From: Bittarella massiliensis (ex Durand et al. 2017)
GTDB lineage: Bacteria > Bacillota > Clostridia > Oscillospirales > Ruminococcaceae
Reading direction: 5' to 3'
Assembly: GCF_001486165.1 (NCBI RefSeq)
Contig: NZ_LN908975.1
Span: 248,001-312,000 of the forward strand
Length of the DNA stretch: 64,000 nt
In this document: positions 1 through 64,000 of the stretch, piece by piece
Layout: each line of letters begins with the position of its first letter
Numbering within the stretch: the first letter of the stretch is position 1
Program-made: the position numbers and the translations under genes
Notes under the pieces: generated by a model
The model's input: only the letters and a program-made list of their open reading frames with translations
Told to the model about the DNA's origin: nothing
The model's database searches: none

Positions 1-129
1 GCCTGCGACACCCTGATCGCCGAGCTGGCCAAGGACTACCAGCTGGTCACGGTGGAGGAGCTCTACCGGGCAAAGGGCATCCCCCTGGAGGCAGGGAAGG
101 TCTACTTCAGCGCCCGCACCGTCCGCTGA
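1..129 (+). CDS. polysaccharide deacetylase family protein, C-terminal end (partial)
   Basis: Only the last 42 codons and the TGA stop lie in the window; the gene begins before base 1. The visible peptide contains ELAKDYQLVTVEELY followed by a GxVYFSAR-like ending. This resembles the end of NodB-type polysaccharide deacetylases, where a 'G-Y-x-L-V-T-V-x-E-L' strand is followed by a 'G-x-x-Y' tail. Those enzymes remove N-acetyl groups from cell-wall or extracellular polysaccharides. The metal-binding motifs are outside the window, so the call rests on the C-terminal signature only. An intrinsic terminator follows 14 bases after the stop. Confidence 0.6.
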   Translation, partial: ACDTLIAELAKDYQLVTVEELYRAKGIPLEAGKVYFSARTVR

Positions 130-142
130 CGGATTTTGCGCA

Positions 143-190
143 AACCCCTTTCGGTCCCGCCGCGCAGCGGGTCGAAAGGGGTTGTTTTTT
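143..190 (+). terminator. intrinsic terminator after the deacetylase
   Basis: An 11-bp stem AACCCCTTTCG / CGAAAGGGGTT (143-153 and 173-183) encloses an inner GC-rich hairpin and is followed by a T-run at 185-190. It separates the upstream gene from recQ. Confidence 0.85.
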
Positions 191-307
191 GCCGCCTTTT
201 GTACTACTCTAAAAAGAGTCTTTATCTCTGCCGTTGCCCCCTTGCCCTCCTTGGCCCAGCGGAGCGCCGGGGGGAACGGGACAATCTGCATTCGGGAAGG
301 AGCCCCC

Positions 308-2119
308 ATGAACCCCAACGACATCCTCAGAAAGTACTACGGCTACCCCTCCTTTCGCCCCGGGCAGGGGGAGGTGGTCTCCGCCATCTTAGAGGGGCGG
401 GACGCCCTGGCCATTATGCCCACCGGGGCGGGAAAATCCATCTGCTACCAGGTCCCCGCCCTGGCCATGGACGGCGTGGCCCTGGTCATCTCCCCCCTCA
501 TCTCCCTGATGAAGGACCAGGTGGGGGCCCTTTTACAGATGGGGGTGCGGGCGGCCTACCTCAACAGCTCCCTCACCTTTCCCCAGTACCGCAAGGCCCT
601 GCAAAACTGCAAGGACGGGGTCTACAAAATCATCTATGTGGCCCCTGAGCGGCTGGGGACCGAGGGCTTCCTCTCCTTTGCGCAGCAGGCCAACATCTCC
701 CTGGTGGCGGTGGACGAGGCGCACTGCGTCTCCCAGTGGGGGCACGACTTTCGCCCCAGCTACCTGCAGATCCCCGCCTTTCTCGAGGCCCTGCCCCGCC
801 GCCCGGTGCTGGCGGCCTTCACCGCCACCGCCACCGCCGCTGTCCGGGGGGACGTGCTGAAAATTTTGGGGCTGCAAGACCCCCTCTGCATCACCACCGG
901 CTTTGACCGGCAAAACCTCTACTTTGGGGTGGAGACCCCCAAGTCCAAGATGGACTATGTCCGCCAATACGTCCGCCAGAACGGGGAGAAGAGCGGCATC
1001 GTCTACTGCTCCACCCGCAAGGCGGTGGAACAGGTCTGCCAGTCCCTGGTGGCCGCCGGGGTGGACGCCACCCGCTACCACGCCGGCCTCTCCGACGAGG
1101 AGCGCCGCCAAAATCAGGAGGACTTCCTCTACGACCGCAGCCGGGTGATGGTGGCCACCAACGCCTTTGGCATGGGGATCGACAAGTCAAACGTCTCCTA
1201 CGTGCTGCACTACAACATGCCCAAGAACATGGAGAGCTACTACCAGGAGGCGGGCCGCGCCGGGCGGGACGGCAGCCCGGCCGAGTGCATCCTCCTATAC
1301 AGCGGGCAGGACGTGCGCACCGCCCTCTTCTTTATCGACCAGAGCTTTGAAAACCCCGACACCGACCTCACCCCCCAGCAGGTCGAGCAACTGCGGGCGA
1401 AGGAGTACGACAAGCTCCGCCAGATGCAGGGCTACTGCACCGCCACCGGCTGCCTGCGCCAGTACATCCTGCGCTACTTTGGGGAGCACGCCCCCGACCG
1501 CTGCGGCAACTGCTCCTCCTGTTTGGGAGATTACACCGAGGAGGACATCAGCGAGGCGGCCTCCCTCATTTTGCAGGCGGTGCGCAGCGTCCGCGGCCGC
1601 TTTGGGGCCGGGGTCATCGGCGAACTGCTGAAGGGGAGCGAGACCGCCCGCATCCAGCGCTTTTCCCTGGCTGAAACCCCCCTCTTCGGCAGCCTCTCCC
1701 ACCTCTCGGGGGTCAAAATCAAGGGCTATATCTCCGCCCTCTGCGAGCAGGATATCCTCCAGACCACCGAGGGGCAGTACCCCCTGCTGCGGTTGGGGGA
1801 GGGGGCCAGGGCGGTGCTGGAAGAGGGGGAGCCGGTCGTCATCCGCCAAAAGCGGGTGGAGCGCCGGGCGGCGGCCGACGACTTTTACGACCCCGCCCTC
1901 TTTCAAAAGCTGCGTGCCTTGCGGGCCCAGATCGCCCGGCGGCAGAGCGTGCCCGCCTACGTGGTCTTTACCGACGCCACCCTCAAACAGATCAGCGCCA
2001 TTCAGCCCACCACCCCCGCCCAGCTGTTGGAGGTGCCCGGCGTGGGCGAATCCAAGCTGGGGCGGTACGGGCAGGCCTTCCTCGATGCGGTGCAGGAGTT
2101 CCAGCAGAGCGGCGAATAA
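308..2119 (+). CDS. recQ: ATP-dependent DNA helicase RecQ
   Basis: A 603-aa 3'-5' DNA helicase of recombinational repair. Visible motifs in order: Walker A MPTGAGKS near residue 38, DEAH box with VDEAHCVSQWGHDFR near 130, the SF2 helicase C-terminal block ending in EAGRAGRDG near 320, the four-Cys zinc site (YC..GCLRQY..RCGNCSSC) near 375-400, a winged-helix RQC region, and a C-terminal HRDC domain (about 530-600). The ATG at 308 was chosen because the GGGAAGG ribosome-binding site lies just upstream and the RecQ fold starts there. The frame is open further upstream, but that stretch runs into the preceding terminator. Full length for the family; monocistronic with its own terminator. Confidence 0.96.
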   Translation: MNPNDILRKYYGYPSFRPGQGEVVSAILEGRDALAIMPTGAGKSICYQVPALAMDGVALVISPLISLMKDQVGALLQMGVRAAYLNSSLTFPQYRKALQNCKDGVYKIIYVAPERLGTEGFLSFAQQANISLVAVDEAHCVSQWGHDFRPSYLQIPAFLEALPRRPVLAAFTATATAAVRGDVLKILGLQDPLCITTGFDRQNLYFGVETPKSKMDYVRQYVRQNGEKSGIVYCSTRKAVEQVCQSLVAAGVDATRYHAGLSDEERRQNQEDFLYDRSRVMVATNAFGMGIDKSNVSYVLHYNMPKNMESYYQEAGRAGRDGSPAECILLYSGQDVRTALFFIDQSFENPDTDLTPQQVEQLRAKEYDKLRQMQGYCTATGCLRQYILRYFGEHAPDRCGNCSSCLGDYTEEDISEAASLILQAVRSVRGRFGAGVIGELLKGSETARIQRFSLAETPLFGSLSHLSGVKIKGYISALCEQDILQTTEGQYPLLRLGEGARAVLEEGEPVVIRQKRVERRAAADDFYDPALFQKLRALRAQIARRQSVPAYVVFTDATLKQISAIQPTTPAQLLEVPGVGESKLGRYGQAFLDAVQEFQQSGE

Positions 2120-2150
2120 ATACAGCCTGTATATTTTGAGTATCATATTC

Positions 2151-2190
2151 AAAGGGGCCCTGCCGGCATCGTCCGACAGGGCCCCTTTTG
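2151..2190 (+). terminator. intrinsic terminator of recQ
   Basis: A 12-bp perfect stem AAAGGGGCCCTG / CAGGGCCCCTTT with a short loop, ending in a T4 tract, about 30 bases after the recQ stop codon. Confidence 0.88.
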
Positions 2191-2614
2191 GTAAGAGGGG
2201 TGCGCACGGCGAAGGGCAAGCGATTTTTCACCATTTCCACCGAGTTATCAACACAGTGTTAAAATAGATGATGGCTTTACAAATAGGATTTTCTGTTTGC
2301 CCTGCCCTTTGGCGCGGGGAAGGGCGGCCGCGAAGGTGCAAAACAGCAGCGATTGAGCAACACGGGCGGAGGAGGGGGGCTTTGGGCAGATGGCCCAGTG
2401 GCTCCGCCCGCCCTGCTGGTGTTCCCGGCAGGGTCCCCTTTCGCCGGTCCACCGCCTCCCCCAAAAAGAATTGTTCCGTATATGTGGAGACATATTCTCG
2501 GCGGGGAAGAGCGCCCACCCCCCTGTCGATGCGACCCTTCTCCCACCGACAGAGAGAGGGCGCTTCCGGCAGCGGCGGAAGCGCCCTCTCTGACAGCGGT
2601 CTCTCTTTTGGCTT
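2191..2614. other. intergenic region between convergent genes, no gene recognised
   Basis: About 420 bases between recQ and the minus-strand isomerase-like gene. Several overlapping ORFs exist on both strands, but none has a recognisable product or ribosome-binding site, so I treat them as chance. The only clear structure is the hairpin at 2552-2592. Confidence 0.5.
2552..2592. terminator. strong hairpin at the convergent junction, possible bidirectional terminator
   Basis: A 16-bp GC-rich stem (AGAGAGGGCGCTTCCG and its complement) with an 8-base loop lies 23 bases beyond the stop of the minus-strand gene. There is a weak pyrimidine and T tract on the plus side (CTCTCTTTT) and none on the minus side, so termination is plausible but not certain. 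Confidence 0.45.
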
Positions 2615-3805
2615 TTACCAGCGGAAGAACTCCTCGATGGCCTCGGTCTCGTCGCCCAGGCAGACCAGGTGGTGGTTGCCGATGGGCTCCCGGGTGAAGT
2701 AGTCCACCCCGCCGGGCAGCCGCACCCGGATCTGGGTGCGACAGAGGGTCGGGTCCTGCAGGTTTTCCACAATGGTGCCGGCGGCGGCAAAGTGGCGGCT
2801 GAAGTCCCCTGCGCACTTGAAGACGGTGCAGGGCCCGGGGGCGATCTGCCCGTCCAGGGCCACCCCCAGCCCCGACTCGAAGTGGGTGGTGAAGGTGTAG
2901 CTCTGGGGCATCTGCATGGGCAGGGTGCAGTGGGCCAGCACGATCTCGCTCTCCTCCGCATCCAGGCGGGAGGGGTTGCACATGAAGACCGGTTTGCCGG
3001 TGAGCTGCCCCATCACCGCCATGGAGATCAGCGAGGTCATATCCCCCTCGCAGCCGGCGTAGATCCCCTCGGCGTTGAGGATGGCCAGGGCCAGGCAGCT
3101 GGTGCCCTTGACGGTGGGCAGCAGGTCAAAGCAGCGCACCGTCACCCCCAGCAGGCCGTATTTCTCGCACAGCCGCTTGAGGGCGCCGTAGATCCAGAGG
3201 GACTTCTCGGTGTCTTCGGGGCTGTACTTCTTGGCCAGGGCCTCCTCGGTGAAGGCGTTGGGGGTGTACTCGTGCCGGTCGATCTCCCGCATGAACTCCT
3301 CCATCGAGATGTCCACCAGCTCCAGCCCCGACACCTGCTTGACCGACTGGGGGTTGACCCCGCTGGCGATCAGCCAGTCGCTGGGGGCGCCCACCGACCC
3401 CAGCTTGGCCCCCCGCAGGGAGCGCCGGGCCCCGAACACCCGGGCCAGCAGCAGGATGCGGGCGGCCACCTTTTCGCAGCTGCCGTGCAGGATCTCGCCG
3501 CTGCGGCCGTGGCGCTGCAGGTAGGAGAGGATCTCCAGCGAGGCCGCCAGGGAGTTGTTCCCCCCGGTGGTCAGCAGGAAGATCGGCCCCTCCAACTTGG
3601 GCAGTTGCTGGAGGAAGAACCCCTCGCTGCCGCCCCCGCCGATAAAGACCAGGGGCAGGTCGCAGCCGGCCAGCTCCTCCGGCTGGCAGTGGACGATGGG
3701 TTGGCCCAGGGCCTTTTCCAGTTGGCTGAAAAAGGGGTCGCTGTCCCGGCCGGGGCGGTCAGCGTTCAGGTTGGCGGTCTGCAGGTCATACACGCCGATT
3801 TTCAT
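2615..3805 (-). CDS. L-fucose/L-arabinose isomerase-like protein
   Basis: A 396-aa cytoplasmic protein resembling the 'fucose isomerase-like' family related to FucI and AraA. A Rossmann-like N-terminal half contains FIGGGGSEGFF near 60 and a TTGGNN turn. The C-terminal half carries the substrate-domain pattern 'LPTVKGTSCLALAILN..G..A.CEGD...LISM', including an acidic CEGD that in the family helps bind metal. Start: ATG at 3805 with a GGAGGTG site 5-8 bases upstream; the upstream extension is rejected. It is the last gene of a possible minus-strand unit with the MATE exporter (92-base gap) and a BtpA-like gene. Sugar substrate cannot be inferred. Confidence 0.72.
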   Translation of the reverse strand: MKIGVYDLQTANLNADRPGRDSDPFFSQLEKALGQPIVHCQPEELAGCDLPLVFIGGGGSEGFFLQQLPKLEGPIFLLTTGGNNSLAASLEILSYLQRHGRSGEILHGSCEKVAARILLLARVFGARRSLRGAKLGSVGAPSDWLIASGVNPQSVKQVSGLELVDISMEEFMREIDRHEYTPNAFTEEALAKKYSPEDTEKSLWIYGALKRLCEKYGLLGVTVRCFDLLPTVKGTSCLALAILNAEGIYAGCEGDMTSLISMAVMGQLTGKPVFMCNPSRLDAEESEIVLAHCTLPMQMPQSYTFTTHFESGLGVALDGQIAPGPCTVFKCAGDFSRHFAAAGTIVENLQDPTLCRTQIRVRLPGGVDYFTREPIGNHHLVCLGDETEAIEEFFRW

Positions 3806-3897
3806 TGTGCACCTCCAAATAATCGTGTTTGCTCGCTCATACATTTTTATATTACCCGCTCCCCCACCCCCAGCACAAGGGGTGGAGTACACAGGGT

Positions 3898-5256
3898 TTA
3901 CCCCGCCTTTTTAGGCAAATCTTCCCCGGCGGCCCCCCGCAGGGAGCGGCCCATCTTGGCAAAGCCCACCAAGTCGGCGCAGAGCCAGCCGATGGGGATC
4001 GACCACCAGATGCCCGCCGGGCCGAAGGGAATCGAGAGGGCGGCCGCCAGCGCCACCCGCAGCCCCAGCGAAATCACCGTCAGCAGGATGGACATGGGCA
4101 GGTCGCCCAGCCCGCGGTAGAAGCCGTAGTGCATGAAGAGAAAGCCGATGAGGGCGTAGAAGGGGGCCACCACCCGCAGGTAGTTCACCCCGGTGGCGAT
4201 GACCGCCCCCTCTTCCGGGGCGAGGAAGATGCCCATCAGCGGCCGGGCAAAGACCACCACCGCCAGCGAGATGACAAAACAGGCGCAGAGGATGGTGCCG
4301 ATGCAGACCTTGGTGCCCTGGCGGATGCGGTCCATCCGCCCGCCGCCCTTGTTCTGGGCCACATAGGTGGAGAAGGCGTTGCCGAAATCCTGCACCGGCA
4401 GATAGGCAAAGGCCTCGATCTTCACCGCCACCGTAAAGGCGGCGATCACGTTGGTGCCGAAGGTGTTGACGATCCCCTGCACCGCCAGGATGCCCAGGTT
4501 CATGATGGACTGCTGCACCGAGGTCAGCACCCCGTAAGAGGCGATCTTGCCGAAGATGGCCCGGTCAAAGCAGAACTCCCCCTTGGCATAGCGCAGCAGG
4601 GTCAGTTTTTTGAGGCAGTAGAGGATGCAGCACACCGAGGAGACCGCCTGCGCCGCCACCGTCGCCAGGGCCGCCCCCTGTACCCCCATGCCAAAGCCCA
4701 CCACAAAGAGGAGGTCCAGGACGATGTTCAGGGCAGTGGAGAGGATGAGAAAGTACAGCGGCACCTTGGAGTTGCCAAGCGAGCGCAGCAGAAAGGCCCC
4801 CGCGTTGTAGAGGAAGACAAAGGGCAGCCCCCCGAAGATGATGAGGATGTAGCCCCGGGTCAGCTCAAAAATCTCCTCGGGGATCTGGATCAGCCGCAGC
4901 AGCGGCCCGGCAAAGGCCAGGGAGAGGGCGGTGAGCACCACCGTCAGCCCCCCGGCAAAGAGCAGGGCGGTGCTCACCGCCCGCTTGAGCCGGGGAATGT
5001 CCCCCGCCCCGAAGTACTGTGAAAAGACCACCCCGCACCCCATGCAGATGCCGATGAGGATGGCGGTGATGAAGTTCATCAGCGAAAAGGAGGCCCCCAC
5101 CGCCGCCAGGGCGTCTTTGCTGACAAAGCGCCCCACCACGATGGAGTCCACCACGTTGTACAACTGCTGAAACAGGTTGCCCACAAACAGGGGCAGGGTA
5201 AAGCGCAAGATCAGCTGCAGGGGCTTCCCCCTGGTCATATCGGTCACACTGCTCAT
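3898..5256 (-). CDS. MATE family efflux transporter
   Basis: A 452-aa integral membrane protein with about 12 hydrophobic segments and the MATE signature near the N-terminus (LPLFVGNLFQQLYNVVDSIVVG, with the conserved Q-Q-x-Y-N/D block) repeated in weaker form after residue 230. The family exports drugs or metabolites by Na+ or H+ antiport. Start ATG at 5256 follows GAGAGGAAGG. The gap to the upstream BtpA-like gene is 110 bases; co-transcription is possible. Substrate unknown. Confidence 0.9.
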   Translation of the reverse strand: MSSVTDMTRGKPLQLILRFTLPLFVGNLFQQLYNVVDSIVVGRFVSKDALAAVGASFSLMNFITAILIGICMGCGVVFSQYFGAGDIPRLKRAVSTALLFAGGLTVVLTALSLAFAGPLLRLIQIPEEIFELTRGYILIIFGGLPFVFLYNAGAFLLRSLGNSKVPLYFLILSTALNIVLDLLFVVGFGMGVQGAALATVAAQAVSSVCCILYCLKKLTLLRYAKGEFCFDRAIFGKIASYGVLTSVQQSIMNLGILAVQGIVNTFGTNVIAAFTVAVKIEAFAYLPVQDFGNAFSTYVAQNKGGGRMDRIRQGTKVCIGTILCACFVISLAVVVFARPLMGIFLAPEEGAVIATGVNYLRVVAPFYALIGFLFMHYGFYRGLGDLPMSILLTVISLGLRVALAAALSIPFGPAGIWWSIPIGWLCADLVGFAKMGRSLRGAAGEDLPKKAG

Positions 5257-5366
5257 TTGGTCCCTTCCTCTCGGCCGCGCAGGGCCCCAGGCCGCAAAAG
5301 GGGCGCCGCTCCCCGGTCTCCCGGGGCACAGCGCCGCTTTTTCGGTTTGTTTCGGTTTTGAGGGGG

Positions 5367-6188
5367 CTATACCTGGTAGCCCGCCTCGGTGAGGGTCTGC
5401 ATGAACGACTGCACCCGCTGGGGGTCCACCGGGTTCCAGACGTTGCCCTCCTCTTTGAAGCTGGAGCCGATGATGGCCCCGTCCGCCACGGCGAAGAACT
5501 CGGCGGCGTTTTTCTCGTTGACCCCGCTGCCCAGCAGGACCGGGGTGTCGCCGGCGGCCGCGGCAAATTCCTGCACCTGTTCCAGGGTGGGGTTCTGGCC
5601 GGTCACCACCCCGGTGACGATGAGGGCGTCGGCCCCCTCTTCAATGGCCTCGTGGATGCTGTCGGCGATGGGCACCGGCACCAGGGGCTCGGTGTGCTTG
5701 GTGTTCACATCGCAAAACAGCAGTGTGGGGGCGGGGTAGCGCCCCTTCTCGCGCATCAGGGCCGGGGCGGCCGGATAGGTGATGCCGTGGGTGCCCACCC
5801 GGGTCTCCACAAAGGCCTCGACCCGAATGAAGTTGGAGCCGGAGGCATAGGCCATCCCCCACTCCTCCACCGCGCAGTTGTACTGCACGTTGATGCCCAG
5901 TTTCATGGTGGTGCGCTCCCGCAGCTGGGCGGCCACCGAGGTCATGCAGGCCAGGGTGATGAACTCGTTTTCGGTGCCGTAGGGCACGTCGCCGAAGTTT
6001 TCGATGATGGCCGCCTTTACTCCCGCGCCCTCCAGGGCCTTCAGGTCCCGCAGGGCCGCCTCAAAGACGGCGCGCATGCTGCCGCCGTAGCGGGGCGAGC
6101 CGGGCAGGGGCAGCAGGTGCACCATTCCGATCACCGTTTTTTCACAGCCCATCATCTGGGCAAATTCCGCTTTTGTCAAACCAAACAC
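5367..6188 (-). CDS. BtpA/SgcQ family TIM-barrel protein (copy 1 of 3)
   Basis: A 273-aa cytoplasmic protein of the BtpA family, named after a photosystem-I biogenesis factor and the E. coli SgcQ protein; biochemical activity is unsettled. Family features visible: VIGMVHLLPLPGSP near the N-terminus, IIENFGDVPY near 65, GSNFIRVE near 118, DALIVTG near 185, and VLLGSGVNEKN....ADGAIIGSSFK near 215-245, which resembles phosphate-binding loops of TIM barrels. Start ATG at 6188 follows an AGAGGGG site. It opens the minus-strand group with MATE and the isomerase-like gene, which suggests carbohydrate metabolism. Two distant paralogues occur at 11580 and 49376. Confidence 0.88.
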   Translation of the reverse strand: MFGLTKAEFAQMMGCEKTVIGMVHLLPLPGSPRYGGSMRAVFEAALRDLKALEGAGVKAAIIENFGDVPYGTENEFITLACMTSVAAQLRERTTMKLGINVQYNCAVEEWGMAYASGSNFIRVEAFVETRVGTHGITYPAAPALMREKGRYPAPTLLFCDVNTKHTEPLVPVPIADSIHEAIEEGADALIVTGVVTGQNPTLEQVQEFAAAAGDTPVLLGSGVNEKNAAEFFAVADGAIIGSSFKEEGNVWNPVDPQRVQSFMQTLTEAGYQV

Positions 6189-6235
6189 CCCTCTATCTCG
6201 ATCGGTCGAGAAATATTGCCAAGAAAGCTGCCTTC

Positions 6236-6264
6236 ATTCTAGCATTTTTGGAGATTTGCCGCAA
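6236..6264 (-). promoter_or_regulatory. promoter of the btpA-like gene
   Basis: Reading on the minus strand: -35 TTGCGG (6259-6264), 17-base spacer, -10 TAGAAT (6236-6241). The -35 lies in the left arm of a dyad shared with the divergent promoter. A second dyad CTCGA-tcgg-TCGAG (about 6198-6211) lies between this -10 and the start codon and could be an operator. Confidence 0.6.
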
Positions 6265-6287
6265 TGCCCATTTCCCGCTATTGCGGC
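6258..6287. promoter_or_regulatory. dyad GCCGCAAT/ATTGCGGC between divergent promoters
   Basis: Two perfect 8-base arms (6258-6265 and 6280-6287) each supply the -35 TTGCGG of one of the two divergent promoters. A dimeric regulator bound here would contact both -35 elements. Seen directly; regulatory role is inference. Confidence 0.5.
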
Positions 6288-6310
6288 GAGGGGGCAAAAT
6301 GTACTACTAT
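6281..6310 (+). promoter_or_regulatory. promoter of the M24 gene pair
   Basis: -35 TTGCGG (6281-6286), 18-base spacer, -10 TACTAT (6305-6310), about 80 bases before the first M24 start codon. It mirrors the btpA promoter across the dyad. Confidence 0.5.
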
Positions 6311-6391
6311 AAGAGCAGAAGTCGTTGCCCGCCGAAAAACCCGGCGTCCCGCCCGGGGCGGGAAGAGAAATGTTGCGAAAGGGGTCTTTCT

Positions 6392-7105
6392 ATGTCCACA
6401 GTGGATTGCCTGCGCTGCAACCGCGAGGCGCAGCAGATCGCCAAAAGGGCCTTTGCCGAGGTCGCCCGCCAGATCTGTCCCGGCATGACCGAGCGGGAGA
6501 TCAAGCGCCGGGTCGAGATGCTCCTCATCCAGTACGGCTCGGACTCGTTTTGGCGCTACGGCATCGGTGCCACCGTCCACGTGGGCCCCCGCACCACCCT
6601 CTCGGGCAGCGCCCGCACCTACCGGGTCACCGATTTGGCGGTGCAGCCCAACGACTGTGTGGTGATGGACCTGGCCCCTTCCCGCAGCTTTTACTGGGGG
6701 GACTACGCCCGCACCGTCTTTCTGGAGGAGGGACGCCCCATCACCGAGCCGGAGGAGCTGACCATCCCCGCCTTTCGCGAAGGGCTGGAGGCGGAGATCG
6801 AGCTGCACCGGACCCTGCGCCGCATCGCCCGCCCCGACATGACCTTTGCTGAGCTCTACTGGCGGATGAGCGAGGAGCTGCGGGGATTGGGCTTTGAAAA
6901 CCTCGACTTCTCCTGCAACCTGGGCCACTCGGTGGAGCTGGACGCCAAAAACCGCCGCTTCATCGACGAGAACTGCCATCAACCCCTCTCCGCCTGTGAG
7001 GCCTTTACCTTTGAGCCCCACATCCGGCGGCCAACCGGCCGTTACGGCTTTAAGCGAGAGGATATGTACGCCTTTGGCAAAGGCGGCAAATTGGAGGTGC
7101 TTTAA
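6392..7105 (+). CDS. M24 family metallopeptidase-like protein (copy 1)
   Basis: A 237-aa single-domain pita-bread-fold protein of the Xaa-Pro aminopeptidase/methionine aminopeptidase class. The five expected metal ligands can be placed: D in VVMDLAP, D in WGDYARTVF, H in NLGHSVE, E in FTFEPHI and E in KREDMY, so it could be an active metal-dependent hydrolase. It lacks the N-terminal creatinase domain of long Xaa-Pro peptidases. Start ATG at 6392 follows AAAGGGG; the longer open frame upstream overlaps the promoter. It overlaps the next gene by one base (TAATG), so the two are coupled. The pair may act as a heterodimer; substrate unknown. Confidence 0.82.
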   Translation: MSTVDCLRCNREAQQIAKRAFAEVARQICPGMTEREIKRRVEMLLIQYGSDSFWRYGIGATVHVGPRTTLSGSARTYRVTDLAVQPNDCVVMDLAPSRSFYWGDYARTVFLEEGRPITEPEELTIPAFREGLEAEIELHRTLRRIARPDMTFAELYWRMSEELRGLGFENLDFSCNLGHSVELDAKNRRFIDENCHQPLSACEAFTFEPHIRRPTGRYGFKREDMYAFGKGGKLEVL

Positions 7106-7818
7106 TGAATATCCAACAGCTCAAGTGCTACACCGAGGCGCAGAACATCGCCCGCCGCACCATGGAGGATCTGGAGCAGTACGTCGCTTCCGGCATGACC
7201 GAGGACCAAATCAAGCGCCAGGCTGAGATCCTCCTCATCCAAAACGGCTCCACCTCCTTTTGGTACCACGGGGTGGGGGCGCTGGTGCATGTGGGTGAGC
7301 GCACCCTGGTCTCCCAGGGGGGGCGGGAGTACCGCTCCGGCGACACCCGGGTGCAGGAGACCGACGTGATCACCGTCGACCTGGCCCCCACACTGGGCAC
7401 CTGCTGGGGGGACTTTGCCCGCACCATCTTCGTGGAGGACGGCCGGGTGGTCAGAGAACTCAGCGAATTGCAGACCTCCGCCTACAAGGCGGCCATCGAG
7501 GCGGAGTTCAAACTCCACAGCTTTTTGCTGGAGGTGGCCCGCCCCGAGATGACATTCGAGGAGCTCTATTTCTCCGCCAACGCCCTCATCGACGGGCTGG
7601 GGTGCAAAAATCTCGACTACTCGGGCAATCTGGGACACTCCATCAACGTCCTTCAGCAAGACCGCATCTACATTGAAAAGGGGAACACCACCCCCCTCAA
7701 GGACGCCGAGTGCGAGTGCTTTACCTTTGAGCCCCACATCTGCAAACAGGGCGGCGCCTTTGGTGTCAAGCGGGAGAACATCTACTACTTTGTCGACGGG
7801 CGGCTGAAGGAGATGTAA
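7105..7818 (+). CDS. M24 family metallopeptidase-like protein (copy 2)
   Basis: A second 237-aa M24 protein, clearly paralogous to the upstream gene over its whole length. It keeps the same predicted ligands: D in TVDLAP, D in WGDFARTIF, H in NLGHSIN, E in FTFEPHI and E in KRENIY. The TAATG overlap and equal length support a recent tandem duplication and perhaps hetero-oligomer formation. The stop codon's last base begins the first hairpin of the repeat array, so this array may also act as the 3' end of the transcript. Confidence 0.82.
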   Translation: MNIQQLKCYTEAQNIARRTMEDLEQYVASGMTEDQIKRQAEILLIQNGSTSFWYHGVGALVHVGERTLVSQGGREYRSGDTRVQETDVITVDLAPTLGTCWGDFARTIFVEDGRVVRELSELQTSAYKAAIEAEFKLHSFLLEVARPEMTFEELYFSANALIDGLGCKNLDYSGNLGHSINVLQQDRIYIEKGNTTPLKDAECECFTFEPHICKQGGAFGVKRENIYYFVDGRLKEM

Positions 7819-7848
7819 TTTTTCGGGGGTCCCCATCCCCCGAAAAAT
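7818..7848. repeat. perfect 12-bp hairpin at the array entrance
   Basis: ATTTTTCGGGGG (7818-7829) pairs with CCCCCGAAAAAT (7837-7848) across a 7-base loop. It overlaps the stop codon of the second M24 gene. No T-run follows, so it is not a classical terminator; it may protect the 3' end or mark the array boundary. Confidence 0.6.
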
Positions 7849-8650
7849 GCAAACTCCCCTTGGCCCAGTAAACTGTCCCATTTTTCCTGCGGAAAAAACG
7901 GGGAGTTTAACCCTACGGCTGTGGGGGGAGCTCGGTATCTGCGGTGTTCTCATTGTCCGGATGAAACAACAGATGTGGGCCCCCATCCCATGAAGTTGTC
8001 AAACCCGCCGATGGCGGGTTTGGGCCTGTGGTCGTGGGCGGAAGCTAGCATCCCTCAACTCCTATTGCCTGGACAGAAAAACAGATATGGGGTCCCCATC
8101 CCCCGAAAAATGCAAACTCCCCTTGGGCCAGTAAACTGTCCTATTTTTCCTGCGGAAAAAGCGGCGAGTTTGGGCCTACGGTTGTGGGAGGAAACCAGCA
8201 TCCCCCAACTCCTATTGCCTGGACAGAAAAACAGGTACAGGGTCCCCATCCTCCGAAAAATTCAAACTCCCCTTGGGCCGGTAAACTGTCCCATCTTTCC
8301 TGCGGAAAAAACGGGGAGTTTGACCCTACGGCTGTGAGAAGGACCCGGTATCTGTGACGCTCTCATTGTCCGGGCAGGAAAACGGGCGTGGACCCCATCC
8401 CATGAAGTTGTCAAACCCGCCAGAGGCGGGTTTGAGGCTGTGGTTGTGGGAGGAAACCAGCATCCCCCAACTCCTATTGCCTGGACGGAAAAACAGATAT
8501 GGGGTCCCCATCCCCCGGAAAATGCAAACTCCCATTGGGCCAGTAAACTGTCCCATCTTTCCTGCGGAAAAAGCGGGGAGTTTGACCCTGTGGCTGTGGG
8601 AGGAGCTCGGTATCTGCGGCACTCTTACCATCTGGGCGGCAAGACGGCTG
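7826..8650. repeat. modular palindromic repeat array, six units of about 112 or 150 bp
   Basis: Six related units start near 7826, 7975, 8089, 8239, 8389 and 8501. Each begins with a GGGTCCCCATCCC-like head. Type-1 units (1, 3, 4, 6; about 150 bp) carry AAACTCCCC ... GGGGAGTTT as outer arms, enclosing CAGTAAACTG and TTTTTCC-tgc-GGAAAAA mini-hairpins. Type-2 units (2 and 5; about 113 bp) carry GTTGTC then AAACCCGCC-nnn-GGCGGGTTT. The order 1-2-1 is repeated twice with a period of about 412 bp. Two tail types follow the hairpins: CTCGGTATCTG in units 1, 4 and 6, and CATCCCCCAACTCC or close variants in units 2, 3 and 5. Units are diverged, not identical. No protein family is recognised in the open frames. 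Confidence 0.85.
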
Positions 8651-8940
8651 TGGGAAAAGGGGCGCTTGCCGAAATCTGTATTGTCGGGGAGGCAAAACAC
8701 GGGAATGCTGCTCTCTGAAAGATATAAATGTCCATTTGGGCCGATGAGCATCCCTATACCCCCTGCGGGGAGAGAGGCTCGGCCTCGCGAGAGCAGGGGC
8801 ACTAGACACCAGCTGCCCCCTTTATCCAAATGGCCGCCGCAGAAAGATACAGTTGCCAAAAGAGACCTGCCTCCCATGTGGGGTAAAGTCAAAATAAACA
8901 GTTTGGAATATCCTTTATAAATAAACAAATTGTACAAAGA
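8651..8940. other. degenerate array remnant and upstream region of the nucleoside hydrolase
   Basis: From 8651 to about 8800 the sequence keeps weak echoes of the array (TGTCGGGGAGGCAAAACA, then GATGAGCATCCCTATACCCC), suggesting one decayed unit. From about 8880 it becomes AT-rich and contains the likely promoter of the nucleoside hydrolase, with TATAAA-like hexamers near 8925 but no convincing -35. Confidence 0.45.
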
Positions 8941-8952
8941 GGAGGACATCCC

Positions 8953-9918
8953 ATGCACAAGATCATCATCGACTGCGACACCGGAACCGACGACGCCATC
9001 GCCCTGGTGGCCGCCCTCAACAGCCCGGACATCGACCTGCGGGCCATCACCACCGTCTCCGGCAACGTGGACCTCTGCTACACCGCCCCCAATTCCCTCA
9101 ATCTGGCACGGATGCTGGGCTTCCCGGTAAAGGTGGCCAAGGGCGCGCCCCAGCCCATCCTGCGGGACCTGCACAAAATCCGCCTGATGGACGCCGACGA
9201 GGCGGGCGGCCTGCCCACCCACGGCCAGACCGGCATGGGCGACGTGGTGCTGCCCGAGTGCGGTGAGCCCTTCTACGAGAAAAACGCCGTCGAGACCATC
9301 TGGGAAGAGGCCCAGGCCTGTGGCGGCGAACTGGAGATCGTGGCCGTCGGCCCCCTGACCAACATCGCCCACGCCCTGATGGTCTACCCTCAGCTCAAGG
9401 AGGGGCTCATCAAGAAAATTTCCTTCATGGGCGGCGCGGCTTACGGCGGCAACACCACTGCCGTGGCGGAGTTCAACATCCTCTGCGACCCCGAGGCGGC
9501 CCGCATCGTCCTGCGCTCCGGCATCCCCCTGGTGATGGTCGGTCTCGACGTGACCGAAAAGGCCGCTGTCCCCGACGAGGACTGTGAGATCATCCGCCGG
9601 ATGGGCACCAAAGACGCCGTCTTGGTGGCCGACATCCTCGACTTCATGCGGATGCGCCGGGACGAGTTTGGCGGCGAGGACACCCTGATGCACGACGCCC
9701 TGGCTCTGGCCGCCGCCGTGCTGCCCGGGGTGGTCTCCGGCCACGACTACTACGTGGACGTGGAGTGTGCCGGCGAGTACACCTTTGGCCACACCTATGT
9801 GCAGAAGGACCACCGCCTGACAAACAGCGCCCCCAACTGCTGGGTCGCTGAAGAGGTGGATATGAAGTGCTTTATGGACTGGCTCAAGGGCTGCCTCGAG
9901 CAGAGCAAGAACCGCTAG
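8953..9918 (+). CDS. inosine-uridine preferring nucleoside hydrolase family protein
   Basis: A 321-aa cytoplasmic enzyme predicted to cleave the N-glycosidic bond of ribonucleosides, giving a free base and ribose. The Ca2+-binding signature DCDTGTDDA is at residues 7-15, the GPLTNIA block near 138, the FMGGA loop near 160, and the active-site DTLMHDALA (His-Asp) near 240. Length matches the family. Start ATG at 8953 follows AGAGGAGG. Ten bases separate it from the next gene, so both are probably co-transcribed. Purine/pyrimidine preference cannot be read from sequence. Confidence 0.93.
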   Translation: MHKIIIDCDTGTDDAIALVAALNSPDIDLRAITTVSGNVDLCYTAPNSLNLARMLGFPVKVAKGAPQPILRDLHKIRLMDADEAGGLPTHGQTGMGDVVLPECGEPFYEKNAVETIWEEAQACGGELEIVAVGPLTNIAHALMVYPQLKEGLIKKISFMGGAAYGGNTTAVAEFNILCDPEAARIVLRSGIPLVMVGLDVTEKAAVPDEDCEIIRRMGTKDAVLVADILDFMRMRRDEFGGEDTLMHDALALAAAVLPGVVSGHDYYVDVECAGEYTFGHTYVQKDHRLTNSAPNCWVAEEVDMKCFMDWLKGCLEQSKNR

Positions 9919-9931
9919 GGGAGGGGTCGTG

Positions 9932-10915
9932 ATGAACGCCAGCACCCGCCTTGTCGACCGGGAGACGGTCGCCCGGCTGCTCGGGATGAAGGACTGTATC
10001 GCCGAGATGGAGCGCACCCTGATAGAGGTCTCCGCCGGCCAGTCGGTCAATCTGCAGCGGCAGATGATCCCCCAGCCCGAGGGCAATATGTTCGCCATCA
10101 TGGGCTCGGCCCTCACTGCCCAGTCCCTGGTGGGGAGCAAGGTCATTGTATTTCCCGGGCAAAAGGCCAAGGAAAACGGCACCAGCCAGGGGATCATCCC
10201 CCTCTTTGACGGGGGCACCGGCGCCCTTTTGGCCGTTGTCGACGGCGAGGGGATCACCGGGGTGCGCACCGCTGCCACCAGCGCCGCCGCCACCAAGGCC
10301 CTGGCCCGCGCCGATGCGTCCGCCCTGGCCATCCTCGGGGCTGGGCGGCTGGGGCGGCTGCACATCGAGGCCATCTGCAGCGTTCGCCCCATTGAGACGG
10401 TCTATGTCTGGGACATCGCCCCCGCCGCCACCGAGAGCTGCTGCGCCTGGGCCGAGCAGGCCTTCGGCGTCAAGGCCGTTCCCTGCAAAACGGCGGAGGA
10501 GGCGGTGGTTCCCGCCGACATCGTCTGCACCGTCACCCAGTCGGCCCAACCGGTCCTCCTGGGGGAGTGGCTGAAGCCGGGCGCCCACGTCAACGCCGTC
10601 GGCGCCTGTGCCCCCCATGTCCGCGAGGTGGACACCGCCACCGTCTGCCGGGCCCGGGTCTTTTTGGACTGGACCGAGGCCGCCCTGCGGGACACCGGCG
10701 ACCTGGTCATCCCCGTGCAGGAGGGGGCCTGGAGCCCCGAGGAGGCGGCAGGTGAGATCGGCCGTGTCCTCGCTGGGGAGCTCTCCGGCCGCCGGGACGA
10801 GAGCGAAATCACCCTCTTTGAATCGGTGGGGATCGCCGTCGAGGACTTGGCGGCGGCTGCTCTGGTCTACCGCCTGGCCGAGGAGCAGGACCTGGGCACC
10901 CTCGCCAGCTGGTAA
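9932..10915 (+). CDS. ornithine cyclodeaminase/mu-crystallin family protein
   Basis: A 327-aa NAD(P)-dependent enzyme of the OCD family. Visible: GVRTAATSAAATKALA near 110-125, followed by a Rossmann nucleotide loop LGAGRLGRLH near 137-146, and the DIVCTVT strand near 195. Family members convert ornithine to proline, reduce cyclic imino acids, or make other amino acids; the pairing with a nucleoside hydrolase does not settle which. ATG at 9932 was preferred to GTG at 9929 because GGGGAGGGG is better spaced. Terminator at 10971-11015. Confidence 0.87.
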   Translation: MNASTRLVDRETVARLLGMKDCIAEMERTLIEVSAGQSVNLQRQMIPQPEGNMFAIMGSALTAQSLVGSKVIVFPGQKAKENGTSQGIIPLFDGGTGALLAVVDGEGITGVRTAATSAAATKALARADASALAILGAGRLGRLHIEAICSVRPIETVYVWDIAPAATESCCAWAEQAFGVKAVPCKTAEEAVVPADIVCTVTQSAQPVLLGEWLKPGAHVNAVGACAPHVREVDTATVCRARVFLDWTEAALRDTGDLVIPVQEGAWSPEEAAGEIGRVLAGELSGRRDESEITLFESVGIAVEDLAAAALVYRLAEEQDLGTLASW

Positions 10916-10943
10916 TTCCTCTGTCCCCGAGGAGGGGGCGCGT

Positions 10944-10973
10944 TTGACAAATTGGATAAAATAGGTTTAGAAT
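10944..10973 (+). promoter_or_regulatory. promoter of the DUF2871 gene
   Basis: TTGACA (10944-10949), 18-base spacer, TAGAAT (10968-10973). The predicted start site falls inside the left arm of the upstream gene's terminator, so the promoter and terminator overlap. Confidence 0.6.
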
Positions 10974-11015
10974 AGCCCTGTACAGAGACCACCTGTCCGT
11001 ACAGGGCTATTTTTG
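10971..11015 (+). terminator. terminator of the cyclodeaminase-like gene
   Basis: Perfect 13-bp stem AATAGCCCTGTAC / GTACAGGGCTATT (10971-10983, 10999-11011) followed by T5. Transcripts from the overlapping promoter begin inside the left arm and so would not form the whole hairpin. Confidence 0.82.
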
Positions 11016-11059
11016 GCCGCGCCACCGGCCCGGCAACCTTTACAAGGGGGAAAATATTT

Positions 11060-11482
11060 GTGAAAAAGTGTATCGACACCGCCTTTTTTTACGCGGTGGC
11101 CGCCCTGGCGGGCGGGGTCTACTTCCGCGAGTTCACCAAGTTCAACCAGTTCACCGGCGTCACCGCCCTGGGCAAGCTCCACACCCACCTGTTTTTGCTG
11201 GGGATGGTGATTTTTCTGCTGTTGGCGGCCCTGGATGCGCCCCTCTCGCTCACCCGGGCGCCCGGTTTCGGGCGGTTTTACCTGCTCTACAACGCAGGGG
11301 TCGCCCTCACCGCTGTGATGATGGCTGTCCGCGGCACCGTCCAGGTGCTGGCCCTCCCCCTCTCCCGCGGGACTGATGCCGCTCTTTCGGGGATTGCCGG
11401 TATCGGGCACATCCTCACCGGCATCTCCTTTATCCTCCTCTTTCTCCTCCTCCGCCGGGCGGCTGCCCAGCGCCGTCGCTAA
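11060..11482 (+). CDS. DUF2871 family membrane protein
   Basis: A 140-aa protein with four predicted transmembrane helices (about 8-25, 42-60, 75-95, 115-133) and a basic RRR C-terminal tail. The HTHLFLLGM motif in helix two fits the DUF2871 family, whose function is not established; the paired His residues could bind heme or metal, which is speculation. GTG start at 11060 with AAGGGGG about ten bases upstream. Has its own promoter and terminator. Confidence 0.75.
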   Translation: MKKCIDTAFFYAVAALAGGVYFREFTKFNQFTGVTALGKLHTHLFLLGMVIFLLLAALDAPLSLTRAPGFGRFYLLYNAGVALTAVMMAVRGTVQVLALPLSRGTDAALSGIAGIGHILTGISFILLFLLLRRAAAQRRR

Positions 11483-11505
11483 AAGGGGCTTGACGGCAAA
11501 AAAAG

Positions 11506-11547
11506 AACAGGCGCAGGCCGGAAAATACCCGGTTTGCGCCTGTTTTG
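11506..11547 (+). terminator. terminator of the DUF2871 gene
   Basis: Stem AACAGGCGCA / TGCGCCTGTT (11506-11515, 11535-11544) with an inner CCGG/CCGG pair, followed by TTGTT. Confidence 0.7.
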
Positions 11548-11579
11548 TTATTTCCAGTTAAGTATATACTTAAAGTAAA

Positions 11580-12329
11580 TTATTGGATGTTTCGCGCCTG
11601 CCGGACGGCCGCCATGAAGTCGGCCACGTGGGCGGGGCAGAGCTCATTTTCGGCATTGTGGTCCTCTTTGAAATAGCTGCCCACAATCGCTCCGTCGGCC
11701 AGGGCCAACTGTGCGGCGGCGGTCTCGGCAGTCAGCCCGGCCCCCACGATCAGGGGGACCCGCCCGGCAATCAGCCGCCCGAACGCCTGGATTTTTTCCA
11801 GCCCGGTGTCCAAACCGGTGCCCGCCCCGGTCACCACGATGCCGTCGCAGCGATCCAGGGCCAGCTCCATGTCCTCCTCCAGCGGCCGGCCGGAGAGGTA
11901 GGGCTGGTACTTAAAGCGCACCCCGCCCAGCAGGCAGGCGCTGCTGTCCGCCCGCAGGGCGGCCAGGTGCTCGGCGAAGGCGGGCTCGTCCTCGGGTTTC
12001 AGGTGCCCGGCCACCGAGTCCCACTGGATGAACTGGGCTCCGTAGGCCCCGGCGAGGGCGAAGGCCCTGTCCAGGTCGTGGAGGACATTGACCCCCCGCA
12101 CGGCCTGGGGCCGCTCGGCGGCGATGCGGGCGAGCACCTGCTCCACCTCGTCGGCGGTGCCGTAGTAGTCCTCCACGATCACCCCGTCGACCCCGTTTTC
12201 CAGCAGGGTATCCAGTTCCCGCATGGCCCGCTCCACCGTCTGCTCCGGGGTGTCCCCCTTCAGGTGGAGCATCCCCAAAATCGGCTTTGACGCCGAAAAG
12301 AGGGAGAGAAATCGGCTGTTTTTTTGCAT
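11580..12329 (-). CDS. BtpA/SgcQ family TIM-barrel protein (copy 2 of 3)
   Basis: A 249-aa BtpA-family protein, shorter and more diverged than the copy at 5367. Visible: PILGMLHLKGDTPE near 16-28, GVDGVIVEDYYG near 46, GAQFIQWDS near 98, GIVVTGAGTGLDT near 165, and VGAGLTAETA....ADGAIVGSYFK near 190-220. The GMLHL start of strand one and the ADGxIxGSxFK loop are shared with copy 1. Start ATG at 12329 follows AGAGGAGGC. It stands alone next to proS without a metabolic partner; role unknown. Confidence 0.82.
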   Translation of the reverse strand: MQKNSRFLSLFSASKPILGMLHLKGDTPEQTVERAMRELDTLLENGVDGVIVEDYYGTADEVEQVLARIAAERPQAVRGVNVLHDLDRAFALAGAYGAQFIQWDSVAGHLKPEDEPAFAEHLAALRADSSACLLGGVRFKYQPYLSGRPLEEDMELALDRCDGIVVTGAGTGLDTGLEKIQAFGRLIAGRVPLIVGAGLTAETAAAQLALADGAIVGSYFKEDHNAENELCPAHVADFMAAVRQARNIQ

Positions 12330-12469
12330 GGCGATCGCCTCCTCTGTCCGTTGGGCAGAAAAGCGGCGTCGGGGCGATCCCCCCGGCCGCCGCTCCTCTG
12401 CGCACCATCCCTCCGCCCCGGCGCGCCGGGCGGAGGAGCTGTTTTTCTATTGCTTTTGTCGGGCGGTCT

Positions 12470-14203
12470 TTACAGCTGGTCGTCCAGACGCTTTTGCAGC
12501 ATGGCGGCGATCTCCTTGACCCGGCCGGCGGCCTCAGCTACCGGCACCGTCTCGGCAATCGACTTGTCCCTGGTCTTGAGCTCCACCACACCCTGTTTCA
12601 GGTTGCGGGGGCTCACCACCACCCGGATGGGCACCCCCAGCAGGTCGGCGTCGGCGAACTGCACCCCGGCCGAGAGGTCGCGGTCGTCGTAGAGCACCTC
12701 GAAACCGGCGCCGCAGAGCTGGTCATACAGGGCGTCGGCCTGCTCCTTCACCGACTCGTCGGCCCGCTTGATGGCGTTGATGTGCACCTGCCAGGGGGCG
12801 ATGGAGATGGGCCAGACGGGGCCGTAGTCGTCGGCCCCGTCCTCGATGACGCTGGCCAGCAGCCGCCCGACGCCGATGCCGTAGCAGCCCATGATGGGGG
12901 TCTTGAGCTGGCCGTCCTTGTCGGCGTAGGTCATCCCCATGGACTTGGTGTACTTGTCGCCCAGCTGGAAGATGTTGCCCACCTCGATGCCGTTTTTGAG
13001 GGTGATGTGGGCCTTGCCGCACTGGGGGCAGACCATCTCCTCGGTGACCTTGCACAGGTCGGCAAACCGCTCGTCGGGGTAGACGCGCAGGTCGCAGTTC
13101 TTCACGTGGACGTCCACCTCGTTGCCGCCGCAGACCACGTTGTACATCCCCTTGAGGGAGTTGTCAAACCAGACCTCGATCCCCTCATCCAGGCCCTGGG
13201 GCCCGATGTAGCCGTAGGCGATGTGGTCGCTGCCGTCCTCGTCCACCCGCTGGGCGATGTTGGTGCCCAGCAGCCGGCGGACCTTGGCCTCGTTGACCTC
13301 CAGGTCGCCCCGCACAAAGACCACCACCGCCTTGCCGGTGTCCTCCCGGGTGAAGACCACCGCCTTCACCAGCCGGTTTTGGGGGATGCCCAAAAAGTCG
13401 CACAGGCTCTCGATGTCCTTGGTGCCGGGGGTGGGGACCCGCTCGGGCTCTCTGCACTCGCCCAGGTCCTCCACCGGGGCCAGCACCCCGGTGGCCACCT
13501 CCATGTTGGCGCGGTAGCCGCACTCAGGGCAGATGGCAATGGTGTCCTCGCCGTCGTCGCAGAGGAACATGAACTCGTGGGCGATGGCGCCGCCCATCAT
13601 CCCGCTGTCGGACTTGACCGAGACCACGTGCCCCAGCCCGGCCCGCTTGTAGATGCGCTCATAGGCCTCGTGACAGCGGTAGTAGTATTTCTCCAAGTCC
13701 TCCCAGTTGGTGTGGAAGGAGTAGGCGTCCTTCATGGTGAACTCCCGCACCCGGATCAGCCCGCCCCGGGGCCGGGCCTCGTCGCGGAACTTGGTCTGGA
13801 TCTGGTAGATCATAAAGGGGTATTTCAGGTAGCTCTTCCCCTCGGTGCGGGCCAGGTGGACGGCCGCCTCCTCGTGGGTCATCCCCAAAAGCATCCCGTG
13901 GCCGGTGCGGTCGGTAAAGCGCAGCAGCTCTTTGCCCACGCTCTCGTAGCGGCCCGACTCGTCCCACAGCTCCCGGGGCAGCACCACCGGGAAGAGGACC
14001 TCCTGCCCGTCGATGCGGTCCATCTCCTGGCGGATGATCTTCTCGATTTTGGCGGCCACCCGCTTGGCGGGAGTCAGCAGGGAGTAGATGCCCGCGCCGA
14101 CCTGGCGGATGTAGCCGCCCCGGATCAGCAGCCCGTGGCTCTTGAGCTGCGCCTCCGAGGGCCACTCCTTGTAGCGCTCGCCGATGAGTGCACTCATTTT
14201 CAT
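12470..14203 (-). CDS. proS: prolyl-tRNA synthetase (ProS type 1, with editing insertion)
   Basis: A 577-aa class II aminoacyl-tRNA synthetase charging tRNA-Pro. Motif 2 (TKFRDEARPRGGLIRVREFTMKD) is near 135-160; the INS editing domain lies at about 220-410, and the anticodon-binding domain begins near 470. Motif 3 is visible as CYGIGVGRLLA near 440. ATG at 14203 (MKMSALIGE...) is preferred to an in-frame GTG at 14212 that would sit too close to AAAGGA. A sigma-A promoter is at 14290-14319; no T-box leader was found. A long plus-strand ORF covers the same bases and is a GC-driven shadow. Confidence 0.96.
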   Translation of the reverse strand: MKMSALIGERYKEWPSEAQLKSHGLLIRGGYIRQVGAGIYSLLTPAKRVAAKIEKIIRQEMDRIDGQEVLFPVVLPRELWDESGRYESVGKELLRFTDRTGHGMLLGMTHEEAAVHLARTEGKSYLKYPFMIYQIQTKFRDEARPRGGLIRVREFTMKDAYSFHTNWEDLEKYYYRCHEAYERIYKRAGLGHVVSVKSDSGMMGGAIAHEFMFLCDDGEDTIAICPECGYRANMEVATGVLAPVEDLGECREPERVPTPGTKDIESLCDFLGIPQNRLVKAVVFTREDTGKAVVVFVRGDLEVNEAKVRRLLGTNIAQRVDEDGSDHIAYGYIGPQGLDEGIEVWFDNSLKGMYNVVCGGNEVDVHVKNCDLRVYPDERFADLCKVTEEMVCPQCGKAHITLKNGIEVGNIFQLGDKYTKSMGMTYADKDGQLKTPIMGCYGIGVGRLLASVIEDGADDYGPVWPISIAPWQVHINAIKRADESVKEQADALYDQLCGAGFEVLYDDRDLSAGVQFADADLLGVPIRVVVSPRNLKQGVVELKTRDKSIAETVPVAEAAGRVKEIAAMLQKRLDDQL

Positions 14204-14289
14204 TTTTCGCACGATCCTTTCTAGCCCTCTCCGGCCCGGCCAAAGAGGGGGCGGCCGGGCCGCCCATTTTCAGTCTCACAGATAAGATA

Positions 14290-14319
14290 AGTGTAGCATC
14301 TTCCCAAGGCCCCTGTCAA
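14290..14319 (-). promoter_or_regulatory. promoter of proS
   Basis: Minus strand: TTGACA (14314-14319), 18-base spacer, TACACT (14290-14295). The leader before the start codon is only about 80 bases long. Confidence 0.65.
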
Positions 14320-14379
14320 ACCCCAAAATGCCGCCGCCAGGCCCTTTTGGGGCGCTTTGTCCGCCCTGTGCCAAAGAAA

Positions 14380-14415
14380 AGGCCGCCCCGCCTTTTCCGC
14401 GGCGGGGCGGCCTTT
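14380..14415 (-). terminator. terminator of the two-component operon
   Basis: Perfect 15-bp stem AAAGGCCGCCCCGCC and its complement (14387-14415), loop of about eight bases, then TTTTCTTT on the minus strand, eight bases beyond the kinase stop. Confidence 0.85.
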
Positions 14416-14422
14416 ACGTCTG

Positions 14423-16624
14423 TCAGGGATTGGTCGGGCAGGGGTCGGCTCCCCCTTCGTCGGGTCCGGGGTCGGCGGGCGGCTCGAGGGCCTTTTCGGG
14501 GGCTTCCGGCAGGGCGGCTTCCATCTGCTCGGCCAGCTCCCGCTCGGTTTTGGGGGCGGGGATCTGGGGGAAGGTGACGATGGCCTTGAAGAGGTCGCCG
14601 TCCACCAGGATGGTGAGCTTGCCCCCCAGCCGGTCGACAAAGGTGTCGGCAATGGCCAGCCCCAGGCCGCTGCCCTCGGTGGTGCGGGAGAGGTCGCCCC
14701 GCACGAACCGCTCCTTCATCTGCTCCCCGGCGAAGTTCATCTGGTAGCTGGAGATGTTTTTGAAGATGACCGACACCGTCTTTTCGCTGTCCACAATGTC
14801 GATGTAGGCCCGGGAGCCGGGGAGGGAGTACTTGGTGATGTTGACGATCAAGTTTTCAAAGACCCGGTAGAGCTTCACCCCGTCGGTGAGCACGTAAAGG
14901 GGCCGCTCGCTGTGCCCGGGGATCAGCTCGATACCGCTGCGCTCCACCACCTCTTCCAGCTCGCCCACCGCCTGCTCCAGCAGCTGGCAGATGTCCAGGG
15001 GGGCCAGCTGCAATTCCAGGTTGCCGCTGGTGGCCTTGGAGAGGTCGAAGATGTCCTGCACCAGGCTCTTGAGCCGCTGGGACTTCTGGTCGATGATGGT
15101 GACGTAGTCGTTTGCCTCGGGTGGGTCGAGGGCCTGCTGGCGCAGCAGTTGGGTGTAGCTGATGATGGAGGTCAGGGGGGTCTTGAGGTCATGGGAGACG
15201 TTGGTGATCAGATCCACCTTCATCTTCTCGCTGTGGATGCGGGTCTCGATGGCCCCCTTCACGTTCTCCTGCATATCCCGCACCGCGTGGAAGAGGGGGT
15301 AGAGGTCGTCCTCCGGGTCCAGGGAGATGGTCTGGTCCAACTCTCCCCGGGAGATGGCGCCCACGTAGTCGATGACCTGGCCCAGCTGGCGGATGATCTT
15401 GAAGTAGTCGAAAATCAGTTTGCCCACCAGGGCCACGGCCAGCACCGCCAGCCCCATCCCCACCAGGACGAAGAAGCCCGACGAGCTCATCAGCGCCAGC
15501 GCCGCCGAGAGGAAGGCCAAGATCCCCAGGAAGATGGCCACCAGCAGGCTGGTCAGGAACTGGCGGCGGATTTTTTGCTGAAAGGGGAATTGCAGGTTGT
15601 AGCGCCGCACCAGGGAGAAGATGACCGAGGGGATGTTGACCCGAAAGGTCTTGAAGCCGTTGTACTTGAGATCCCAGTAGAGCCCCAGCACCGACAGCCA
15701 GAAGAGGATGGCCATCATCCAGGGGTTGCCCTCGGTGAGGATGGAGGAGTAGGCGATGGCGTAGCCGTCCAGCAGGCTGCCCGCGGAGGCGACCGCCAGG
15801 AGGATGCCCAGCACGTACTTGAACTCATAGGGGATGCGGCGGATGCGGCGGGCCACCCCTTGACCGAAGCGGCGCAGGGCGCGGTGGAGCACCAGCGAGA
15901 GCCCCAGCCCGATGAGGGAGAGGCTGATCCAGAGGGGCATGGCCCGAAAGAGGACCAGACTGTCGTGCCAGTTGGTGTAGTTCACCGTGGACGAGAGCCC
16001 GGAGTTGGAGTAGGTGCGGATGTCGGGGATGGCGATGAGTACCATTCCGTCCCCGTCGGTGGAGGGGTTGAAGTAAAAGGGGTAGCTCTCGCCGTAGTAG
16101 CCGGTGTACTCCACCTGCTGGGGCGGCTGCCCTTCGCCGCTGCCCTCCAGGCGGTAATAGGCGGTGGTGGTCCCCCGGTCGTAAATCAGCCAGAAGTCGT
16201 ACTGGTTTTGCCGGCAGGAGGCGAGAAAGGCGTCCTGGTCGGGGTAGGAGGTGTTGGTGTAGACCGCCCCGTTCTTGGTGTTTTTGGCGTAGACCTGCAT
16301 CCCGTAGGAGAGGGAGTCCAGGTAGTTGGCGTTGCTGCCGAAGGTGATCAGGCTGGAGGATTCCTCCGCCGCCCCTTCCGCCACAGCGGAGGAGGGGGTG
16401 CCGCTCAGCCCCTCGTTGCAGAGGTTGATGACGCTGTTGATGGAATAGGTGAATTCGCTGGTCTGGTAGAAGTTGTCGCCCCCGTCCCGGGTGTGGTAGT
16501 GAGCGTACTGCAGCAGCGAAAAGCCCGCCAGCGTCAGGCTGATGACCGAGGCGAAGAACAGCAAAAAGGCGGTCAGGGCCAGGGCGCGGCCCCGCGCGTC
16601 AGAGTTTTTCGATCTTGTATCCAA
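14423..16624 (-). CDS. sensor histidine kinase with multi-pass membrane domain
   Basis: A 733-aa membrane kinase. TM1 is at about 14-36, an extracytoplasmic region at 37-225, then further hydrophobic helices near 228-248, 269-290, 302-318, and two at 357-402. A short linker leads to the DHp H-box NVSHDLKTPLTSI with the phospho-accepting His at 478, then the ATPase N-box (ENLIVNITKYS) and G-box (GSGLGLAI). A Pro/Glu/Asp-rich tail follows. The only good start is TTG at 16624, inside the last codons of the response regulator gene (26-base overlap), with GGGGAC upstream; tight coupling is therefore likely. Signal unknown; the C-terminal half is VanS-like. Confidence 0.92.
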   Translation of the reverse strand: MDTRSKNSDARGRALALTAFLLFFASVISLTLAGFSLLQYAHYHTRDGGDNFYQTSEFTYSINSVINLCNEGLSGTPSSAVAEGAAEESSSLITFGSNANYLDSLSYGMQVYAKNTKNGAVYTNTSYPDQDAFLASCRQNQYDFWLIYDRGTTTAYYRLEGSGEGQPPQQVEYTGYYGESYPFYFNPSTDGDGMVLIAIPDIRTYSNSGLSSTVNYTNWHDSLVLFRAMPLWISLSLIGLGLSLVLHRALRRFGQGVARRIRRIPYEFKYVLGILLAVASAGSLLDGYAIAYSSILTEGNPWMMAILFWLSVLGLYWDLKYNGFKTFRVNIPSVIFSLVRRYNLQFPFQQKIRRQFLTSLLVAIFLGILAFLSAALALMSSSGFFVLVGMGLAVLAVALVGKLIFDYFKIIRQLGQVIDYVGAISRGELDQTISLDPEDDLYPLFHAVRDMQENVKGAIETRIHSEKMKVDLITNVSHDLKTPLTSIISYTQLLRQQALDPPEANDYVTIIDQKSQRLKSLVQDIFDLSKATSGNLELQLAPLDICQLLEQAVGELEEVVERSGIELIPGHSERPLYVLTDGVKLYRVFENLIVNITKYSLPGSRAYIDIVDSEKTVSVIFKNISSYQMNFAGEQMKERFVRGDLSRTTEGSGLGLAIADTFVDRLGGKLTILVDGDLFKAIVTFPQIPAPKTERELAEQMEAALPEAPEKALEPPADPGPDEGGADPCPTNP

Positions 16625-17315
16625 GTCCCCACACCACCTTTAAATACTTGGGTTTTTTCGGGTCGAACTCAATTTTCTCGCGGATGCGGCGGATGTGCAC
16701 CGCCACCGTGTTCTCGGCGTTGAAGCTGGGCTCGTTCCACACCTTCTCGTAGATTTCGTCGATGGAGAAGACCCGCCCTTGGTTTTGCATCAACAGGTGG
16801 AGGATCTTGTACTCGATGGGGGTCAGCCGCACCGGTTCGCCGTCCACCAGCACCTCTTTGGTGGTGTTGTTGATGACCAGTCCGTCGCACTGGAGCACGT
16901 CGTCCCGCTCGCCGAACGAGCCCGAGAAGGTCACGTACCGCCGCAGCTGGCTCTTGACCCGGGCCACCAGTTCCAGGGGGTTGAAGGGCTTGACGATGTA
17001 GTCGTCGGCCCCCAGGTTCAGGCCGATGATCTTGTCGGTGTCCTCCCCTTTGGCCGAAACCAGGATGATGGGGATCTGGTTTTGCTCCCTGATTTTGAGG
17101 GTGGTCTGGATGCCGTCGAGTTTGGGCATCATGATGTCCATCAAAATCAGGTGGATCTCATTTTCCCGCAGCTGCTGAATGGCCTGAATGCCGTCGTAGG
17201 CCTTGAGGACGTTCAGCCCCTCGTTTTTCAGGTAAATTTCGATGACGTTGACGATTTCCCGGTCGTCGTCCACCACCAGAACGTTCAGATCCTGCATGCT
17301 GTTTGCCGCTGCCAT
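16599..17315 (-). CDS. OmpR/PhoB family response regulator (VanR-like)
   Basis: A 238-aa DNA-binding regulator. The receiver domain (about 8-122) shows the acidic pocket VVDDDRE, phospho-acceptor D in LMDIMMPKLDG near 58, the VSAKGED loop and K in VKPFNPLEL near 109. The C-terminal winged helix carries LTPIEYKILHLLMQNQG and the recognition-helix block NTVAVHIRRIREKIE. It is the cognate partner of the overlapping histidine kinase. Start ATG at 17315 follows GGAGGA; an internal ATG at 17297 is less likely. The target genes are not indicated. Confidence 0.94.
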   Translation of the reverse strand: MAAANSMQDLNVLVVDDDREIVNVIEIYLKNEGLNVLKAYDGIQAIQQLRENEIHLILMDIMMPKLDGIQTTLKIREQNQIPIILVSAKGEDTDKIIGLNLGADDYIVKPFNPLELVARVKSQLRRYVTFSGSFGERDDVLQCDGLVINNTTKEVLVDGEPVRLTPIEYKILHLLMQNQGRVFSIDEIYEKVWNEPSFNAENTVAVHIRRIREKIEFDPKKPKYLKVVWGLGYKIEKL

Positions 17316-17398
17316 ATTGTCCTCCTCCGCCCGGGGGGCGTGTTTCTCAATTTAGAGGTGACCGCGGCGGCTTTTGCCGCGCGGTCGCTTTTCATTAG

Positions 17399-17404
17399 TA
17401 TACC
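17399..17404 (-). promoter_or_regulatory. -10 element of the two-component operon
   Basis: Minus-strand TATACT about 85 bases before the regulator start. No good -35 hexamer is visible at 16-19 bases, so activation by a regulator, possibly the response regulator itself, is conceivable. Confidence 0.35.
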
Positions 17405-17579
17405 ACACGCCCTGCGTTTAGGAGTAGTGTAAACCCCGTTTCTTACCGGGGCCCCGCCAAAAAAGTGACGATTTTCTTTCGCTTTTTTGCCCCTTCGGCC
17501 CGGCGGCGCGCCGCCGTTTGTGTTACAATAAACACAGTCTGCCGACCGGCGGGAAATACAGGAAAGAGGGGATGAGCGA

Positions 17580-18278
17580 ATGCGCTATGAGACCGTCTGC
17601 CGCGCCACCTTTTTGGAGCGGCCCAACCGCTTTGTGGCCTGGTGTGACCTGGCGGGGGAGCGGGTGCGCTGCCACGTGAAGAACACCGGCCGCTGTGGGG
17701 AGCTGCTGCTGCCCGGGGCCCAGGTCGTCTTGCAGGACCGGCGGGGCCGGGCGGAGGGACAGAAGACCCAGTTCTCCCTCGTCTCGGTCTACAAGGGGGG
17801 GATGCTGGTCAACATCGACTCCCAGGCCCCCAACGCCGTGGTGAAGGAGGCCCTCCTCTCGGGGGCCCTCGCCCTGCCCGGCTACCAGTCCCCCGACCTG
17901 GTGCGGGCCGAGTACCCCTTTGGCGCCTCCCGCATCGACTTCTACTTGGAAAAGGGCGGCCGCCGTGCCCTGGTGGAGGTCAAGGGGGTCACCCTCGAGG
18001 AGGGGGGCGGCCTCTACTTCCCCGACGCGCCCACCCAGCGGGGGGTCAAGCACATCGAGGAGTTGGAGCGGGCCCATGCCCAGGGGTGGGACGCCTTTCT
18101 CCTCTTTGTGGCGCAGCTCTCCCCGGCCCGCTTCCTCTCCCCCAACGACCGCACCCACCCCCAGTTTGGGCAGGCCCTCCGCCGGGCCGCCGCGGCCGGG
18201 ATCACCCCCCTCTGCTACGACTGCCGGGTGACGGAGGACAGCCTTGTGCTGGGCCGGCCGGTGGAGGTGCGGTTATAA
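17580..18278 (+). CDS. sfsA: SfsA family protein (sugar fermentation stimulation protein)
   Basis: A 232-aa protein of the SfsA family: an N-terminal OB-like region (VCRATFLERPNRFVAWCDLAG, CHVKNTGRCGELLLPGA) and a C-terminal nuclease-like core with the EVKGVTL motif and GVKHIEEL. The E-x-K pattern and preceding acidic residue resemble a restriction-endonuclease-like fold, which has led to suggestions of nuclease activity; the name comes from an E. coli overexpression phenotype. ATG at 17580 follows GAAAGAGGGG. A -10-like TACAAT lies at 17524-17529. Terminator at 18298. Confidence 0.92.
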   Translation: MRYETVCRATFLERPNRFVAWCDLAGERVRCHVKNTGRCGELLLPGAQVVLQDRRGRAEGQKTQFSLVSVYKGGMLVNIDSQAPNAVVKEALLSGALALPGYQSPDLVRAEYPFGASRIDFYLEKGGRRALVEVKGVTLEEGGGLYFPDAPTQRGVKHIEELERAHAQGWDAFLLFVAQLSPARFLSPNDRTHPQFGQALRRAAAAGITPLCYDCRVTEDSLVLGRPVEVRL

Positions 18279-18297
18279 AAAACAGACAGCAAAAAAA

Positions 18298-18337
18298 GAG
18301 CGCCGGCGGCCAATGGGCCGCCGGCGCTCCTGCTTTT
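18298..18337 (+). terminator. terminator of sfsA, also facing the convergent XRE gene
   Basis: Perfect 14-bp stem GAGCGCCGGCGGCC / GGCCGCCGGCGCTC with an AATG loop. Pyrimidine and T residues follow on the plus strand, and a run of A (T on the minus strand) precedes it, so it may work in both directions. Confidence 0.82.
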
Positions 18338-18355
18338 AAATCGCTGCAAAAAAGC

Positions 18356-18706
18356 CTATTCGAGAGGGCTGCCTTCCCCATCTGCGGACATCTCGCGCTG
18401 CGCCTCTAGCAGCTCTCTGGCAGATTTGACGAGATAGTCCTGCAAGGAGGGGGCGAGCTGCCCAAACGCTTCAAGGAGCTCTTTCTTCCGCCCTTCACCC
18501 GGCACAAACATCCCGCCGCTCCCCGTGCGCAGCCAGGTTTCGCTGGCGCTGAACTGGCTGCAGATGGCCTTGATGTTCTGCTCGGTGACCGTCGAGCCGC
18601 TCTTTTCCAGATAGCTGACGGCGCTCTGCTTGCGCCCAATGCGCGCGGCAAATTCCTGCTGACTGAGCCCCAGCGCCTTGCGCAACTGACGGATGCGATC
18701 GTTCAC
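18356..18706 (-). CDS. XRE family helix-turn-helix regulator
   Basis: A 116-aa protein with an N-terminal Cro/C1-type HTH (about 4-60; LGLSQQEFAARIGRKQSAVSYLEK). The C-terminal part is helical and acidic, perhaps for dimerisation. GTG start at 18706 after AAAGGAG. It lies 25 bases downstream of the ribbon-helix-helix gene on the same strand, so the two probably form a small operon resembling phage or plasmid control pairs. Confidence 0.82.
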   Translation of the reverse strand: MNDRIRQLRKALGLSQQEFAARIGRKQSAVSYLEKSGSTVTEQNIKAICSQFSASETWLRTGSGGMFVPGEGRKKELLEAFGQLAPSLQDYLVKSARELLEAQREMSADGEGSPLE

Positions 18707-18731
18707 AGCGTTTTCTCCTTTACTGTATCTC

Positions 18732-18914
18732 TTACCTGTCTTTGGGGGTCTTTGGGGTCATCTTCTCCTGCTTGACGACCTCCAACCCCAGGCGAATCAG
18801 CTCCGCCGCGGCCTGCGAGTGGGTGGGGAAGCGCCGCTCAAAGCGAAAGGCCTCCAGTTCTCGGAGCATCTCTTCGTCTACCGAAATCATGCAGCGGAGG
18901 CTCTTGGTCGCCAT
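18732..18914 (-). CDS. small ribbon-helix-helix-like protein
   Basis: A 60-aa protein with a short beta strand (LRCMISVD) followed by two helices (EMLRELEAFRFE; SQAAAELIRLGLEVV), the pattern of CopG/Arc-type DNA-binding proteins, and a basic tail. ATG at 18914 with GAGGCGAC upstream. Upstream of the XRE gene on the same strand. It could be an antitoxin, but no toxin gene is next to it. Confidence 0.6.
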   Translation of the reverse strand: MATKSLRCMISVDEEMLRELEAFRFERRFPTHSQAAAELIRLGLEVVKQEKMTPKTPKDR

Positions 18915-19091
18915 GTTGTCGCCTCTTTATATAGGCACCATAACACAGTGGGGTGCCGGTGTAAAGACCAGGGGGAAGGTAGTGGCGGACAGGCTGGCGG
19001 TGCTTGGCATTCTGCCGCAGTGAGAGGACGCGCGGCGTTTTCACAGGGCGGAGAGGGGGCGTTCCAATGTGTACAATTGAAGTATCCCTAG

Positions 19092-19376
19092 TTATAAAAT
19101 AGGGTCTTTCGCTCGGGTTGTCTCAAAGTAATATTGGAAGTTTTTCCAGTCCTCCTGTTCCTGAAACATAGTGAGTAAAATTTGCTCCTCCAGTGCTTGA
19201 GAATCCTCTCTGTCCAATTCCTTCATAAAGAGCTGTAGAAATATCCTGTTTGCCGTCCGCCTAACAACAATGTCGCGGGAGAGCATCAGCAAGAGGGGGA
19301 GAAGCAGTTTGCTGTCACTAAGGGTCTCTCGAAAATACCGAACTTCTCGAAAGGTCTCCCCATCCCCCAATTGCAA
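19092..19376 (-). CDS. hypothetical protein, AT-rich gene
   Basis: A 94-aa mostly helical protein with two Leu-rich stretches (SKLLLPLLLMLSRD and ANRIFLQLFMKEL) and an aromatic/charged C-terminal part (FQEQEDWKNFQYYFETT). I recognise no family. TTG start at 19376 is supported by AGGGAGGA. Lower GC than the surrounding genes and a location among orphan regulators suggest acquisition. A -10 TATAAT (19419-19424, minus) precedes it. Confidence 0.5.
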   Translation of the reverse strand: MQLGDGETFREVRYFRETLSDSKLLLPLLLMLSRDIVVRRTANRIFLQLFMKELDREDSQALEEQILLTMFQEQEDWKNFQYYFETTRAKDPIL

Positions 19377-19399
19377 AAAATCCTCCCTAAATTTTCGAG

Positions 19400-19476
19400 T
19401 TGCGACTTATGGGTCTCAATTATACCATTGAATCCCCTATATCATTAAGGAAAGGTTTGCGACTGATTGGTCACAA
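19400..19476. promoter_or_regulatory. pair of 20-base direct repeats between divergent small genes
   Basis: TTGCGACTTATGGGTCTCAA (19400-19419) and TTGCGACTGATTGGTCACAA (19457-19476) match at most positions and are 57 bases apart. The first abuts the minus-strand -10 TATAAT, so a repressor, possibly the adjacent XRE protein, may bind both. Confidence 0.5.
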
Positions 19477-19495
19477 CTGGTGAGAGGGGAAAAAC

Positions 19496-19747
19496 TTGAA
19501 AAATATGATTATTCAGAATGTCAGTTTGTCTGACAATTTGAAGAGATTGCGCAAACGGGCAAACCTATCTCAAGAAAAGTTGGTGGGGAAGATGAACCTG
19601 TTGGGAAGTCGTCTGGACAGAAGTGCTTACTCGAAAATAGAAACAGGGATACTTCAATGGCGCACATCGAAATGTTTTTTACAGCCCCTCTTTTTCGGGG
19701 CTATTTGTCCCCTTTGCATTGCCGGGAATATAATTTATAATGCCTGA
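19496..19747 (+). pseudogene. truncated XRE regulator fragment
   Basis: The first 50 or so residues form a normal Cro/C1 HTH (LSDNLKRLRKRANLSQEKLV, then DRSAYSKIETG). In family members this is followed by a conserved effector region, but here the frame continues into an unrelated Cys/Phe-rich tail that overlaps the 3' end of the convergent gene. This looks like a 3' truncation. TTG start at 19496 with GAGAGGGG upstream. It may still make a DNA-binding fragment. Confidence 0.55.
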
Positions 19748-19924
19748 TACATTACAAGCTAAAATGGAGCAGAGAGTATCCAGTGTCGTAGTTGTAATTG
19801 GCTTTCCTTGCTTTATGCGGTGTAGAGTATTGCTGGAGATTTTATAATAATGAATTAAGTCATATTCTTTTAAATTGCGCTTATTTAGCGTTTTGTAAAA
19901 AGGGGCATAGGAGATTATAAACAT
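19679..19924 (-). CDS. small XRE family helix-turn-helix regulator
   Basis: An 81-aa single-domain regulator: FYKTLNKRNLKEYDLIHYYKISSNTLHRIKQGKPITTTTLDTLCSIL fits the compact Cro/C1 HTH in which the second helix reads 'S-x-x-T-L-x-R-I-K'. Low GC and AAA/ATA codons differ from the flanks. Start ATG at 19924 follows AGAAAGGAGG. Its last codons form the hairpin AGCCCC/GGGGCT that may end transcription from the convergent fragment. Confidence 0.75.
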   Translation of the reverse strand: MFIISYAPFYKTLNKRNLKEYDLIHYYKISSNTLHRIKQGKPITTTTLDTLCSILACNVSGIINYIPGNAKGTNSPEKEGL

Positions 19925-20100
19925 GCCTCCTTTCTAAATGAAACAATTTGTAAGTGTATTTAATATATTGAGCATATTTTGTAGATTGAGTATGGTGACC
20001 ATGGGAACAAAAGTACCGGCTTTTGCCCCATCTGTGTATAGCGACAGGACGAAAAGGCGCAAAAGTGAAAAACATGAACAGTGATAGGGAGGGAGCGCAG

Positions 20101-20331
20101 GTGAAAACCCAATACCCCGAAAATTTCAAGGCCCTGGGCCAGAACCTCGCCTATTACCGCAAGCGGGCGGGCTACACCCAGGAGGCCTTTGCAGAGTACA
20201 TCGGCAAGAGCGCCAACTTTATCTCCCAGATAGAGGGTCCGGCGACCTTGAAGGGGGTGTCGCTGGAGACCCTCTTCAAAATGGCAGACACCCTGCACAT
20301 CCTGCCCGGCCAATTGCTGGACGGGCGGTGA
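20101..20331 (+). CDS. XRE family helix-turn-helix regulator
   Basis: A 76-aa protein consisting of one Cro/C1 HTH (FKALGQNLAYYRKRAGYTQEAFAEYIGKSANFISQIEG...) and the usual helix-5 end (LETLFKMADTLHILPGQLL). GTG start at 20101 is preferred because AGGGAGGGA is 6-7 bases upstream; longer in-frame starts lack a site. It ends five bases from the convergent chorismate mutase gene. Confidence 0.82.
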   Translation: MKTQYPENFKALGQNLAYYRKRAGYTQEAFAEYIGKSANFISQIEGPATLKGVSLETLFKMADTLHILPGQLLDGR

Positions 20332-20335
20332 GGGG

Positions 20336-20602
20336 TTAGCCCCGCAAAATCTCCTCCTGGTAGGCCCGGCTCAGGCGGATGGCAGTGGACAGCAGTTCGC
20401 AGGCCGCGTCCCCCATCTCCGGCGGCACCTGGGCCCGGGCGCGGGCGAGGATGGCATCCTCCCGCCCCTGGTTGAGCACCGGCAGCCCCCGCTCTTTTTT
20501 GTACTGCCCCACCTGGGCCACCACCGCCATCCGGCGGCAGAAGAGGGAGAGCAGCTCCCGGTCGATTTGGTCGATTTCCTCCCGCAGCTTGTCCAGTTCC
20601 AC
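20336..20602 (-). CDS. aroQ: chorismate mutase, AroQ class
   Basis: An 88-aa all-helical chorismate mutase converting chorismate to prephenate. Key features: LREEIDQIDRELLSLFCRRM (Arg and Asp of helix 1), VAQVGQYKKERGLPVLNQGRED (Lys and Arg of the active site), and the C-terminal helix SRAYQEEIL. It is a stand-alone domain, not fused to prephenate dehydratase. GTG start at 20602 after AGGGAGGAA. Last gene of the aro operon, 42 bases after aroC. Confidence 0.9.
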   Translation of the reverse strand: MELDKLREEIDQIDRELLSLFCRRMAVVAQVGQYKKERGLPVLNQGREDAILARARAQVPPEMGDAACELLSTAIRLSRAYQEEILRG

Positions 20603-20644
20603 AGCGTGTTCCTCCCTGTTTGTTTTGGTTTGGCCCTCAGCCCT

Positions 20645-21715
20645 TTAGCCCAGCAGGTCTGCCAGGGCGATGGCGGCGGCCGCCTCCACGCAGACGGCGG
20701 CCCGGGGGACGATGCAGGGGTCGTGCCGCCCGCGGATCTCGGCGGTGAGGGCCTCTCCGGTGACAAAGTTGACCGTCTGCTGCGGCTTGGCGATGGAGGG
20801 GGTGGGCTTGAAGGCCGCCCGAAAGAGGAGCGGCATCCCGTTGGAGATGCCCCCCTGGATCCCCCCGGCGGCGTTGCGGCTGGTGCGGATCTTCCCCCCT
20901 TCGCTGACAAAGGGGTCGTTGCTCTCGCTCCCCCGCATGCGGGCGGCGGAAAACCCGGCCCCAAACTCCACCCCTTTCACCGCGGGGATGGCGAAGAGGA
21001 GGTAGGCCAGCCGGCTCTCCAGGGTGTCGAAGAAGGGGTCGCCCACCCCGGCGGGCAGCCCGGTGACGGCGCACTCCACCACCCCGCCCACCGAGTCGCA
21101 GTCGGCCCGGGCGGCGGCAATGGCGGCCTGCATCCCCTCGCCGGCGGCGGGGTCGAGCACCGGAAAGTCGCGGCTGTGCAGAGTGTCGAATTCCCGGGGC
21201 CCCACCGACACCGGGTCAAAGGGGGTGTCCGCCACCCCGGCGATCTCCGCCGCGTGGGCGCCGATGGCGATGCCCCGCTGCCGCAGCATCAGGCTGGCCA
21301 CCGCCCCGGCGTAGACCAGGGGGGCCGTCAGCCGCCCCGAGAAGTGGCCGCCCCCCCGCACGTCGTTAAAGCCGCCGTAGCGCAGGTGGCCGGTGTAGTC
21401 GGCGTGGCCCGGCCGGGCGATCTGCGACTGGGGGCCGTAGTCGCCCGAGCGGGTGGAGGTGTTTTCGATCACCACCGTCAGGGGGGTGCCGCAGGCCACC
21501 CCGTCCACCGCCCCGCTGACGATGTGGGGCAGGTCGGGTTCGCGGCGGGCGGTGGAGTAGGCCCCCCGCGCCAGCCGTCGGGCGCAGTAGGCGCGGATGT
21601 ACCCCTCCTCCAGGTGCAGGCCGGGGGTCACCCCCTCAATTACCGCGCCGATGGCCGGGCCGTGGCTCTCCCCAAAGAGGGTCACCCGAAACCGGCTGCC
21701 AAAACTAGAAGACAT
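20645..21715 (-). CDS. aroC: chorismate synthase
   Basis: A 356-aa FMN-dependent enzyme converting EPSP to chorismate, the last shikimate step. Signatures: GESHGPAIGAVIEG near the N-terminus, ARRLARGAYSTARREPD near 47, RPGHADYTG near 103, GGHFSGRLTAPLVYAG near 123, and GGIQGGISNGMPLLFRAAFKPTPSI near 285. Its start overlaps the end of aroA by 11 bases, consistent with translational coupling. Confidence 0.96.
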   Translation of the reverse strand: MSSSFGSRFRVTLFGESHGPAIGAVIEGVTPGLHLEEGYIRAYCARRLARGAYSTARREPDLPHIVSGAVDGVACGTPLTVVIENTSTRSGDYGPQSQIARPGHADYTGHLRYGGFNDVRGGGHFSGRLTAPLVYAGAVASLMLRQRGIAIGAHAAEIAGVADTPFDPVSVGPREFDTLHSRDFPVLDPAAGEGMQAAIAAARADCDSVGGVVECAVTGLPAGVGDPFFDTLESRLAYLLFAIPAVKGVEFGAGFSAARMRGSESNDPFVSEGGKIRTSRNAAGGIQGGISNGMPLLFRAAFKPTPSIAKPQQTVNFVTGEALTAEIRGRHDPCIVPRAAVCVEAAAAIALADLLG

Positions 21716-22982
21716 GAACGCTTCCCCCCAACATCTCGTAATCGCGGAAGAAGTCGGGGTACGACTTCTCCACGCACTCGGCGCAGTCCAGCTCCACCGG
21801 CCCCTCGCACCAGAGGGCGGCGATGGCCGCGCTCATGGCCATGCGGTGGTCGCGGTGGGTGGCGGCCGGCCCGCCGGGCCGCAGCCCTTCGGCCAGGGGC
21901 TGGCCCTCCACCGCGAGCAGGTCTCCCTCGCCCCGGCAGCGGCCCCCCAGGTCACTGATGAGGGCGGCGGTGGCGGCTAGGCGGTCGCACTCTTTGATGG
22001 TCAGGCGGGCGGCGCCGGTAAAGGCGGTCTCCCCCTGGGCGGCGGCGGCGGTCACCGCCAGGATGGGCAGGATGTCAGGGATGTCCTCCCCCGCCACCGG
22101 GCCGCCGGTGAGGGGGGCCGACTGCACCCGCACAAAATCCCTGCCCCGGGTCACGGCGGCGCCCCAGCGCTCCAGCACGTCGCAGACCGCCCGGTCCCCC
22201 TGCAGCGAGAGGGGGGAGAGCCCTTCCACCGTCACGTCGCCGGAGATGGCCCCGGCGCAGAGGAAGAAGGCCGCGCCCGAATAGTCCCCCTCCACCGCGG
22301 TATCGCAGGGGACAAACCGCTGTCCCCCGGGGATGAACCAGCCCAGGGGGGTGCGCCGGGCCCTCACCCCGAAGGCGGCCATGGCCTGCAGGGTCATCTC
22401 CACGTAGGGCCCGGAGTGCAGCGGGGTGGTGAGGAGGATCTCGCTGTCCCCCTCCAGGGCGGCCAGGGCGAAGAGCAGCCCGGTGATGAACTGGCTGGAC
22501 ACGTCCCCGGCGATTTCGTACCGGCCCGGTTTCAGCTGCCCGCCCAGGGTGAAGGGGAGGGTGTTTTCGTAGTGGAAGGCGGCCCCGCCTGCCGCGAGGC
22601 AGGGCAGGATGGGGGAGAGGGGACGGCTGGGCAGCTGCCCGGCCCCCGAAAAGGTGGTCTCCACCCCCAGGGCGGCGGCCACCGGCACCAAAAAGCGGAG
22701 GGTGGAGCCGCTCTCCCCGCAGTCGATGGCGGCCTGTCGGGGCCGCGCCCCGGTGGGGATGCCCAGGATGGAGTAGGCCCCCCCGTCCATCCGCCGCACC
22801 CGGGCCCCCAGGGCGGCGATCCCCCGCAGGGTGGCCTGCACGTCCTTGGAGGCGGGGACGTTTCGCAGCACCGTCTCCCCCTCGGCCAGGGCCGCGCAGA
22901 GGAGCAGCCGGTGGGCCATCGACTTGGAGGGCGGCGCGGTGATGGCCCCCCGCAGGGCCCGGGCGGCGACCCGCGCCCTCAC
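21705..22982 (-). CDS. aroA: 3-phosphoshikimate 1-carboxyvinyltransferase (EPSP synthase)
   Basis: A 425-aa enzyme joining shikimate-3-phosphate and PEP. PPSKSMAHR near residue 16, CGESGSTLRFLVP near 80, QLPSRPLSPI near 110, SSQFITGLL near 150, EGDYSGAAFF near 220, and the C-terminal KECDRLAA and THRDHRMAM blocks are all present. The position before the conserved catalytic region matches the normal family length, so the enzyme seems intact. GTG at 22982 overlaps the aroB stop (GTGA), and is therefore preferred to the longer frame starting at 23027. Confidence 0.95.
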   Translation of the reverse strand: MRARVAARALRGAITAPPSKSMAHRLLLCAALAEGETVLRNVPASKDVQATLRGIAALGARVRRMDGGAYSILGIPTGARPRQAAIDCGESGSTLRFLVPVAAALGVETTFSGAGQLPSRPLSPILPCLAAGGAAFHYENTLPFTLGGQLKPGRYEIAGDVSSQFITGLLFALAALEGDSEILLTTPLHSGPYVEMTLQAMAAFGVRARRTPLGWFIPGGQRFVPCDTAVEGDYSGAAFFLCAGAISGDVTVEGLSPLSLQGDRAVCDVLERWGAAVTRGRDFVRVQSAPLTGGPVAGEDIPDILPILAVTAAAAQGETAFTGAARLTIKECDRLAATAALISDLGGRCRGEGDLLAVEGQPLAEGLRPGGPAATHRDHRMAMSAAIAALWCEGPVELDCAECVEKSYPDFFRDYEMLGGSVHVF

Positions 22983-24037
22983 GCCCGGCTCCCCCCAGCG
23001 GCCATGAACTGCGCGAAGGCGCCCCACTCCATCGACACCGGCTCACAGCGGCCGATGGCGCGGATGAGCACCGGGGAGATGCTCATCCCGTCCCGCTTTT
23101 TGTCCCCGGCGGCAATAGCCAGCAGCTCTTCCAGGGGGGCGTCATAGCGCCAGTCCAGGCCGTTTCGCTGCAGACAGTCGCGGATGGCGGCCGGCACCTC
23201 GGGGGCGCAGAGGCCGTTTCGGGCGCAGGCGTCGGCCATCATCTGCATCCCGATGGCCACCGCCTTGCCGTGGGTGACGGCAAAGCCCGAGTGCTTTTCG
23301 ATGGCGTGACCCAGGGTGTGGCCAAAGTTGAGGACCATCCGCTCCCCGGTGTCCCGCTCGTCGGCCTCCACCACCGCCGCCTTGATGGCGATGCAGCGGG
23401 CGACGATGGGTAGCAGGTTGCGGCGAAAGTCCCCCCGCATCTGCTCGAAGAGCTGCGCGTCGCGGATGGCGCCGTACTTGATGGCCTCCCCCACCCCGTC
23501 GGCAAAGGTCTCTTCCGGCAGGGTGTCGAAGAAGGCGGTGTCGCAGAGCACCGCCGAGGGCTGCCAGAAACAGCCCACCAGGTTTTTCCCCCCGTCGATG
23601 TTGACGGCGGTCTTCCCCCCCACCGAGGAGTCGATTTGGGCCAGCAGGGTGGTGGGGATCTGCACGTACTCCACCCCCCGCAGGTAGACGGCGGCGCAAA
23701 AGCCGGTCACGTCCCCAGGGATGCCGCCTCCCAGGGCCACCAGAAAGTCGCTGCGGGTGATGCCCTCACGGTGGAGAAACTCGCAGATCGCCAGGGCGGT
23801 CTCCATCCGCTTGTGGGGCTCCCCCCCGGGGAAGGCGAACTTGCAGCAGGGGATGCCCCGCCCCTCCAGCGCCCGACGCACCGATTCGCCGTAGAGGCCG
23901 TCCACCGTCTCGTCGGTGACAATGGCGGCCCGCTTGCCCTGGTGGCGCGCGGCCAACTGGTCGTAAAAGGCGTCAGCGCAGCCGTGGCCCACCGTCACCT
24001 CATAGGCTCTCCCGGTTTTGACTGGTATGATTTCCAA
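22979..24037 (-). CDS. aroB: 3-dehydroquinate synthase
   Basis: A 352-aa NAD- and metal-dependent enzyme that cyclises DAHP. Motifs: GGGIPGDVTGFCAAVYLRGV near 103-122, PTTLLAQIDSSVGGKTAVN near 127-145, and the metal-binding EAIKYG, NFGHTLGHAIE and THGKAVAIGM blocks. The start is TTG at 24037, inside the end of tyrA (38-base overlap), with AAGGAGGG upstream. Third structural gene of the aro operon. Confidence 0.96.
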   Translation of the reverse strand: MEIIPVKTGRAYEVTVGHGCADAFYDQLAARHQGKRAAIVTDETVDGLYGESVRRALEGRGIPCCKFAFPGGEPHKRMETALAICEFLHREGITRSDFLVALGGGIPGDVTGFCAAVYLRGVEYVQIPTTLLAQIDSSVGGKTAVNIDGGKNLVGCFWQPSAVLCDTAFFDTLPEETFADGVGEAIKYGAIRDAQLFEQMRGDFRRNLLPIVARCIAIKAAVVEADERDTGERMVLNFGHTLGHAIEKHSGFAVTHGKAVAIGMQMMADACARNGLCAPEVPAAIRDCLQRNGLDWRYDAPLEELLAIAAGDKKRDGMSISPVLIRAIGRCEPVSMEWGAFAQFMAAGGSRA

Positions 24038-24863
24038 GGGTCAGGCCCTCCTTTATTTCGCGTCCCTCCCGCAGCAGCCCCTCCAGGGCGCTGTCGTCCC
24101 CCTGGGCAAGGGCAGCCCGGTACCGGGCGAGGTTGTCGCTGAAGATGTCCAGTTCGGCCAGCAGGGCCGCCCGGTTCTGGGAGAACAGGTCGGTCCACAT
24201 GGCCTCGTTGAGTTTGGCCACCCGGGTCAGGTCCTTAAAGCTGCCCGCCGAAAAGCCGCCGAAGTCCCCGGCGGTGGGGCTTTTGACAAAGCAGTTACTG
24301 ACGATGTGGCACAGCTGCGAGGTCAGGGCGATGATGCGGTCGTGCTCCTCGGGGGTGGAGAGGACCACCTGCCGAAAGTGCAGGGAGAGAAAGAGGGCCC
24401 GCAGCTTTTCGATCTCCGCCTCGCCGCACCCGGGCCCGGGGGTCAGGATCATGCTGGCCCGGTGGAAGAGGTCGACCTGGCTGGCCCGGTAGCCCGAGAG
24501 CTCCCGCCCGGCCATGGGGTGGCCCCCCACAAAGGTGAACCCCTCCTCCCGGGCGATGGGCCAGACCTGGCGGCAAATCTCCCCCTTGACCCCGCAGCAG
24601 TCCACCACCAGCCCCCCCTTGGGGAAGGCGGCCCGGTTTTCCTCTATATAGTCTACCGTTTTTTGCGGCCAAAGGCAAACCAAAATCAGCTCGCACCCGC
24701 CAAAGCGGGCGGGGGTCAGCTCCCCCTGCGCCGCTCCGTCGCGCAGGGCGGCGGCCATGGTCTCGGCGTCCCGGTCACAGGCGAGGACCCGGTGGCCGTG
24801 CTGGGCAAAGCACTTGGCCAGGCTGCCGCCGATGAGGCCCAGCCCCACGATCCCCACCGTCAT
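24000..24863 (-). CDS. tyrA: prephenate dehydrogenase
   Basis: A 287-aa NAD(P)-dependent enzyme taking prephenate toward tyrosine. [11 protein letters not shown] at the N-terminus is the dinucleotide loop; GGHPMAGRE near 120 contains the catalytic-site His; the all-helical C-terminal dimerisation domain has [10 protein letters not shown] and FKDLTRVA. No ACT domain is present, so feedback regulation must lie elsewhere (AroF and the leader attenuator). ATG at 24863 overlaps the aroF stop as ATGA, with AAGGAG eight bases upstream, and is preferred to the ATG at 24872. Confidence 0.94.
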
Positions 24864-25876
24864 CTGGCCCACTCCTTCCCGCAGAGTTTCACAAAGGGCC
24901 GCAGCCCCTCCACCAAGTCGGCAAACTCCTGCGGGCGCAGGGACTGGGCGCCGTCGCAGAGGGCCTTTTCCGGCGCGTTGTGCACCTCGATGATCAGCCC
25001 GTCGGCCCCGGCGGCCACCGCCGCCCGGGACATGGGCTCGATCATCCAGGGGATGCCGGTGGCGTGGCTGGGATCCACCACCACCGGCAGGTGGGAGAGC
25101 CGCTTGAGCAGGGGGATGGCCGAGAGGTCCAGGGTGTTGCGGGTGGCCGTCTCAAAGGTGCGGATGCCCCGCTCGCAGAGGATCACCTGCTCGCAGCCGC
25201 CGGCCATCACGTACTCGGCGCTCATCAAAAACTCCTCGATGGTAGAGGAGAGCCCCCGCTTGAGCAGCACCGGCTTGCCCATCTCCCCCACGGCCCGCAG
25301 CAGGGTGAAGTTCTGCATGTTGCGGGCCCCCACCTGGATGATGTCTACGTCGGCGAAGTGGGGCAGCTGCTCCCTGTCCATCACCTCGCTGACGATGGGC
25401 ATCCCGGTCTTCTGGCGGGCGACCCGCAGCAGGTCCAGCCCCACCGGCCCCAGCCCCTGAAAGGCGTAGGGGGAGGTGCGGGGCTTGAAGGCGCCGCCCC
25501 GCAGCACACAGGCCCCGGCGCCCTTGACCGCCTGGGCCACCTCGGTGATCTGCTCGGCGCTCTCCACCGAGCAGGGGCCGGCGATCATGCAGAAGTGCCC
25601 GCCCCCCAGTTTGCGCCCGCTGACATCCACCACCGTGTCCTCGGGGTGGAACTTTCGGTTGGCCTTTTTGTAGGGCTCGGAGATGCGCTGTACCCGCTCC
25701 ACAAAGGGGAGGGAGGCCAGCTGTTCGGCGTCGAGGGACGAGGTGTCCCCCACCAGCCCCAGCAGGGTGGTCCGGGTCCCCCGGGAGAGGTGCACCTCCA
25801 TCCCCTGGTCGTGCAGCCAGTGGGTGAACTGGTCGATTTGTTCCTGAGTGGTTCCCTTTTTGCAGATGACGATCAT
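24860..25876 (-). CDS. aroF: 3-deoxy-7-phosphoheptulonate synthase (type I-beta)
   Basis: A 338-aa enzyme condensing PEP and erythrose-4-phosphate, the entry to the shikimate pathway. Residues 1-75 form the ferredoxin-like regulatory domain typical of the Thermotoga-type enzyme; the barrel follows with [10 protein letters not shown] near 87, [17 protein letters not shown] near 118, MQNFTLL near 180, KRGLSS near 200, CERGIRTFE near 230 and DPSHATG near 258. Start ATG at 25876 with GGAGGAAAAC upstream. First structural gene behind the Tyr-rich leader and terminator. Confidence 0.96.
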
Positions 25877-25941
25877 CCTGTTTTCCTCCATTCTCGGCCG
25901 GGTCCGCTCCCCGCGCGGCGGCCCTCTTTGCGGCAAAGGCG

Positions 25942-25983
25942 CAAAAAAAGCCGGCACCTGGGAGGCGAAGCCCAGGTACCGGC
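25942..25983 (-). terminator. attenuator terminator before aroF
   Basis: Minus strand: stem GCCGGTACCTGGG / CCCAGGTGCCGGC (arms 25971-25983 and 25950-25962) with one G-U pair, an 8-base loop and then T7 (25943-25949). It lies between the leader stop codon and aroF, the place expected for conditional termination. Confidence 0.85.
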
Positions 25984-26017
25984 AAAAAAATCGCTCTGTG
26001 GTTTTCTTTTACCCGCT

Positions 26018-26131
26018 CTACCCGCGGCCCCTCTTCACTTTTCCATACGACAAAACGCCCGCGCCATAAAAATAGCCCAGGTAGCGGTAGCCGTAATAGG
26101 AGACCGAAGAGAGGGAGACCGCGTTGTCCAT
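26018..26131 (-). CDS. tyrosine-rich leader peptide of the aro operon
   Basis: A 37-codon ORF too short for ordinary gene calling. ATG at 26131-26129 with AAAGGAG nine bases upstream, TAG stop at 26020-26018. Seven of 37 residues are Tyr (12, 13, 15, 17, 20, 22, 29) and residue 21 is Phe, so seven aromatic codons fall between 12 and 22. The peptide has a near-average rest (Gly, Ser, Val). It sits 37 bases after the predicted transcription start and about 35 bases before the terminator hairpin. This is the arrangement of ribosome-stalling attenuators, here for tyrosine. Established analogues are the E. coli trp and pheA leaders; this particular leader was found by reading the sequence. Confidence 0.82.
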   Translation of the reverse strand: MDNAVSLSSVSYYGYRYLGYFYGAGVLSYGKVKRGRG

Positions 26132-26175
26132 GTTGCTTTACTCCTTTAAAGGGCGACTGCATCGCCTTTGTACCC

Positions 26176-26204
26176 AATATACGCCGCCGGCGGGGATTTG
26201 TCAA
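26176..26204 (-). promoter_or_regulatory. promoter of the aro operon
   Basis: Consensus sigma-A promoter on the minus strand: TTGACA (26199-26204), exactly 17 bases, TATATT (26176-26181). Predicted start near 26168. Confidence 0.85.
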
Positions 26205-27340
26205 CCGCCTTTTGCCGGTTTTTCCCCGCGCCCTTCCCGGTCGGCCCGGCCGCGGCGGCGCGCCTCCCGCACCCGGCCAGGCAGGCGGATGACCCCGTGG
26301 GCAATCAGATCCTGGGCGACAATGGCCCCCAGCGGCCCCAGGAAGATGCCCCAAAACCCCAGCACCGCCCCGCCCAGGTAGGCGCTGGACAGGGCCACCA
26401 GCGGGTGCAGCCCCACCTGGTTGCCCAGCACCTTGGGCTCCAACAGGCTGCGCACCATCGAGATGACCGCGTAGAGAAGGGCCATCTGCAGCCCCAGCCC
26501 GGTCTTCCCCGAGAGGAGCAGGAAGGCCGCCCAGGGCACCAGCACCGCCCCGGTGCCCAGGATGGGCAGCAGGTCGACAAAGGCCACCAGCAGCGCCATC
26601 GAGACCGGGTGGGCGATGCCCAGCAGCCAGAACCCGGCCGCCAGTTCGGCAAAGGTCACGGCCATTAAAATCAGGTAGCTCTTGGCCATCTGTAAGGCCG
26701 AGCGCTGGACGCAGTCCTTCACCAGGTAGAGCACCTGCGCCAGCCGGGGCGGGGTGCAGCGGGCAAAAAAGCGGGTGATGCCCCGGTAGTCGGCGGCGAA
26801 GAAGAGCCCCGAGATCACTGCCACCGAGCACCAGAGAAAGACCGCGGGCAGGGCCGCGGCCAGCCGGGTCACCGCCCCCATGGCCCAGGCGGAGAGCTTT
26901 TGCAGGCAGGCGTCGATGGAGCCCCCCGCCAGGGCGAAAAAGTCCTCCCAGTAGACCGGGGCGCCGGGGGAGAAGCCCTCGATAAAGCCCAGCAACCACT
27001 CCTGGAACCGGGACAGCAGGGGGGCTATCTCCTGGGCGTAAAACCCCGGCAGGGAGGAGAAGATGCTCCCCAGCGAGACCACCAGCCGCGCCCCAAAATA
27101 CCAGATGGCCGCCCCCAGCCCCAGGTAGAGCAGGGCGGTGAGGGCGGTCTGGCAGCCCCGCTGGGGCAGGCGCCAGCGGCGGTGCAGCCAGCGGGCGGGC
27201 CGGGCGGCGACAAAGGCCACAAAAAAGCCCGCCAGCAGGGGGGAGAGCAGGGGCAACAGCCAGCGCACCCCCAGCAGGCCGAGGGCCAGCACCAGGCCGA
27301 AAAAGAGGGTGTTTTCCAAAAAGGCGCGCCGTTTCTCCAC
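26201..27340 (-). CDS. AI-2E family transporter, YtvI-like
   Basis: A 379-aa integral membrane protein with about seven or eight hydrophobic helices and the family signature in the C-terminal part: LVAFVDLLPILGTGAVLVPWA near 270 and VRSLLEPKVLGNQVGLHPLVAL near 315. The Firmicute member YtvI is linked to sporulation, but the family (PerM/TqsA) also includes general exporters. Length and arrangement fit YtvI. Start ATG at 27340 with AAGGAGGGGA upstream. The last four bases overlap the -35 of the aro promoter. Highly basic C-terminal tail. Confidence 0.8.
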   Translation of the reverse strand: MEKRRAFLENTLFFGLVLALGLLGVRWLLPLLSPLLAGFFVAFVAARPARWLHRRWRLPQRGCQTALTALLYLGLGAAIWYFGARLVVSLGSIFSSLPGFYAQEIAPLLSRFQEWLLGFIEGFSPGAPVYWEDFFALAGGSIDACLQKLSAWAMGAVTRLAAALPAVFLWCSVAVISGLFFAADYRGITRFFARCTPPRLAQVLYLVKDCVQRSALQMAKSYLILMAVTFAELAAGFWLLGIAHPVSMALLVAFVDLLPILGTGAVLVPWAAFLLLSGKTGLGLQMALLYAVISMVRSLLEPKVLGNQVGLHPLVALSSAYLGGAVLGFWGIFLGPLGAIVAQDLIAHGVIRLPGRVREARRRGRADREGRGEKPAKGG

Positions 27341-27439
27341 TGCTATCCCCTCCTTTTTTCGCTTATTTTCAAGAGGATGGGCAGTTTTGGGTGGGATATG
27401 CAGGCCCGGCCCCCTGGCAGGATATGCGGGGGAGGGGGC

Positions 27440-27478
27440 AAAAAGAATCCCCGCGCGGCCGGAGACCGCACGGGGATC
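27440..27478 (-). terminator. terminator of the first M20 gene
   Basis: Minus strand stem GATCCCCGTGCGG / CCGCGCGGGGATT (imperfect), followed by CTTTTTG, about 55 bases beyond the stop at 27532. Confidence 0.65.
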
Positions 27479-27531
27479 GCAAAAGCTATGTACGCGGGCG
27501 TGCCGCGCCCCAAAACCTGACGGAGGGGACC

Positions 27532-28701
27532 CTATTTGGTCAGGAAGTTGTAGGCGTACTCGCCCATAAAGGTGGCGCCCACCTTCAGGCTGGCCTCGTC
27601 GATGGCGAAGTTGGCGTTGTGGTGGTTGCCGGAGGTGCCGGGCAGATCGCTCTTGGCGCCCACCACGCAGTAGAAGCCCTTGAAGGCGTGGACAAAGGCG
27701 GCGTAGTCGTCCGAGCCGGTGGCGGGGTCGCCCTGGGGCAGAACGGTCAGCCCCTGCTCGGCGGCCAGGGCGCGGCCAGCGGCGGCGGCCTCCTTGTCGT
27801 TGACCACCGGCAGCGGGGCCATGATCACCCGCTCCACCTCGGCGGTGCAGCCGTAGGCGGCGGCCACGTTCTCGGCGATCTTGCGCATCAGGTCGATGAC
27901 CTCAATGTCCTCGCCGGCCTTGAAGAAGCGCAGGTTGCCCTCGATCTCGGCGTCGTTGGGGATGATGTTGTTCTTGGTGCCGGCGTTGATCATGCAGGGG
28001 CTCACCACCACGGTGGAGAAGGGGTCGTGCCGGTTGACCGGGATGGCCTGCACCTTCAGCAGGATGTCGCAGGCCGGGCGGATGGGGTCGACCGCCAGAT
28101 CGGGGCGGGAGCCGTGGCCGCCCACGCCGTGGACCTTGATTTTAAAGCCGGTGTTGCCGGCCATCATCGCCCCGTCGGGGATGCCGATGAGACCGACGGG
28201 CATCTGGCCCATCAGGTGGGTGCCGATGGCCTGGTCCACGCCGCCGTGGGCCTGCAGGTACTCGACGCACTCCTCAGCGGCGCCGCCGCCGACCTCTTCC
28301 GCCACCTGGAAGCAGAGGTAGACCGAACCGTTGAGCTCATCCTTGAGCTCGTTCAGGGACTTGGCGATGCCCAGCAGCATGGCGGTGTGCCCGTCGTGGC
28401 CACAGGCGTGCATCACGCCGGGGGTCTGGGACTTGAAGGGCAGGTCGACTTCCTCGCAGACCGGCAGGGCGTCGATGTCGGCGCGGATGGCGATCTTCTT
28501 GCCCGCCTTGTTCTTGTTGATGATGCCGATGACGTTGCGGCGGCCGACGACCTCGTACTGGATGTTCATCTTCTCCAGCTCTTCGCAGATCCGGCGGGAG
28601 GTGCGCTCCTCCTGGTAGCTCAGCTCGGGGTGCATGTGGAACTCCCGGCGCATCTCGATGATGTAGTCCTCATTTTGGGCGATCAGTTCTTTAATGGTCA
28701 T
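27532..28701 (-). CDS. M20 family amidohydrolase (copy 1 of 3 tandem)
   Basis: A 389-aa metallo-hydrolase of the IAA-amino acid hydrolase/N-acyl-amino-acid amidohydrolase class. Metal ligands: HACGHDGH near 97, EE in VAEEVGGG near 133, H in GTHLMG near 162 and H near the C-terminus (GNHHN). A dimerisation domain occupies about 175-290. ATG at 28701 (MTIKELIAQ) with GGAGGG upstream is preferred to the longer frame. It heads no obvious operon: 290 bases separate it from the next copy, so each may have its own promoter. Likely releases an acyl or amino-acid group from an N-acyl amino acid; the real substrate is unknown. Confidence 0.9.
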   Translation of the reverse strand: MTIKELIAQNEDYIIEMRREFHMHPELSYQEERTSRRICEELEKMNIQYEVVGRRNVIGIINKNKAGKKIAIRADIDALPVCEEVDLPFKSQTPGVMHACGHDGHTAMLLGIAKSLNELKDELNGSVYLCFQVAEEVGGGAAEECVEYLQAHGGVDQAIGTHLMGQMPVGLIGIPDGAMMAGNTGFKIKVHGVGGHGSRPDLAVDPIRPACDILLKVQAIPVNRHDPFSTVVVSPCMINAGTKNNIIPNDAEIEGNLRFFKAGEDIEVIDLMRKIAENVAAAYGCTAEVERVIMAPLPVVNDKEAAAAGRALAAEQGLTVLPQGDPATGSDDYAAFVHAFKGFYCVVGAKSDLPGTSGNHHNANFAIDEASLKVGATFMGEYAYNFLTK

Positions 28702-28825
28702 GGAAAGATACCCTCCTTGATGATGGTGAAATAGACTCACTACTTTGTATTATAGAGGCAAAAAATGGGGCTGTCAAACCAACTTTCTGTGAACAGCGCA
28801 CAGAAACGGCGCGTCTGTCCCGGGG

Positions 28826-29992
28826 CTATTTCAAAAATGCAAAGGCGTATTCGGCCATGAAGGCAATGCCCAGTTTGATGCAGTCCTCGTTGAGGCAGAA
28901 GGTGGGGTTGTGGTGGTTGCCGGAGGTGCCGGGCATCTCGCTGTGGGCGCCCAGCATGGTGTAAAAGCCGGGGAAGGCGTTGAGGAAATTGGCGTAGTTG
29001 TCCGACGCGGCCTGGGGGTCGGCGGGGGGCAGCACCGTCAGCCCCTGCTGGGCGGCCAGGGCGCGGCCCCGGGCGGCGGCTTCATTGTTGTTGATGACCG
29101 GGTAGGGGGCCATGGCCTCGCTGGTGACCTCCACCGTGCAGCCCCGGGCGGCGGCCAGGTGCTCGCTCATCCGGCGGATCTCCTCCACCGCGGCGTCGCC
29201 GTCGCCGTAGGCGAAGAAGCGGATGTTCCCCTCGATCTCGGCCTCGCCGGGGATGATGTTGTTCTTGGTGCCCGCGTGGATGGTGCAGGGGCTGACCACC
29301 AGGGTCTTGAAGGGGTCGTGCCGGTTGACCGGGATGGCGGCGATGGCCTGCAGGATCTCGCAGGCCGGGCGGATGGGGTCGACCGCCGCGTCGGGGCGAG
29401 AGCCGTGGCCGCCCACCCCGTGCACCACGATCTTAAAGCCCATGTTGCCGGCGTACATCGGCCCGTCGGGGATCCAGATGGTCCCCACCGGGGCCGCCCC
29501 GGCGATGTGGGTGGCGATCACCTGGTCGACCCCGCCCTTTTCCTGCAGGTAGGCCACGATGTCGTCGGCGCCGAAGCCGGTCTCCTCGGCCACCTGGAAG
29601 CAGAGGTAGACCTTGCCGGAAAACTGCTCTTTGGTCTCGTTGAGGATGCGGCCGATGGTCACCAGCATGGCGGCGTGGGCGTCGTGCCCGCAGGCGTGCA
29701 TCTTTCCCTCAAACTGGGATTTAAAGGGCAGCTCCACCTCCTCGGTGAGGGGGAGGGCGTCGATGTCGGCGCGGATGGCGATGGATCTGCCGGCCCGGCC
29801 GGTGTCGATGAGGCCCACCACGTTGCGGGGACCCACCACTTCACAGGGGATGCCCAGTTTCCCCAGCTCCTCCACGATGCGGGCGGAGGTCCACTCCTCC
29901 TGCAAGCTCAATTCGGGGTGGGCGTGCAGCTCCCGCCGCAGGTCGATGGCATAGGACTCGTACTTCTCGCTCAGCTCTTTGATGACAGACAT
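28826..29992 (-). CDS. M20 family amidohydrolase (copy 2 of 3 tandem)
   Basis: A 388-aa paralogue of the neighbours, with HACGHDAH, CFQVAEETGFG, ATHIAG and GNHHNPTF as the expected metal-ligand regions. About two thirds of positions appear shared with copy 1 by eye. ATG at 29992 (MSVIKELSE) after AAAAGGAG; the upstream extension is rejected. Gap to copy 1 is about 125 bases on the same strand. Confidence 0.9.
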   Translation of the reverse strand: MSVIKELSEKYESYAIDLRRELHAHPELSLQEEWTSARIVEELGKLGIPCEVVGPRNVVGLIDTGRAGRSIAIRADIDALPLTEEVELPFKSQFEGKMHACGHDAHAAMLVTIGRILNETKEQFSGKVYLCFQVAEETGFGADDIVAYLQEKGGVDQVIATHIAGAAPVGTIWIPDGPMYAGNMGFKIVVHGVGGHGSRPDAAVDPIRPACEILQAIAAIPVNRHDPFKTLVVSPCTIHAGTKNNIIPGEAEIEGNIRFFAYGDGDAAVEEIRRMSEHLAAARGCTVEVTSEAMAPYPVINNNEAAARGRALAAQQGLTVLPPADPQAASDNYANFLNAFPGFYTMLGAHSEMPGTSGNHHNPTFCLNEDCIKLGIAFMAEYAFAFLK

Positions 29993-30054
29993 CTCAAAAC
30001 ACTCCTTTTTATTCTTGATACCTTTTGTATGCAAAAAAGTTGTCCCCTACTCCT

Positions 30055-31227
30055 TTACTCCTTGCCTCCCAGGAGGTCAAACAGGCAGGCGGCAAAGAGG
30101 GCCAGCCCCTCTTCCAGGCACCTCTCGTCGATGCAGAAGGTGGGGTTGTGGGCGTTGCCGGAGGTGCCGGGCAGCTCGCTGCGGGCCCCCAGCATGGCGT
30201 AGAAGCCACCGAAGGCCTCGAGGAACTCCGCGAAGTTGTCCGACGCGGCCGAGGGGCCCTGGGCCGGGATCAGCGAAAAGCCCAGGTCGGCGGCCAGGGC
30301 GCGGCCCCAGGCGGCGGACGCGGGGTCGTTGAGGACCGGCTCGGTGCACTTTTCGCCCCCGGTGACCCGGGCGGTGCAGCCGTAGGCCGCGGCGGTGGGC
30401 CCGGCCAGCCGGCGGATCTCCTCCACCAGGGCGGGCCCGTCCCCGTAGCGGAAAAAGCGGATGTTCCCCCCGATGGAGGCGCTGCCGGGGATGATGTTGT
30501 TTTTGGTGCCGGCGTGGATCAGGCAGGGGCTCACCACGCAGGTGGCAAAGGGGTCGTGCCGGTTGACCGGGATGGCCGCCGCCTTGAGAAGGATCTCGCA
30601 GGCCGGGCGGATGGGGTCGGACGCCAAATCGGGGCGGGAGCCGTGGCCGCCCACCCCCTCCACCTCGATGTCGAAGCGGGTGGCGCCGGCGTACATCGGC
30701 CCGTCTTGCAGGTAGAGGCTGCCCACCGGGTAGGCGCCGTTGACGTGCAGGCTCACCGCCCGGTCCACCCCGCCCAGGGCCTTTAGGTGGGCGACGATGG
30801 GGCCTGCGCCCTCGCCGGTCTCCTCTCCGGGCTGAAAGCAGAAATAAGCTGTGCCGCACAGGTGCTGGCGTTGCTCCCAGGCGATGCGGGCGGCCCCCAG
30901 CACCATGGCGGCGTGGGCGTCGTGCCCGCAGGCGTGCATCTTCCCCGCAATCTGGGACTGAAAGGGCAGCTCCACCTCCTCGGTCAGGGGCAGGGCGTCA
31001 AAATCCCCCCGAAAGGCCAGCCGGGGCCCCGGGCGGCCGCTGTCCACCACCGCGACGATGCCCCGGTTTTGCAGCACGGTGTGGGGGATGCCAAGTCCCT
31101 CCAGCTCCCGGGCGATGCGGGCGGAGGTCCACTCCTCCTCCATCGAGAGCTCCGGGTGGGCGTGCAGTTCCCGGCGAAAATCGGTGACATATCCGGCATA
31201 TTGATGGGCCAGTTCTCTCACTTGCAA
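30055..31227 (-). CDS. M20 family amidohydrolase (copy 3 of 3 tandem)
   Basis: A 390-aa M20 hydrolase, the most diverged of the three: HACGHDAH near 100, FQPGEETGEG, SLHVNG and GNAHNPTF keep the ligand pattern, although GNAHN replaces GNHHN. Start is uncertain: the reading frame has no ATG, and TTG at 31227 after GAGGGGGAA is chosen; TTG at 31230 and GTG at 31221 are alternatives. It ends about 60 bases before copy 2's start. Confidence 0.86.
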   Translation of the reverse strand: MQVRELAHQYAGYVTDFRRELHAHPELSMEEEWTSARIARELEGLGIPHTVLQNRGIVAVVDSGRPGPRLAFRGDFDALPLTEEVELPFQSQIAGKMHACGHDAHAAMVLGAARIAWEQRQHLCGTAYFCFQPGEETGEGAGPIVAHLKALGGVDRAVSLHVNGAYPVGSLYLQDGPMYAGATRFDIEVEGVGGHGSRPDLASDPIRPACEILLKAAAIPVNRHDPFATCVVSPCLIHAGTKNNIIPGSASIGGNIRFFRYGDGPALVEEIRRLAGPTAAAYGCTARVTGGEKCTEPVLNDPASAAWGRALAADLGFSLIPAQGPSAASDNFAEFLEAFGGFYAMLGARSELPGTSGNAHNPTFCIDERCLEEGLALFAACLFDLLGGKE

Positions 31228-31494
31228 CAAAATTCCCCCTCTGCGCCCCAAAGGACGCCTCTTTTCTCAAAGTATAGCCTTTTCACAGAGGGCCGTCAAT
31301 CGAGAGGAAGGCGCAAAAAGGGTCGGATCCTGGCGAATAGTCGCCAAAAATATCCGCTTAAAAATGTAACAGACGCCCAAAAAAGCTCCTGTCGATGGAG
31401 TTTTGCACAGCAGGATGCTACCATAAAAAAAAGACGGCGCGGCGCAGTCCGCGCCCAAGGGGGGGAGGACGGCAACGTCTTTTATCCCTGGCCA
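31228..31494. other. intergenic region, no gene recognised
   Basis: AT-rich stretch upstream of the third M20 gene with promoter-like hexamers on the minus strand near 31265-31275 (AAGTATAG on plus, CTATAC on minus). No structured RNA recognised. Confidence 0.4.
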
Positions 31495-31623
31495 TTGCGC
31501 GTGGGGGCCGCCCTCCCCCTCTGGCAGGGGCCGTGGCGCTATCCCCTCATCGCCGCCCTCGGCCTGGCCTTCCTGGCCATCGGCTCTTTCGTCGAATGGC
31601 AGCGCTCCCTCCTCAAGCGCTGA
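31495..31623 (+). CDS. possible 42-aa single-span membrane peptide
   Basis: A plus-strand frame ending at 31623 encodes a plausible transmembrane helix (PLIAALGLAFLAIGSFVEW) flanked by Trp and Arg/Lys. The only nearby starts are TTG 31495 and GTG 31501; neither has a good ribosome-binding site, although GGGGGGGAGG lies about 25 bases upstream. It precedes a terminator hairpin. Tentative. Confidence 0.3.
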   Translation: MRVGAALPLWQGPWRYPLIAALGLAFLAIGSFVEWQRSLLKR

Positions 31624-31635
31624 GGGGTCCAAAAC

Positions 31636-31678
31636 GAAGAGCGCCCGGCGAGACCAACTCGCCAGGCGCTCTTCATTT
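31636..31678. terminator. bidirectional terminator between the small ORF and rsmE
   Basis: Stem GAAGAGCGCC / GGCGCTCTTC with an inner GGCGAG/CTCGCC extension (31636-31674). T-rich on both sides (ATTTTA on plus, GTTTTGG on minus). Confidence 0.72.
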
Positions 31679-31694
31679 TAGATATAACAGCCGT

Positions 31695-32432
31695 TTACAG
31701 ATTCCCCGTCAGATACATCACCACGGCCGCCGCCGCCAGAGGGGCGGTCTCACAGCGGAGGATGCGGGGCCCCAGGGAGGCGATGCCCACCCCGCGGCCC
31801 TCGGCCAGGGCCACCTCCTCGGGGGTCAGCCCCCCCTCGCTGCCCACCAGCAGCCCGCAGCTGCGCACCGGCCCATCCGCCTGGGCCTGGGCCAGCAGCT
31901 CGCCGATGGGGCGGCCGCCCTTCTCGTAGAAGAGGAGGGGGAGATCCTTTTTCGCCAGTTCCTCCACCGCCTGCGCAAAGGGCAGACAGGGCGAGACGGT
32001 GGGCAGCACCCCCCGCCCGCACTGCTTGGCCGCCTCCCAGGCGATTTTCTGCCAGCGCTCTGTCTTGTTTTGCAGGCTCTTGGGGTCGGGGCGGGAGACG
32101 CACCACTCGCTGGTCACCGGCACGATCTCCCGGCAGCCCAACTCCACGCACTTTTGCACCACCAACTGCATCTTGTCCTGTTTGGGCAGGGCCATGTAAA
32201 CGGTCAGGTCCAGGTCGGGTTCGGCGGGGCAGGGGCGCTTTTCCAGCACGGTGCAGACCACCTGGCCCTCCTCGACGGTCTCGATTTGGCAGTCGTAGTC
32301 AAACCCCGCCCCGTCGCAGAGGGTCACCGCGTCCCCCGGGCCCAGCCGCAACACCCGGGTCAGGTGTTTGACGTCCCCGCCGCGCAAAATTCCCCGCTGC
32401 CCGGCGATGTCTTCGGTAAAAAACTTGGGCAT
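31695..32432 (-). CDS. rsmE: 16S rRNA (uracil-1498-N3)-methyltransferase RsmE
   Basis: A 245-aa SPOUT-class methyltransferase. N-terminal PUA-like domain (about 1-70, with HLTRVLRLGPGDAVTLCDG), then the knotted SAM domain with KQDKMQLVVQKCVELGCREIVP near 90, and VGSEGGLTPEE, LGPRILRCETAPLAA near 200-230. ATG at 32432 (MPKFF) with GGAGT upstream. Middle of an rRNA/ribosome maintenance set with prmA, 48 bases after it. Confidence 0.94.
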   Translation of the reverse strand: MPKFFTEDIAGQRGILRGGDVKHLTRVLRLGPGDAVTLCDGAGFDYDCQIETVEEGQVVCTVLEKRPCPAEPDLDLTVYMALPKQDKMQLVVQKCVELGCREIVPVTSEWCVSRPDPKSLQNKTERWQKIAWEAAKQCGRGVLPTVSPCLPFAQAVEELAKKDLPLLFYEKGGRPIGELLAQAQADGPVRSCGLLVGSEGGLTPEEVALAEGRGVGIASLGPRILRCETAPLAAAAVVMYLTGNL

Positions 32433-32480
32433 CCCGCATACTCCTTTAACAAAGCTGTCCACCGCCCGCAGGGGCAGCCT

Positions 32481-33398
32481 TTAGGCCCGGCAGGTGATGG
32501 CGTACCAGCCCTTTTCCTCCCGCACGTCCAAAACCGTCAACCCGGCCTGCTCCATGGCCGCCAGCACCTCGTCCCGGCGCACGTCCACGATTCCCGAGGC
32601 CACCAGCACCCCGCCCTCGTTCAGGTGGGGCTTCACGTCCGGCAGCAGCCGGATCACGATGTCGGCCACAATGTTGGCAAAGATCACGTCAAAGCGCCCC
32701 TGCACCCCGGTGGCCAGGTCCCCCTGCACCACGGTGCAGCGCTCGGCCACCCCGTTGAGGGCGGCGTTCTCGCGGGCCACCTTGACCGCCGTCTCGTCGA
32801 TGTCGCAGAGCACCGCCGAACCGGCCCCGCACAGCAGGGAGGAGATGGCCAGGATCCCGCTGCCGCAGCCCACGTCCAGCACGCTGCAGCCGGGGCGCAC
32901 CACCTCCTGCAGCCGCTCCAGGCAGAGCTTGGTGGTGTGGTGGGTGCCGGTGCCGAAGGCCATCCCCGGGTCCAGGGTCACCACCACCTGGCCGGGCGAT
33001 TTTTCGTAGTGCTCCCAGCTGGGGCAGACCACCAGCCGCTGGCCGATGGGCAGGGGGTGGTAGTACTTTTTCCAGCCAAAGGCCCAGTCCTCCTCGGCGA
33101 TCTCGCCGGTGGAGAGGGTGTGGCCGATCCCCTCCTCCTCCAGCCGCCCGGTCAAAAAGGAGACGGCCTCCATGGGCGCCTGGTCGGCGGGGATATAGAG
33201 GTGGATGACCGCGTGCTCCCGGTCCCGGGCCAGCAGCTCCTCGTCGATCAAGTCGATGTGGGCCACCTGGGGGGCGACCTCCTCCAGGTCCGAGTAGTCC
33301 TCGATGTAGATGCCGTAGGGCACCACCATGTGGGCGATGGCCGAGGCCACCTCCACGTCCCCGGCGGCGACGGCTATCTGAATCTCTGTCCAGTCCAT
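32481..33398 (-). CDS. prmA: ribosomal protein L11 methyltransferase PrmA
   Basis: A 305-aa SAM-dependent methyltransferase trimethylating L11. N-terminal ferredoxin-like recognition domain (1-80), then DPGMAFGTGTHHTTKLCLERL near 155, SAM motif VLDVGCGSGILAI near 185, and the NPPY-like motif present as FANIVADIVI near 245. ATG at 33398 after GAGAGGAG. The upstream hairpin at 33424-33456 may reduce or process the transcript between the phosphatase and prmA. Confidence 0.95.
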   Translation of the reverse strand: MDWTEIQIAVAAGDVEVASAIAHMVVPYGIYIEDYSDLEEVAPQVAHIDLIDEELLARDREHAVIHLYIPADQAPMEAVSFLTGRLEEEGIGHTLSTGEIAEEDWAFGWKKYYHPLPIGQRLVVCPSWEHYEKSPGQVVVTLDPGMAFGTGTHHTTKLCLERLQEVVRPGCSVLDVGCGSGILAISSLLCGAGSAVLCDIDETAVKVARENAALNGVAERCTVVQGDLATGVQGRFDVIFANIVADIVIRLLPDVKPHLNEGGVLVASGIVDVRRDEVLAAMEQAGLTVLDVREEKGWYAITCRA

Positions 33399-33423
33399 CT
33401 TCTCTGTCTCCTCTCTCAAAGAG

Positions 33424-33456
33424 AGCGCCCGCGGCAGACAGCCTGCGGGCGCCCCG
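33424..33456 (-). other. hairpin between the HAD gene and prmA
   Basis: Minus strand GGCGCCCGCAGG-ctgtct-GCCGCGGGCGCTC: a strong GC stem followed by TCTCTTTG, 2 bases after the HAD stop codon. It could be a partial terminator or an mRNA processing site. Confidence 0.5.
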
Positions 33457-33457
33457 G

Positions 33458-34120
33458 TCAACTGTTTTGCAGGTAGTCGGCCAGCTCCTCCACGCTGTGT
33501 ACCAGCGCGTCGGCCTCGATCTGGCCCTCCTCCATCCCCAGGTAGCCAAAGCCGTAGGTGGCGGCGGCAAAGCGGCAGCCCACGGCGGCGGCCCCCTCTT
33601 CGTCATAGGGGCTGTCCCCCACCATCAGCACCTCGTCGGCGTCGGCCTCGTCGATCCCCATCTCGGCCAGCGCCTCCCGGATGATCCCCTCTTTGGAGGG
33701 GGTCTTCTCCGGCACTGACCCGCAGATGGCGTCGAAGAGGGGGGTCAGGCCGAAGTGGTCGGTGGTCTTGCGGGCAAAGCCCACGAATTTGAGGGTGGCC
33801 ACCCCCAGCTTGACCCCCTGGGCCTTGAGGGCGGGCAGCAGGGTCTCCCACCCGGGGTAGAGCCTGCCGGCGGCGATGTGCTCGTCCCGAAAATGGGCCT
33901 TGTAGCTGGCCACCGCCCGGTCCAGCAGCGCCTCGTCCTCCACCCCGGCGACAATGCGGAAGCACTCCTTCAGGGGCGGGCCGATAAAGCGGTGGAAGGT
34001 ATCCTCCGGGGGGATGGGGATCCCCAGCTCCTCCATGGCCTCTTTGGCACAGGCGATGATCCCCCCCGAGGAGTCGATCAGGGTCCCGTCCATATCCAGT
34101 AACAGCGCGCGATAGCGCAT
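33458..34120 (-). CDS. HAD family hydrolase (phosphoglycolate phosphatase-like)
   Basis: A 220-aa haloacid-dehalogenase phosphatase with motif I DMDGTLIDS at 9-17, motif II in VATLKF (Thr) near 107, Lys in EKTPSKEGI near 135 and motif III VGDSPYDEEGA near 165. The helical cap after motif I is that of Gph/PpaX-like enzymes. Physiological substrate unknown. ATG at 34120 with GGAGGG upstream. Likely first gene of the HAD-prmA-rsmE operon. Confidence 0.87.
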   Translation of the reverse strand: MRYRALLLDMDGTLIDSSGGIIACAKEAMEELGIPIPPEDTFHRFIGPPLKECFRIVAGVEDEALLDRAVASYKAHFRDEHIAAGRLYPGWETLLPALKAQGVKLGVATLKFVGFARKTTDHFGLTPLFDAICGSVPEKTPSKEGIIREALAEMGIDEADADEVLMVGDSPYDEEGAAAVGCRFAAATYGFGYLGMEEGQIEADALVHSVEELADYLQNS

Positions 34121-34235
34121 GGCAACGCCCTCCCCTTCTTTTCATGGGTTGATTCTACCATATTTCCCAGCAAATATAAATAGATAAATTCTGCAACATC
34201 CCTTTGGCCAATATTCATAAATCGTTAAAACACAA

Positions 34236-34264
34236 TTGCTTGTTTGTTCATTTTATGTTACAAT
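34236..34264 (+). promoter_or_regulatory. promoter of the AbgB-like operon
   Basis: TTGCTT (34236-34241), 17-base spacer, TACAAT (34259-34264), followed by a 130-base AT-rich leader. No known riboswitch was recognised in the leader. Confidence 0.55.
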
Positions 34265-34395
34265 TCATAAACATAAAGGCGCTGTTCTGCAAGAAAAAGA
34301 AAGCATAGGTTGCATTTACCAAAAAAATCTACTGTTTTCCGTCATTATCACCAATGACTGGCAGCCGCGCATTAGATTAGGAGGCGATCAAAATC

Positions 34396-35826
34396 ATGTC
34401 GGTACGGGACGACATCTGCAAGTTGGTGGACGACAAGGCCGCTCTCTTCACCCAGGTCAGCGACAAGGTCTGGTCTACGCCGGAGCTGGGCTTCAAGGAG
34501 TTCCAGTCCTCGGCTGCCCTCATCGAAGTGTTGAAGCAGGAGGGCTTCGCGGTGGAGACAGGGCTGGCGGGCATCCCCACTGCCTTCTCCGGCACATTCG
34601 GCAGCGGCAAGCCGGTCATCGGCATCCTGGGCGAGTTTGACGCCCTGCCCTCCCTCAGTCAGGAGGCGAGCTGCTCCTCGAAAAAAGAGGTGGTCAAGGA
34701 CGCCCCCGGCCACGGCTGCGGGCACAACGCCTTGGGCGCGGGCAGTCTGGCGGCGGCCGTCGCCGTCAAGGACTACCTGCAGTCCACCGGCAAGAGCGGC
34801 ACCGTCATCTACTACGGCTGCCCCGGCGAGGAGTTCGGCTGCGGCAAGGCCTTCATGGCCAGAGAGGGCTGCTTTGACGGCCTCGACTGCGCCTTCAGCT
34901 GGCACCCCGGCGACTGCTTTGCCCCCATGGGGATCAGCTCCCTGGCCAACATCAGCGTCTTTTTCAGCTTTGTGGGCAGGACCTCCCACGCGGCCGCGTC
35001 GCCCCAGCTGGGCCGCAGCGCCCTCGACGCCGCCGAACTGATGAACATCGGCGTGCAATTTTTGCGCGAGCACGTCAGCCCCGAGGCCCGCATCCACTAC
35101 GCCTTCCACGATGTGGGCGGCACCGCCCCCAACGTGGTGCAGGACCGGGCGAAGCTCCACTACTACATCCGCGCACCCAAGATTGCCGAGGCCAAAGAGC
35201 TCTTTGCCCGCATCGAGAAGATCGCCAAGGGCGCGGCCATGATGACCGAGACCGAGTCGATCGTTCAAATCAAAGACGGTCTCTCCGACTACATCCCCAA
35301 CGAGGTGCTCACCACCCTGTTGACCGAGGCCATGAACGAGGTGGGCGAGGTCCCCTTTGACGAGGAGGACAAAGCCCTGGCCCAGTCCTTCCGCGACACC
35401 CTCACCCCCGCCGAAAAGGCCGCCTCGGCCCAGCAGCTGGGGATGTTGGGCGGCCCGGAACTGGCGCAGAAATACGCCGACCAGGCCATCTGCGGCGAGG
35501 TCTTCCCCTACCGGCCCATGGGCAACATCGCCATGCCGGGTTCCACCGATGTGGGCGATGTCAGCTATGTCACCCCCACCGCCCAGATGACCGCCCCCAC
35601 CGCCTGTTTGGGCACCCCCGGGCACTCCTGGCAGCAGACGGCGCAGGCCGGCTCCCGCCTGGCCCACAAGGGGCTGCTGCAGGCCGGCAAAGCTTTGGCG
35701 CTGGCCGCCGTCAAGGTCATTGAGGACCCCTCCGTCCTCGTCCCCGCCCAGGAGGAGTACCTGAAAAAGACCGGCGGCAAGTACAACTGCCCCTTCCCCG
35801 ACGACGTCAAACCCTATCTGGACTAA
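34396..35826 (+). CDS. M20 family amidohydrolase, p-aminobenzoyl-glutamate hydrolase subunit B-like
   Basis: A 476-aa metallo-hydrolase of the AbgB type, longer than the M20 proteins at 27.5-31.2 kb. Ligand regions: HGCGHNAL near 113, CPGEEFGCGKAF near 145, WHPGD near 173 and the C-terminal GTPGHSW. Family members cleave p-aminobenzoyl-glutamate or other N-acyl/aroyl amino acids. ATG at 34396 after TAGGAGGC. It is followed by two membrane proteins with short gaps, suggesting that uptake and hydrolysis of the same compound are encoded together. Confidence 0.87.
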   Translation: MSVRDDICKLVDDKAALFTQVSDKVWSTPELGFKEFQSSAALIEVLKQEGFAVETGLAGIPTAFSGTFGSGKPVIGILGEFDALPSLSQEASCSSKKEVVKDAPGHGCGHNALGAGSLAAAVAVKDYLQSTGKSGTVIYYGCPGEEFGCGKAFMAREGCFDGLDCAFSWHPGDCFAPMGISSLANISVFFSFVGRTSHAAASPQLGRSALDAAELMNIGVQFLREHVSPEARIHYAFHDVGGTAPNVVQDRAKLHYYIRAPKIAEAKELFARIEKIAKGAAMMTETESIVQIKDGLSDYIPNEVLTTLLTEAMNEVGEVPFDEEDKALAQSFRDTLTPAEKAASAQQLGMLGGPELAQKYADQAICGEVFPYRPMGNIAMPGSTDVGDVSYVTPTAQMTAPTACLGTPGHSWQQTAQAGSRLAHKGLLQAGKALALAAVKVIEDPSVLVPAQEEYLKKTGGKYNCPFPDDVKPYLD

Positions 35827-35896
35827 CGGTTTCAAACAGCGAGCGGTAACTGCGCTGTTGCGATACACAATGAAACAGAAATGAGGAGTGAATCAA

Positions 35897-36634
35897 ATGA
35901 CATTCAAAGAACTGTCAAACAGCACCTGGCTGTGGATTCTGGTCATCGCCGGACTGCTGTACGTAGCCGGACTGGCCGCCGCCTTCATGGTGAAGGCCCG
36001 CAAGCGCTGCCTGGAGCTGGGCATCGAGAACACGACCATCAAAAAGGTCATCAGCTCGTCCTGCACCTTCTCCATCGTCCCCTCCCTGTCCATCGTCATC
36101 GGCCTGATTTCCCTGGCCGCCGTCCTGGGCACCCCCTGGGCCTGGTTCCGGCTCTCCGTCGTGGGCGCCGTCTCCTATGAGCTGATGGCCGCCGACATGG
36201 TCATCCAGGCCATGGGCCTGAACTTCGCCAGCGCCGGTGCGCAGCCCGCCAACGTCTTTGGCGCCGTGATGATCGTCATGAGCATCGGCATCATGTTCGG
36301 CATCATCACCAACATCATCGCCGCCAAGAAGATCACCACCAGCATGGCCGACTACAACCGCAAGAGCGGCGGCTGGGGCGCTGTCTTCTCCGGCTGCTTC
36401 ATGATGGCCATGATGTCCGTCATGATGCCCCTGCAGGTCTACAACCCCGCCACCGGCTGGAACTTCGTCGGCACCCTGACCCTGCTCACCAGTGCCGGCA
36501 TCGGCCTGCTGATCGCGACTATCGCCAAGAAGACCGGGGCCAAGTGGCTCAACGACTTCAACCTCGCCATCGTGTTGATTTTGGGCATGGCTTCCTCCGT
36601 GCTCTGGACCAACGTGGTCGGCATGTTCGCTTAA
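35897..36634 (+). CDS. DUF5058 family membrane protein
   Basis: A 245-aa integral membrane protein with about six helices. The pattern SSCTFSIVPSLSIVIGLISLAAVLG, then ELMAADMVIQAMG, fits DUF5058, a family found beside M20 amidohydrolases; function unknown but probably transport. ATG at 35897 with GAGGAG upstream; the in-frame GTG at 35888 is less well spaced. The next gene starts 21 bases later. Confidence 0.72.
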   Translation: MTFKELSNSTWLWILVIAGLLYVAGLAAAFMVKARKRCLELGIENTTIKKVISSSCTFSIVPSLSIVIGLISLAAVLGTPWAWFRLSVVGAVSYELMAADMVIQAMGLNFASAGAQPANVFGAVMIVMSIGIMFGIITNIIAAKKITTSMADYNRKSGGWGAVFSGCFMMAMMSVMMPLQVYNPATGWNFVGTLTLLTSAGIGLLIATIAKKTGAKWLNDFNLAIVLILGMASSVLWTNVVGMFA

Positions 36635-36655
36635 TAGGGAAAGGAGGACTATACA

Positions 36656-37390
36656 ATGAACAACGAGAAATACATAAAGTCCATCCATCGCCTGGGCCGG
36701 CTCGGCAGTATTGGCGCCCTCGGCTTCATGGTGGGTATCCCCCTGGTCATCTGTGCCATCTACAGCTGCTTCCCGGACTTCGGCCTGGTTTTGCAGAGCG
36801 GCACCGGCCTGCTGGCCATGTTCATCCCCATCGCCATCTCTGAGGTGTTCAGCTACGCCCCCGTGCTCGGCTCCGCCTCTTACATCACCTTCATCACCGG
36901 CAACGTCATGAACCTGAAGCTGCCTGTGGCCATCAACGCCATCGACATCGCCGGCGTGGAGCAGTCCACCGACGAGGGCGACGCCGTTGTCACCGTGGCC
37001 GTCGGCGCCTCCTCCATCGTCACCATGGCCATCATCGCCCTGGGCGTCATCCTGCTGGTGCCGCTGCAGCCCATCTTCGCCATCCCCGCTGTCAAGACCG
37101 CCACTGGCTACATGCTGCCCGCTCTGTTCGGCGGCCTGGCCCTGGGCATCTTCAACGGCCGGTCCGGCAAGTACAACATCAAGGGCAAGCTGCTGGGCGC
37201 TGTCCCCGCCGTCATCATTGTCATCATCCTGATGATCATGGGCGTGCCGCTGAGCACCTACCAGGGCTTTGTCATCGTGGGCATGATCCCCGTCACCATC
37301 CTGACTTCCTGGCTGATGTACAAAAAGGGCATCATCAAAGTTTTCGAGCAGGGCAAGACCGAGCCCGAGCCGGTCGCGTCCAAGAAGTAA
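36656..37390 (+). CDS. multi-pass membrane protein, probable partner of the DUF5058 protein
   Basis: A 244-aa membrane protein with about seven hydrophobic helices (for example near 20-40, 45-65, 118-140, 190-205, 210-230), a charged C-terminal tail and no motif I recognise with certainty. Size and placement mirror the preceding gene; the two might form a two-subunit transporter for the AbgB-like hydrolase's substrate. ATG at 36656 after AAAGGAGG. Terminator follows at 37411. Confidence 0.65.
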   Translation: MNNEKYIKSIHRLGRLGSIGALGFMVGIPLVICAIYSCFPDFGLVLQSGTGLLAMFIPIAISEVFSYAPVLGSASYITFITGNVMNLKLPVAINAIDIAGVEQSTDEGDAVVTVAVGASSIVTMAIIALGVILLVPLQPIFAIPAVKTATGYMLPALFGGLALGIFNGRSGKYNIKGKLLGAVPAVIIVIILMIMGVPLSTYQGFVIVGMIPVTILTSWLMYKKGIIKVFEQGKTEPEPVASKK

Positions 37391-37410
37391 TCATCCCCTT
37401 TTCGCAGTTG

Positions 37411-37445
37411 AAAAGGGCCGGGGCGGATTGCCCCGGCCCTTTTTT
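37411..37445 (+). terminator. terminator of the AbgB-like operon
   Basis: Perfect 14-bp stem AAAAGGGCCGGGGC / GCCCCGGCCCTTTT with a GGATT loop and T5-6. Confidence 0.9.
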
Positions 37446-37551
37446 GCGCCCTGCTCCTTGCGCCCTTTTAAAAGGAGGGGTATACTGAAGTTACAACAGC
37501 TCCTGCCGGGCCGGCCCGCCGTGCCCGCAGAGGAGAGAAGGAGGCCTTTTC

Positions 37552-38700
37552 ATGGAGATGGAATACAGACAGCTGGGAAACACCGGGTTTTCCGTCAGCG
37601 CCGTGGGGGTGGGGGGCGAGCACCTCTGCACCCGCGACTACCCCACCGTCGAGACCACCGTGGGCGCCGCTGTGGAGCGGGGGGTCAACATCTTCGACCT
37701 CTTCATGCCCGAGGTGGAGTACCGCCGGAAGATGGGGGACGCCCTGCGCCCCTACCGCAAAAACGTCTACCTGCAAGGGCACATCGGTGCGGTGCTCCAG
37801 GGGGGGCAGTACGCCCGCTCCCGCAAGGTGAAAGAGGCCGACACCTATGTGCGCGACTTTTTGGAGAAGTACCACACCGACTACATCGACCTGGGGATGG
37901 TCCACTTCGTCGACACCCAGAAGGACTGGGACGGCGTCTTTGAGAGCGACTTTATCGATTACGCCCTCCGCCTCAAGGAGAAGGGGGTCATCCGCAAGCT
38001 GGGGGTCAGCTGCCACATGCCCGCCACCGCCATCAAACTGGTGGAGACGGGGATTTTCGACCTCCTCCTCTTCTCCATCAACCCTGCCTACGACTTTGAG
38101 CCGGCCGAGAAGACCCTCGACCAGCTCATCGCCGCCGCCCCCACCCAGGGCCAGCTCTCCCCCGAGCGGGAGCGGCTCTACCAGCTCTGCGGGGCCCGCG
38201 GGGTGGGGATCACCGTCATGAAGGCCCTGGCCGCCGGCAAACTGCTGGACCCGGCCACCACCCCCTTCCACCGGCCCCTCACCGTCACCCAGTGCATCCA
38301 CTACGCCCTCTCCAAACCCGGGGTGGCCAGCGTGCTGCTGGGGGTGCAGAGCGTGGCCGAGCTGGAGGACGCCCTTGGCTACTTTGATGCCAGCGAAGAG
38401 GAGCGGGACTTCTCCTTCCTCGCCCAGGAGATGCAGGGCTCCCTCTCCCACCGGTGCATGTACTGCAACCACTGCCTGCCCTGCCCCCAGCACATCGACG
38501 TGGCCGCCGTCCACAAATACCTGGACCTGGCCGAGGCGGGGGAGGGGCTGTCGGTCCCCGCCACCGTGGCCGCCCACTACGAGGCCCTGCCCGTCACCGC
38601 GGGGGAGTGCATCGCCTGCGGCTCCTGCGAGAAAAACTGCCCCTTTGGGGTGCCGGTCATCGAGAATATGGCCAGGGCCACCCGCCTTTTCGGGAAGTAG
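37552..38700 (+). CDS. aldo/keto reductase-like protein with ferredoxin-type Fe-S domain
   Basis: A 382-aa protein: TIM-barrel aldo/keto-reductase domain (about 3-270) plus a C-terminal region with CMYCNHCLPCP near 303 and CIACGSCEKNCPFG near 358, two four-Cys sets fit for 4Fe-4S clusters. The usual AKR tetrad is altered: Asp (FDLF) and His (MVHFVD) are present, but the Lys that follows strand three is replaced by VYLQGHIG and the DxxxxYG turn by DLFMPEVEY. The protein may therefore use its clusters for a different redox job. ATG at 37552 with GAGAGAAGGAGG upstream. The next gene starts three bases after its stop. Confidence 0.82.
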   Translation: MEMEYRQLGNTGFSVSAVGVGGEHLCTRDYPTVETTVGAAVERGVNIFDLFMPEVEYRRKMGDALRPYRKNVYLQGHIGAVLQGGQYARSRKVKEADTYVRDFLEKYHTDYIDLGMVHFVDTQKDWDGVFESDFIDYALRLKEKGVIRKLGVSCHMPATAIKLVETGIFDLLLFSINPAYDFEPAEKTLDQLIAAAPTQGQLSPERERLYQLCGARGVGITVMKALAAGKLLDPATTPFHRPLTVTQCIHYALSKPGVASVLLGVQSVAELEDALGYFDASEEERDFSFLAQEMQGSLSHRCMYCNHCLPCPQHIDVAAVHKYLDLAEAGEGLSVPATVAAHYEALPVTAGECIACGSCEKNCPFGVPVIENMARATRLFGK

Positions 38701-38703
38701 TCG

Positions 38704-39198
38704 GTGCGCCCCTACGTCTTTGACAAGACCAAGCGCCGCTACTGCTATCTGCGGGAAGGGGGCCGCTGCTTTTACTGCGGCAAACCCCTCTCTTTTGGCG
38801 GCGGCACCCTGGACCACCACCTGCCCCGCGCCCGCGGGGGTCCCTCGGCAGTTTACAACCTGGTCCTCTGCTGCCGGGCCTGCAACCGGGAAAAGGGGGA
38901 CGCGGTCCCTCCCGACTGGGAGGGGACGGTCTGCGCCCTCTTTTCCCGGGCGATGGGCGACGGGGCCCTTCCCCTCCCCCCAGGAGAGGGGAGACGGCTG
39001 CCCCCGGCGGTGGCGCAGGGGGTGGCGGGGGTGTGCCCCTGGTCGGAAGGGCTCTGCTTTTTCGGGCCCGCCTTTACCGCCTGGTGCGATGGACACCGGG
39101 TCACAAAAGTTCGCTATCCCCCGCCGCGGCGGGGGGAGAAGCGCCCGCCCGACACCCCTGCCGGCGGCGGGCGCACAGAATGGGAGGAAGACAATTGA
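38704..39198 (+). CDS. HNH endonuclease domain protein
   Basis: A 164-aa protein with one zinc-finger HNH module at about 20-65: CFYCGKPL...LDHHLPRARGG...NLVLCCRACNREKGD. The two CxxC pairs and the HH/N/H core are intact, but the 90-residue C-terminal part resembles no domain I know and is rich in Gly and Pro. GTG start at 38704, three bases after the reductase stop. Its TGA overlaps the TTG of the next gene (TTGA). Position in a metabolic operon is unusual for a nuclease. Confidence 0.72.
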   Translation: MRPYVFDKTKRRYCYLREGGRCFYCGKPLSFGGGTLDHHLPRARGGPSAVYNLVLCCRACNREKGDAVPPDWEGTVCALFSRAMGDGALPLPPGEGRRLPPAVAQGVAGVCPWSEGLCFFGPAFTAWCDGHRVTKVRYPPPRRGEKRPPDTPAGGGRTEWEEDN

Positions 39199-39746
39199 AA
39201 TTGGTACCAGTCGGCCCCGCCGGGGCAGAGGAAACCGCCCGCATTGCCGTTGAAGGGGCCAAGGCCCGGGGCATCCGCCACCTGGTGGTGGCCAGCTCCT
39301 CCGGCGCCACAGCCGAACTCTTTCGGGACTGTGGCTTACAGGTGACGGTGGTCACCCTGGCTTACGGCTCCAAGGAGCCGGGCAAAAACGTCATGGAAGA
39401 GGCCGAGCGCCAGAAGTTGAAGGACTGGGGCTTTTCGGTCTGCACCGCCGCCCACGCCCTCTCAGCGGCCGAGCGGGCCGTCTCCGGCGCCAACGGTGGG
39501 ATGTACCCGCTGGAGATCGTCGCCAACGCCCTGCGGATGTTCTCCCAGGGCACCAAGGTCTGTGTGGAGTGCTCCACCATGGCCATAGACGGCGGCTACC
39601 TCCCCTTTGGCGAGGACGTGGTGGCGGTGGGGGGGACCAGCCTCGGCTGCGACACGGCTCTGGTCCTGCGCCCCAGCTACTCGTCCAAACTCTTTGCCAC
39701 CAAGGTCAAAGAGGTGCTCTGTCTCCCCGGCAAAGAGGGGGAGTAA
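39195..39746 (+). CDS. pyruvate kinase C-terminal-like domain protein
   Basis: A 183-aa stand-alone protein like the alpha/beta C-terminal domain of pyruvate kinase (VAVEGAKARGIRHLVVASSSGATA, VTVVTLAYGSKEPGKN, GGTSLGCDTALVLRPSYS). It has no kinase barrel, so it cannot be a pyruvate kinase; it may bind a phosphorylated effector. TTG start at 39195, overlapping the HNH stop, with GGGAGG about 6 bases upstream. Terminator at 39755-39797. Confidence 0.82.
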   Translation: MKLVPVGPAGAEETARIAVEGAKARGIRHLVVASSSGATAELFRDCGLQVTVVTLAYGSKEPGKNVMEEAERQKLKDWGFSVCTAAHALSAAERAVSGANGGMYPLEIVANALRMFSQGTKVCVECSTMAIDGGYLPFGEDVVAVGGTSLGCDTALVLRPSYSSKLFATKVKEVLCLPGKEGE

Positions 39747-39754
39747 GCGCCTCT

Positions 39755-39797
39755 AAAAGGCCCTCGGCGCCCTTTTGCGGCGGCGAGGGCCTTTTTT
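39755..39797 (+). terminator. terminator of the reductase/HNH/PK-C operon
   Basis: Stem AAAAGGCCCTCG / CGAGGGCCTTTT with a 16-base loop and T6 tail. Confidence 0.78.
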
Positions 39798-39837
39798 GGC
39801 GGTTTTCCCAGATTTCTCGGTGTTTTCCCCCTGCATA

Positions 39838-39909
39838 TTTTGTGCCGCCCCCTTCTTTATAGAGGAACTTCTAAAAAGAATGCGGCGTCGCTGTGAAGGC
39901 GGCACAAAA
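39838..39909. repeat. 72-bp element with perfect 12-bp inverted ends
   Basis: TTTTGTGCCGCC (39838-39849) and GGCGGCACAAAA (39898-39909) enclose a 48-base AT-rich core containing TTCTTT/AAAGAA. MITE-like in form; it may be a cruciform or a terminator. Confidence 0.5.
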
Positions 39910-39969
39910 GAGTGCTTTATTGCGAGAAAGAGCAATATATCCAAAAAATAAATGAATAGTAAAATTTAG

Positions 39970-39998
39970 TTGACAAATTAAATTAATTTGTTTAAATT
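39970..39998 (+). promoter_or_regulatory. promoter of the first BMP lipoprotein gene
   Basis: TTGACA (39970-39975), 17-base AT-rich spacer, TAAATT (39993-39998). It leaves a leader of about 170 bases before the start codon. Confidence 0.62.
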
Positions 39999-40017
39999 GG
40001 AAGGCGAGGAACAGTTT

Positions 40018-40154
40018 GGTATAGATTTTCATTCACTCCAAAAGAGGGTCGAAAAAAGCAAAAAAGGCCGACATTGCATCAACAATGCCAACCTTTCGTT
40101 TGATTTTTCCCCTCTTTGAGGGCGAAAGAAATCCTATACCATTCTGAATGAAAA
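40018..40154 (+). ncRNA. structured 5' leader, candidate cis-regulatory RNA
   Basis: Arms GGTATAG (40018-40024)/CTATACC (40134-40140) and TTTTCATTCA (40026-40035)/TGAATGAAAA (40145-40154) cross each other, giving a pseudoknot or two exclusive folds. Inside, AAAGAGGG (40041-40048)/CCCTCTTT (40110-40117) and CATTG/CAATG hairpins form. The last arm ends seven bases before the GCGAGGG ribosome-binding site. No named riboswitch class was recognised. Confidence 0.4.
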
Positions 40155-40176
40155 AAGAGAGCGAGGGAAACGAGCA

Positions 40177-41259
40177 ATGAAAAAAGCGTTGGCAATCCTG
40201 TTGGCCGCCCTGACGGCGTCATCTCTGCTGATGACCGGCTGCGGCGAAAAGGACGAGGGCAACAAGGACGGGGAAAAGAAGTGCCGGGTGGTGATGATCT
40301 GTTCGGCCCTGGGGGACAAGTCCTACTACGACATCGCCTACGAAGGGCTGAAAAAGGCCGAGACCGACCTGGGAGTGGAAATCAAGGTGGCCGAGATCGG
40401 CACCGACAAGGCCAAGATGGAGCCCGCCATCCAGGACGTGGCCGACGCCGGCTACGATATCATCTTCTTTGGCAGCACCGAGTACATCCCCATCATTGAA
40501 AAGCACCAGGACGAGTACAAGGAGTCCAAGTTCGTGGGCTTTGACATCGAGCCCAGCACCGAAATCAAGATGTCCAACATGTTTTGTATCACCTATATGC
40601 AAAACCAGGTCGATTTTTTGGCCGGCGCGCTGGCGCAGAAGATGTCCAAGTCGGGCACCATCGGCTTTTTGGGCGGCACCGAGGGCACCATCATCAACGA
40701 CTTTTTGATCGGCTTCATCGAGGGCTCCCTTCTGGCCAACCCCAAGGGGAAGGTGGCCTCGTCCTACATCGGCAGCTGGACCGACGCCGCCAAGGGCAAG
40801 GAGATGGCCCTGGTGCAGATCAAACAGTTGGGGGCCGACCTGCTCCACCCCTGCGCCATGGGTGCCGGACTGGGTGTCATCGAGGCCTGACGCGACAACG
40901 GTCTCTGGGCCATCGGCGTGGACGCCGACCAGCGGGAATTCTTTATCGACAGCAAGAAGGACATCGCCGACGCCATCCTCACCTCGGCCATGAAGCGGGG
41001 GGACATGGTGGTCTACAAGGTCATCAAAGACGAGCTGGCCGGCACCCAGACCTACGGCAGCCTGGAGAAGTGGGGCCTGAAGGAAGAGGCCGTGGGCCTG
41101 GCCAAGAACGACTACTACAAGGAACACACCCCGCAGGAGATCCAGGACTATGTGGACAAGGTGGAAGGGCAGCTCCTCGACGGCAGCCAGGAGGTCTCCA
41201 CCGCCTACGGCATGAGCCAGGACGACTTTGTCGCCATCCGCGAGGGGGTCAAGCCCTAA
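40177..41259 (+). pseudogene. BMP family substrate-binding lipoprotein, interrupted by in-frame TGA
   Basis: A lipoprotein signal (MKKALAILLAALTASSLLMTGCG; lipobox Cys at 22) leads a BMP-type binding protein for nucleosides or similar ligands. The frame is open to a TGA at 40888-40890 and continues without frameshift to 41259. The gene next door has TGC (Cys) at the same place, so one base substitution explains the stop. The downstream half (RDNGLWAIGVDADQ...) remains intact and similar to the paralogue, so the change is recent, a sequencing error, or read-through occurs. ATG at 40177; GCGAGGG upstream. Confidence 0.75.
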
Positions 41260-41280
41260 CGGCGAACGCGCCGTCTCCAC

Positions 41281-41619
41281 TCAAAAAAAGAAAAAAAATT
41301 ATTTTTTACCCCAAATGAAGCCCTTTGTCTGCCAGATTCTTCCTAGGTGTTTTTGCCAATAAAAAAAGGGGGCTTTTGTATCCCCACACAAAAGGAGGGC
41401 CGACCTTCCGCCAAAAGGGACAAATCCCGCCATCTGCAATTGGGAGAAACGGCGAAAAAATAGGGTTTTTATAAGACTGCAAAAGTCTGAAAAAAACATC
41501 CTCCCGCGGGACAATTGTCCTGGCTCCCCCTCTTTTCAAGGTCTAGGATGGGATTGTGAAGGGCGGGTGAACGCCCGTCGAAATCGTGAAAATCCAAAAA
41601 GAGAGAGCGAGGGAAAACT
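41281..41619 (+). other. 340-base intergenic leader between the BMP genes
   Basis: Contains A/T runs, a dispersed repeat copy on the minus strand (41346-41419), the small hairpin AGACT-gcaaa-AGTCT near 41474-41488, a perfect 12-base palindrome GGACAATTGTCC (41509-41520) and a GGGCG/CGCCC hairpin near 41561-41575. No ORF is convincing. It may hold the second BMP gene's promoter and control sites. Confidence 0.5.
41346..41419 (-). repeat. dispersed 74-base repeat, copy R1
   Basis: Read on the minus strand, it starts CCCTTTTGGCGGAAG and ends TTGGCAAAAACACC. It aligns over its whole length, about three quarters identical by eye, with copy R2 at 46739-46811. Confidence 0.65.
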
Positions 41620-42702
41620 GTGAAAAAGGCACTGGCAATTCTGTTGGCCGCCCTGACGGCGTCATCCCTGTTGATGACCGGCTGCGGCGAAAAGGACGAG
41701 GGCAAAAAGGACGATGAGAAAAAGTTCCGGGTGGTGATGATCTGCTCGGCCCTGGGCGACAAGTCCTACTACGACATCGCCTACGAGGGGCTGAAAAAGG
41801 CCGAGACCGACCTGGGGGTCGAAATCAAGGTGGCCGAGATCGGCACCGACAAGGCCAAGATGGAACCCGCCATCCAGGACGTGGCCGACGCCGGCTACGA
41901 TGTCATCTTCTTCGGCAGCAGCGAGTACATCCCCATCATCGAAAAGCACATGGACGAGTACAAGGAGTCGAAATTCGTGGGCTTTGATATCGAGCCCACC
42001 ACCGAGATCAAGATGTCCAACATGTTCTGCATCACCTACCTGCAAAACCAGGTGGACTTTCTGGCCGGCGCGCTGGCGCAGAAGATGTCCAAGTCCCACA
42101 CCATCGGCTTTTTGGGCGGCAGTGAGGACACCATCATCAACGACTTTTTGATCGGCTTTATCGAGGGCTCGCAGCTGGTTGCCCCCAACGGCAAGGTGGC
42201 CACCTCCTACATCGGCAGCTGGACCGACGCCGCCAAGGGCAAAGAGATGGCCCTGGTGCAGATCAAACAGCTGGGGGCCGACCTGCTCCACCCCTGCGCC
42301 ATGGGCGCCGGGCTGGGTGTCATCGAGGCCTGCCGCGACAACGACCTCTGGGCCATCGGCGTGGACGCCGACCAGCGCCAGTTTTTCATCGACACCAAAA
42401 AGGACATCGCCGACACCATCCTCACCTCGGCCATGAAGCGGGGGGACATGGTGGTCTACAAGGTCATTAAAGACACCCTGGCCGGCACCCAGACCTACGG
42501 CCACCTGGAGAAGTGGGGCCTGAAGGAAGAGGCTGTGGGCCTGGCCAAGAACGACTACTACAAGGAGCACACCCCGCAGGAGGTGCAGACCTACATCGAC
42601 GGGCTGGAGAAGAAGCTCGTCAGCGGCGAGCAGAAGGTCTCCACCATGTACGGCATGAGCCAGGACGAGTTTGTGAAGATCCGCGAGTCTGTCAAGCCGT
42701 AG
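41620..42702 (+). CDS. BMP family substrate-binding lipoprotein
   Basis: A 360-aa extracytoplasmic binding protein of an ABC importer, probably anchored through lipobox Cys 22 (SSLLMTGCG). BMP/Med-type blocks: VVMICSALGDKSYYDIAYEGL near 38-58, EIGTDKAKMEPAIQDVADAGYD near 72, FVGFDIEP near 117, QVDFLAGALAQKMSKS near 140, and GAGLGVIEACRDNDLWAIGVDADQ near 230. GTG start at 41620 with GAGCGAGGG upstream. Nearly identical to the interrupted copy upstream. The ATPase and permeases must be elsewhere. Confidence 0.9.
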   Translation: MKKALAILLAALTASSLLMTGCGEKDEGKKDDEKKFRVVMICSALGDKSYYDIAYEGLKKAETDLGVEIKVAEIGTDKAKMEPAIQDVADAGYDVIFFGSSEYIPIIEKHMDEYKESKFVGFDIEPTTEIKMSNMFCITYLQNQVDFLAGALAQKMSKSHTIGFLGGSEDTIINDFLIGFIEGSQLVAPNGKVATSYIGSWTDAAKGKEMALVQIKQLGADLLHPCAMGAGLGVIEACRDNDLWAIGVDADQRQFFIDTKKDIADTILTSAMKRGDMVVYKVIKDTLAGTQTYGHLEKWGLKEEAVGLAKNDYYKEHTPQEVQTYIDGLEKKLVSGEQKVSTMYGMSQDEFVKIRESVKP

Positions 42703-42809
42703 CGGACACATCTGTTTTTCAACGCGCAAAACGCACCGTCAGCGGCGGCCAGGGCCATTGGCCGGGGCCGCCGCTGCGCTGTTCAAAACCAATTTGAGGG
42801 AGGTACCCC

Positions 42810-43508
42810 ATGGAACGCGAAAACACCGTATTCATTCCCCAGACCACCTACATCTATCGGGTGGTACACCGGGTGATGGAGGGGGACTGCCAGTGCGAGC
42901 ACGGCCCGATGCCGGTCACCGTCGGCCCCCTTTACGCCGACGTCTACCCCGTCACCAACGCCCAGTACTACCAGTTTGTGCAGGACAGCGGCTACCGGCC
43001 GGAGGACGACCGGGGCTACCTGCGCCACTGGGTGGACGGCTGCTACAAGCCCGAGGACGCCGACAAGCCGGTGGTCTGGGTCAGCCTGGAGGACGCCAGG
43101 GCCTACGCCGCCTTTTACGGCAAGCGGCTGCCAAAGGACTACGAATGGCAGTACCTGGCCGCCGGGGACGAGTGCCTCGAGTGGCCCTGGGGCAACAGCC
43201 CCGACTACAGCCGGGCCAATGTGTACAGCCACGGCCTCACCCCGGTGGACGCCTTCCCCCAGGGGGTGTCCCCCACCGGCTGCATGGACATGTGCGGCAA
43301 CTGCTGGGAGATGGTGGACGAATTCCACTTTGACGGCAGCCACTACTTCCAGCTGCTGCGGGGCGGCAGCTTCTACCGGGCCCACCACTACTGGCACGCC
43401 GAGGGCGGGCCGCAGAAGAACAACACCCACTTGAAGATGCAGTTTTTGAGCGGCGCCATGAGCCGCAACGCCACCGTTGGCTTTCGCTGTGTAAAGGAGG
43501 GAGACTGA
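42810..43508 (+). CDS. SUMF1/formylglycine-generating-enzyme-like protein
   Basis: A 232-aa protein of the FGE-sulfatase (SUMF1) fold: DVYPVTNAQYYQFVQDSGYRPE near 45, VVWVSLEDARAYAAFYGKRLPKDYEWQYLA near 88, then PVDAFPQGVSPTGCMDMCGNCWEMVDE near 150 and LRGGSFYRA near 185, FRCV near the end. The paired Cys that bind copper in true FGEs are not seen in the GGSFYRAHHYW region, and no sulfatase gene is present, so sulfatase activation is doubtful. ATG at 42810 after GAGGGAGG. The next gene starts one base after its stop. Confidence 0.82.
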   Translation: MERENTVFIPQTTYIYRVVHRVMEGDCQCEHGPMPVTVGPLYADVYPVTNAQYYQFVQDSGYRPEDDRGYLRHWVDGCYKPEDADKPVVWVSLEDARAYAAFYGKRLPKDYEWQYLAAGDECLEWPWGNSPDYSRANVYSHGLTPVDAFPQGVSPTGCMDMCGNCWEMVDEFHFDGSHYFQLLRGGSFYRAHHYWHAEGGPQKNNTHLKMQFLSGAMSRNATVGFRCVKEGD

Positions 43509-43509
43509 T

Positions 43510-45336
43510 ATGCTGCAGTACGACCAGAACACCAAGCGGGCGGTCATCCGCAACAACACCCTCCAGATGACCCTGAATTTTGTCGACGGCATCCTCATCG
43601 AGGAGTGTTCCAACCTCCTCACCGGGGACCAGCAAAACCCCCGGCGGGAGCTCTTCAACCTCACCTTTATGGGGGGACAGTACTCCTCCCGCGACTTTGC
43701 GGTGGGCGAGGTGCTCACCTGCCAGGACCGGGTGCACCAGCTGCTGACGGTCCCCCTGGAAAACGAGGCCCTGGGCCTCTCCATCCGGGTGCACTTCCTC
43801 AACGACAAAAAAGAGACCATCTCGGTCATCGTGCAGATCCGGGACCGTTACATCCACGGCGTCCCCTACGAGCTGTTCCTGCACAGCCCCTTTTTGGCCC
43901 AACTGTCCATGCGGGGGGAGGGGGACCGCTATTACTACCCGGCCAACGCCGTCGAGAGCCTGGACGGCACCCCGCTGCTGAAGATGATGCGGGAGAGCTT
44001 TTACAACAACGACGTCAAGCTGCCCCTGGTCTGCTGCGACAAGGGCGGGAAGAGCGGCTTTGCCGTGCAGTTCCCCTCCAAGGCCGACTTGGACGACTGC
44101 GGCGCCATCCAAAACCGCAACATGCAGTTTTCCAAGATCGCCAGCGCCGAGGAGCTGCACACCCACCAGATCCTCTGCAACCCCGACAACACCTACAACG
44201 ACACCTTCGAGTTCGAGATCACCGGCCTCTCCGGCGGCTGGGTGGAGGCCTTTGCCCGCTTCCGCCAGCAGTGGGAGAGCGGGTACGACTTCTCCGAGTA
44301 CGAGAAGGAGGATCTGAAGTGGTTCAACGAGAAGTTCCTCCACCAGTTCTCCTTCCTCTACGGCACCGAGGCCTATGACGCCGAGAACCAGAAGATCGAC
44401 CCCGAAAAGCTGCTCAAAGAGGGGGAGGCGTTCGGCGGATTCGACACCGTCACCCTCTGGAACCAGTACCCCCGCCTGGGCGTCGACAAGCGCAGCCAGT
44501 GGGATTTCTACAACGACTTCCCCGGCGGGATGGCCGCCTTTAAAGAGGCGGTGGACGCCTTTCACGCCAAGGGGGTACAGGTCTTCATGCCCTACATCCC
44601 CTGGGACGCCGGGGCCGAAGAATCCCCCGAGACCCTGGGCGACCACTTTGCCGGGCTGCTGGAGCAAACCGGCGCCGACGGCTACCAGCTGGACACCCTG
44701 GGCGACATCCCCGACTCCTTCCGCGAAAAGTGCGACGCGGTCCGCCCCGGGCTGGTGATGACCACCCAGCACCACCCCGACAAGAAACACCCCATCGAGA
44801 AAATCACCACCTCCTGGGACGAGTTCTGGGACACCCGCCCCATGCCCAAGGTGGACATCTTCCGCTTCCTCTGTCCCCGGCACATCGCCCCGGTCATCTC
44901 CCGCTGGTACCGCAAGGAAGACAAGGACCTGCTCATCCAGTACAGCCAGTTCGGCGCGGCCCCCCTGGTCATCTGGCAGGACATCTTCGGCCGCTGGATG
45001 CCCTTCTCCGCCGAGCAGAAGGCCGCCATCAAGGGCTGGAAGGAAGTCTACCTGGCCCACCGCCTCACCTACCAGTGCGCACTGCCCACCCCCTTCTACC
45101 CGGTGGCCCCGCGGGAGGTCTACTGCAACCTCTTCCCGGCCGACAGCGGCAGCGAGCAGATCTACTCCCTCTACAACGACGGCGACCTGCTCTTTGACGG
45201 GGCCCTCTGCGAGCTCTTTGTCCCCGGCTCCACCGCCGAGGTGATTTTGGGCGGCGGCGAGGCGTCGGTCAAGAACGGCAAGCTCTACGCCCAACTGCCC
45301 CCCAAAGAGGTGGTGCACATCTCGGTCAAACCCTAG
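43510..45336 (+). CDS. glycoside hydrolase-like protein (TIM-barrel)
   Basis: A 608-aa protein without signal peptide. An N-terminal beta-rich part (1-260) precedes a barrel-like part with GGFDTVTLWNQYPRLGVD, FHAKGVQVFMPYIPWDAG, and QTGADGYQLDTLGD (Asp 395) that resemble catalytic strands of clan GH-D/GH101-type enzymes. A C-terminal beta domain follows. I cannot name the family; it could be a GH-like DUF. ATG at 43510 after GGAGGGAGAC. Overlap-like coupling to the SUMF1-like gene suggests a joint role in carbohydrate breakdown. Confidence 0.6.
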   Translation: MLQYDQNTKRAVIRNNTLQMTLNFVDGILIEECSNLLTGDQQNPRRELFNLTFMGGQYSSRDFAVGEVLTCQDRVHQLLTVPLENEALGLSIRVHFLNDKKETISVIVQIRDRYIHGVPYELFLHSPFLAQLSMRGEGDRYYYPANAVESLDGTPLLKMMRESFYNNDVKLPLVCCDKGGKSGFAVQFPSKADLDDCGAIQNRNMQFSKIASAEELHTHQILCNPDNTYNDTFEFEITGLSGGWVEAFARFRQQWESGYDFSEYEKEDLKWFNEKFLHQFSFLYGTEAYDAENQKIDPEKLLKEGEAFGGFDTVTLWNQYPRLGVDKRSQWDFYNDFPGGMAAFKEAVDAFHAKGVQVFMPYIPWDAGAEESPETLGDHFAGLLEQTGADGYQLDTLGDIPDSFREKCDAVRPGLVMTTQHHPDKKHPIEKITTSWDEFWDTRPMPKVDIFRFLCPRHIAPVISRWYRKEDKDLLIQYSQFGAAPLVIWQDIFGRWMPFSAEQKAAIKGWKEVYLAHRLTYQCALPTPFYPVAPREVYCNLFPADSGSEQIYSLYNDGDLLFDGALCELFVPGSTAEVILGGGEASVKNGKLYAQLPPKEVVHISVKP

Positions 45337-45354
45337 ACACCCAGCCAAACCGAC

Positions 45355-45441
45355 CCGCCGCGGCCGCCACACAGGCCGCGGAGAGGATCTCCATCCAAAT
45401 GGGGAGGGGCGCTGCCGACTTTTGCCGGCGGCGCCCCTCTG
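45355..45441 (+). other. two hairpins after the glycosidase-like gene
   Basis: CCGCGGCC/GGCCGCGG (about 45357-45382) and GAGGGGCGC/GCGCCCCTC (45404-45439). Neither has a clear T-run, so they may stabilise the 3' end or terminate weakly before the trmB promoter. Confidence 0.5.
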
Positions 45442-45459
45442 CGCTTTGGGGAAAGGGGG

Positions 45460-45489
45460 CTGGCAAGCGCCCGCCCGCTGTGCTATAAT
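45460..45489 (+). promoter_or_regulatory. promoter of trmB
   Basis: -35 CTGGCA (45460-45465), 18-base spacer, perfect -10 TATAAT (45484-45489), about 45 bases before the start codon. Confidence 0.6.
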
Positions 45490-45535
45490 AGCCCAGGTAA
45501 ACGACGCGAGAGAAGAAAGTGGGGAGCGATCGATT

Positions 45536-46198
45536 ATGCGCATACGCAGAAAACCCTGGGCCCGCCCCGAATTGGAGGCCTGCCCCTTTTACATCGCCCA
45601 GCCGGGCGAGAACCGGGGGCGCTGGCGGCAGCAGTTTGCCCGCCCCGACGCCCCCCTGCACCTGGAACTGGGCTGCGGCAAGGGGGGGTTCATCTCCCAG
45701 CTGGCCCCCCAGCACCCGGAAAACAACTATCTGGCCATCGACATCAAGAGCGAGATGCTGGGGCTGTGCAAGCGCAAGGCGGAGGCCGCCTATGCCGCCG
45801 CCGGGCGGCCGGTGGACAACCTCTACATCTTCGCCCAGAACATCGAGCTGCTGCCCCAGGTGCTGGCCCCCGAGGACAGGGTCGAGCGCATCTACATCAA
45901 CTTCTGCAACCCCTGGCCCAAGGCCAAGCACCAGAAGCGGCGGCTCACCCACCCCCGCCAGCTGCAAAACTACCGGGCGCTGCTGGCCCCCGGGGGGGAG
46001 ATCTGGTTCAAGACCGACGACGACCCCCTCTTTGCCGACACCATGGTCTATTTTGACGAGGGCGGGTGGCGGGTGCTCTACGCCACCACCGACCTGCACG
46101 CCCAGCAGCTGCCCGACAACATCGTCACCGAGCACGAGCAGATGTTTGTCGAGATGGGAAAGACCATCAAGTTCTGTAAGGCAGCCCTGGACGGCTGA
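45536..46198 (+). CDS. trmB: tRNA (guanine-N7-)-methyltransferase TrmB
   Basis: A 220-aa SAM-dependent enzyme methylating G46 of tRNA. LELGCGKGGFISQLA near 38 is the SAM loop, NYLAIDIKSEMLGLC near 63, INFCNPWPKAKHQKRRLTHP near 122 (catalytic/substrate block), and FKTDDDPLF near 160. ATG at 45536 (MRIRRKPW) with GGGGAG nine bases upstream was chosen over a 38-residue upstream extension. Followed 22 bases later by the deaminase-like gene. Confidence 0.94.
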   Translation: MRIRRKPWARPELEACPFYIAQPGENRGRWRQQFARPDAPLHLELGCGKGGFISQLAPQHPENNYLAIDIKSEMLGLCKRKAEAAYAAAGRPVDNLYIFAQNIELLPQVLAPEDRVERIYINFCNPWPKAKHQKRRLTHPRQLQNYRALLAPGGEIWFKTDDDPLFADTMVYFDEGGWRVLYATTDLHAQQLPDNIVTEHEQMFVEMGKTIKFCKAALDG

Positions 46199-46220
46199 AC
46201 ACCGAGAGGAGGAATTCCCC

Positions 46221-46601
46221 GTGCAACCCGAATTCATCGCCCTTTACGAGCGGGCCAAGGCGGTGCTCCGCCCCCGGCAGCTCTCCAAAAACAGCTTTGC
46301 CGGCTCGGTGGCGGCCGCCATCGAGACCCCCAGTGGGGCGGTCTACACCGGCGTCTGTATCGACACCCCCTGTTCCATGGGCTTTTGCGCCGAACACGCG
46401 GCGGCCGCCGCCATGGTCACCGCCGGCGAGAGCCGGGTGGTCCGGCTGATCGCCGTGTACGAGGACGGCTCGGTCATCCCCCCCTGCGGCCGCTGCCGCG
46501 AATTCCTCTGTCAACTCCACGACGAAAACCCCGCCTGTCTGGTCCAACTGGCCGACCGGGTGGCCACCCTGGATGAACTGCTCCCCGACCGCTGGGGATG
46601 A
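46221..46601 (+). CDS. cytidine deaminase-like protein
   Basis: A 126-aa zinc enzyme of the CDA/blasticidin-S deaminase fold: GFCAEHAAAAAMV holds the zinc-binding Cys and catalytic Glu, PPCGRCREFLCQL the two other Cys ligands, and SAGS-like substrate region is replaced by SFAGSVAAAI near 25. Likely deaminates cytidine or a related base. GTG start at 46221 after GAGGAGGAA. Two terminators follow. It fits the nucleoside-salvage theme of the window. Confidence 0.84.
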   Translation: MQPEFIALYERAKAVLRPRQLSKNSFAGSVAAAIETPSGAVYTGVCIDTPCSMGFCAEHAAAAAMVTAGESRVVRLIAVYEDGSVIPPCGRCREFLCQLHDENPACLVQLADRVATLDELLPDRWG

Positions 46602-46647
46602 GCTTGCCGGCAAGCCCGCAAAAACGGCCGGGCCGGCAACCGGAAAA

Positions 46648-46676
46648 ACGGCGGCTTTGACCAAGCCAAAGCCGCC
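46648..46676 (+). terminator. hairpin after the cytidine deaminase-like gene
   Basis: Stem CGGCGGCTTTG / CAAAGCCGCCG with a 7-base loop; followed by AAATAGC, so weak as a terminator. Confidence 0.45.
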
Positions 46677-46695
46677 GAAATAGCAGGATATGTCT

Positions 46696-46736
46696 GCCGC
46701 GCGACAGCCCTCTGTGCTGTCGCGCGGCTGTTTTTT
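46696..46736 (+). terminator. intrinsic terminator
   Basis: Perfect 13-bp stem GCCGCGCGACAGC / GCTGTCGCGCGGC and T6 tail (46731-46736). Confidence 0.88.
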
Positions 46737-46738
46737 GA

Positions 46739-46811
46739 CCCTTTTGGCGGAAGACCGACGCTGCGCTTGTGCGGGGAGATAAACGCCTTCTTTTTTACTG
46801 GCAAAAACACC
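46739..46811 (+). repeat. dispersed 73-base repeat, copy R2
   Basis: Begins CCCTTTTGGCGGAAG and ends CTGGCAAAAACACC; aligns with R1 at 41346-41419. Its last bases form one arm of the ABC operon terminator. Confidence 0.65.
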
Positions 46812-46855
46812 GCAGCGCCGGCCCGGCCTCCGCCACTGGGCTACGGTGTTTTTTC
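46800..46855 (-). terminator. terminator of the ABC exporter operon
   Basis: AAAAACACCG (46803-46812) and CGGTGTTTTT (46844-46853) form the stem; T5 follows on the minus strand. Confidence 0.72.
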
Positions 46856-46856
46856 G

Positions 46857-47600
46857 CTACTCCCACCTGAAAAATTGCAGGGACACGCAGATGCAGATCG
46901 CGGCGATGGCGAGCATGATTGCCATCGGCACAAGGGCGCTGCCGGCAGGGGCGTTGAGAGAGGCCGCCTTGAGCAGCTTGATTCCCTGCGTCAGCGGCAG
47001 GATGTCCGCGACCTTTTGCAGGGCGGAGGGCATCCCCTCGTAGGGGAGGGTCGCCCCGGAAAACAGCAGCATGGGAAAGTAGAGCGCGCTGGCGATGACC
47101 CCCGCCATCTTTGTGTTGGGGGCAAGGCCGCCCACCATCATGCCGATGCTGAACATCGACCCCATTACTAGAAGATAGCCACAGAGAAAACGGAGGGGCG
47201 ACCCGCGAAATCGGTACCCGAAAAGACCTGCCGCGGCGAGGTAGAGCGACAGCAGGGACAGCAGCGCGTAGAGGGTGTAAACGGCGACCTGCACGGCCAG
47301 AATCAGCGAGGGGCTGACAGGGGTCACCCGGTAGCGCTTTAGAATGCCCCTGCCCCGGTAGTCGGACACCACCAGGGGCAGCCCCATCACGCCGCCCGCG
47401 CAGATGGAAATGGAGGCGAGCGCGCCGAAGGACTGCTCCAAAAAGGTGTGTTCGGCACCCGTGGAGGCGGGCTGATTGCCGCAGGTGATCCCCAGGATGA
47501 CGAGGGTGACCAGGGGGGCGCAGATGGCAAAGAGGAACATATCCATCCCCCGCAGGGACAGCTTCAGCTCTGTCCTCAGCATGGATTTAAACGCTTTCAC
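46857..47600 (-). CDS. ABC-2 type exporter permease
   Basis: A 247-aa permease with six predicted helices (near 22-40, 58-80, 100-125, 135-155, 165-185, 215-240). The pattern ISICAGGVMGLPLVVSDYRGRGILKRYRVTPVSP is typical of ABC-2 permeases. GTG at 47600 overlaps the ATPase gene's end by 14 bases, with GGGAGGG upstream. Exports an unknown compound, perhaps an antibiotic or toxin, in response to the MerR regulator. Confidence 0.86.
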   Translation of the reverse strand: MKAFKSMLRTELKLSLRGMDMFLFAICAPLVTLVILGITCGNQPASTGAEHTFLEQSFGALASISICAGGVMGLPLVVSDYRGRGILKRYRVTPVSPSLILAVQVAVYTLYALLSLLSLYLAAAGLFGYRFRGSPLRFLCGYLLVMGSMFSIGMMVGGLAPNTKMAGVIASALYFPMLLFSGATLPYEGMPSALQKVADILPLTQGIKLLKAASLNAPAGSALVPMAIMLAIAAICICVSLQFFRWE

Positions 47601-48321
47601 GAGAATCCCTCCCTTCGCTGGTGTACCAGAGATAGGCGTCTTCCAGGGTGTCGCAGGGGCTGCCGGCGACCGCATCGGCGGCTGTGCCGCAAAATACCGT
47701 CCGCCCCCGTTTCAGGATGCAGATTTGGTCGCACAGGGCCTCCACCTCGTCCATGAAGTGGGAGGTCAAAAAGATGGTCAGCCCCTTCTTTTTGCGCTCG
47801 GAAAGGGCCGCCCAGACGCCCCGGCGGGCCTCGGTGTCAAGTCCGGTGGTCAATTCATCCAAAAACACCACCTCCGGGTTGGGGAGGAGGGCGAGCACGA
47901 CAAACAGCCGCTGCCGCTGCCCGCCGGAGAGCTCTTTGACGGGGCTTTTCTGCCGCCCGCCCAGTCCAAACTGGGCCAACAGGTCGGCCGGATCGGCCGG
48001 TTTTTGATAGAGCGACGCGGTGAGCGCGCAGAGTTCCCCCACGGTGATCCCCTCTTGGCAGCGGCCCTCTTGAAACTGCACCCCCACCCGCTCAAACAGC
48101 CGCTTGCGATCTCTGTGCGGGTCCATTCCCAGGATGGATACTCGTCCCCTGTCCGCCCTTTTGGTCCCCAAAATGCACTCCACCGCTGTGCTCTTCCCCG
48201 CGCCGTTGGCTCCCAGCAGCCCCAGGGCGGTTCCGCCCTTGACCGACAGGTTGATGTTTTCCAGTGCCAGCAGCTTGCCGTAAGATTTGGCGAGCCCCTT
48301 TACCTTGATTGCCTCCTGCAT
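47587..48321 (-). CDS. ABC exporter ATP-binding protein
   Basis: A 244-aa ATPase: Walker A GANGAGKST near 40, Q-loop VQFQEG, signature LSGGQRQRL near 135, Walker B PEVVFLDELTTGLD near 155 and the H-loop TSHFMDE near 190. ATG at 48321 follows AGAAGGAGG; the extra upstream residues are rejected. Partner of the permease. Confidence 0.93.
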   Translation of the reverse strand: MQEAIKVKGLAKSYGKLLALENINLSVKGGTALGLLGANGAGKSTAVECILGTKRADRGRVSILGMDPHRDRKRLFERVGVQFQEGRCQEGITVGELCALTASLYQKPADPADLLAQFGLGGRQKSPVKELSGGQRQRLFVVLALLPNPEVVFLDELTTGLDTEARRGVWAALSERKKKGLTIFLTSHFMDEVEALCDQICILKRGRTVFCGTAADAVAGSPCDTLEDAYLWYTSEGRDSRESV

Positions 48322-48353
48322 GTTGTTTCCTCCTTCTCTTTTGGGATAAAAAG

Positions 48354-48384
48354 AGGATACCACCAGGCAAAACACTGGTGGCAA
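48354..48384 (-). promoter_or_regulatory. MerR-type promoter of the ABC operon
   Basis: Minus strand: -35 TTGCCA (48379-48384), 19-base spacer, -10 TATCCT (48354-48359). The long spacer carries the dyad CCACCAG-n8-CTGGTGG, the classical layout for activation by a MerR protein. Confidence 0.72.
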
Positions 48385-48408
48385 GGTGGAGGGTTGGGGG
48401 CGGGAAAA

Positions 48409-49152
48409 CTAGGTAAAGGCCGCTTTCATCCCCCGCAATTGGCGGATCATCTGCTCGGCATTTTCCTCCGCGGCTGTCAGGGAGGAGATCAGCCGGTCGC
48501 ACACCGCGACGATCTCCGCGTCCTCCCGCGGGGTGTCCAGAGCCTGCCGGATGTCTGTCCCCGGGTTTTGGGAGAGCCGGCAGAGCATCCCCAAAATGGC
48601 CTCCAAAGAGTAGTTGGCGCACCGCAGGGAGCGGATGATCTTCAGCCGCCGCAGGTCCTCGCCGGTGTAGACGCGGTACCCGTTTTGCCTGCGCTTGACG
48701 CGCAGCAGGCCGTTGAGCTCCCAGTTGCGGAGGGTGTCCGTCGAGATGCCGAGGAGCGCGGCTGCCTCCCCGCGCCGCCAGAGGCGGGTGGATTTTTCCG
48801 GCTGGCCGGCCAGGAGCTGATTTGCGACCGCAATCGCCTCCTCCGCGTTGGCCTGTTCCCGCCGCAGCTTTGCCAGGTACCCTTCGGCGAGGGTGAGGGC
48901 GGCGTCAAAGTCGCCCGCCGCGGATGCCTTGACCACCGAAACGACCTTTTTCCGCAGACCGTTTTGCAGCACCTCCACCTGAAAGGCGAGGCGGGCGAGC
49001 CGAAACTGGGCGAGGTGGAGATCGGTGAAGACGCGGTAGCCGTTGGGGCGGCGAACCGGCGGGGAGATCAGCCCCCATTTTTCGTAGAGGCGGACGGTGT
49101 TGGGGTGGACGCCGATCGCGGCCGCCACCTCGGCTGTCTGATAGGTCCTCAC
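48409..49152 (-). CDS. MerR-like regulator with two MerR domains
   Basis: A 247-aa regulator carrying two MerR-type winged HTH domains: residues 1-70 (YQTAEVAAAIGVHPNTVRLYEKWGL, then GYRVFTDLHL) and about 122-190 (RRGEAAALLGISTDTLRNWELNGLL, then GYRVYTGEDLRRL). Both have the Y/W-E-x-x-G-L and N/GYRVY signatures. Single-domain MerRs are usual; a tandem arrangement in one chain may mimic the normal dimer. GTG start at 49152 after AAAGGAGG. It sits upstream of the ABC exporter and its own promoter shares the same operator pattern. Confidence 0.85.
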   Translation of the reverse strand: MRTYQTAEVAAAIGVHPNTVRLYEKWGLISPPVRRPNGYRVFTDLHLAQFRLARLAFQVEVLQNGLRKKVVSVVKASAAGDFDAALTLAEGYLAKLRREQANAEEAIAVANQLLAGQPEKSTRLWRRGEAAALLGISTDTLRNWELNGLLRVKRRQNGYRVYTGEDLRRLKIIRSLRCANYSLEAILGMLCRLSQNPGTDIRQALDTPREDAEIVAVCDRLISSLTAAEENAEQMIRQLRGMKAAFT

Positions 49153-49178
49153 CGGCGGTCGCCTCCTTTCTAGATACC

Positions 49179-49209
49179 ATCATACCACAGGGCCGAAGGT
49201 TGGTGGTAT
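49179..49209 (-). promoter_or_regulatory. promoter/operator of merR, same pattern as the ABC promoter
   Basis: Minus strand: ATACCA (49204-49209), 19-base spacer, TATGAT (49179-49184). CCCTCCAC-n4-CCACCA precedes the spacer as in the ABC promoter. Confidence 0.6.
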
Positions 49210-49276
49210 AGTGGAGGGTTTTGGCGGGGAAGGAGGGTTGCGTCGCCCCCGGCCGCCGCTCCGTTGCGTCCAGCGC

Positions 49277-49316
49277 AAAAAAAGGGAAGGGGAGGACCGG
49301 CCGGCCCTCCCCTCCT
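49277..49316 (-). terminator. terminator of the BtpA-like/eIF2B-like operon
   Basis: Imperfect stem (AGGGGAGGACCGG / CCGGCCCTCCCCT on plus) followed on the minus strand by T7 (49277-49283), 60-100 bases after the last stop codon. Confidence 0.78.
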
Positions 49317-49375
49317 GCATTCTGTTTTTTTATGGCCGCTCGGCAGAGGGCAGGCGGGCTTTCTTCGGCTCGCTC

Positions 49376-50161
49376 TTAAGCGCGGGCCCGCTCCACCTCG
49401 TCCATGTAGCGATTGGCCCGCTCGGGATCGACCGGGTTTTGCAGGCTGCCGTTTTTGATCCAGGCGCCCACACAGACCCCGTCGTAGTGCTGCAGAAGCT
49501 CGTAGACGTTGTCGCCGGTGGTGCCGCCCCCCAAAATCAGGGGGACCTCCACCAGCCCCCGCACCGACTGGGCGTACTCGATGCTCTTTTCCGGGGTGGG
49601 GGCCGAGAGGAGCAGCCCGTCGGCGTGGGCCCCGGTCACCGTCTCAAAGGCGTTTTGCGGCAGGGGGATGGGGTAGGCCGGGGTACCGTGGAACTCGTAG
49701 ATGTCGGCGTAGATGGGCATTTTGGAGCCCAGCTTCTTCTTGAGCTCCAGCACCTCGACACACTGGCCCTCGATCATCCCGCAGAGGGTCATCTCCGCCC
49801 GGGTGTAGACGTGCTCCACCCGCACAAAGTCGCTGCCGGCAGCCTCGGCCACCGCCAGGGAGGCGACCCCGTCCCAGTTGACCAAAATGCCCTGGATCAT
49901 CTCGGGGAAGGCTGCCTTCAGCCGGGTGGCCAGGGCGGTCATGCAGGCCACCGTCTCGGGCCCGCACTGCTGTTTGACCGGGCCGTCGGCGAAGTTTTGC
50001 AGGATGTAGCCGTCAAAGCCGTATTTCTGCAGGGTGCCGGCCTCGTTCAGGGTGTAGTCCAGGATGGCCTCCATCCCGCGGCCGTCGTAGAGATAGCTGC
50101 CGGGCAGCGGCGGCGGCTGCACCATCCCCAGGGCGATCTTCTTCTTTCCAAACAGCTCCAT
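49376..50161 (-). CDS. BtpA/SgcQ family TIM-barrel protein (copy 3 of 3)
   Basis: A 261-aa BtpA-family protein: IALGMVQPPPLPGS near 9, QNFADGPVKQQCG near 55, GSDFVRVEHVYT near 110, GLLLSAPTPEKS near 175 and LILGGGTTGDN....DGVCVGAWIK near 205-235. The first strand has GMVQPPPLPG where copy 1 has GMVHLLPLPG, so the His is replaced by Gln. ATG at 50161 immediately follows the eIF2B-like stop (adjacent, no gap). Last gene of the ALDH-PfkB-eIF2B-BtpA cluster. Confidence 0.84.
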   Translation of the reverse strand: MELFGKKKIALGMVQPPPLPGSYLYDGRGMEAILDYTLNEAGTLQKYGFDGYILQNFADGPVKQQCGPETVACMTALATRLKAAFPEMIQGILVNWDGVASLAVAEAAGSDFVRVEHVYTRAEMTLCGMIEGQCVEVLELKKKLGSKMPIYADIYEFHGTPAYPIPLPQNAFETVTGAHADGLLLSAPTPEKSIEYAQSVRGLVEVPLILGGGTTGDNVYELLQHYDGVCVGAWIKNGSLQNPVDPERANRYMDEVERARA

Positions 50162-51145
50162 TTACAGCTCCCCCTTTTCCAACTTTGCGGCGTATTCCCG
50201 GGCGACGCCGAACATGGCCGTCCCCGGCACGATGCCCACCTCGGTGATGTAGCCGGTGATGTACTCCGGCCCGATGATCGAGAGGTCGGGGCAGGTGAAA
50301 TCGGTGTGGGCGCGCAGGGTTTCGTCCCAGTGGGGGGCCAGCAGCCCCGACAGGTCCTGGGCCAGGTCCCGCTTCACGATCCCCTGCAGCCCCCGCATGT
50401 CCACCTTGATGAGGGTGGTGGGGATGTAGAAGGGGACCCCCGCCTGTTTGCAGAGGATGGCCAGCATGTCGGTGCCCACCGTGTTGGCGGCGCTGCCGTC
50501 GGGGTAGAAGGTCTCCACCCCGATGAAGGCCATGTCGCTTTTTTTGAGGAAGTGGTAGATGGCCACGTCGGGGAAGAAGTGCACCCGGTGCCCCATCTCC
50601 ACCGCGGTCACTGCAAAGGGTTTGCCCCCGTCCAGGACCCGGCTCTCGGGGATGTAGATGTCCATGATCTGCCCGTTCAGGGCCGCCTGCTTGGCGATGG
50701 CGTCCACCGAGGAGGAGTAGTCGAACACCAAGATCCCCTTGCAGCCCTTGATGAGGTTGTAGCCGTAGGTGACGATGTTGTCCATCCACTCCCGGGCCTT
50801 TTCGCCGTAGCGGTTGCAGCTGTCGGTCACCCGCTTGCAGGCCTCGGCCAGGGGGGCCTCCCGCAGGGCGCTCAGGCCGCCAGTCATCAGTTTGATGGCG
50901 TTGGTCACGGCCACGGTGCTCTCGCCCCGCAGCTTGTCAAAGTAGCCGGCGATCGCCAGCACCCGGTCGATCATCTCCCCGGCGGAGAGGCCGTTTTCGG
51001 CGGCGTGGGCGGCGATGTCCTTGAGCATGTTGCCGATGGAGACGATGTTGGCGCTGGCCCCCAGCTTTCGGGCGAGGACGATGTCGTCAAAATCGTCCTT
51101 GGCGCTGGGGGAGAGGTAGTCTTTTAAGGTGTCGGGTTGGTACAT
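50162..51145 (-). CDS. eIF-2B-like / ribose-1,5-bisphosphate isomerase superfamily protein
   Basis: A 327-aa protein of the IF-2B superfamily: ESTVAVTNAIKLM near 92, ILVFDYSSSVDAIAKQ near 150, IYIPESRVLDGGKPFA near 170, then GVETFYPDGSAANTVGTDMLAILCKQAGVPFY near 218. The residues that act in the isomerases (Cys after the T-H-C turn and Asp in VGADR) appear replaced (DYSSS and GVETF), closer to eIF2B-alpha proteins. Catalysis as an isomerase is therefore uncertain. ATG at 51145 after AAGAGGAGG; 90 bases from the PfkB gene. Confidence 0.75.
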   Translation of the reverse strand: MYQPDTLKDYLSPSAKDDFDDIVLARKLGASANIVSIGNMLKDIAAHAAENGLSAGEMIDRVLAIAGYFDKLRGESTVAVTNAIKLMTGGLSALREAPLAEACKRVTDSCNRYGEKAREWMDNIVTYGYNLIKGCKGILVFDYSSSVDAIAKQAALNGQIMDIYIPESRVLDGGKPFAVTAVEMGHRVHFFPDVAIYHFLKKSDMAFIGVETFYPDGSAANTVGTDMLAILCKQAGVPFYIPTTLIKVDMRGLQGIVKRDLAQDLSGLLAPHWDETLRAHTDFTCPDLSIIGPEYITGYITEVGIVPGTAMFGVAREYAAKLEKGEL

Positions 51146-51208
51146 GGGGTTGTCCTCCTCTTTTAAAGGGAGCCGTCAGGCGGCGCCCGCAGTCAACAAA
51201 ACCAAATA

Positions 51209-51229
51209 TGTATTTATACAAAACGTATA
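51209..51229 (-). promoter_or_regulatory. small dyad upstream of the eIF2B-like gene
   Basis: TTATAC-aaaac-GTATAA-like inverted repeat in an AT-rich gap between the PfkB and eIF2B-like genes; possible operator. No full promoter was identified. Confidence 0.3.
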
Positions 51230-51236
51230 ATTTGAA

Positions 51237-52202
51237 TTAGAGAACAGGGGGCGCGACCCGCAGGCCGGCGTGTTCTCGGGCAAAGGCCTCCACCTCGTCC
51301 ACCGACACGGCCCCGGTGCGGGAGCCCACCGAGAGGATGGAGCGGTTGGCGGCGGCGGTGGCGAACTCCCCGGCTTCCCGCAGGGTCATCCCGCTGCAGA
51401 GGCCGTGCAGGAACCCGGCGTTGAAGGTGTCCCCGGCGCCGGTGGTGTCCTTGGGCTTGACGTCGTAGGCGGGGATGGCGATCTCCCCCTCCCGGGTCTT
51501 GACGATGCAGCCCTTGGCCCCCAGGGTCAGAAGGACGATCTTGTCGCTCCTGCCGATGAGCTCGTCGATGGCCGTCAGCCCCCGCCCGGCGCAGAACTTT
51601 TCCAGCGAGGCGTCGTTGAAGGAGAGGACGGAGGCGCGCTCAAAGTAGAAGCGGTCGTCTGGGTCGTCGTAGGAGGTGAAGGTGGAGCGCTCGGCGTCGT
51701 ACATGATTTTGACCCCGTGGGCCACCAGACCGTCGATCAGCTCCCGGTTGCCTTCGATCTCCTTCATGTTGACCATGGTGGTGTAGATGTAGGAGGCCCC
51801 CTCCATCAGCTCCCGCTTCTGGGGGGTCATGGTGATGAAGGGCTTGTGGTTTTCGTAGAGGAGCACCGTCTTTTCGTTGCCCGAGAGGAGGATCTGGGCG
51901 CGGATGTTCTCCTCCCCCGGCAGCACCTCGATGTAGTCGGTGTCGATGCCGTGGCTGCGCAGATCTTCCAGCAGCATGGGGGTGTACTGGTCGTCCCCCA
52001 GCGAGTCCAGCAGGTAGGTCTTGGTGCCGAAGGCGCTGAGGATGACCGCGCTGTTGGCCGTCAGCCCGCCGGGCGAGACCGACAGCTGGCGGATAAAGCA
52101 CTTGTCCCCCACCACCAGCGGCTGCACGCACTCGTAGTACTCGTCGATGTCGTTGGGCCCCACGGCCACCACGTAGCCGCCCGGGCGGTTTCTCTGATTC
52201 AT
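51237..52202 (-). CDS. PfkB family carbohydrate kinase
   Basis: A 321-aa ribokinase-like sugar kinase. N-terminal substrate part VSPGGLTANSAVILSAFGTKTYLLDSLG near 42, and the C-terminal signature DTTGAGDTFNAGFLHGL near 254, with the catalytic Asp in GAGD. ATG at 52202 with AAGGAGGC upstream; 34 bases after the ALDH stop, so cotranscription is likely. Possible substrates: ribose, ribose-1-phosphate or another sugar. Confidence 0.9.
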   Translation of the reverse strand: MNQRNRPGGYVVAVGPNDIDEYYECVQPLVVGDKCFIRQLSVSPGGLTANSAVILSAFGTKTYLLDSLGDDQYTPMLLEDLRSHGIDTDYIEVLPGEENIRAQILLSGNEKTVLLYENHKPFITMTPQKRELMEGASYIYTTMVNMKEIEGNRELIDGLVAHGVKIMYDAERSTFTSYDDPDDRFYFERASVLSFNDASLEKFCAGRGLTAIDELIGRSDKIVLLTLGAKGCIVKTREGEIAIPAYDVKPKDTTGAGDTFNAGFLHGLCSGMTLREAGEFATAAANRSILSVGSRTGAVSVDEVEAFAREHAGLRVAPPVL

Positions 52203-52236
52203 GGCAGTTGCCTCCTTTATATTGCAGCGCGCCGCG

Positions 52237-53598
52237 CTAGCGCAGCAGCAGCTTTAACAGGTCCAGCTTTTCGCCGTAGGGCGGGTAGCGCACCGGCAGG
52301 TCCAGTCTGCCCCGCAGCACCACCGGCTTTTGGTGGCTCATGGCCAAAAAGCCGTGGGGGCCGTGGTAGCGGCCCATCCCGCTGGCCCCCACCCCGCCGA
52401 AGGGGAGGGTGTTCCCGGCCATCTGCACCACCGTGTCGTTGACACAGCCCCCGCCGAAGGAGAGCTGCTCGCAGACCCGGCGCACCGTCCCCGCGCTGCG
52501 GGTGAAGAGGTAGAGGGCCAGCGGTTTCTCCCCCGCGCGCACCAGGCGGATGGCGTCACCCAGCCGGTCAAAGGTGACCAGGGGCAGCAGGGGGCCGAAG
52601 AGCTCCTCCCTCAGCAGGGGGTCGCCCGGCTCCGCCTCGACGACGGTGGGCTCGATCTTCAGCTCCTCCCGGCAGACGCCGCCCCCCACCAGGGGGGTGC
52701 GGCCGATGAGCAGCCCCGCCAGCCGGTCAAAGGCGCGGGCGCTCGCCAGGCGGGGGTAGTCCCTGTTGTGGGCAAAGTCGGGGCAGAGCAGCGCCAGCTG
52801 CCGCCGCAGCTCTGCCACCAGCGCCTCCTTTACCGAGCGGTGCACCAACAGGTAGTCGGGGGCCACACAGGTCTGCCCGGCGTTGAGTAGCTTGCCCCAG
52901 AGGATGCGCCGGGCCGCCAGGGGGATGTCGGCGCTGGGGGCGACGATGCAGGGGCTCTTTCCCCCCAGTTCCAGGGTCACCGGGGTCAGGTGTTCTGCCG
53001 CCGCCCGCATCACGATCTTTCCCACCCGCTGGCCGCCGGTGAAGAAGATGTAGTCAAACCGCTCGGCCAGCAGGGCCTGGGTGGTCTCCACCCCGCCGGG
53101 GATACAGCTGACCCACCCCTCTGGCAGGGCCAGCCGCAGCAGCCGGCAGAGGGCCTGGGCAGTGGCAGGCGCCCCCTCGGAGGGCTTGAGCACCGCGCAG
53201 TTGCCCGCGGCGATGGCGTCGATGAGAGGGATGAGGCAGAGCTGCACCGGGTAGTTCCAGGGGGCGATGATCAGTACCAGCCCTCGGGGTTCGGGGCGGA
53301 TGAAGGCCCCCGCCGGGAAGTGGAGGGGGGAGACCGCCGCCAACTTGGGCCTGTCCCACCTTCGCAGGTGGGACAGGGTGTAGCGCAGGTGCTGCCGCAC
53401 CAGCCCCACCTCGGTCTCGTACCCCTCAAAGGGGTGTTTGCCCAAATCCCGCTCCAGGGCGGCCAGCAGGTCGCCCTCACTCTGCTCCAGCGCCCGCAAC
53501 AGCCGGCGCAGGGCCGCCTCCCGCCGGGGCAGAGGGCGGGTCGCGCCGCTGTCAAAGTAGGCGCGCTGCCGGTCCAGCCGCTTTTCCAGATGGTTCAT
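52237..53598 (-). CDS. aldehyde dehydrogenase (class 3-like)
   Basis: A 453-aa NAD(P)-dependent enzyme. PWNYPVQLCLIPLIDAIAAGNCAVLKPSE near 113, TGGQRVGK near 190, general base Glu in LELGGKSPCIV near 210 and catalytic Cys in NAGQTCVAPDYL near 240; EELFGPLLPL near 333 and the C-terminal LPFGGVGASGMG. Complete for the class-3 subfamily. ATG at 53598 with GGAGACGGAGCG upstream. Oxidises aldehydes or aldehyde sugars; upstream-most gene of the cluster, divergent from the MarR gene. Confidence 0.92.
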   Translation of the reverse strand: MNHLEKRLDRQRAYFDSGATRPLPRREAALRRLLRALEQSEGDLLAALERDLGKHPFEGYETEVGLVRQHLRYTLSHLRRWDRPKLAAVSPLHFPAGAFIRPEPRGLVLIIAPWNYPVQLCLIPLIDAIAAGNCAVLKPSEGAPATAQALCRLLRLALPEGWVSCIPGGVETTQALLAERFDYIFFTGGQRVGKIVMRAAAEHLTPVTLELGGKSPCIVAPSADIPLAARRILWGKLLNAGQTCVAPDYLLVHRSVKEALVAELRRQLALLCPDFAHNRDYPRLASARAFDRLAGLLIGRTPLVGGGVCREELKIEPTVVEAEPGDPLLREELFGPLLPLVTFDRLGDAIRLVRAGEKPLALYLFTRSAGTVRRVCEQLSFGGGCVNDTVVQMAGNTLPFGGVGASGMGRYHGPHGFLAMSHQKPVVLRGRLDLPVRYPPYGEKLDLLKLLLR

Positions 53599-53737
53599 CG
53601 CTCCGTCTCCCCACTTGTCAAATCGTTTTTTTCACTCTGTACACCTAGTATAGCACAACCTGCCCCCTCTGTTTCGGCGCTTTCCCGGTTGTCCCCCATT
53701 CTCTGTGCAAGTTCACAAAAGATTCACAAAGAAATTG

Positions 53738-53766
53738 TTGCATATCGCCAACGACCGACGTATAAT
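53738..53766 (+). promoter_or_regulatory. promoter of the MarR/ABC operon
   Basis: TTGCAT (53738-53743), 17-base spacer, perfect TATAAT (53761-53766). The ALDH gene starts 160 bases away on the other strand, so the gap is a divergent control region. Confidence 0.65.
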
Positions 53767-53818
53767 AAACCACATTGATAATTTACATACTGAACTATTT
53801 GCAGAGGGGGAACGGGAG

Positions 53819-54325
53819 ATGCAGGACGACCGCGCGTTGGCGGTGCAGATTTTGAGGGAGGCCCACCGGTTTGGCTACCGGCGGATGGCCCGGGCGCGGG
53901 ACGCCGCCCTCTTCCAGGGGGAGATGGCGGTGCTTGGCTGTCTCTACGGCTGCACCAAGGGGGCGGAGGGACCCCTCTCCCCCTCTCAAATCAGCGCCGA
54001 GCTGGGGGTCAGCCGGGCCCAGGTGACCTCGGCCCTGAACTCGCTCGAGAAAAAGGGCCTGTTGCAGCGCCAGCCCAGCCAGTCCGACCGCCGCCGGGCC
54101 CAGGTCACCCTCACCGAGGAGGGGCGGGCCTTTATCCAGGGCCAGACCGACCTCTTTGTGGAGAAGGTGACCCACATCATCCGCCAGATGGGACAGGAGG
54201 ACTTTTTGCAGATGGTCTCGCTTGTCAAGGCGGCCTTTCAGGCCGCGTTTCAATACGACCGGGAACACCCCGAGCAGTCGCCCAGGGGGCCCCGGCACAC
54301 AGGTGAAGGGAGAGAGAGAGATTGA
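53819..54325 (+). CDS. MarR family regulator
   Basis: A 168-aa winged-HTH regulator: helices SPSQISAELGVSRAQVTSALNSLEKKGLLQRQPSQSDRRRAQVTLTEEG (about 58-105) give the recognition helix and basic wing. ATG at 53819 after GAGGGGG and AACGGGAG; upstream in-frame starts lack a site. Its TGA overlaps the TTG of the ABC gene (TTGA), typical of a regulator that controls its own exporter. Confidence 0.88.
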   Translation: MQDDRALAVQILREAHRFGYRRMARARDAALFQGEMAVLGCLYGCTKGAEGPLSPSQISAELGVSRAQVTSALNSLEKKGLLQRQPSQSDRRRAQVTLTEEGRAFIQGQTDLFVEKVTHIIRQMGQEDFLQMVSLVKAAFQAAFQYDREHPEQSPRGPRHTGEGRERD

Positions 54326-56058
54326 CCAAACTGACAAGGTATTTCAAGGCCTACTGGTCGCAGATCCTGGCTGTTTTTGCGCTGCTGTTCCTGCAGGCCA
54401 TGTGCGACCTGTCGCTGCCCGACTACATGTCGGACATCGTCAACAACGGGGTGGCCGCCCAGGACCTGGCCTACATCCTTCCCGCCGGCGGGAAGATGCT
54501 GCTGGTGGCCCTGGTGGGGGCCGGCTGCACCGTGGCGGTGGGGCTGATCGCCGCCCGCATCGCCGCCGGCATCAGCCGCGATCTGCGAAACGACGTCTTT
54601 GCCAAGGTGGAGGGCTTTTCCCTCGCCGAGTTTGACCGCTTTGGCGCCTCGTCGCTGATCACCCGCACCACCAACGACATCCAGCAGATCCAGATGGTGA
54701 CGGTCATGCTGCTGCGCTTCGTCCTCTACGCCCCCATCCAGGGCATTGGCGGCGTCATCAAGGCTGTGGGGAAGAGCCCCTCCATGAGCTGGCTCATCGC
54801 CCTGGCGGTGCTGGTCATCCTCGGGGTGATTTTGGTGCTGTTCTCCATCGTCCTGCCCCGCTTCAAGGTGGTGCAGAAGCTGGTGGACCGCCTCAACCGG
54901 GTCACCCGCGAATCCCTGGTGGGGATGCTGGTCATCCGCGCCTTCAACAACCAGGGTCACGAGGAGGCGCGCTTTGACGAGGCCAACCGCGACCTGACCC
55001 GCCTCAACACCTTCGTCCACCGCTTCATCGCCGCCATGATGCCCACCATGATGCTGGTGATGAACGCCCTCACCGTGGGCATTGTCTGGTTCGGCTCCCA
55101 CTATGTGGACGCCGGCAGCATGCAGATCGGCGACATGATGGCGTTCATCCAGTACGCCATGCAGATCATCATGAGCTTCCTCATGGTGTCCATGGCCTTC
55201 GTCCTCCTCCCCCGGGCCAGCGTCTCGGCCGAGCGCATCAACGAGGTGCTCACCTGTGAGCCCGCCATCCGCGACCCCGAGAGCGACCGCTCCGACGAGG
55301 GCGGCAACACCCTCCCCGGCACGGTGGAGTTCCGCAACGTCTCCTTTGCCTACCCCGGGGCCGACGACGAGGTCATCAAGAACATCTCCTTTGTCGCCAA
55401 GCCCGGGCAGACCACCGCCTTCATTGGCTCCACCGGGTCGGGCAAATCGACCCTCATCAACCTGATCCCCCGCTTCTACGACGCCACCGAGGGCCAGATC
55501 TTGGTAGACGGGGTGGACGTGCGGGAGCAGAGCCAGCACGCCCTGCACGACAAGATCGGCTATGTCCCCCAGAAGGGGGTGCTCTTCACCGGCACCATCG
55601 CCGACAACCTGCGCTACGGCGATGAGGAGGCCGACGAGGAGGAGCTGCGCCAGGCCGCCCAGGTGGCCCAGGCGCTGGACTTCATCGAGGAGAAGCCCGA
55701 CGGCTTTGAGACCGAGATCGCCCAGGGCGGCGGCAACGTCTCCGGCGGGCAGAAACAGCGCCTCTCCATCGCCCGCGCCCTGGTGAAAAAGCCCGAGGTC
55801 TACATCTTTGACGACAGCTTTTCCGCCCTCGACTTCAAGACCGACGCGGCCCTGCGCCGGGCCCTGGCACCCCAGACCAAGGACGCCACCGTCCTCATTG
55901 TCGCCCAGCGCATCTCCAGCATCATGCACGCCGAGCAGATCGTGGTGATGGACGACGGCCGGATCGCCGGCATCGGCACCCACCGGGAACTGCTGGAAAA
56001 CTGTGAAGTCTACCGCGAGATCGCCCAGTCGCAGCTTTCAAAGGAGGAATTGGCATGA
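54322..56058 (+). CDS. ABC exporter, half-transporter subunit 1
   Basis: A 578-aa multidrug-type ABC protein: N-terminal six-helix membrane domain (about 15-310) and a nucleotide-binding domain with GSTGSGKST near 372, Q-loop VPQKG, signature NVSGGQKQRLSIARALV near 471, Walker B VYIFDDSFSALD near 493 and H-loop region IVAQRIS (Gln where His is usual). The substitution of the switch His suggests a degenerate ATP site typical of heterodimeric exporters. TTG start at 54322, coupled to marR. Confidence 0.92.
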   Translation: MTKLTRYFKAYWSQILAVFALLFLQAMCDLSLPDYMSDIVNNGVAAQDLAYILPAGGKMLLVALVGAGCTVAVGLIAARIAAGISRDLRNDVFAKVEGFSLAEFDRFGASSLITRTTNDIQQIQMVTVMLLRFVLYAPIQGIGGVIKAVGKSPSMSWLIALAVLVILGVILVLFSIVLPRFKVVQKLVDRLNRVTRESLVGMLVIRAFNNQGHEEARFDEANRDLTRLNTFVHRFIAAMMPTMMLVMNALTVGIVWFGSHYVDAGSMQIGDMMAFIQYAMQIIMSFLMVSMAFVLLPRASVSAERINEVLTCEPAIRDPESDRSDEGGNTLPGTVEFRNVSFAYPGADDEVIKNISFVAKPGQTTAFIGSTGSGKSTLINLIPRFYDATEGQILVDGVDVREQSQHALHDKIGYVPQKGVLFTGTIADNLRYGDEEADEEELRQAAQVAQALDFIEEKPDGFETEIAQGGGNVSGGQKQRLSIARALVKKPEVYIFDDSFSALDFKTDAALRRALAPQTKDATVLIVAQRISSIMHAEQIVVMDDGRIAGIGTHRELLENCEVYREIAQSQLSKEELA

Positions 56059-58046
56059 GTGAGAAAACCACCCACCGCCCCCGCCGCGGCGGCCCCATGG
56101 GCGGCGGCATCAAGCCCGCGGGTGAAAAGGCCAAGAACTTCAAGGGCACCATGGGTCAGCTGGCGCGGTACATGCGCCCCTACTACCTGAAAATCGCCAT
56201 TGTCTTTCTCTTCGCCATCGCCAGCACCGTCTTCGTGGTCATCGGCCCCAAGATCCTCGGCAACGCCACCGACGCCATTGTGGACGGCTTTGTGGAAAAG
56301 GCCGCCTACGGCCAGATCATGGAGCACCTGCCCGAGGGCGCCCAGCTGCCGGAGGGCACCACCGCCGGCCAGCTGCTGGCGCAGATGCCCGAGGAGGCCA
56401 AGGCCAAAATCCCCGAGGGCACCCTGGAAAAGATCCAGGAGATGGACCTCTCCCACGAGCCGGGCATCGACTTTGGCCGGGTGGGGAGCATCCTCCTCTG
56501 GCTGCTGGGGCTCTACGCCCTCAGCGCGGCCTTCAGCTATGTGCAGGGCTTTATCATGAACGGGGTCTCCCAGCAGGTGTCCTACAACCTGCGGCGGGAC
56601 ATCTCCCAAAAAATCAACCGGCTGCCCCTGGCCTACTTTGACCGCCAGACCCACGGCGAGGTGCTCAGCCGGGTCACCAACGACGTGGACACGGTGGCCA
56701 CCACCCTCAACCAGTCCCTGACCCAGATGGTCACCGCCGTGGCCACCCTGGCCGGCGTCCTCTACATGATGCTGTCCATCAGCGTCTGGATGACCCTGGT
56801 CGCCCTGGTGATGCTGCCCATCTCGGTGGGGCTGATCTCCACCGTTGTCAAAAAGAGCCAGAAGCACTTTGTCGGCCAGCAGAAATACCTGGGCAACGTC
56901 AACGGCCACATCGAGGAGATGTACTCCGGCCACAACGTGATCAAGGTCTTCAACCGGGAGGACGTCTCGGTCAAGAAGTTCAAAAAAATCAACCGCAAGC
57001 TCTACGACTCGGCCTGGAAGAGCCAGTTCCTCTCGGGGCTGATGATGCCCATCATGACCTTTGTGGGCAACCTGGGCTATGTGGGGGTCTGCGTGCTGGG
57101 CGGCTACCTGGCGGTGCAGGGCTCCATCAGCATCGGCAACATCCAGTCCTTCATCCAGTACCTGCGGCAGTTCAACCAGCCCATCTCGCAGATGGCGTCC
57201 ATCGCCAACGTGCTGCAGAGCACCGCCGCCGCAGCGGAGCGGGTGTTTGAATTTTTGGCTGAGACCGAAGAGGTCCCCGAGAAAAATCCCCCCAAAGAGC
57301 TGGGCGAGGTGCGGGGCCAGGTGGACTTTGAAGACGTCTCCTTCGGCTACCGCGACGACAAGATCATCATCCACGACTTCACCTCCCACATCCAGCCGGG
57401 GCAGCGCATCGCCATTGTCGGCCCCACCGGCGCCGGCAAGACCACCATCGTCAAGCTGCTCATGCGCTTTTACGACGTGAACGGCGGCGCCATCAAGGTC
57501 GATGGGGTGGACATCCGCGACCTGCGGCGCAGCGACCTGCGGGACGTCTTTGGCATGGTGTTGCAGGATACCTGGCTCTACGGCGGCACCATCCGCGAGA
57601 ACATCCGCTACGGGCGGCTGGACGCCACCGACGAAGAGGTGGAGGCCGCGGGCAAGGCCGCCCATGTGGAGCACTTTGTCAAGACCCTGCCCGGCGGCTA
57701 CGACGCCGAGCTCAACGAGGAGGCCAGCAACGTCTCCCAGGGGCAGAAGCAGCTTTTGACCATCGCCCGGGCCATGGTCAGCGACCCGAAGATCCTCATC
57801 CTCGACGAGGCCACCAGCTCGGTGGACACCCGGACCGAGGTGCGCATCCAAAAGGCCATGAACAACCTGATGAAGGGGCGCACCAGCTTCATCATCGCCC
57901 ACCGGCTCTCCACCATCAAGGACTGCGACTGGATCTTGGTGATGAAGGACGGCGACATCATCGAGCAGGGCACCCACGACCAACTCATCGAGCAGGGCGG
58001 CTTTTACAAGACCATGTACAACGCCCAGTTTGAACAGACCGCATAG
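56055..58046 (+). CDS. ABC exporter, half-transporter subunit 2
   Basis: A 663-aa ABC exporter half; the longer chain has a 90-residue extracellular insertion between TM1 and TM2 (about 75-150, rich in PEGA/PEG repeats). The nucleotide domain has GPTGAGKTT near 458, NVSQGQKQLLTIARAM near 562, Walker B ILILDEATSSVD near 580 and the canonical H-loop IIAHRLS. It starts with ATGA overlap after subunit 1, so the two halves form a heterodimer with one degenerate and one canonical site. Substrate unknown; MarR control suggests drugs or a toxic metabolite. Confidence 0.93.
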   Translation: MSEKTTHRPRRGGPMGGGIKPAGEKAKNFKGTMGQLARYMRPYYLKIAIVFLFAIASTVFVVIGPKILGNATDAIVDGFVEKAAYGQIMEHLPEGAQLPEGTTAGQLLAQMPEEAKAKIPEGTLEKIQEMDLSHEPGIDFGRVGSILLWLLGLYALSAAFSYVQGFIMNGVSQQVSYNLRRDISQKINRLPLAYFDRQTHGEVLSRVTNDVDTVATTLNQSLTQMVTAVATLAGVLYMMLSISVWMTLVALVMLPISVGLISTVVKKSQKHFVGQQKYLGNVNGHIEEMYSGHNVIKVFNREDVSVKKFKKINRKLYDSAWKSQFLSGLMMPIMTFVGNLGYVGVCVLGGYLAVQGSISIGNIQSFIQYLRQFNQPISQMASIANVLQSTAAAAERVFEFLAETEEVPEKNPPKELGEVRGQVDFEDVSFGYRDDKIIIHDFTSHIQPGQRIAIVGPTGAGKTTIVKLLMRFYDVNGGAIKVDGVDIRDLRRSDLRDVFGMVLQDTWLYGGTIRENIRYGRLDATDEEVEAAGKAAHVEHFVKTLPGGYDAELNEEASNVSQGQKQLLTIARAMVSDPKILILDEATSSVDTRTEVRIQKAMNNLMKGRTSFIIAHRLSTIKDCDWILVMKDGDIIEQGTHDQLIEQGGFYKTMYNAQFEQTA

Positions 58047-58063
58047 GAAACTGCTTGACAGAC

Positions 58064-58105
58064 AAAAAGGGGCCCGGCGCCATTGCGCGCCGGGCCCCTT
58101 TTTTG
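58064..58105 (+). terminator. terminator of the MarR/ABC operon
   Basis: GC-rich 17-bp stem (AAAAAGGGGCCCGGCGC and complement) with T6, also able to end the convergent Rrf2 transcript. Confidence 0.9.
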
Positions 58106-58172
58106 GGAAGTGGTGCCGGGGAAGAGAAAAAGCCGCCCCCGACAGGCAGGGACGGCGATACAGGCCTTGCCA

Positions 58173-58574
58173 TCACATGGCCAGGATCTGGGCCAGGGTG
58201 TTGGCCTTTAATTCTGCAATCAAGACATTTTGGATGCGGCAGAGTTCTTTGTGGACGGTGCAGACCTTTTCCCCGCTGTTGTTGACGCAGATATAGCCCC
58301 CTTCCAGGCACTCGTTGAGCAGCAGGTTGCCGCCGATTGCCCGGGCAATGTCCAGCAGGGTCGTCTCGTTGAGATCGCAGAGCAGGCGGTAGCCGCCGCC
58401 CTGACCGCGGATGACAGTTACGATTTCGCTGTGACTGAGCTTTTTGAGAACTTTGTAACCGAACTCGGTGGGGATGTCCTCCATGCTGCATATTTCTTTG
58501 ATGTTGTGTTTTTCGCCGTCGGCCAGTGCGCGCACCGCCCGAATGGCATAGTCCATTTCCCGCGTGATTAACAT
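58173..58574 (-). CDS. Rrf2 family transcriptional regulator
   Basis: A 133-aa regulator with the N-terminal winged HTH (DYAIRAVRALADG, IPTEFGYKVLKKLSHSEIVTVIRGQGGGYRL) and a C-terminal region with Cys in NECLEGGYICV, EKVCTVH and KELCRI, three to four Cys as in Fe-S-sensing members. Redox or iron sensing is plausible but unproven. ATG at 58574, with AAGGTGG upstream. Confidence 0.84.
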   Translation of the reverse strand: MLITREMDYAIRAVRALADGEKHNIKEICSMEDIPTEFGYKVLKKLSHSEIVTVIRGQGGGYRLLCDLNETTLLDIARAIGGNLLLNECLEGGYICVNNSGEKVCTVHKELCRIQNVLIAELKANTLAQILAM

Positions 58575-58728
58575 GATACACCACCTTATTGTAGAACTGT
58601 TGTCTGCACAGCGGAGGACAAGCCCTCGCCGCTTAACTGTACCAACATTCTAACAAAAAAGGGAGAAATGGTCAATTCACGGGGAAATCAATTGAAAAAG
58701 GGGGGCGAAAACGGCCTTGGCGCACCGG

Positions 58729-59454
58729 TCAGTTGCCGTATCTCTCCCCGAACTCCTCCTTCATGTCGATCAGCCGCCGACAGATGGCGCAAACCGGCGT
58801 CTCGTGCAGCCGGGCGTAGTTCAGGTGGTCTGGAAACTGGTAATCCTCGGCCCGCAGCACCCCCTCTTCCTCCAACTGAAGGACGGCCGCGACCCACCAT
58901 TTGGGGTAGTCCCCCGAGCCGACCGAGTCCTTCCAAGCCATTGACAAAGGGGGCATTTTGTCCTGGGTATGCCGCGCAAAGTCCTCCCCCAGGGTGAGGT
59001 AGGTCACCTCCGTCAGGGCGTGCATGATGGCTGCCTGGGTGTAGCAGAGGGGGTGGTGGGTGCGCACCACAAAGCCAAAGCGCCCCCCGTGCAGGGTGTC
59101 GCCCAGGCAGTAGCGCAGCCCGTGGCGGAACATCGGGTCGTCAAAAGCGGAGAGGTTTGCCGTCACCACCCGCAGGGTGGCGGCGAACCGCTCCGGCAGG
59201 TCGTTTATGGGAACGGTCTGCTGGTAGACAAAGGTCACCATCCGGGTCAGGTGCCAGCGCTCGGCGATGATCCAGCGGTCGTGCACGGTGATGTGCTTTT
59301 GATAAATAAACGGGGCCCGCTTGCCCGTCTGCGGCGGAAACGCGATCTCGGGGTAGATCTTTCGCGGCGGGGACGGGGGGTGGCTGGTGTCAAAGACCAC
59401 CTTGTCCCGCAGGGCGGGCAGCAGGGGAATTAAGTTGGGGGGGACCTTTATCAT
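58729..59454 (-). CDS. hypothetical protein, 241 aa
   Basis: I recognise no family. Soluble, with Pro-rich N-terminus, a central region with several aromatic and His residues (YQKHITVHDRWIIAERWHLTRM near 52, CLGDTLHGGRFGFVVRTHHPLC near 112), and a C-terminal CAIC pair near 224. Charged and aromatic residues are spread without repeats, consistent with a folded protein. ATG at 59454 (MIKVPPN) has AAAGGAGC nine bases upstream. High GC matches the host, so it is probably native. Its neighbours are regulators. Confidence 0.55.
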   Translation of the reverse strand: MIKVPPNLIPLLPALRDKVVFDTSHPPSPPRKIYPEIAFPPQTGKRAPFIYQKHITVHDRWIIAERWHLTRMVTFVYQQTVPINDLPERFAATLRVVTANLSAFDDPMFRHGLRYCLGDTLHGGRFGFVVRTHHPLCYTQAAIMHALTEVTYLTLGEDFARHTQDKMPPLSMAWKDSVGSGDYPKWWVAAVLQLEEEGVLRAEDYQFPDHLNYARLHETPVCAICRRLIDMKEEFGERYGN

Positions 59455-59559
59455 CGCACTTCGCTCCTTTCGGACCATAAAATAGGGCGGCAGAAGGTGC
59501 TCCTGCCGCCTTTTCAAAATGGAAACGGGGAAAGGTCTTCTCCCGGAGACCGGCGGGAG

Positions 59560-59910
59560 CTAGCTGCCGTGCAGCTCCCGGAGAATGGCTTGCGCCTTGC
59601 GCTTGGTGGCGGCGGGCATGGCGTGGTAGAGCTTCAGCAGCGCCGCCTCGTCGTCGTCGGCGACGAGGTGGTCGCCGAGGTCGGGAACAGGGTATTGAAA
59701 TGCCGTGCGCCCGAGAAGGTAGTCGGTGCTCACCTGAAAAAAATCCGCCAACAGCAGAAGGGTGGGCAGAGAAGGTGTTACTTTTCCGGCCTCGTAGGTG
59801 TAGACCGTCTGCGGGGTCACGTGGATGGCCCGGCCCATTTCAGCCTGGGACAGTCCGCGCTGCAGGCGCAGCTTTTTTAGGTTTTTCAGAAAGACTTTCT
59901 CGCCTGCCAT
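59560..59910 (-). CDS. XRE family helix-turn-helix regulator
   Basis: A 116-aa regulator: KNLKKLRLQRGLSQAEMGRAIHVTPQTVYTYEAGKVTPSLPTLLLLADFF is a complete Cro/C1 HTH, followed by an acidic region and a short helix (ALLKLYHAMPAATKRKAQAIL). ATG at 59910; an in-frame GTG 12 bases upstream is possible. Upstream 60 bases have no clear promoter. Confidence 0.82.
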   Translation of the reverse strand: MAGEKVFLKNLKKLRLQRGLSQAEMGRAIHVTPQTVYTYEAGKVTPSLPTLLLLADFFQVSTDYLLGRTAFQYPVPDLGDHLVADDDEAALLKLYHAMPAATKRKAQAILRELHGS

Positions 59911-59973
59911 CCGCGCACTCACCACCTGTTTCCATCTGCTATTATCATAAAGAGAAAAAGAAAATTTTACCAC

Positions 59974-60755
59974 CAGTTAATCGCCGCAAAATTATGCGCC
60001 AAAACTGAAAAAACGGGGAAACCCAATCCCCGGCGTAGAGCGGCGCTTGGCCCGCGGGGACAAGACAGGGGCGGCGCGCCGACGTGCCCCCCTGCCCCGC
60101 CCCACCGGCGGCGGGGGAGGCCGTTTCTAACATGCGTTGGAGTGCCGTTCCCCCTTTTCCCTTTTCTCGCCCCCGCCGAATTTATGGGATCAAGGCGCTT
60201 TTTTGAAATGTCCCGTCCAATGTAGCACAAAACAAATTCTTAATGGGCTCGTTGACAACAAAGTGACATCGCCTTTTTGGCAAAGGTTCGCAATCTGGCC
60301 GAATAGAATGCGCGTTCCGCCAACCGCGAGACAGAACTGCTGTTTCAGCGGTATGTTGAAGAATTTGAAAAGAAGCATGGAGATACTGCTGAATGGTGTC
60401 GGCGGGAGGGGGATATTTGGCACGTGTGCTCATCTATAAGAGGAAAAAACACCTTTGATTTGACGATGTGGAAAATATTTTTATGCACGCAGAGTTGCCG
60501 ATTACTTGCCATAAGGTTAACAATACACTGCATTTATATAAAATGTCAATAAAAATCACAAAAGTTACTTATAAAAGTATATAAATGTTATAAAATATAT
60601 GTATAAACGTTATTTTTAGTGGCTTTAAATGTTTTAGTAGGAAAGTCTAGAAAGTGGTTTATAAATGTGGTAAAGGCGATACTTTCAAAAGGTTGTTCTG
60701 GGAGACCGATGGCGTGACCGCGGAGGCAACGTATTTTTGACTTTTACGTGTGAGA
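59974..60755. other. AT-rich intergenic region, remnants only
   Basis: GC-rich to about 60180, then AT-rich. A frame from 60307 to 60552 (TAG to TAA) reads like coding sequence (ETELLFQRYVEEFEKKHGDTAEWC) but has no ATG start near its beginning. No functional gene is recognised, and dispersed AT repeats near 60540-60660 suggest decay after an insertion or deletion. Confidence 0.4.
60307..60552 (+). pseudogene. possible gene remnant
   Basis: An 81-codon open frame between stops, with amphipathic, charged composition in its first 50 codons and low-complexity end. No family recognised; treated as a remnant. Confidence 0.25.
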
Positions 60756-60762
60756 GGGCCGG

Positions 60763-60791
60763 TTGTAAAGGACGTCGAATTTTGTTAGACT
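60763..60791 (+). promoter_or_regulatory. promoter of the first Cys-rich gene
   Basis: TTGTAA (60763-60768), 17-base spacer, TAGACT (60786-60791). The same architecture recurs in the second copy (61451-61479). Confidence 0.55.
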
Positions 60792-60823
60792 TGGGGTATC
60801 CTTTCAGAAAGGGAGTATGGCCC

Positions 60824-60979
60824 ATGTCTTGTTCCACCAGCGCCAACAAAGACACCTGCCCCTGCACCGCCGACTGCAAAAACCACGGCCACTGCTGCGA
60901 GTGTATCAAGCTGCACCGCCAGGAGAACATCCACGAGGCGGTGGCCTGCATGCAGTGCAAGTTCGCCGAGAAAAAGTAG
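60824..60979 (+). CDS. Cys-rich 51-aa protein (copy 1), DUF6485-like
   Basis: A small acidic-to-neutral protein with CPCTADCKNHGHCCECIKLH and CMQCKF: eight Cys after the N-terminal one, several in CxC/CC/CxxC pairs, plus His residues, a pattern suitable for metal (zinc or iron) binding. Resembles the uncharacterised DUF6485 family by the HGxCCEC core. ATG at 60824 with AGAAAGGGAG about ten bases upstream. No terminator follows, so the transcript may continue into the XRE gene 70 bases later. Confidence 0.7.
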   Translation: MSCSTSANKDTCPCTADCKNHGHCCECIKLHRQENIHEAVACMQCKFAEKK

Positions 60980-61051
60980 GTCTTTCCGGCAGGAAGGGGC
61001 GGCCCGGCGGGCGCGGAACCGGCTGTGGCGATGAGGTTATAGGGAGGCGGC

Positions 61052-61390
61052 TTGGCGGTGAACTTTCTTGAAAAGCTGAATTTCATGATGGGAAAAAGCG
61101 GCTTGACGAAATATTCGCTGTCGAAAGCCAGCGGTATACCCTATACGACGGTTGACGGCTGGTATAAAAAGAAATGTGAGGGGCCCAAACTCAACACGCT
61201 GCGCAAGTTGGCGGAGTATTTTGGAACCTCCCTTGATTTTTTGGTGGATGACGGCTCTGCCGAAGAGCTGCTGCTGGATGATGAAATCCATCATTTGGCA
61301 GAGCAGTACCGCCAATTGAGCGAGGAAAACAGGGCGGTTCTCCGAAAGACCGCCGATACCCTTTTAGAGGGGCAGGCCGCCTGCCGCTGA
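61052..61390 (+). CDS. XRE family helix-turn-helix regulator
   Basis: A 112-aa regulator: FLEKLNFMMGKSGLTKYSLSKASGIPYTTVDGWYKKKCEGPKLNTLRKLAEYFGTSLDFLV is a Cro/C1 HTH. The C-terminal part (EIHHLAEQYRQLSEENRAVLRKTADTLL) is a predicted coiled helix. TTG start at 61052 after GGGAGG; GTG at 61058 is an alternative. It sits between the two Cys-rich copies and may regulate them. Confidence 0.8.
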   Translation: MAVNFLEKLNFMMGKSGLTKYSLSKASGIPYTTVDGWYKKKCEGPKLNTLRKLAEYFGTSLDFLVDDGSAEELLLDDEIHHLAEQYRQLSEENRAVLRKTADTLLEGQAACR

Positions 61391-61450
61391 CCGGCGGGGG
61401 GAGAAGGGGCGAAGGAGCGCCCCTTCTCTTTTTTGCGGGCTGGGGGCCGG

Positions 61451-61479
61451 TTGCAAAGGGCGTCGAATTTTGGTAGACT
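61451..61479 (+). promoter_or_regulatory. promoter of the second Cys-rich gene
   Basis: TTGCAA (61451-61456), 17-base spacer, TAGACT (61474-61479). Confidence 0.55.
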
Positions 61480-61511
61480 TGGAGTATCATTTCAGAAAGG
61501 GAGTATGGCCC

Positions 61512-61667
61512 ATGTCTTGTTCCACCAGCGCTAACAAGGACACCTGCCCCTGCACCGCCGACTGCAAAAACCACGGCCACTGCTGCGAGTGCATCAAGTT
61601 GCACCGGCAGGAGAACATCCACGAGGCGGTGGCTTGCATGCAGTGCAAGTTTGCCGAGAAAAAGTAG
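61512..61667 (+). CDS. Cys-rich 51-aa protein (copy 2), DUF6485-like
   Basis: Identical in protein sequence to the copy at 60824, differing only by silent third-position changes (about nine in 156 bases), so selection keeps the protein. ATG at 61512 with AAAGGGAG upstream. Terminator follows. Confidence 0.72.
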   Translation: MSCSTSANKDTCPCTADCKNHGHCCECIKLHRQENIHEAVACMQCKFAEKK

Positions 61668-61684
61668 ATTTTTCCGGCAGGAAG

Positions 61685-61718
61685 GGGCGGCCCGGCAGGT
61701 GCTGGGCCGCCCTTTTTT
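61685..61718 (+). terminator. terminator of the second Cys-rich gene
   Basis: Stem GGGCGGCCCGGC / GCTGGGCCGCCC, loop AGGT, then T6. Copy 1 lacks the 3' arm. Confidence 0.85.
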
Positions 61719-61790
61719 GCGCCGTCGGCCAAACTGTGCTATACTGAGCGAAACGACAGATTGCCCCCTGGGGGCGGGGAGGAGCCGGCT

Positions 61791-61904
61791 GTGATCAAGT
61801 GGTTTAAAAAGTTGCCCAACACCACCAAAATGCTGATGATGTCGGGCGTGGTGGCCCTGTTGGCCATTCTCCTAGTGGTTGTGACCGTCATGCAAAACGC
61901 GTAA
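61791..61904 (+). CDS. 37-aa single-span membrane peptide
   Basis: GTG at 61791 to TAA at 61904, with GGGGAGGAG about six bases upstream. A basic N-terminus (KWFKKLPNTTK) and one hydrophobic helix (MSGVVALLAILLVVVTVMQ) suggest a membrane peptide with Nin/Cout topology. A -10-like TATACT lies 45-50 bases upstream. Function unknown; too short for standard gene calls. Confidence 0.55.
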   Translation: MIKWFKKLPNTTKMLMMSGVVALLAILLVVVTVMQNA

Positions 61905-62207
61905 AAAGGACCCGCCAAATGGTAGCTACGCATAAAACAGTATCAACTAACAAACTGAATTAAGGTAGCTGCCATTCAGGGTATAGAAAAGAGCAGTGAG
62001 AAAGTTGATTGCCTATCGCTTGCTTTTTTCATTTTATTACGCGGTAGAAGCCCATTTTTGAGGGAAAATGTATAAACCTCTTACCCTTGATGTTTTCGTG
62101 TCTGTAAGCCGCTTAAATTAAGACTATTTTACACTTTATTTCGTAACATTACTGTGGCAGTTCATATATTTGTTTACTCGAAACAAAACCTGTGGATGCT
62201 TCCGGTG

Positions 62208-62250
62208 TTGGATTATCCGATAGTGGCTTTACCGACATCGGGTAATCCAA
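62208..62250. repeat. inverted repeat in the AT-rich segment
   Basis: Arms of 14 bases with one mismatch and a 15-base loop; a third partial TTGGATTTTCC follows on the opposite strand at about 62255-62265. Possible mobile-element end or cis-acting site. Confidence 0.45.
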
Positions 62251-62593
62251 TACTGGAAAATCCAACGCGATTAAATAAAGGTATATAAAGTAAACATTAA
62301 AAAATTGCTAGTTAAATCAAATTACCTATAACCCGCTGGAACAGAAGCGAAAGGAATTGGAAATGCAGAAATAATTATCCGTTTATAAAAGCCATAGTTC
62401 ATAGAGAGTGCAAGCGGTCTATCCGATTGCGCTCTTGATTTCCCCAAAGCAAGGACAGGGAAAACCGTCAAAGCCGCGAAGCGCGAAGCTTATTCTTGAC
62501 GACTTTCTTTGACTTTGCTACTTACTGAGATATGAAACATATTTTAGTAGTGTCTGATGTCCATAACATAGCCATTCCCCTTTTGCATAAAAT

Positions 62594-62638
62594 AAGAGTG
62601 GTAAAGCTCCTGTAAAATCAAGGATTTACCACTCTTTT
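62594..62638. terminator. terminator downstream of the EcoRI-like gene
   Basis: Perfect 12-bp stem AAGAGTGGTAAA / TTTACCACTCTT (62594-62605, 62625-62636) with a 19-base loop. On the plus side TTGT follows; on the minus side TTATTTTATG follows, so it can end the R-M operon read on the minus strand. Confidence 0.7.
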
Positions 62639-62723
62639 GTCTTGCTTTTGTTGCTTAAATCTACTTTGCGATACTAGAAGATAGCAGGCAATAAGAAAAC
62701 TATACATTCCCACTTGCAGTGAT

Positions 62724-63554
62724 TTATCGTTTGCTAAGTTGCTCGAAAAGGTCACTTCCTAACATTTTCAAAGAAGTTCTTGCAACTTCAAGCATTACCA
62801 TAATCATATCTCCATCATTCCAGTGTCCTCCCCCGCCTTGCGTATAAATTGAAGCGGCTTGCAACATGATAGTTGCACCGTTGCATTTTACAAATCTATT
62901 TTCACAAAGATTGGTATTTATAGGCATACCATAATTTGCAGCGGTTAATCTATCAAGTCTGTTCAATGTTCCGTCGTTATAAACCAATGTCACTTCTCTG
63001 CCATCAGGTCTTATGACAGTTACATTTTGTGTCAAAAAATTGGATCCCTCCAAAAACAGAATATAAGGGAAATATCGTTCGGATAGCATGAAATTGGCAA
63101 TTTCATTTACGTTTTTATATGCTCTTTCGATTGCATTTCCTGCTGCCATAAGGTCTTGATTGTTTTTCTTGCCAACAAGTTTGCCAGCTCTAATATTTTC
63201 AATATCTTTCCCCTGATGCTTTGCCTCCGATACTAACACAACGCGCCAATTACCGTTATCATCTTGTACCTCTATAAGTCCGCCATCCGGCCTTATGCTT
63301 GCGCTTTCTACGAAAAGTGTTTGTCCAAGGTATTCATCAATCCTTTTCAAAGCTTCGTTAATTTCTCTCTTATATAAGTCCTTTCTATATCTAAATGTAA
63401 GCATGGGAAATTCAAACTCAAGTTGTTTTTTGACAAAAAGAGATGTATTTCCGACTTCTTTATCATGCATTTGTGCATCTTTATGAAAGATTGTTATAGG
63501 GCCCTGCCCCTCTTTTTGCTGTACGGTTAATCTATTTGACTGTCCTTTTTTCAT
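62724..63554 (-). CDS. type II restriction endonuclease, EcoRI/RsrI family
   Basis: A 276-aa endonuclease collinear with EcoRI (277 aa) over its whole length. Catalytic PD-(D/E)xK: Asp in RPDGGLIEVQDDNGNWR and Glu/Lys in VSEAKHQGKD (equivalent to D91, E111, K113 of EcoRI). DNA-reading regions are also kept: AGNAIERAYKN (N141, E144, R145 region) and LNRLDRLTAANYGMPIN (R200, R203 region), so GAATTC recognition is predicted. AT-rich codons differ from the host. ATG at 63554 with AAGGAG upstream, 14 bases after the methyltransferase stop. Confidence 0.95.
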   Translation of the reverse strand: MKKGQSNRLTVQQKEGQGPITIFHKDAQMHDKEVGNTSLFVKKQLEFEFPMLTFRYRKDLYKREINEALKRIDEYLGQTLFVESASIRPDGGLIEVQDDNGNWRVVLVSEAKHQGKDIENIRAGKLVGKKNNQDLMAAGNAIERAYKNVNEIANFMLSERYFPYILFLEGSNFLTQNVTVIRPDGREVTLVYNDGTLNRLDRLTAANYGMPINTNLCENRFVKCNGATIMLQAASIYTQGGGGHWNDGDMIMVMLEVARTSLKMLGSDLFEQLSKR

Positions 63555-63568
63555 TGCTATGTACTCCT

Positions 63569-64000
63569 TTATCCAACATTGAAGAAATTATCAACACTTG
63601 TTATTTCTTCATACTCGGTATCTTGCCCCAAATTTTTCATTAATTCAATATGTTTATTAAAATAGTCCTTTGAAGCAGGGTCGCTATCACACATTAAACA
63701 GTGTCGTCCCTCTGTAATACACACTCTACCAACAGTTCCACTTCCTGCAAAAAAGTCAAGGACTATTGAACCGGGATAAGAAAGCGATTTGATGAAACGG
63801 TCAATAATTTCAACAGGTTTCTGTGTTGGGTGCCCTACACGCTCTTTACTGTTTCCATTTAACCTACCAATTTGCCAAACATTGGTGGGGTTTTTCCCTT
63901 TCATCGTGTTTTCAGGGTTAAGACGCTTATCCTTTAATGCCAGTTTCAAATCTTCCTCTGAATACGGCTCTCTAACTGCGTCTAAATCAAAATAATAGTC
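63569..64000 (-). CDS. site-specific N6-adenine DNA methyltransferase, RsrI-like (C-terminal part)
   Basis: The last 143 codons; the gene continues beyond 64000 upstream. Visible: DYYFDLDAVREPY, then VGHPTQKPVEIIDRFIKSLS and the SAM-binding LDFFAGSGTVGR, in the order of the beta-class (M.RsrI/HinfI-type) adenine methyltransferases, not of M.EcoRI. The catalytic DPPY motif lies outside the window. Together with the EcoRI-like endonuclease it forms a type II R-M operon, methyltransferase first. Confidence 0.9.
   Translation of the reverse strand, partial: DYYFDLDAVREPYSEEDLKLALKDKRLNPENTMKGKNPTNVWQIGRLNGNSKERVGHPTQKPVEIIDRFIKSLSYPGSIVLDFFAGSGTVGRVCITEGRHCLMCDSDPASKDYFNKHIELMKNLGQDTEYEEITSVDNFFNVG

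Follow-up and report, generated by a model that had tools for sequence, protein, structure and literature searches.

We found that the aroF-tyrA operon of the Bittarella genome is preceded by a tyrosine-rich leader open reading frame (ORF) and an intrinsic terminator, which very probably constitute a ribosome-mediated (trp-type) transcription attenuator of the aroF operon that senses Tyr-tRNA. Judged from the sequence, the Tyr-rich ORF and the terminator most likely let the tyrosine-making genes be read only when tyrosine is short. The component parts are present in the window (the whole stretch of DNA that was analyzed, 64 kb), the arrangement is conserved among sampled aroF copies, a Phe-rich counterpart is located at the genome's own aroF-pheA, and group-wide pairing statistics are in line with this view.

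The leader region and the aroF-tyrA operon

All window features described below lie on the minus strand. A consensus scan revealed a sigma-A-like promoter (26176..26204), in which the -35 box TTGACA, starting at 26204, is separated by a 17-nt spacer from the -10 box TATATT, ending at 26176. The two boxes match the consensus at 11 of 12 positions, and one such site was present in the 2 kb scanned versus 0.2 in shuffles. Downstream, a Shine-Dalgarno-like AAAGGAG, read in the sequence at 26141..26147, lies 9 nt 5' of the ATG at 26131 that opens a leader ORF of 37 codons (26018..26131), the product of which is MDNAVSLSSVSYYGYRYLGYFYGAGVLSYGKVKRGRG. Seven of its codons specify Tyr (codons 12, 13, 15, 17, 20, 22 and 29) and one specifies Phe (codon 21); codons 12-22 were assigned as the putative stall codons from the sequence and its conservation. 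The ORF is followed by an intrinsic terminator of 13 pairs (25950..25983; -27.2 kcal/mol) with a run of seven T residues (25949-25943), and aroF begins with the ATG at 25876. These observations agree with the sequence-only reading of this DNA, which had described a sigma-A promoter, a 37-codon ORF with six of its seven Tyr codons and the single Phe codon in codons 12-22, and an intrinsic terminator with T7 ahead of aroF. The same reading had pointed to bases shared by Tyr17-Leu18-Gly19 and the terminator 5' arm, and TACCTGGGC was indeed present twice, at 26083 in leader codons 17-19 and at 25978 in the terminator 5' arm. In particular, the features expected of an attenuator are present: a short ORF with an ATG and a ribosome-binding site, placed between promoter and terminator; a codon run for an amino acid that the operon makes (Tyr, six of seven codons within codons 12-22, before aroF-tyrA); and an intrinsic terminator 5' of the first structural gene, aroF.

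On the 3' side of the terminator, the operon runs in the order aroF-tyrA-aroB-aroA-aroC-chorismate mutase. The aroF gene (24860..25876), for 3-deoxy-7-phosphoheptulonate synthase, scored over the cut-offs of NCBIfam PRK08673.1 and TIGR01361. For tyrA (24000..24872), for prephenate dehydrogenase, the 15 NCBIfam matches were all to models of prephenate/arogenate dehydrogenase, and all of them scored below the curated cut-offs of these models. The aroB (22979..24037; TIGR01357) and aroA (21705..23027; TIGR01356) genes, the start codons of which are uncertain, as well as aroC (20645..21715; chorismate synthase, PRK05382.1) and the chorismate mutase gene that had earlier been called aroQ (20336..20602; TIGR01808), were all over the respective cut-offs.

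The upstream neighbor is a ytvI-like sporulation gene (slightly below the cut-off of TIGR02872) with its stop at 26201, and the promoter follows directly after it. This position could suggest that the terminator is constitutive or ends the transcript of the ytvI-type gene, and that the Tyr-rich ORF encodes a small protein or arose by chance. Upon shuffling of 25943-26204 with dinucleotide content kept, 9 of 3000 shuffles contained an ORF with at least seven Tyr, Phe or Trp in 14 residues; because these shuffles reach its aromatic density, the leader ORF by itself, though unusual, does not settle the matter, and it is conservation that decides. We consider a constitutive or upstream-gene terminator with an incidental ORF extremely improbable, as the promoter and the leader ORF stand between the ytvI-type gene and the terminator, and the whole arrangement was found at 114 of 191 aroF copies versus none of 382 controls.

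Conservation of the leader and its relation to the neighboring gene

These counts come from a non-random sample of 195 loci with 197 aroF copies, which was made up of 80 named contigs (the best 80 of at least 592 confirmed), 55 regions and a further 60 regions among the matches listed, the 60 being mostly from genomes with two aroF copies. Six of the 197 copies were dropped, one without upstream sequence and five duplicates, leaving 191. A copy was scored as positive when an ORF with an ATG, a Shine-Dalgarno sequence of at least 4 nt, at most 75 codons and at least six Tyr, Phe or Trp in 14 residues (nested starts were scanned) was followed by a terminator with an energy of -8 kcal/mol or lower, the whole lying no more than 350 nt from aroF. 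Under this strict rule, the 114 positives among the 191 distinct copies sampled were mostly from Clostridia, the arrangement was not found at the other 77, and neither the 191 reverse complements nor the 191 shuffles yielded a single case. The positives were distributed over the sample as 44 of 79 copies in the named part, 30 of 53 in the 55-region part and 40 of 59 in the 60-region part. Loosened start and Shine-Dalgarno rules over 500 nt added 9 of the 77 negatives (3 of these strict), with 1 of 77 reverse complements and none of 77 shuffles as controls. Among the named positives are Oscillibacter valericigenes (L057), Angelakisella massiliensis (L066) and Clostridium mediterraneense (L063), and Clostridium magnum (L111) and C. 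cuniculi (L094) were positive once 500 nt were read. A sigma-A-like promoter was located within 120 nt upstream of 107 of the 114 leaders, as compared with 29 of 114 on the other strand, and in another leader set 85 of 89 had a terminator, as did 67 of 264 shuffles.

The window is represented among the 191 copies by its relative L045, Bittarella massiliensis, which is the nearest named relative among the matches listed and shows 99% identity in aroF and 96.5% identity to the window DNA over 2541 bases. G140, the closest relative among the matches listed (aroF 73% identical), has the leader MHTLLSKTAYNSYYGYAYLGYFYSAGRLCCGLSGDRGQ at the same place; compared by eye with window codons 12-22, all six Tyr and the Phe are kept with a one-position shift. 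The Tyr positions of the window leader are also kept in L045 and L182. The comparison with related genomes that had been proposed as a check of the leader was favorable, with the Tyr cluster kept in G140 and the arrangement recurring across the sample. The earlier remark that a Tyr leader is unusual in Firmicutes needs modification: Tyr/Phe leaders were present at 114 of the 191 aroF copies sampled, and such a leader is no oddity of the Bittarella genome. From the sequences, a switch of the same kind, with Tyr or Phe codons, appears to stand before aroF in many related gut bacteria.

Codon changes were compared in 51 pairs chosen by peptide similarity. The Tyr/Phe positions showed 75 synonymous changes, 46 Tyr-Phe swaps and 99 other changes, where random single changes are expected to give fractions of 0.18, 0.09 and 0.73, respectively; 123 of 323 changes at non-aromatic positions were synonymous, and the test, which did not separate aromatic positions from other positions in these pairs, was given no weight as evidence. 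Among the sampled loci, no aromatic leader was found under the strict rule at L160, L172, L173, L175, L225 (aroF-aroA-tyrA) and L229 (aroF-aroA), and a T-box core pattern was present upstream of aroF in L172; these loci are likely subject to different regulation.

The Bittarella genome (G000) contains a second aroF, which is 65% identical to the window aroF and is followed by pheA; the latter scored over the cut-off of Pfam PDT and just under that of NCBIfam. The leader region of this sister operon (L125 1238-1500; G000:C9) has a TTGACA-17-TATCAT promoter and a terminator, and its leader ORF, MAHLEHRFFRFSSLGFFFSSSFFGVDRAVCQTMRTV, contains eight Phe and no Tyr codons. Within one genome, aroF-tyrA thus has a Tyr leader and aroF-pheA a Phe leader.

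To describe this relation across the group, we compared the Tyr share of the leaders, Y/(Y+F), between neighboring genes, leaving out 22 leaders for which no next gene was recognized and 2 that precede a second aroF. The mean share was 0.50 before tyrA (n=52), versus 0.20 before pheA (n=9; p=2e-5) and 0.25 before aroB (n=29; p=3e-9), and phylogenetic least squares with the aroF tree covariance gave a tyrA effect of 0.23 (n=90; p=3e-6). Tyr codons outnumbered Phe codons in 17 of 52 leaders before tyrA, 0 of 29 before aroB and 0 of 9 before pheA, and in many leaders before tyrA the two were about equal; thus, a strong Tyr bias exists in part of the group, window included. Trp codons occurred in 6 of 52 leaders before tyrA, 13 of 29 before aroB and 5 of 9 before pheA. 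In 13 genomes two aroF copies bear leaders, and in 10 of the 13 exactly one copy adjoins tyrA; this copy had the higher Tyr share in 8 of the 10 genomes and the lower share in 2 (G091 and G075). The G075 exception is a tandem aroF-aroF-tyrA, in which both aroF copies lead to tyrA, and its leaders contain four Tyr and three Phe at the tyrA-adjoining copy and six Tyr and two Phe at the first. The Tyr share of the leader follows the neighboring gene, also after phylogenetic correction, with exceptions. In G091 (L188, L189), a leader with one Tyr and nine Phe precedes aroF-tyrA, where the tyrA start was assigned by eye at the contig end, and the other leader, with six Tyr and two Phe, precedes an aroF whose next ORF resembles thioredoxin.

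We lean slightly towards the view that the aroF attenuators of Clostridia form a large family in which the codon mix of the leader is a tunable code, with Tyr codons ahead of operons that lead to tyrosine, Phe codons ahead of those that lead to phenylalanine, and mixed or Trp-containing leaders where a single aroF supplies the whole pathway. A single base separates Tyr from Phe codons, so that point mutations could let duplicated operons exchange their signals. The central proposal of the sequence-only reading, a Tyr-responsive attenuator of aroF-tyrA, gains support at the sequence level from the conservation, the Phe leader of the sister operon and the link between leader and neighboring gene.

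RNA pairing and the proposed switch

The folds gave the pairings 1:2, 2:3 and 3:4, the last being the terminator. Segment 1 (26105..26127), which covers leader codons 2-9, is predicted to pair with the 5' half of segment 2; in the fold of 26140-25990, 26127..26105 was paired with 26037..26020. Segment 2 (26004..26031) is composed of the last leader codons, the stop codon TAG (26020-26018) and the next bases, and would form the 5' half of the antiterminator. Its predicted partner, segment 3 (25967..25990), is composed of a U-run, the terminator 5' arm and the start of the loop. When the 3' arm was withheld, 26031-26004, within which the stop codon lies, paired with 25990-25967 (2:3) at -26.7 kcal/mol. 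A further candidate, in which the leader copy of TACCTGGGC pairs with the terminator 3' arm, was absent from the folds. It would also act in the wrong direction, since codons 17-19 would lie under a ribosome stalled at the Tyr codons; the competition of the leader for the 3' arm, as originally suggested for this region, is probably wrong.

The proposed mechanism is leader-peptide attenuation of the trp type (PMC2659441, PMC9413887). RNA polymerase would start soon after the -10 box, and a ribosome would translate the leader. With ample Tyr-tRNA, the ribosome would arrive at the stop codon and cover segment 2, the terminator 3:4 would form, and transcription would stop before aroF. With charged Tyr-tRNA scarce, the ribosome would stall at codons 12-22 and leave segment 2 free; segment 2 would then pair with segment 3, the terminator would not be formed in time, and aroF-tyrA-aroB-aroA-aroC-chorismate mutase would be made. 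If no translation took place, 1:2 and then 3:4 would be expected. Translation of the leader, the stalling, the switch itself and Tyr-tRNA as its signal are what we infer. The equilibrium fold of the complete RNA favors the terminator, and therefore the switch must be kinetic.

Pairing in different ribosome states was calculated for 115 leaders, the 114 positives and the window itself as the 115th, with only the RNA ahead of the ribosome allowed to pair and with the upstream stretch shuffled as a control. The group mean probability that the terminator 5' arm pairs upstream was 0.70 with the ribosome at the aromatic codons versus 0.54 with the upstream stretch shuffled, and it was 0.32 with the ribosome at the stop codon and 0.49 without a ribosome. 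The corresponding values for the window were 0.89 (stalled), 0.60 (shuffled), 0.28 (at the stop codon) and 0.72 (without a ribosome), and this modeled stall-versus-stop difference is the behavior that would be expected of a trp-type attenuator. When the RNA behind the ribosome was also free to pair, the window gave 0.76 both in the stalled and in the ribosome-free state and 0.11 at the stop codon; part of the stall-versus-stop difference is trivial, because less RNA is free with the ribosome at the stop.

Pairing of the 5' arm was above the leader's own shuffles in 97 of 115 leaders, below them in L168 and equal to them in L127. The 2:3 duplex energies showed a mean z of -1.74, with p<=0.05 in 51 of 115 leaders; L182 (z +0.74) and L132 (z 0.02) showed no excess over shuffles, and the window alone, with a z of -1.1 and a p of 0.14, was not significant versus shuffles. 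Support for the antiterminator is thus good for the group and not significant for the window alone. A stricter test, with a strict terminator finder and the loop left out, gave a mean z of -0.52 and p<=0.05 in 7 of 40, and a test with the loop and a looser terminator finder gave a mean z of -2.04 and p<=0.05 in 45 of 83; these p-values, including those for the 115 leaders, are exploratory because the rule was changed after the sequences had been inspected.

A recurrent stretch like GTGATTTGTGCTGCAAA was observed between the aromatic codons and the terminator in L115, L119, L108, L112, L117, L122 and L135, in some loci within the leader ORF and in others 3' of it. This stretch, which by its sequence would be able to pair with the terminator 5' arm and loop, is likely a conserved segment 2. 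We also observed a leader core like LG-Y/F-Y/F-Y/F-S-A-G at 26057-26080 of the window and in the matching part of L182, L134, L130 and L132; its bases could form a small intra-leader hairpin, perhaps an RNA polymerase pause site.

Inspection by eye revealed that many leaders extend such a core beyond the aromatic run, as in LG-Y/F-Y/F-Y/F-S-A-G-x-F-C-C, and the conservation of this core exceeds the need of codon counting alone. Both points would fit nascent-chain sensing, in which a TnaC-like leader peptide arrests the ribosome on free tyrosine or another ligand and not on scarce charged tRNA. We nevertheless regard such sensing as very unlikely: other leaders are short and lack the core, for example MSRNYFTAYFYFYFRS (L078); the stretches around the FCC end of the core coincide with recurrent RNA pairing in 2:3; and the sign would be reversed, because arrest at high tyrosine would switch the synthesis genes on. 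Stalling on scarce charged Tyr-tRNA is the reading that we prefer.

T-boxes and comparison with known systems

A T-box binds tRNA directly, without translation. We found 14 T-box matches (RF00230) in the genome at E<=0.001, four of which were over the cut-off; none of the 14 is located at either aroF, and two precede tyrS and pheS. A T-box core pattern was absent upstream of both own aroF copies and present upstream of 4 of the 191 sampled copies, none of them leader-bearing; this pattern undercounts, as it picks up 9 of the 14 T-box matches in the genome. It appears that Bittarella relies on T-boxes to control the two synthetases and on leader peptides to control the pathway. According to the earlier statement, Firmicutes usually rely on T-boxes for such control; in the Bittarella genome, T-box matches stand before tyrS and pheS instead, none of the 14 lies at an aroF, and 114 of 191 sampled aroF copies have a leader.

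At the gathering score, Rfam showed no match in the window. Ten leader-bearing loci of relatives, compared with Rfam at E<=1, showed three weak matches (Fluoride, NrrF and anti-hemB), all below gathering, and no T-box or amino-acid leader was among the three. The predicted fold of the complete leader RNA is more stable than those of shuffles (z -2.49), and this, together with the presence of T-boxes in the genome, could indicate an unrecognized riboswitch or T-box-like ligand-binding RNA in the 5' region, to which the ORF would be incidental. The Rfam and T-box core results given above argue against this explanation, and the content of the reading frame follows the neighboring gene, which an aptamer would not require; we therefore consider it highly improbable, and the Tyr-tRNA-sensing attenuator is retained.

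Among the literature matches listed, a scope outside which most subscription journals fall, we found neither a Tyr leader at an aroF of Clostridia nor Tyr and Phe sister leaders in one genome; no experiment on the Clostridia aroF leader system was among the matches listed. Leader-peptide attenuation is an old kind of control, and the Tyr- or Phe-tuned aroF system of Clostridia is apparently new. If the codon-code reading is true, the window would hold the first well-documented Tyr-tRNA-sensing leader peptide, and the genome an isozyme-specific leader pair. In many gut Clostridia, entry into the shikimate pathway would then be governed by the translation of a tiny Tyr/Phe-rich ORF and not by T-boxes. 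The sister operons of one genome, Tyr versus Phe, would represent a natural experiment on the evolution of attenuator specificity, and the leaders would form a new RNA family for annotation and offer a point of access to the aromatic amino acid supply of gut bacteria.

Enterobacterial trp, his, pheA and pheST attenuators contain a short ORF rich in codons for the product, alternative hairpins and an intrinsic terminator before the first gene. The window region is similar to them in its product-codon ORF, the stop codon near segment 2, the predicted alternative hairpins and the terminator before the first gene. In contrast, its codons are mainly Tyr, the host belongs to the Clostridia, the target is aroF together with the larger part of the shikimate pathway, there is a Phe version at a sister operon, and no Rfam leader family was matched. 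Leader-peptide attenuation in Firmicutes has also been described for other amino acids and operons: His leader peptides occur in the Bacillus cereus group, in relatives of C. difficile and in Erysipelotrichales (PMC9413887, PMC2965389), and Staphylococcus aureus has a Leu-rich ilv attenuator, for which an experimental demonstration was reported (PMC5794164). T-boxes for tyrosine genes have been described (PMC1262725, PMC2494555); in particular, the Tyr T-box of the tyrosine operon in the B. cereus group (PMC2494555) shares with the window the signal proposed here (uncharged Tyr-tRNA), the pathway and a Firmicute host, whereas no T-box was found at the window aroF. An uncharacterized cis-element, gbs2033, was reported upstream of the Enterococcus faecium aroFBC-tyrA operon (PMC4448216).

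The uORFC-13-1 motif comprises 24 sequences from Acholeplasma and environmental sources, is located exclusively upstream of aroF and was proposed to act by attenuation (PMC8632094). It resembles the window in having a promoter, a ribosome-binding site, a short ORF (with at least one Phe codon), a terminator and aroF as the target; it is set apart by its description as Phe only, with no Tyr version or paralogue pair described in the available excerpt (PMC8632094). The same paper states that uORFC-13-1 differs from the E. coli aroF-tyrA 5' UTR and cites Camakaris 1980 for the proposal of an attenuator at E. coli aroF-tyrA, which is also listed in a table row of PMC2659441 as 'Attenuator sensing tyr-tRNA'. 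The E. coli case is a hypothesis, and it has both the gene pair and the proposed signal in common with the window.
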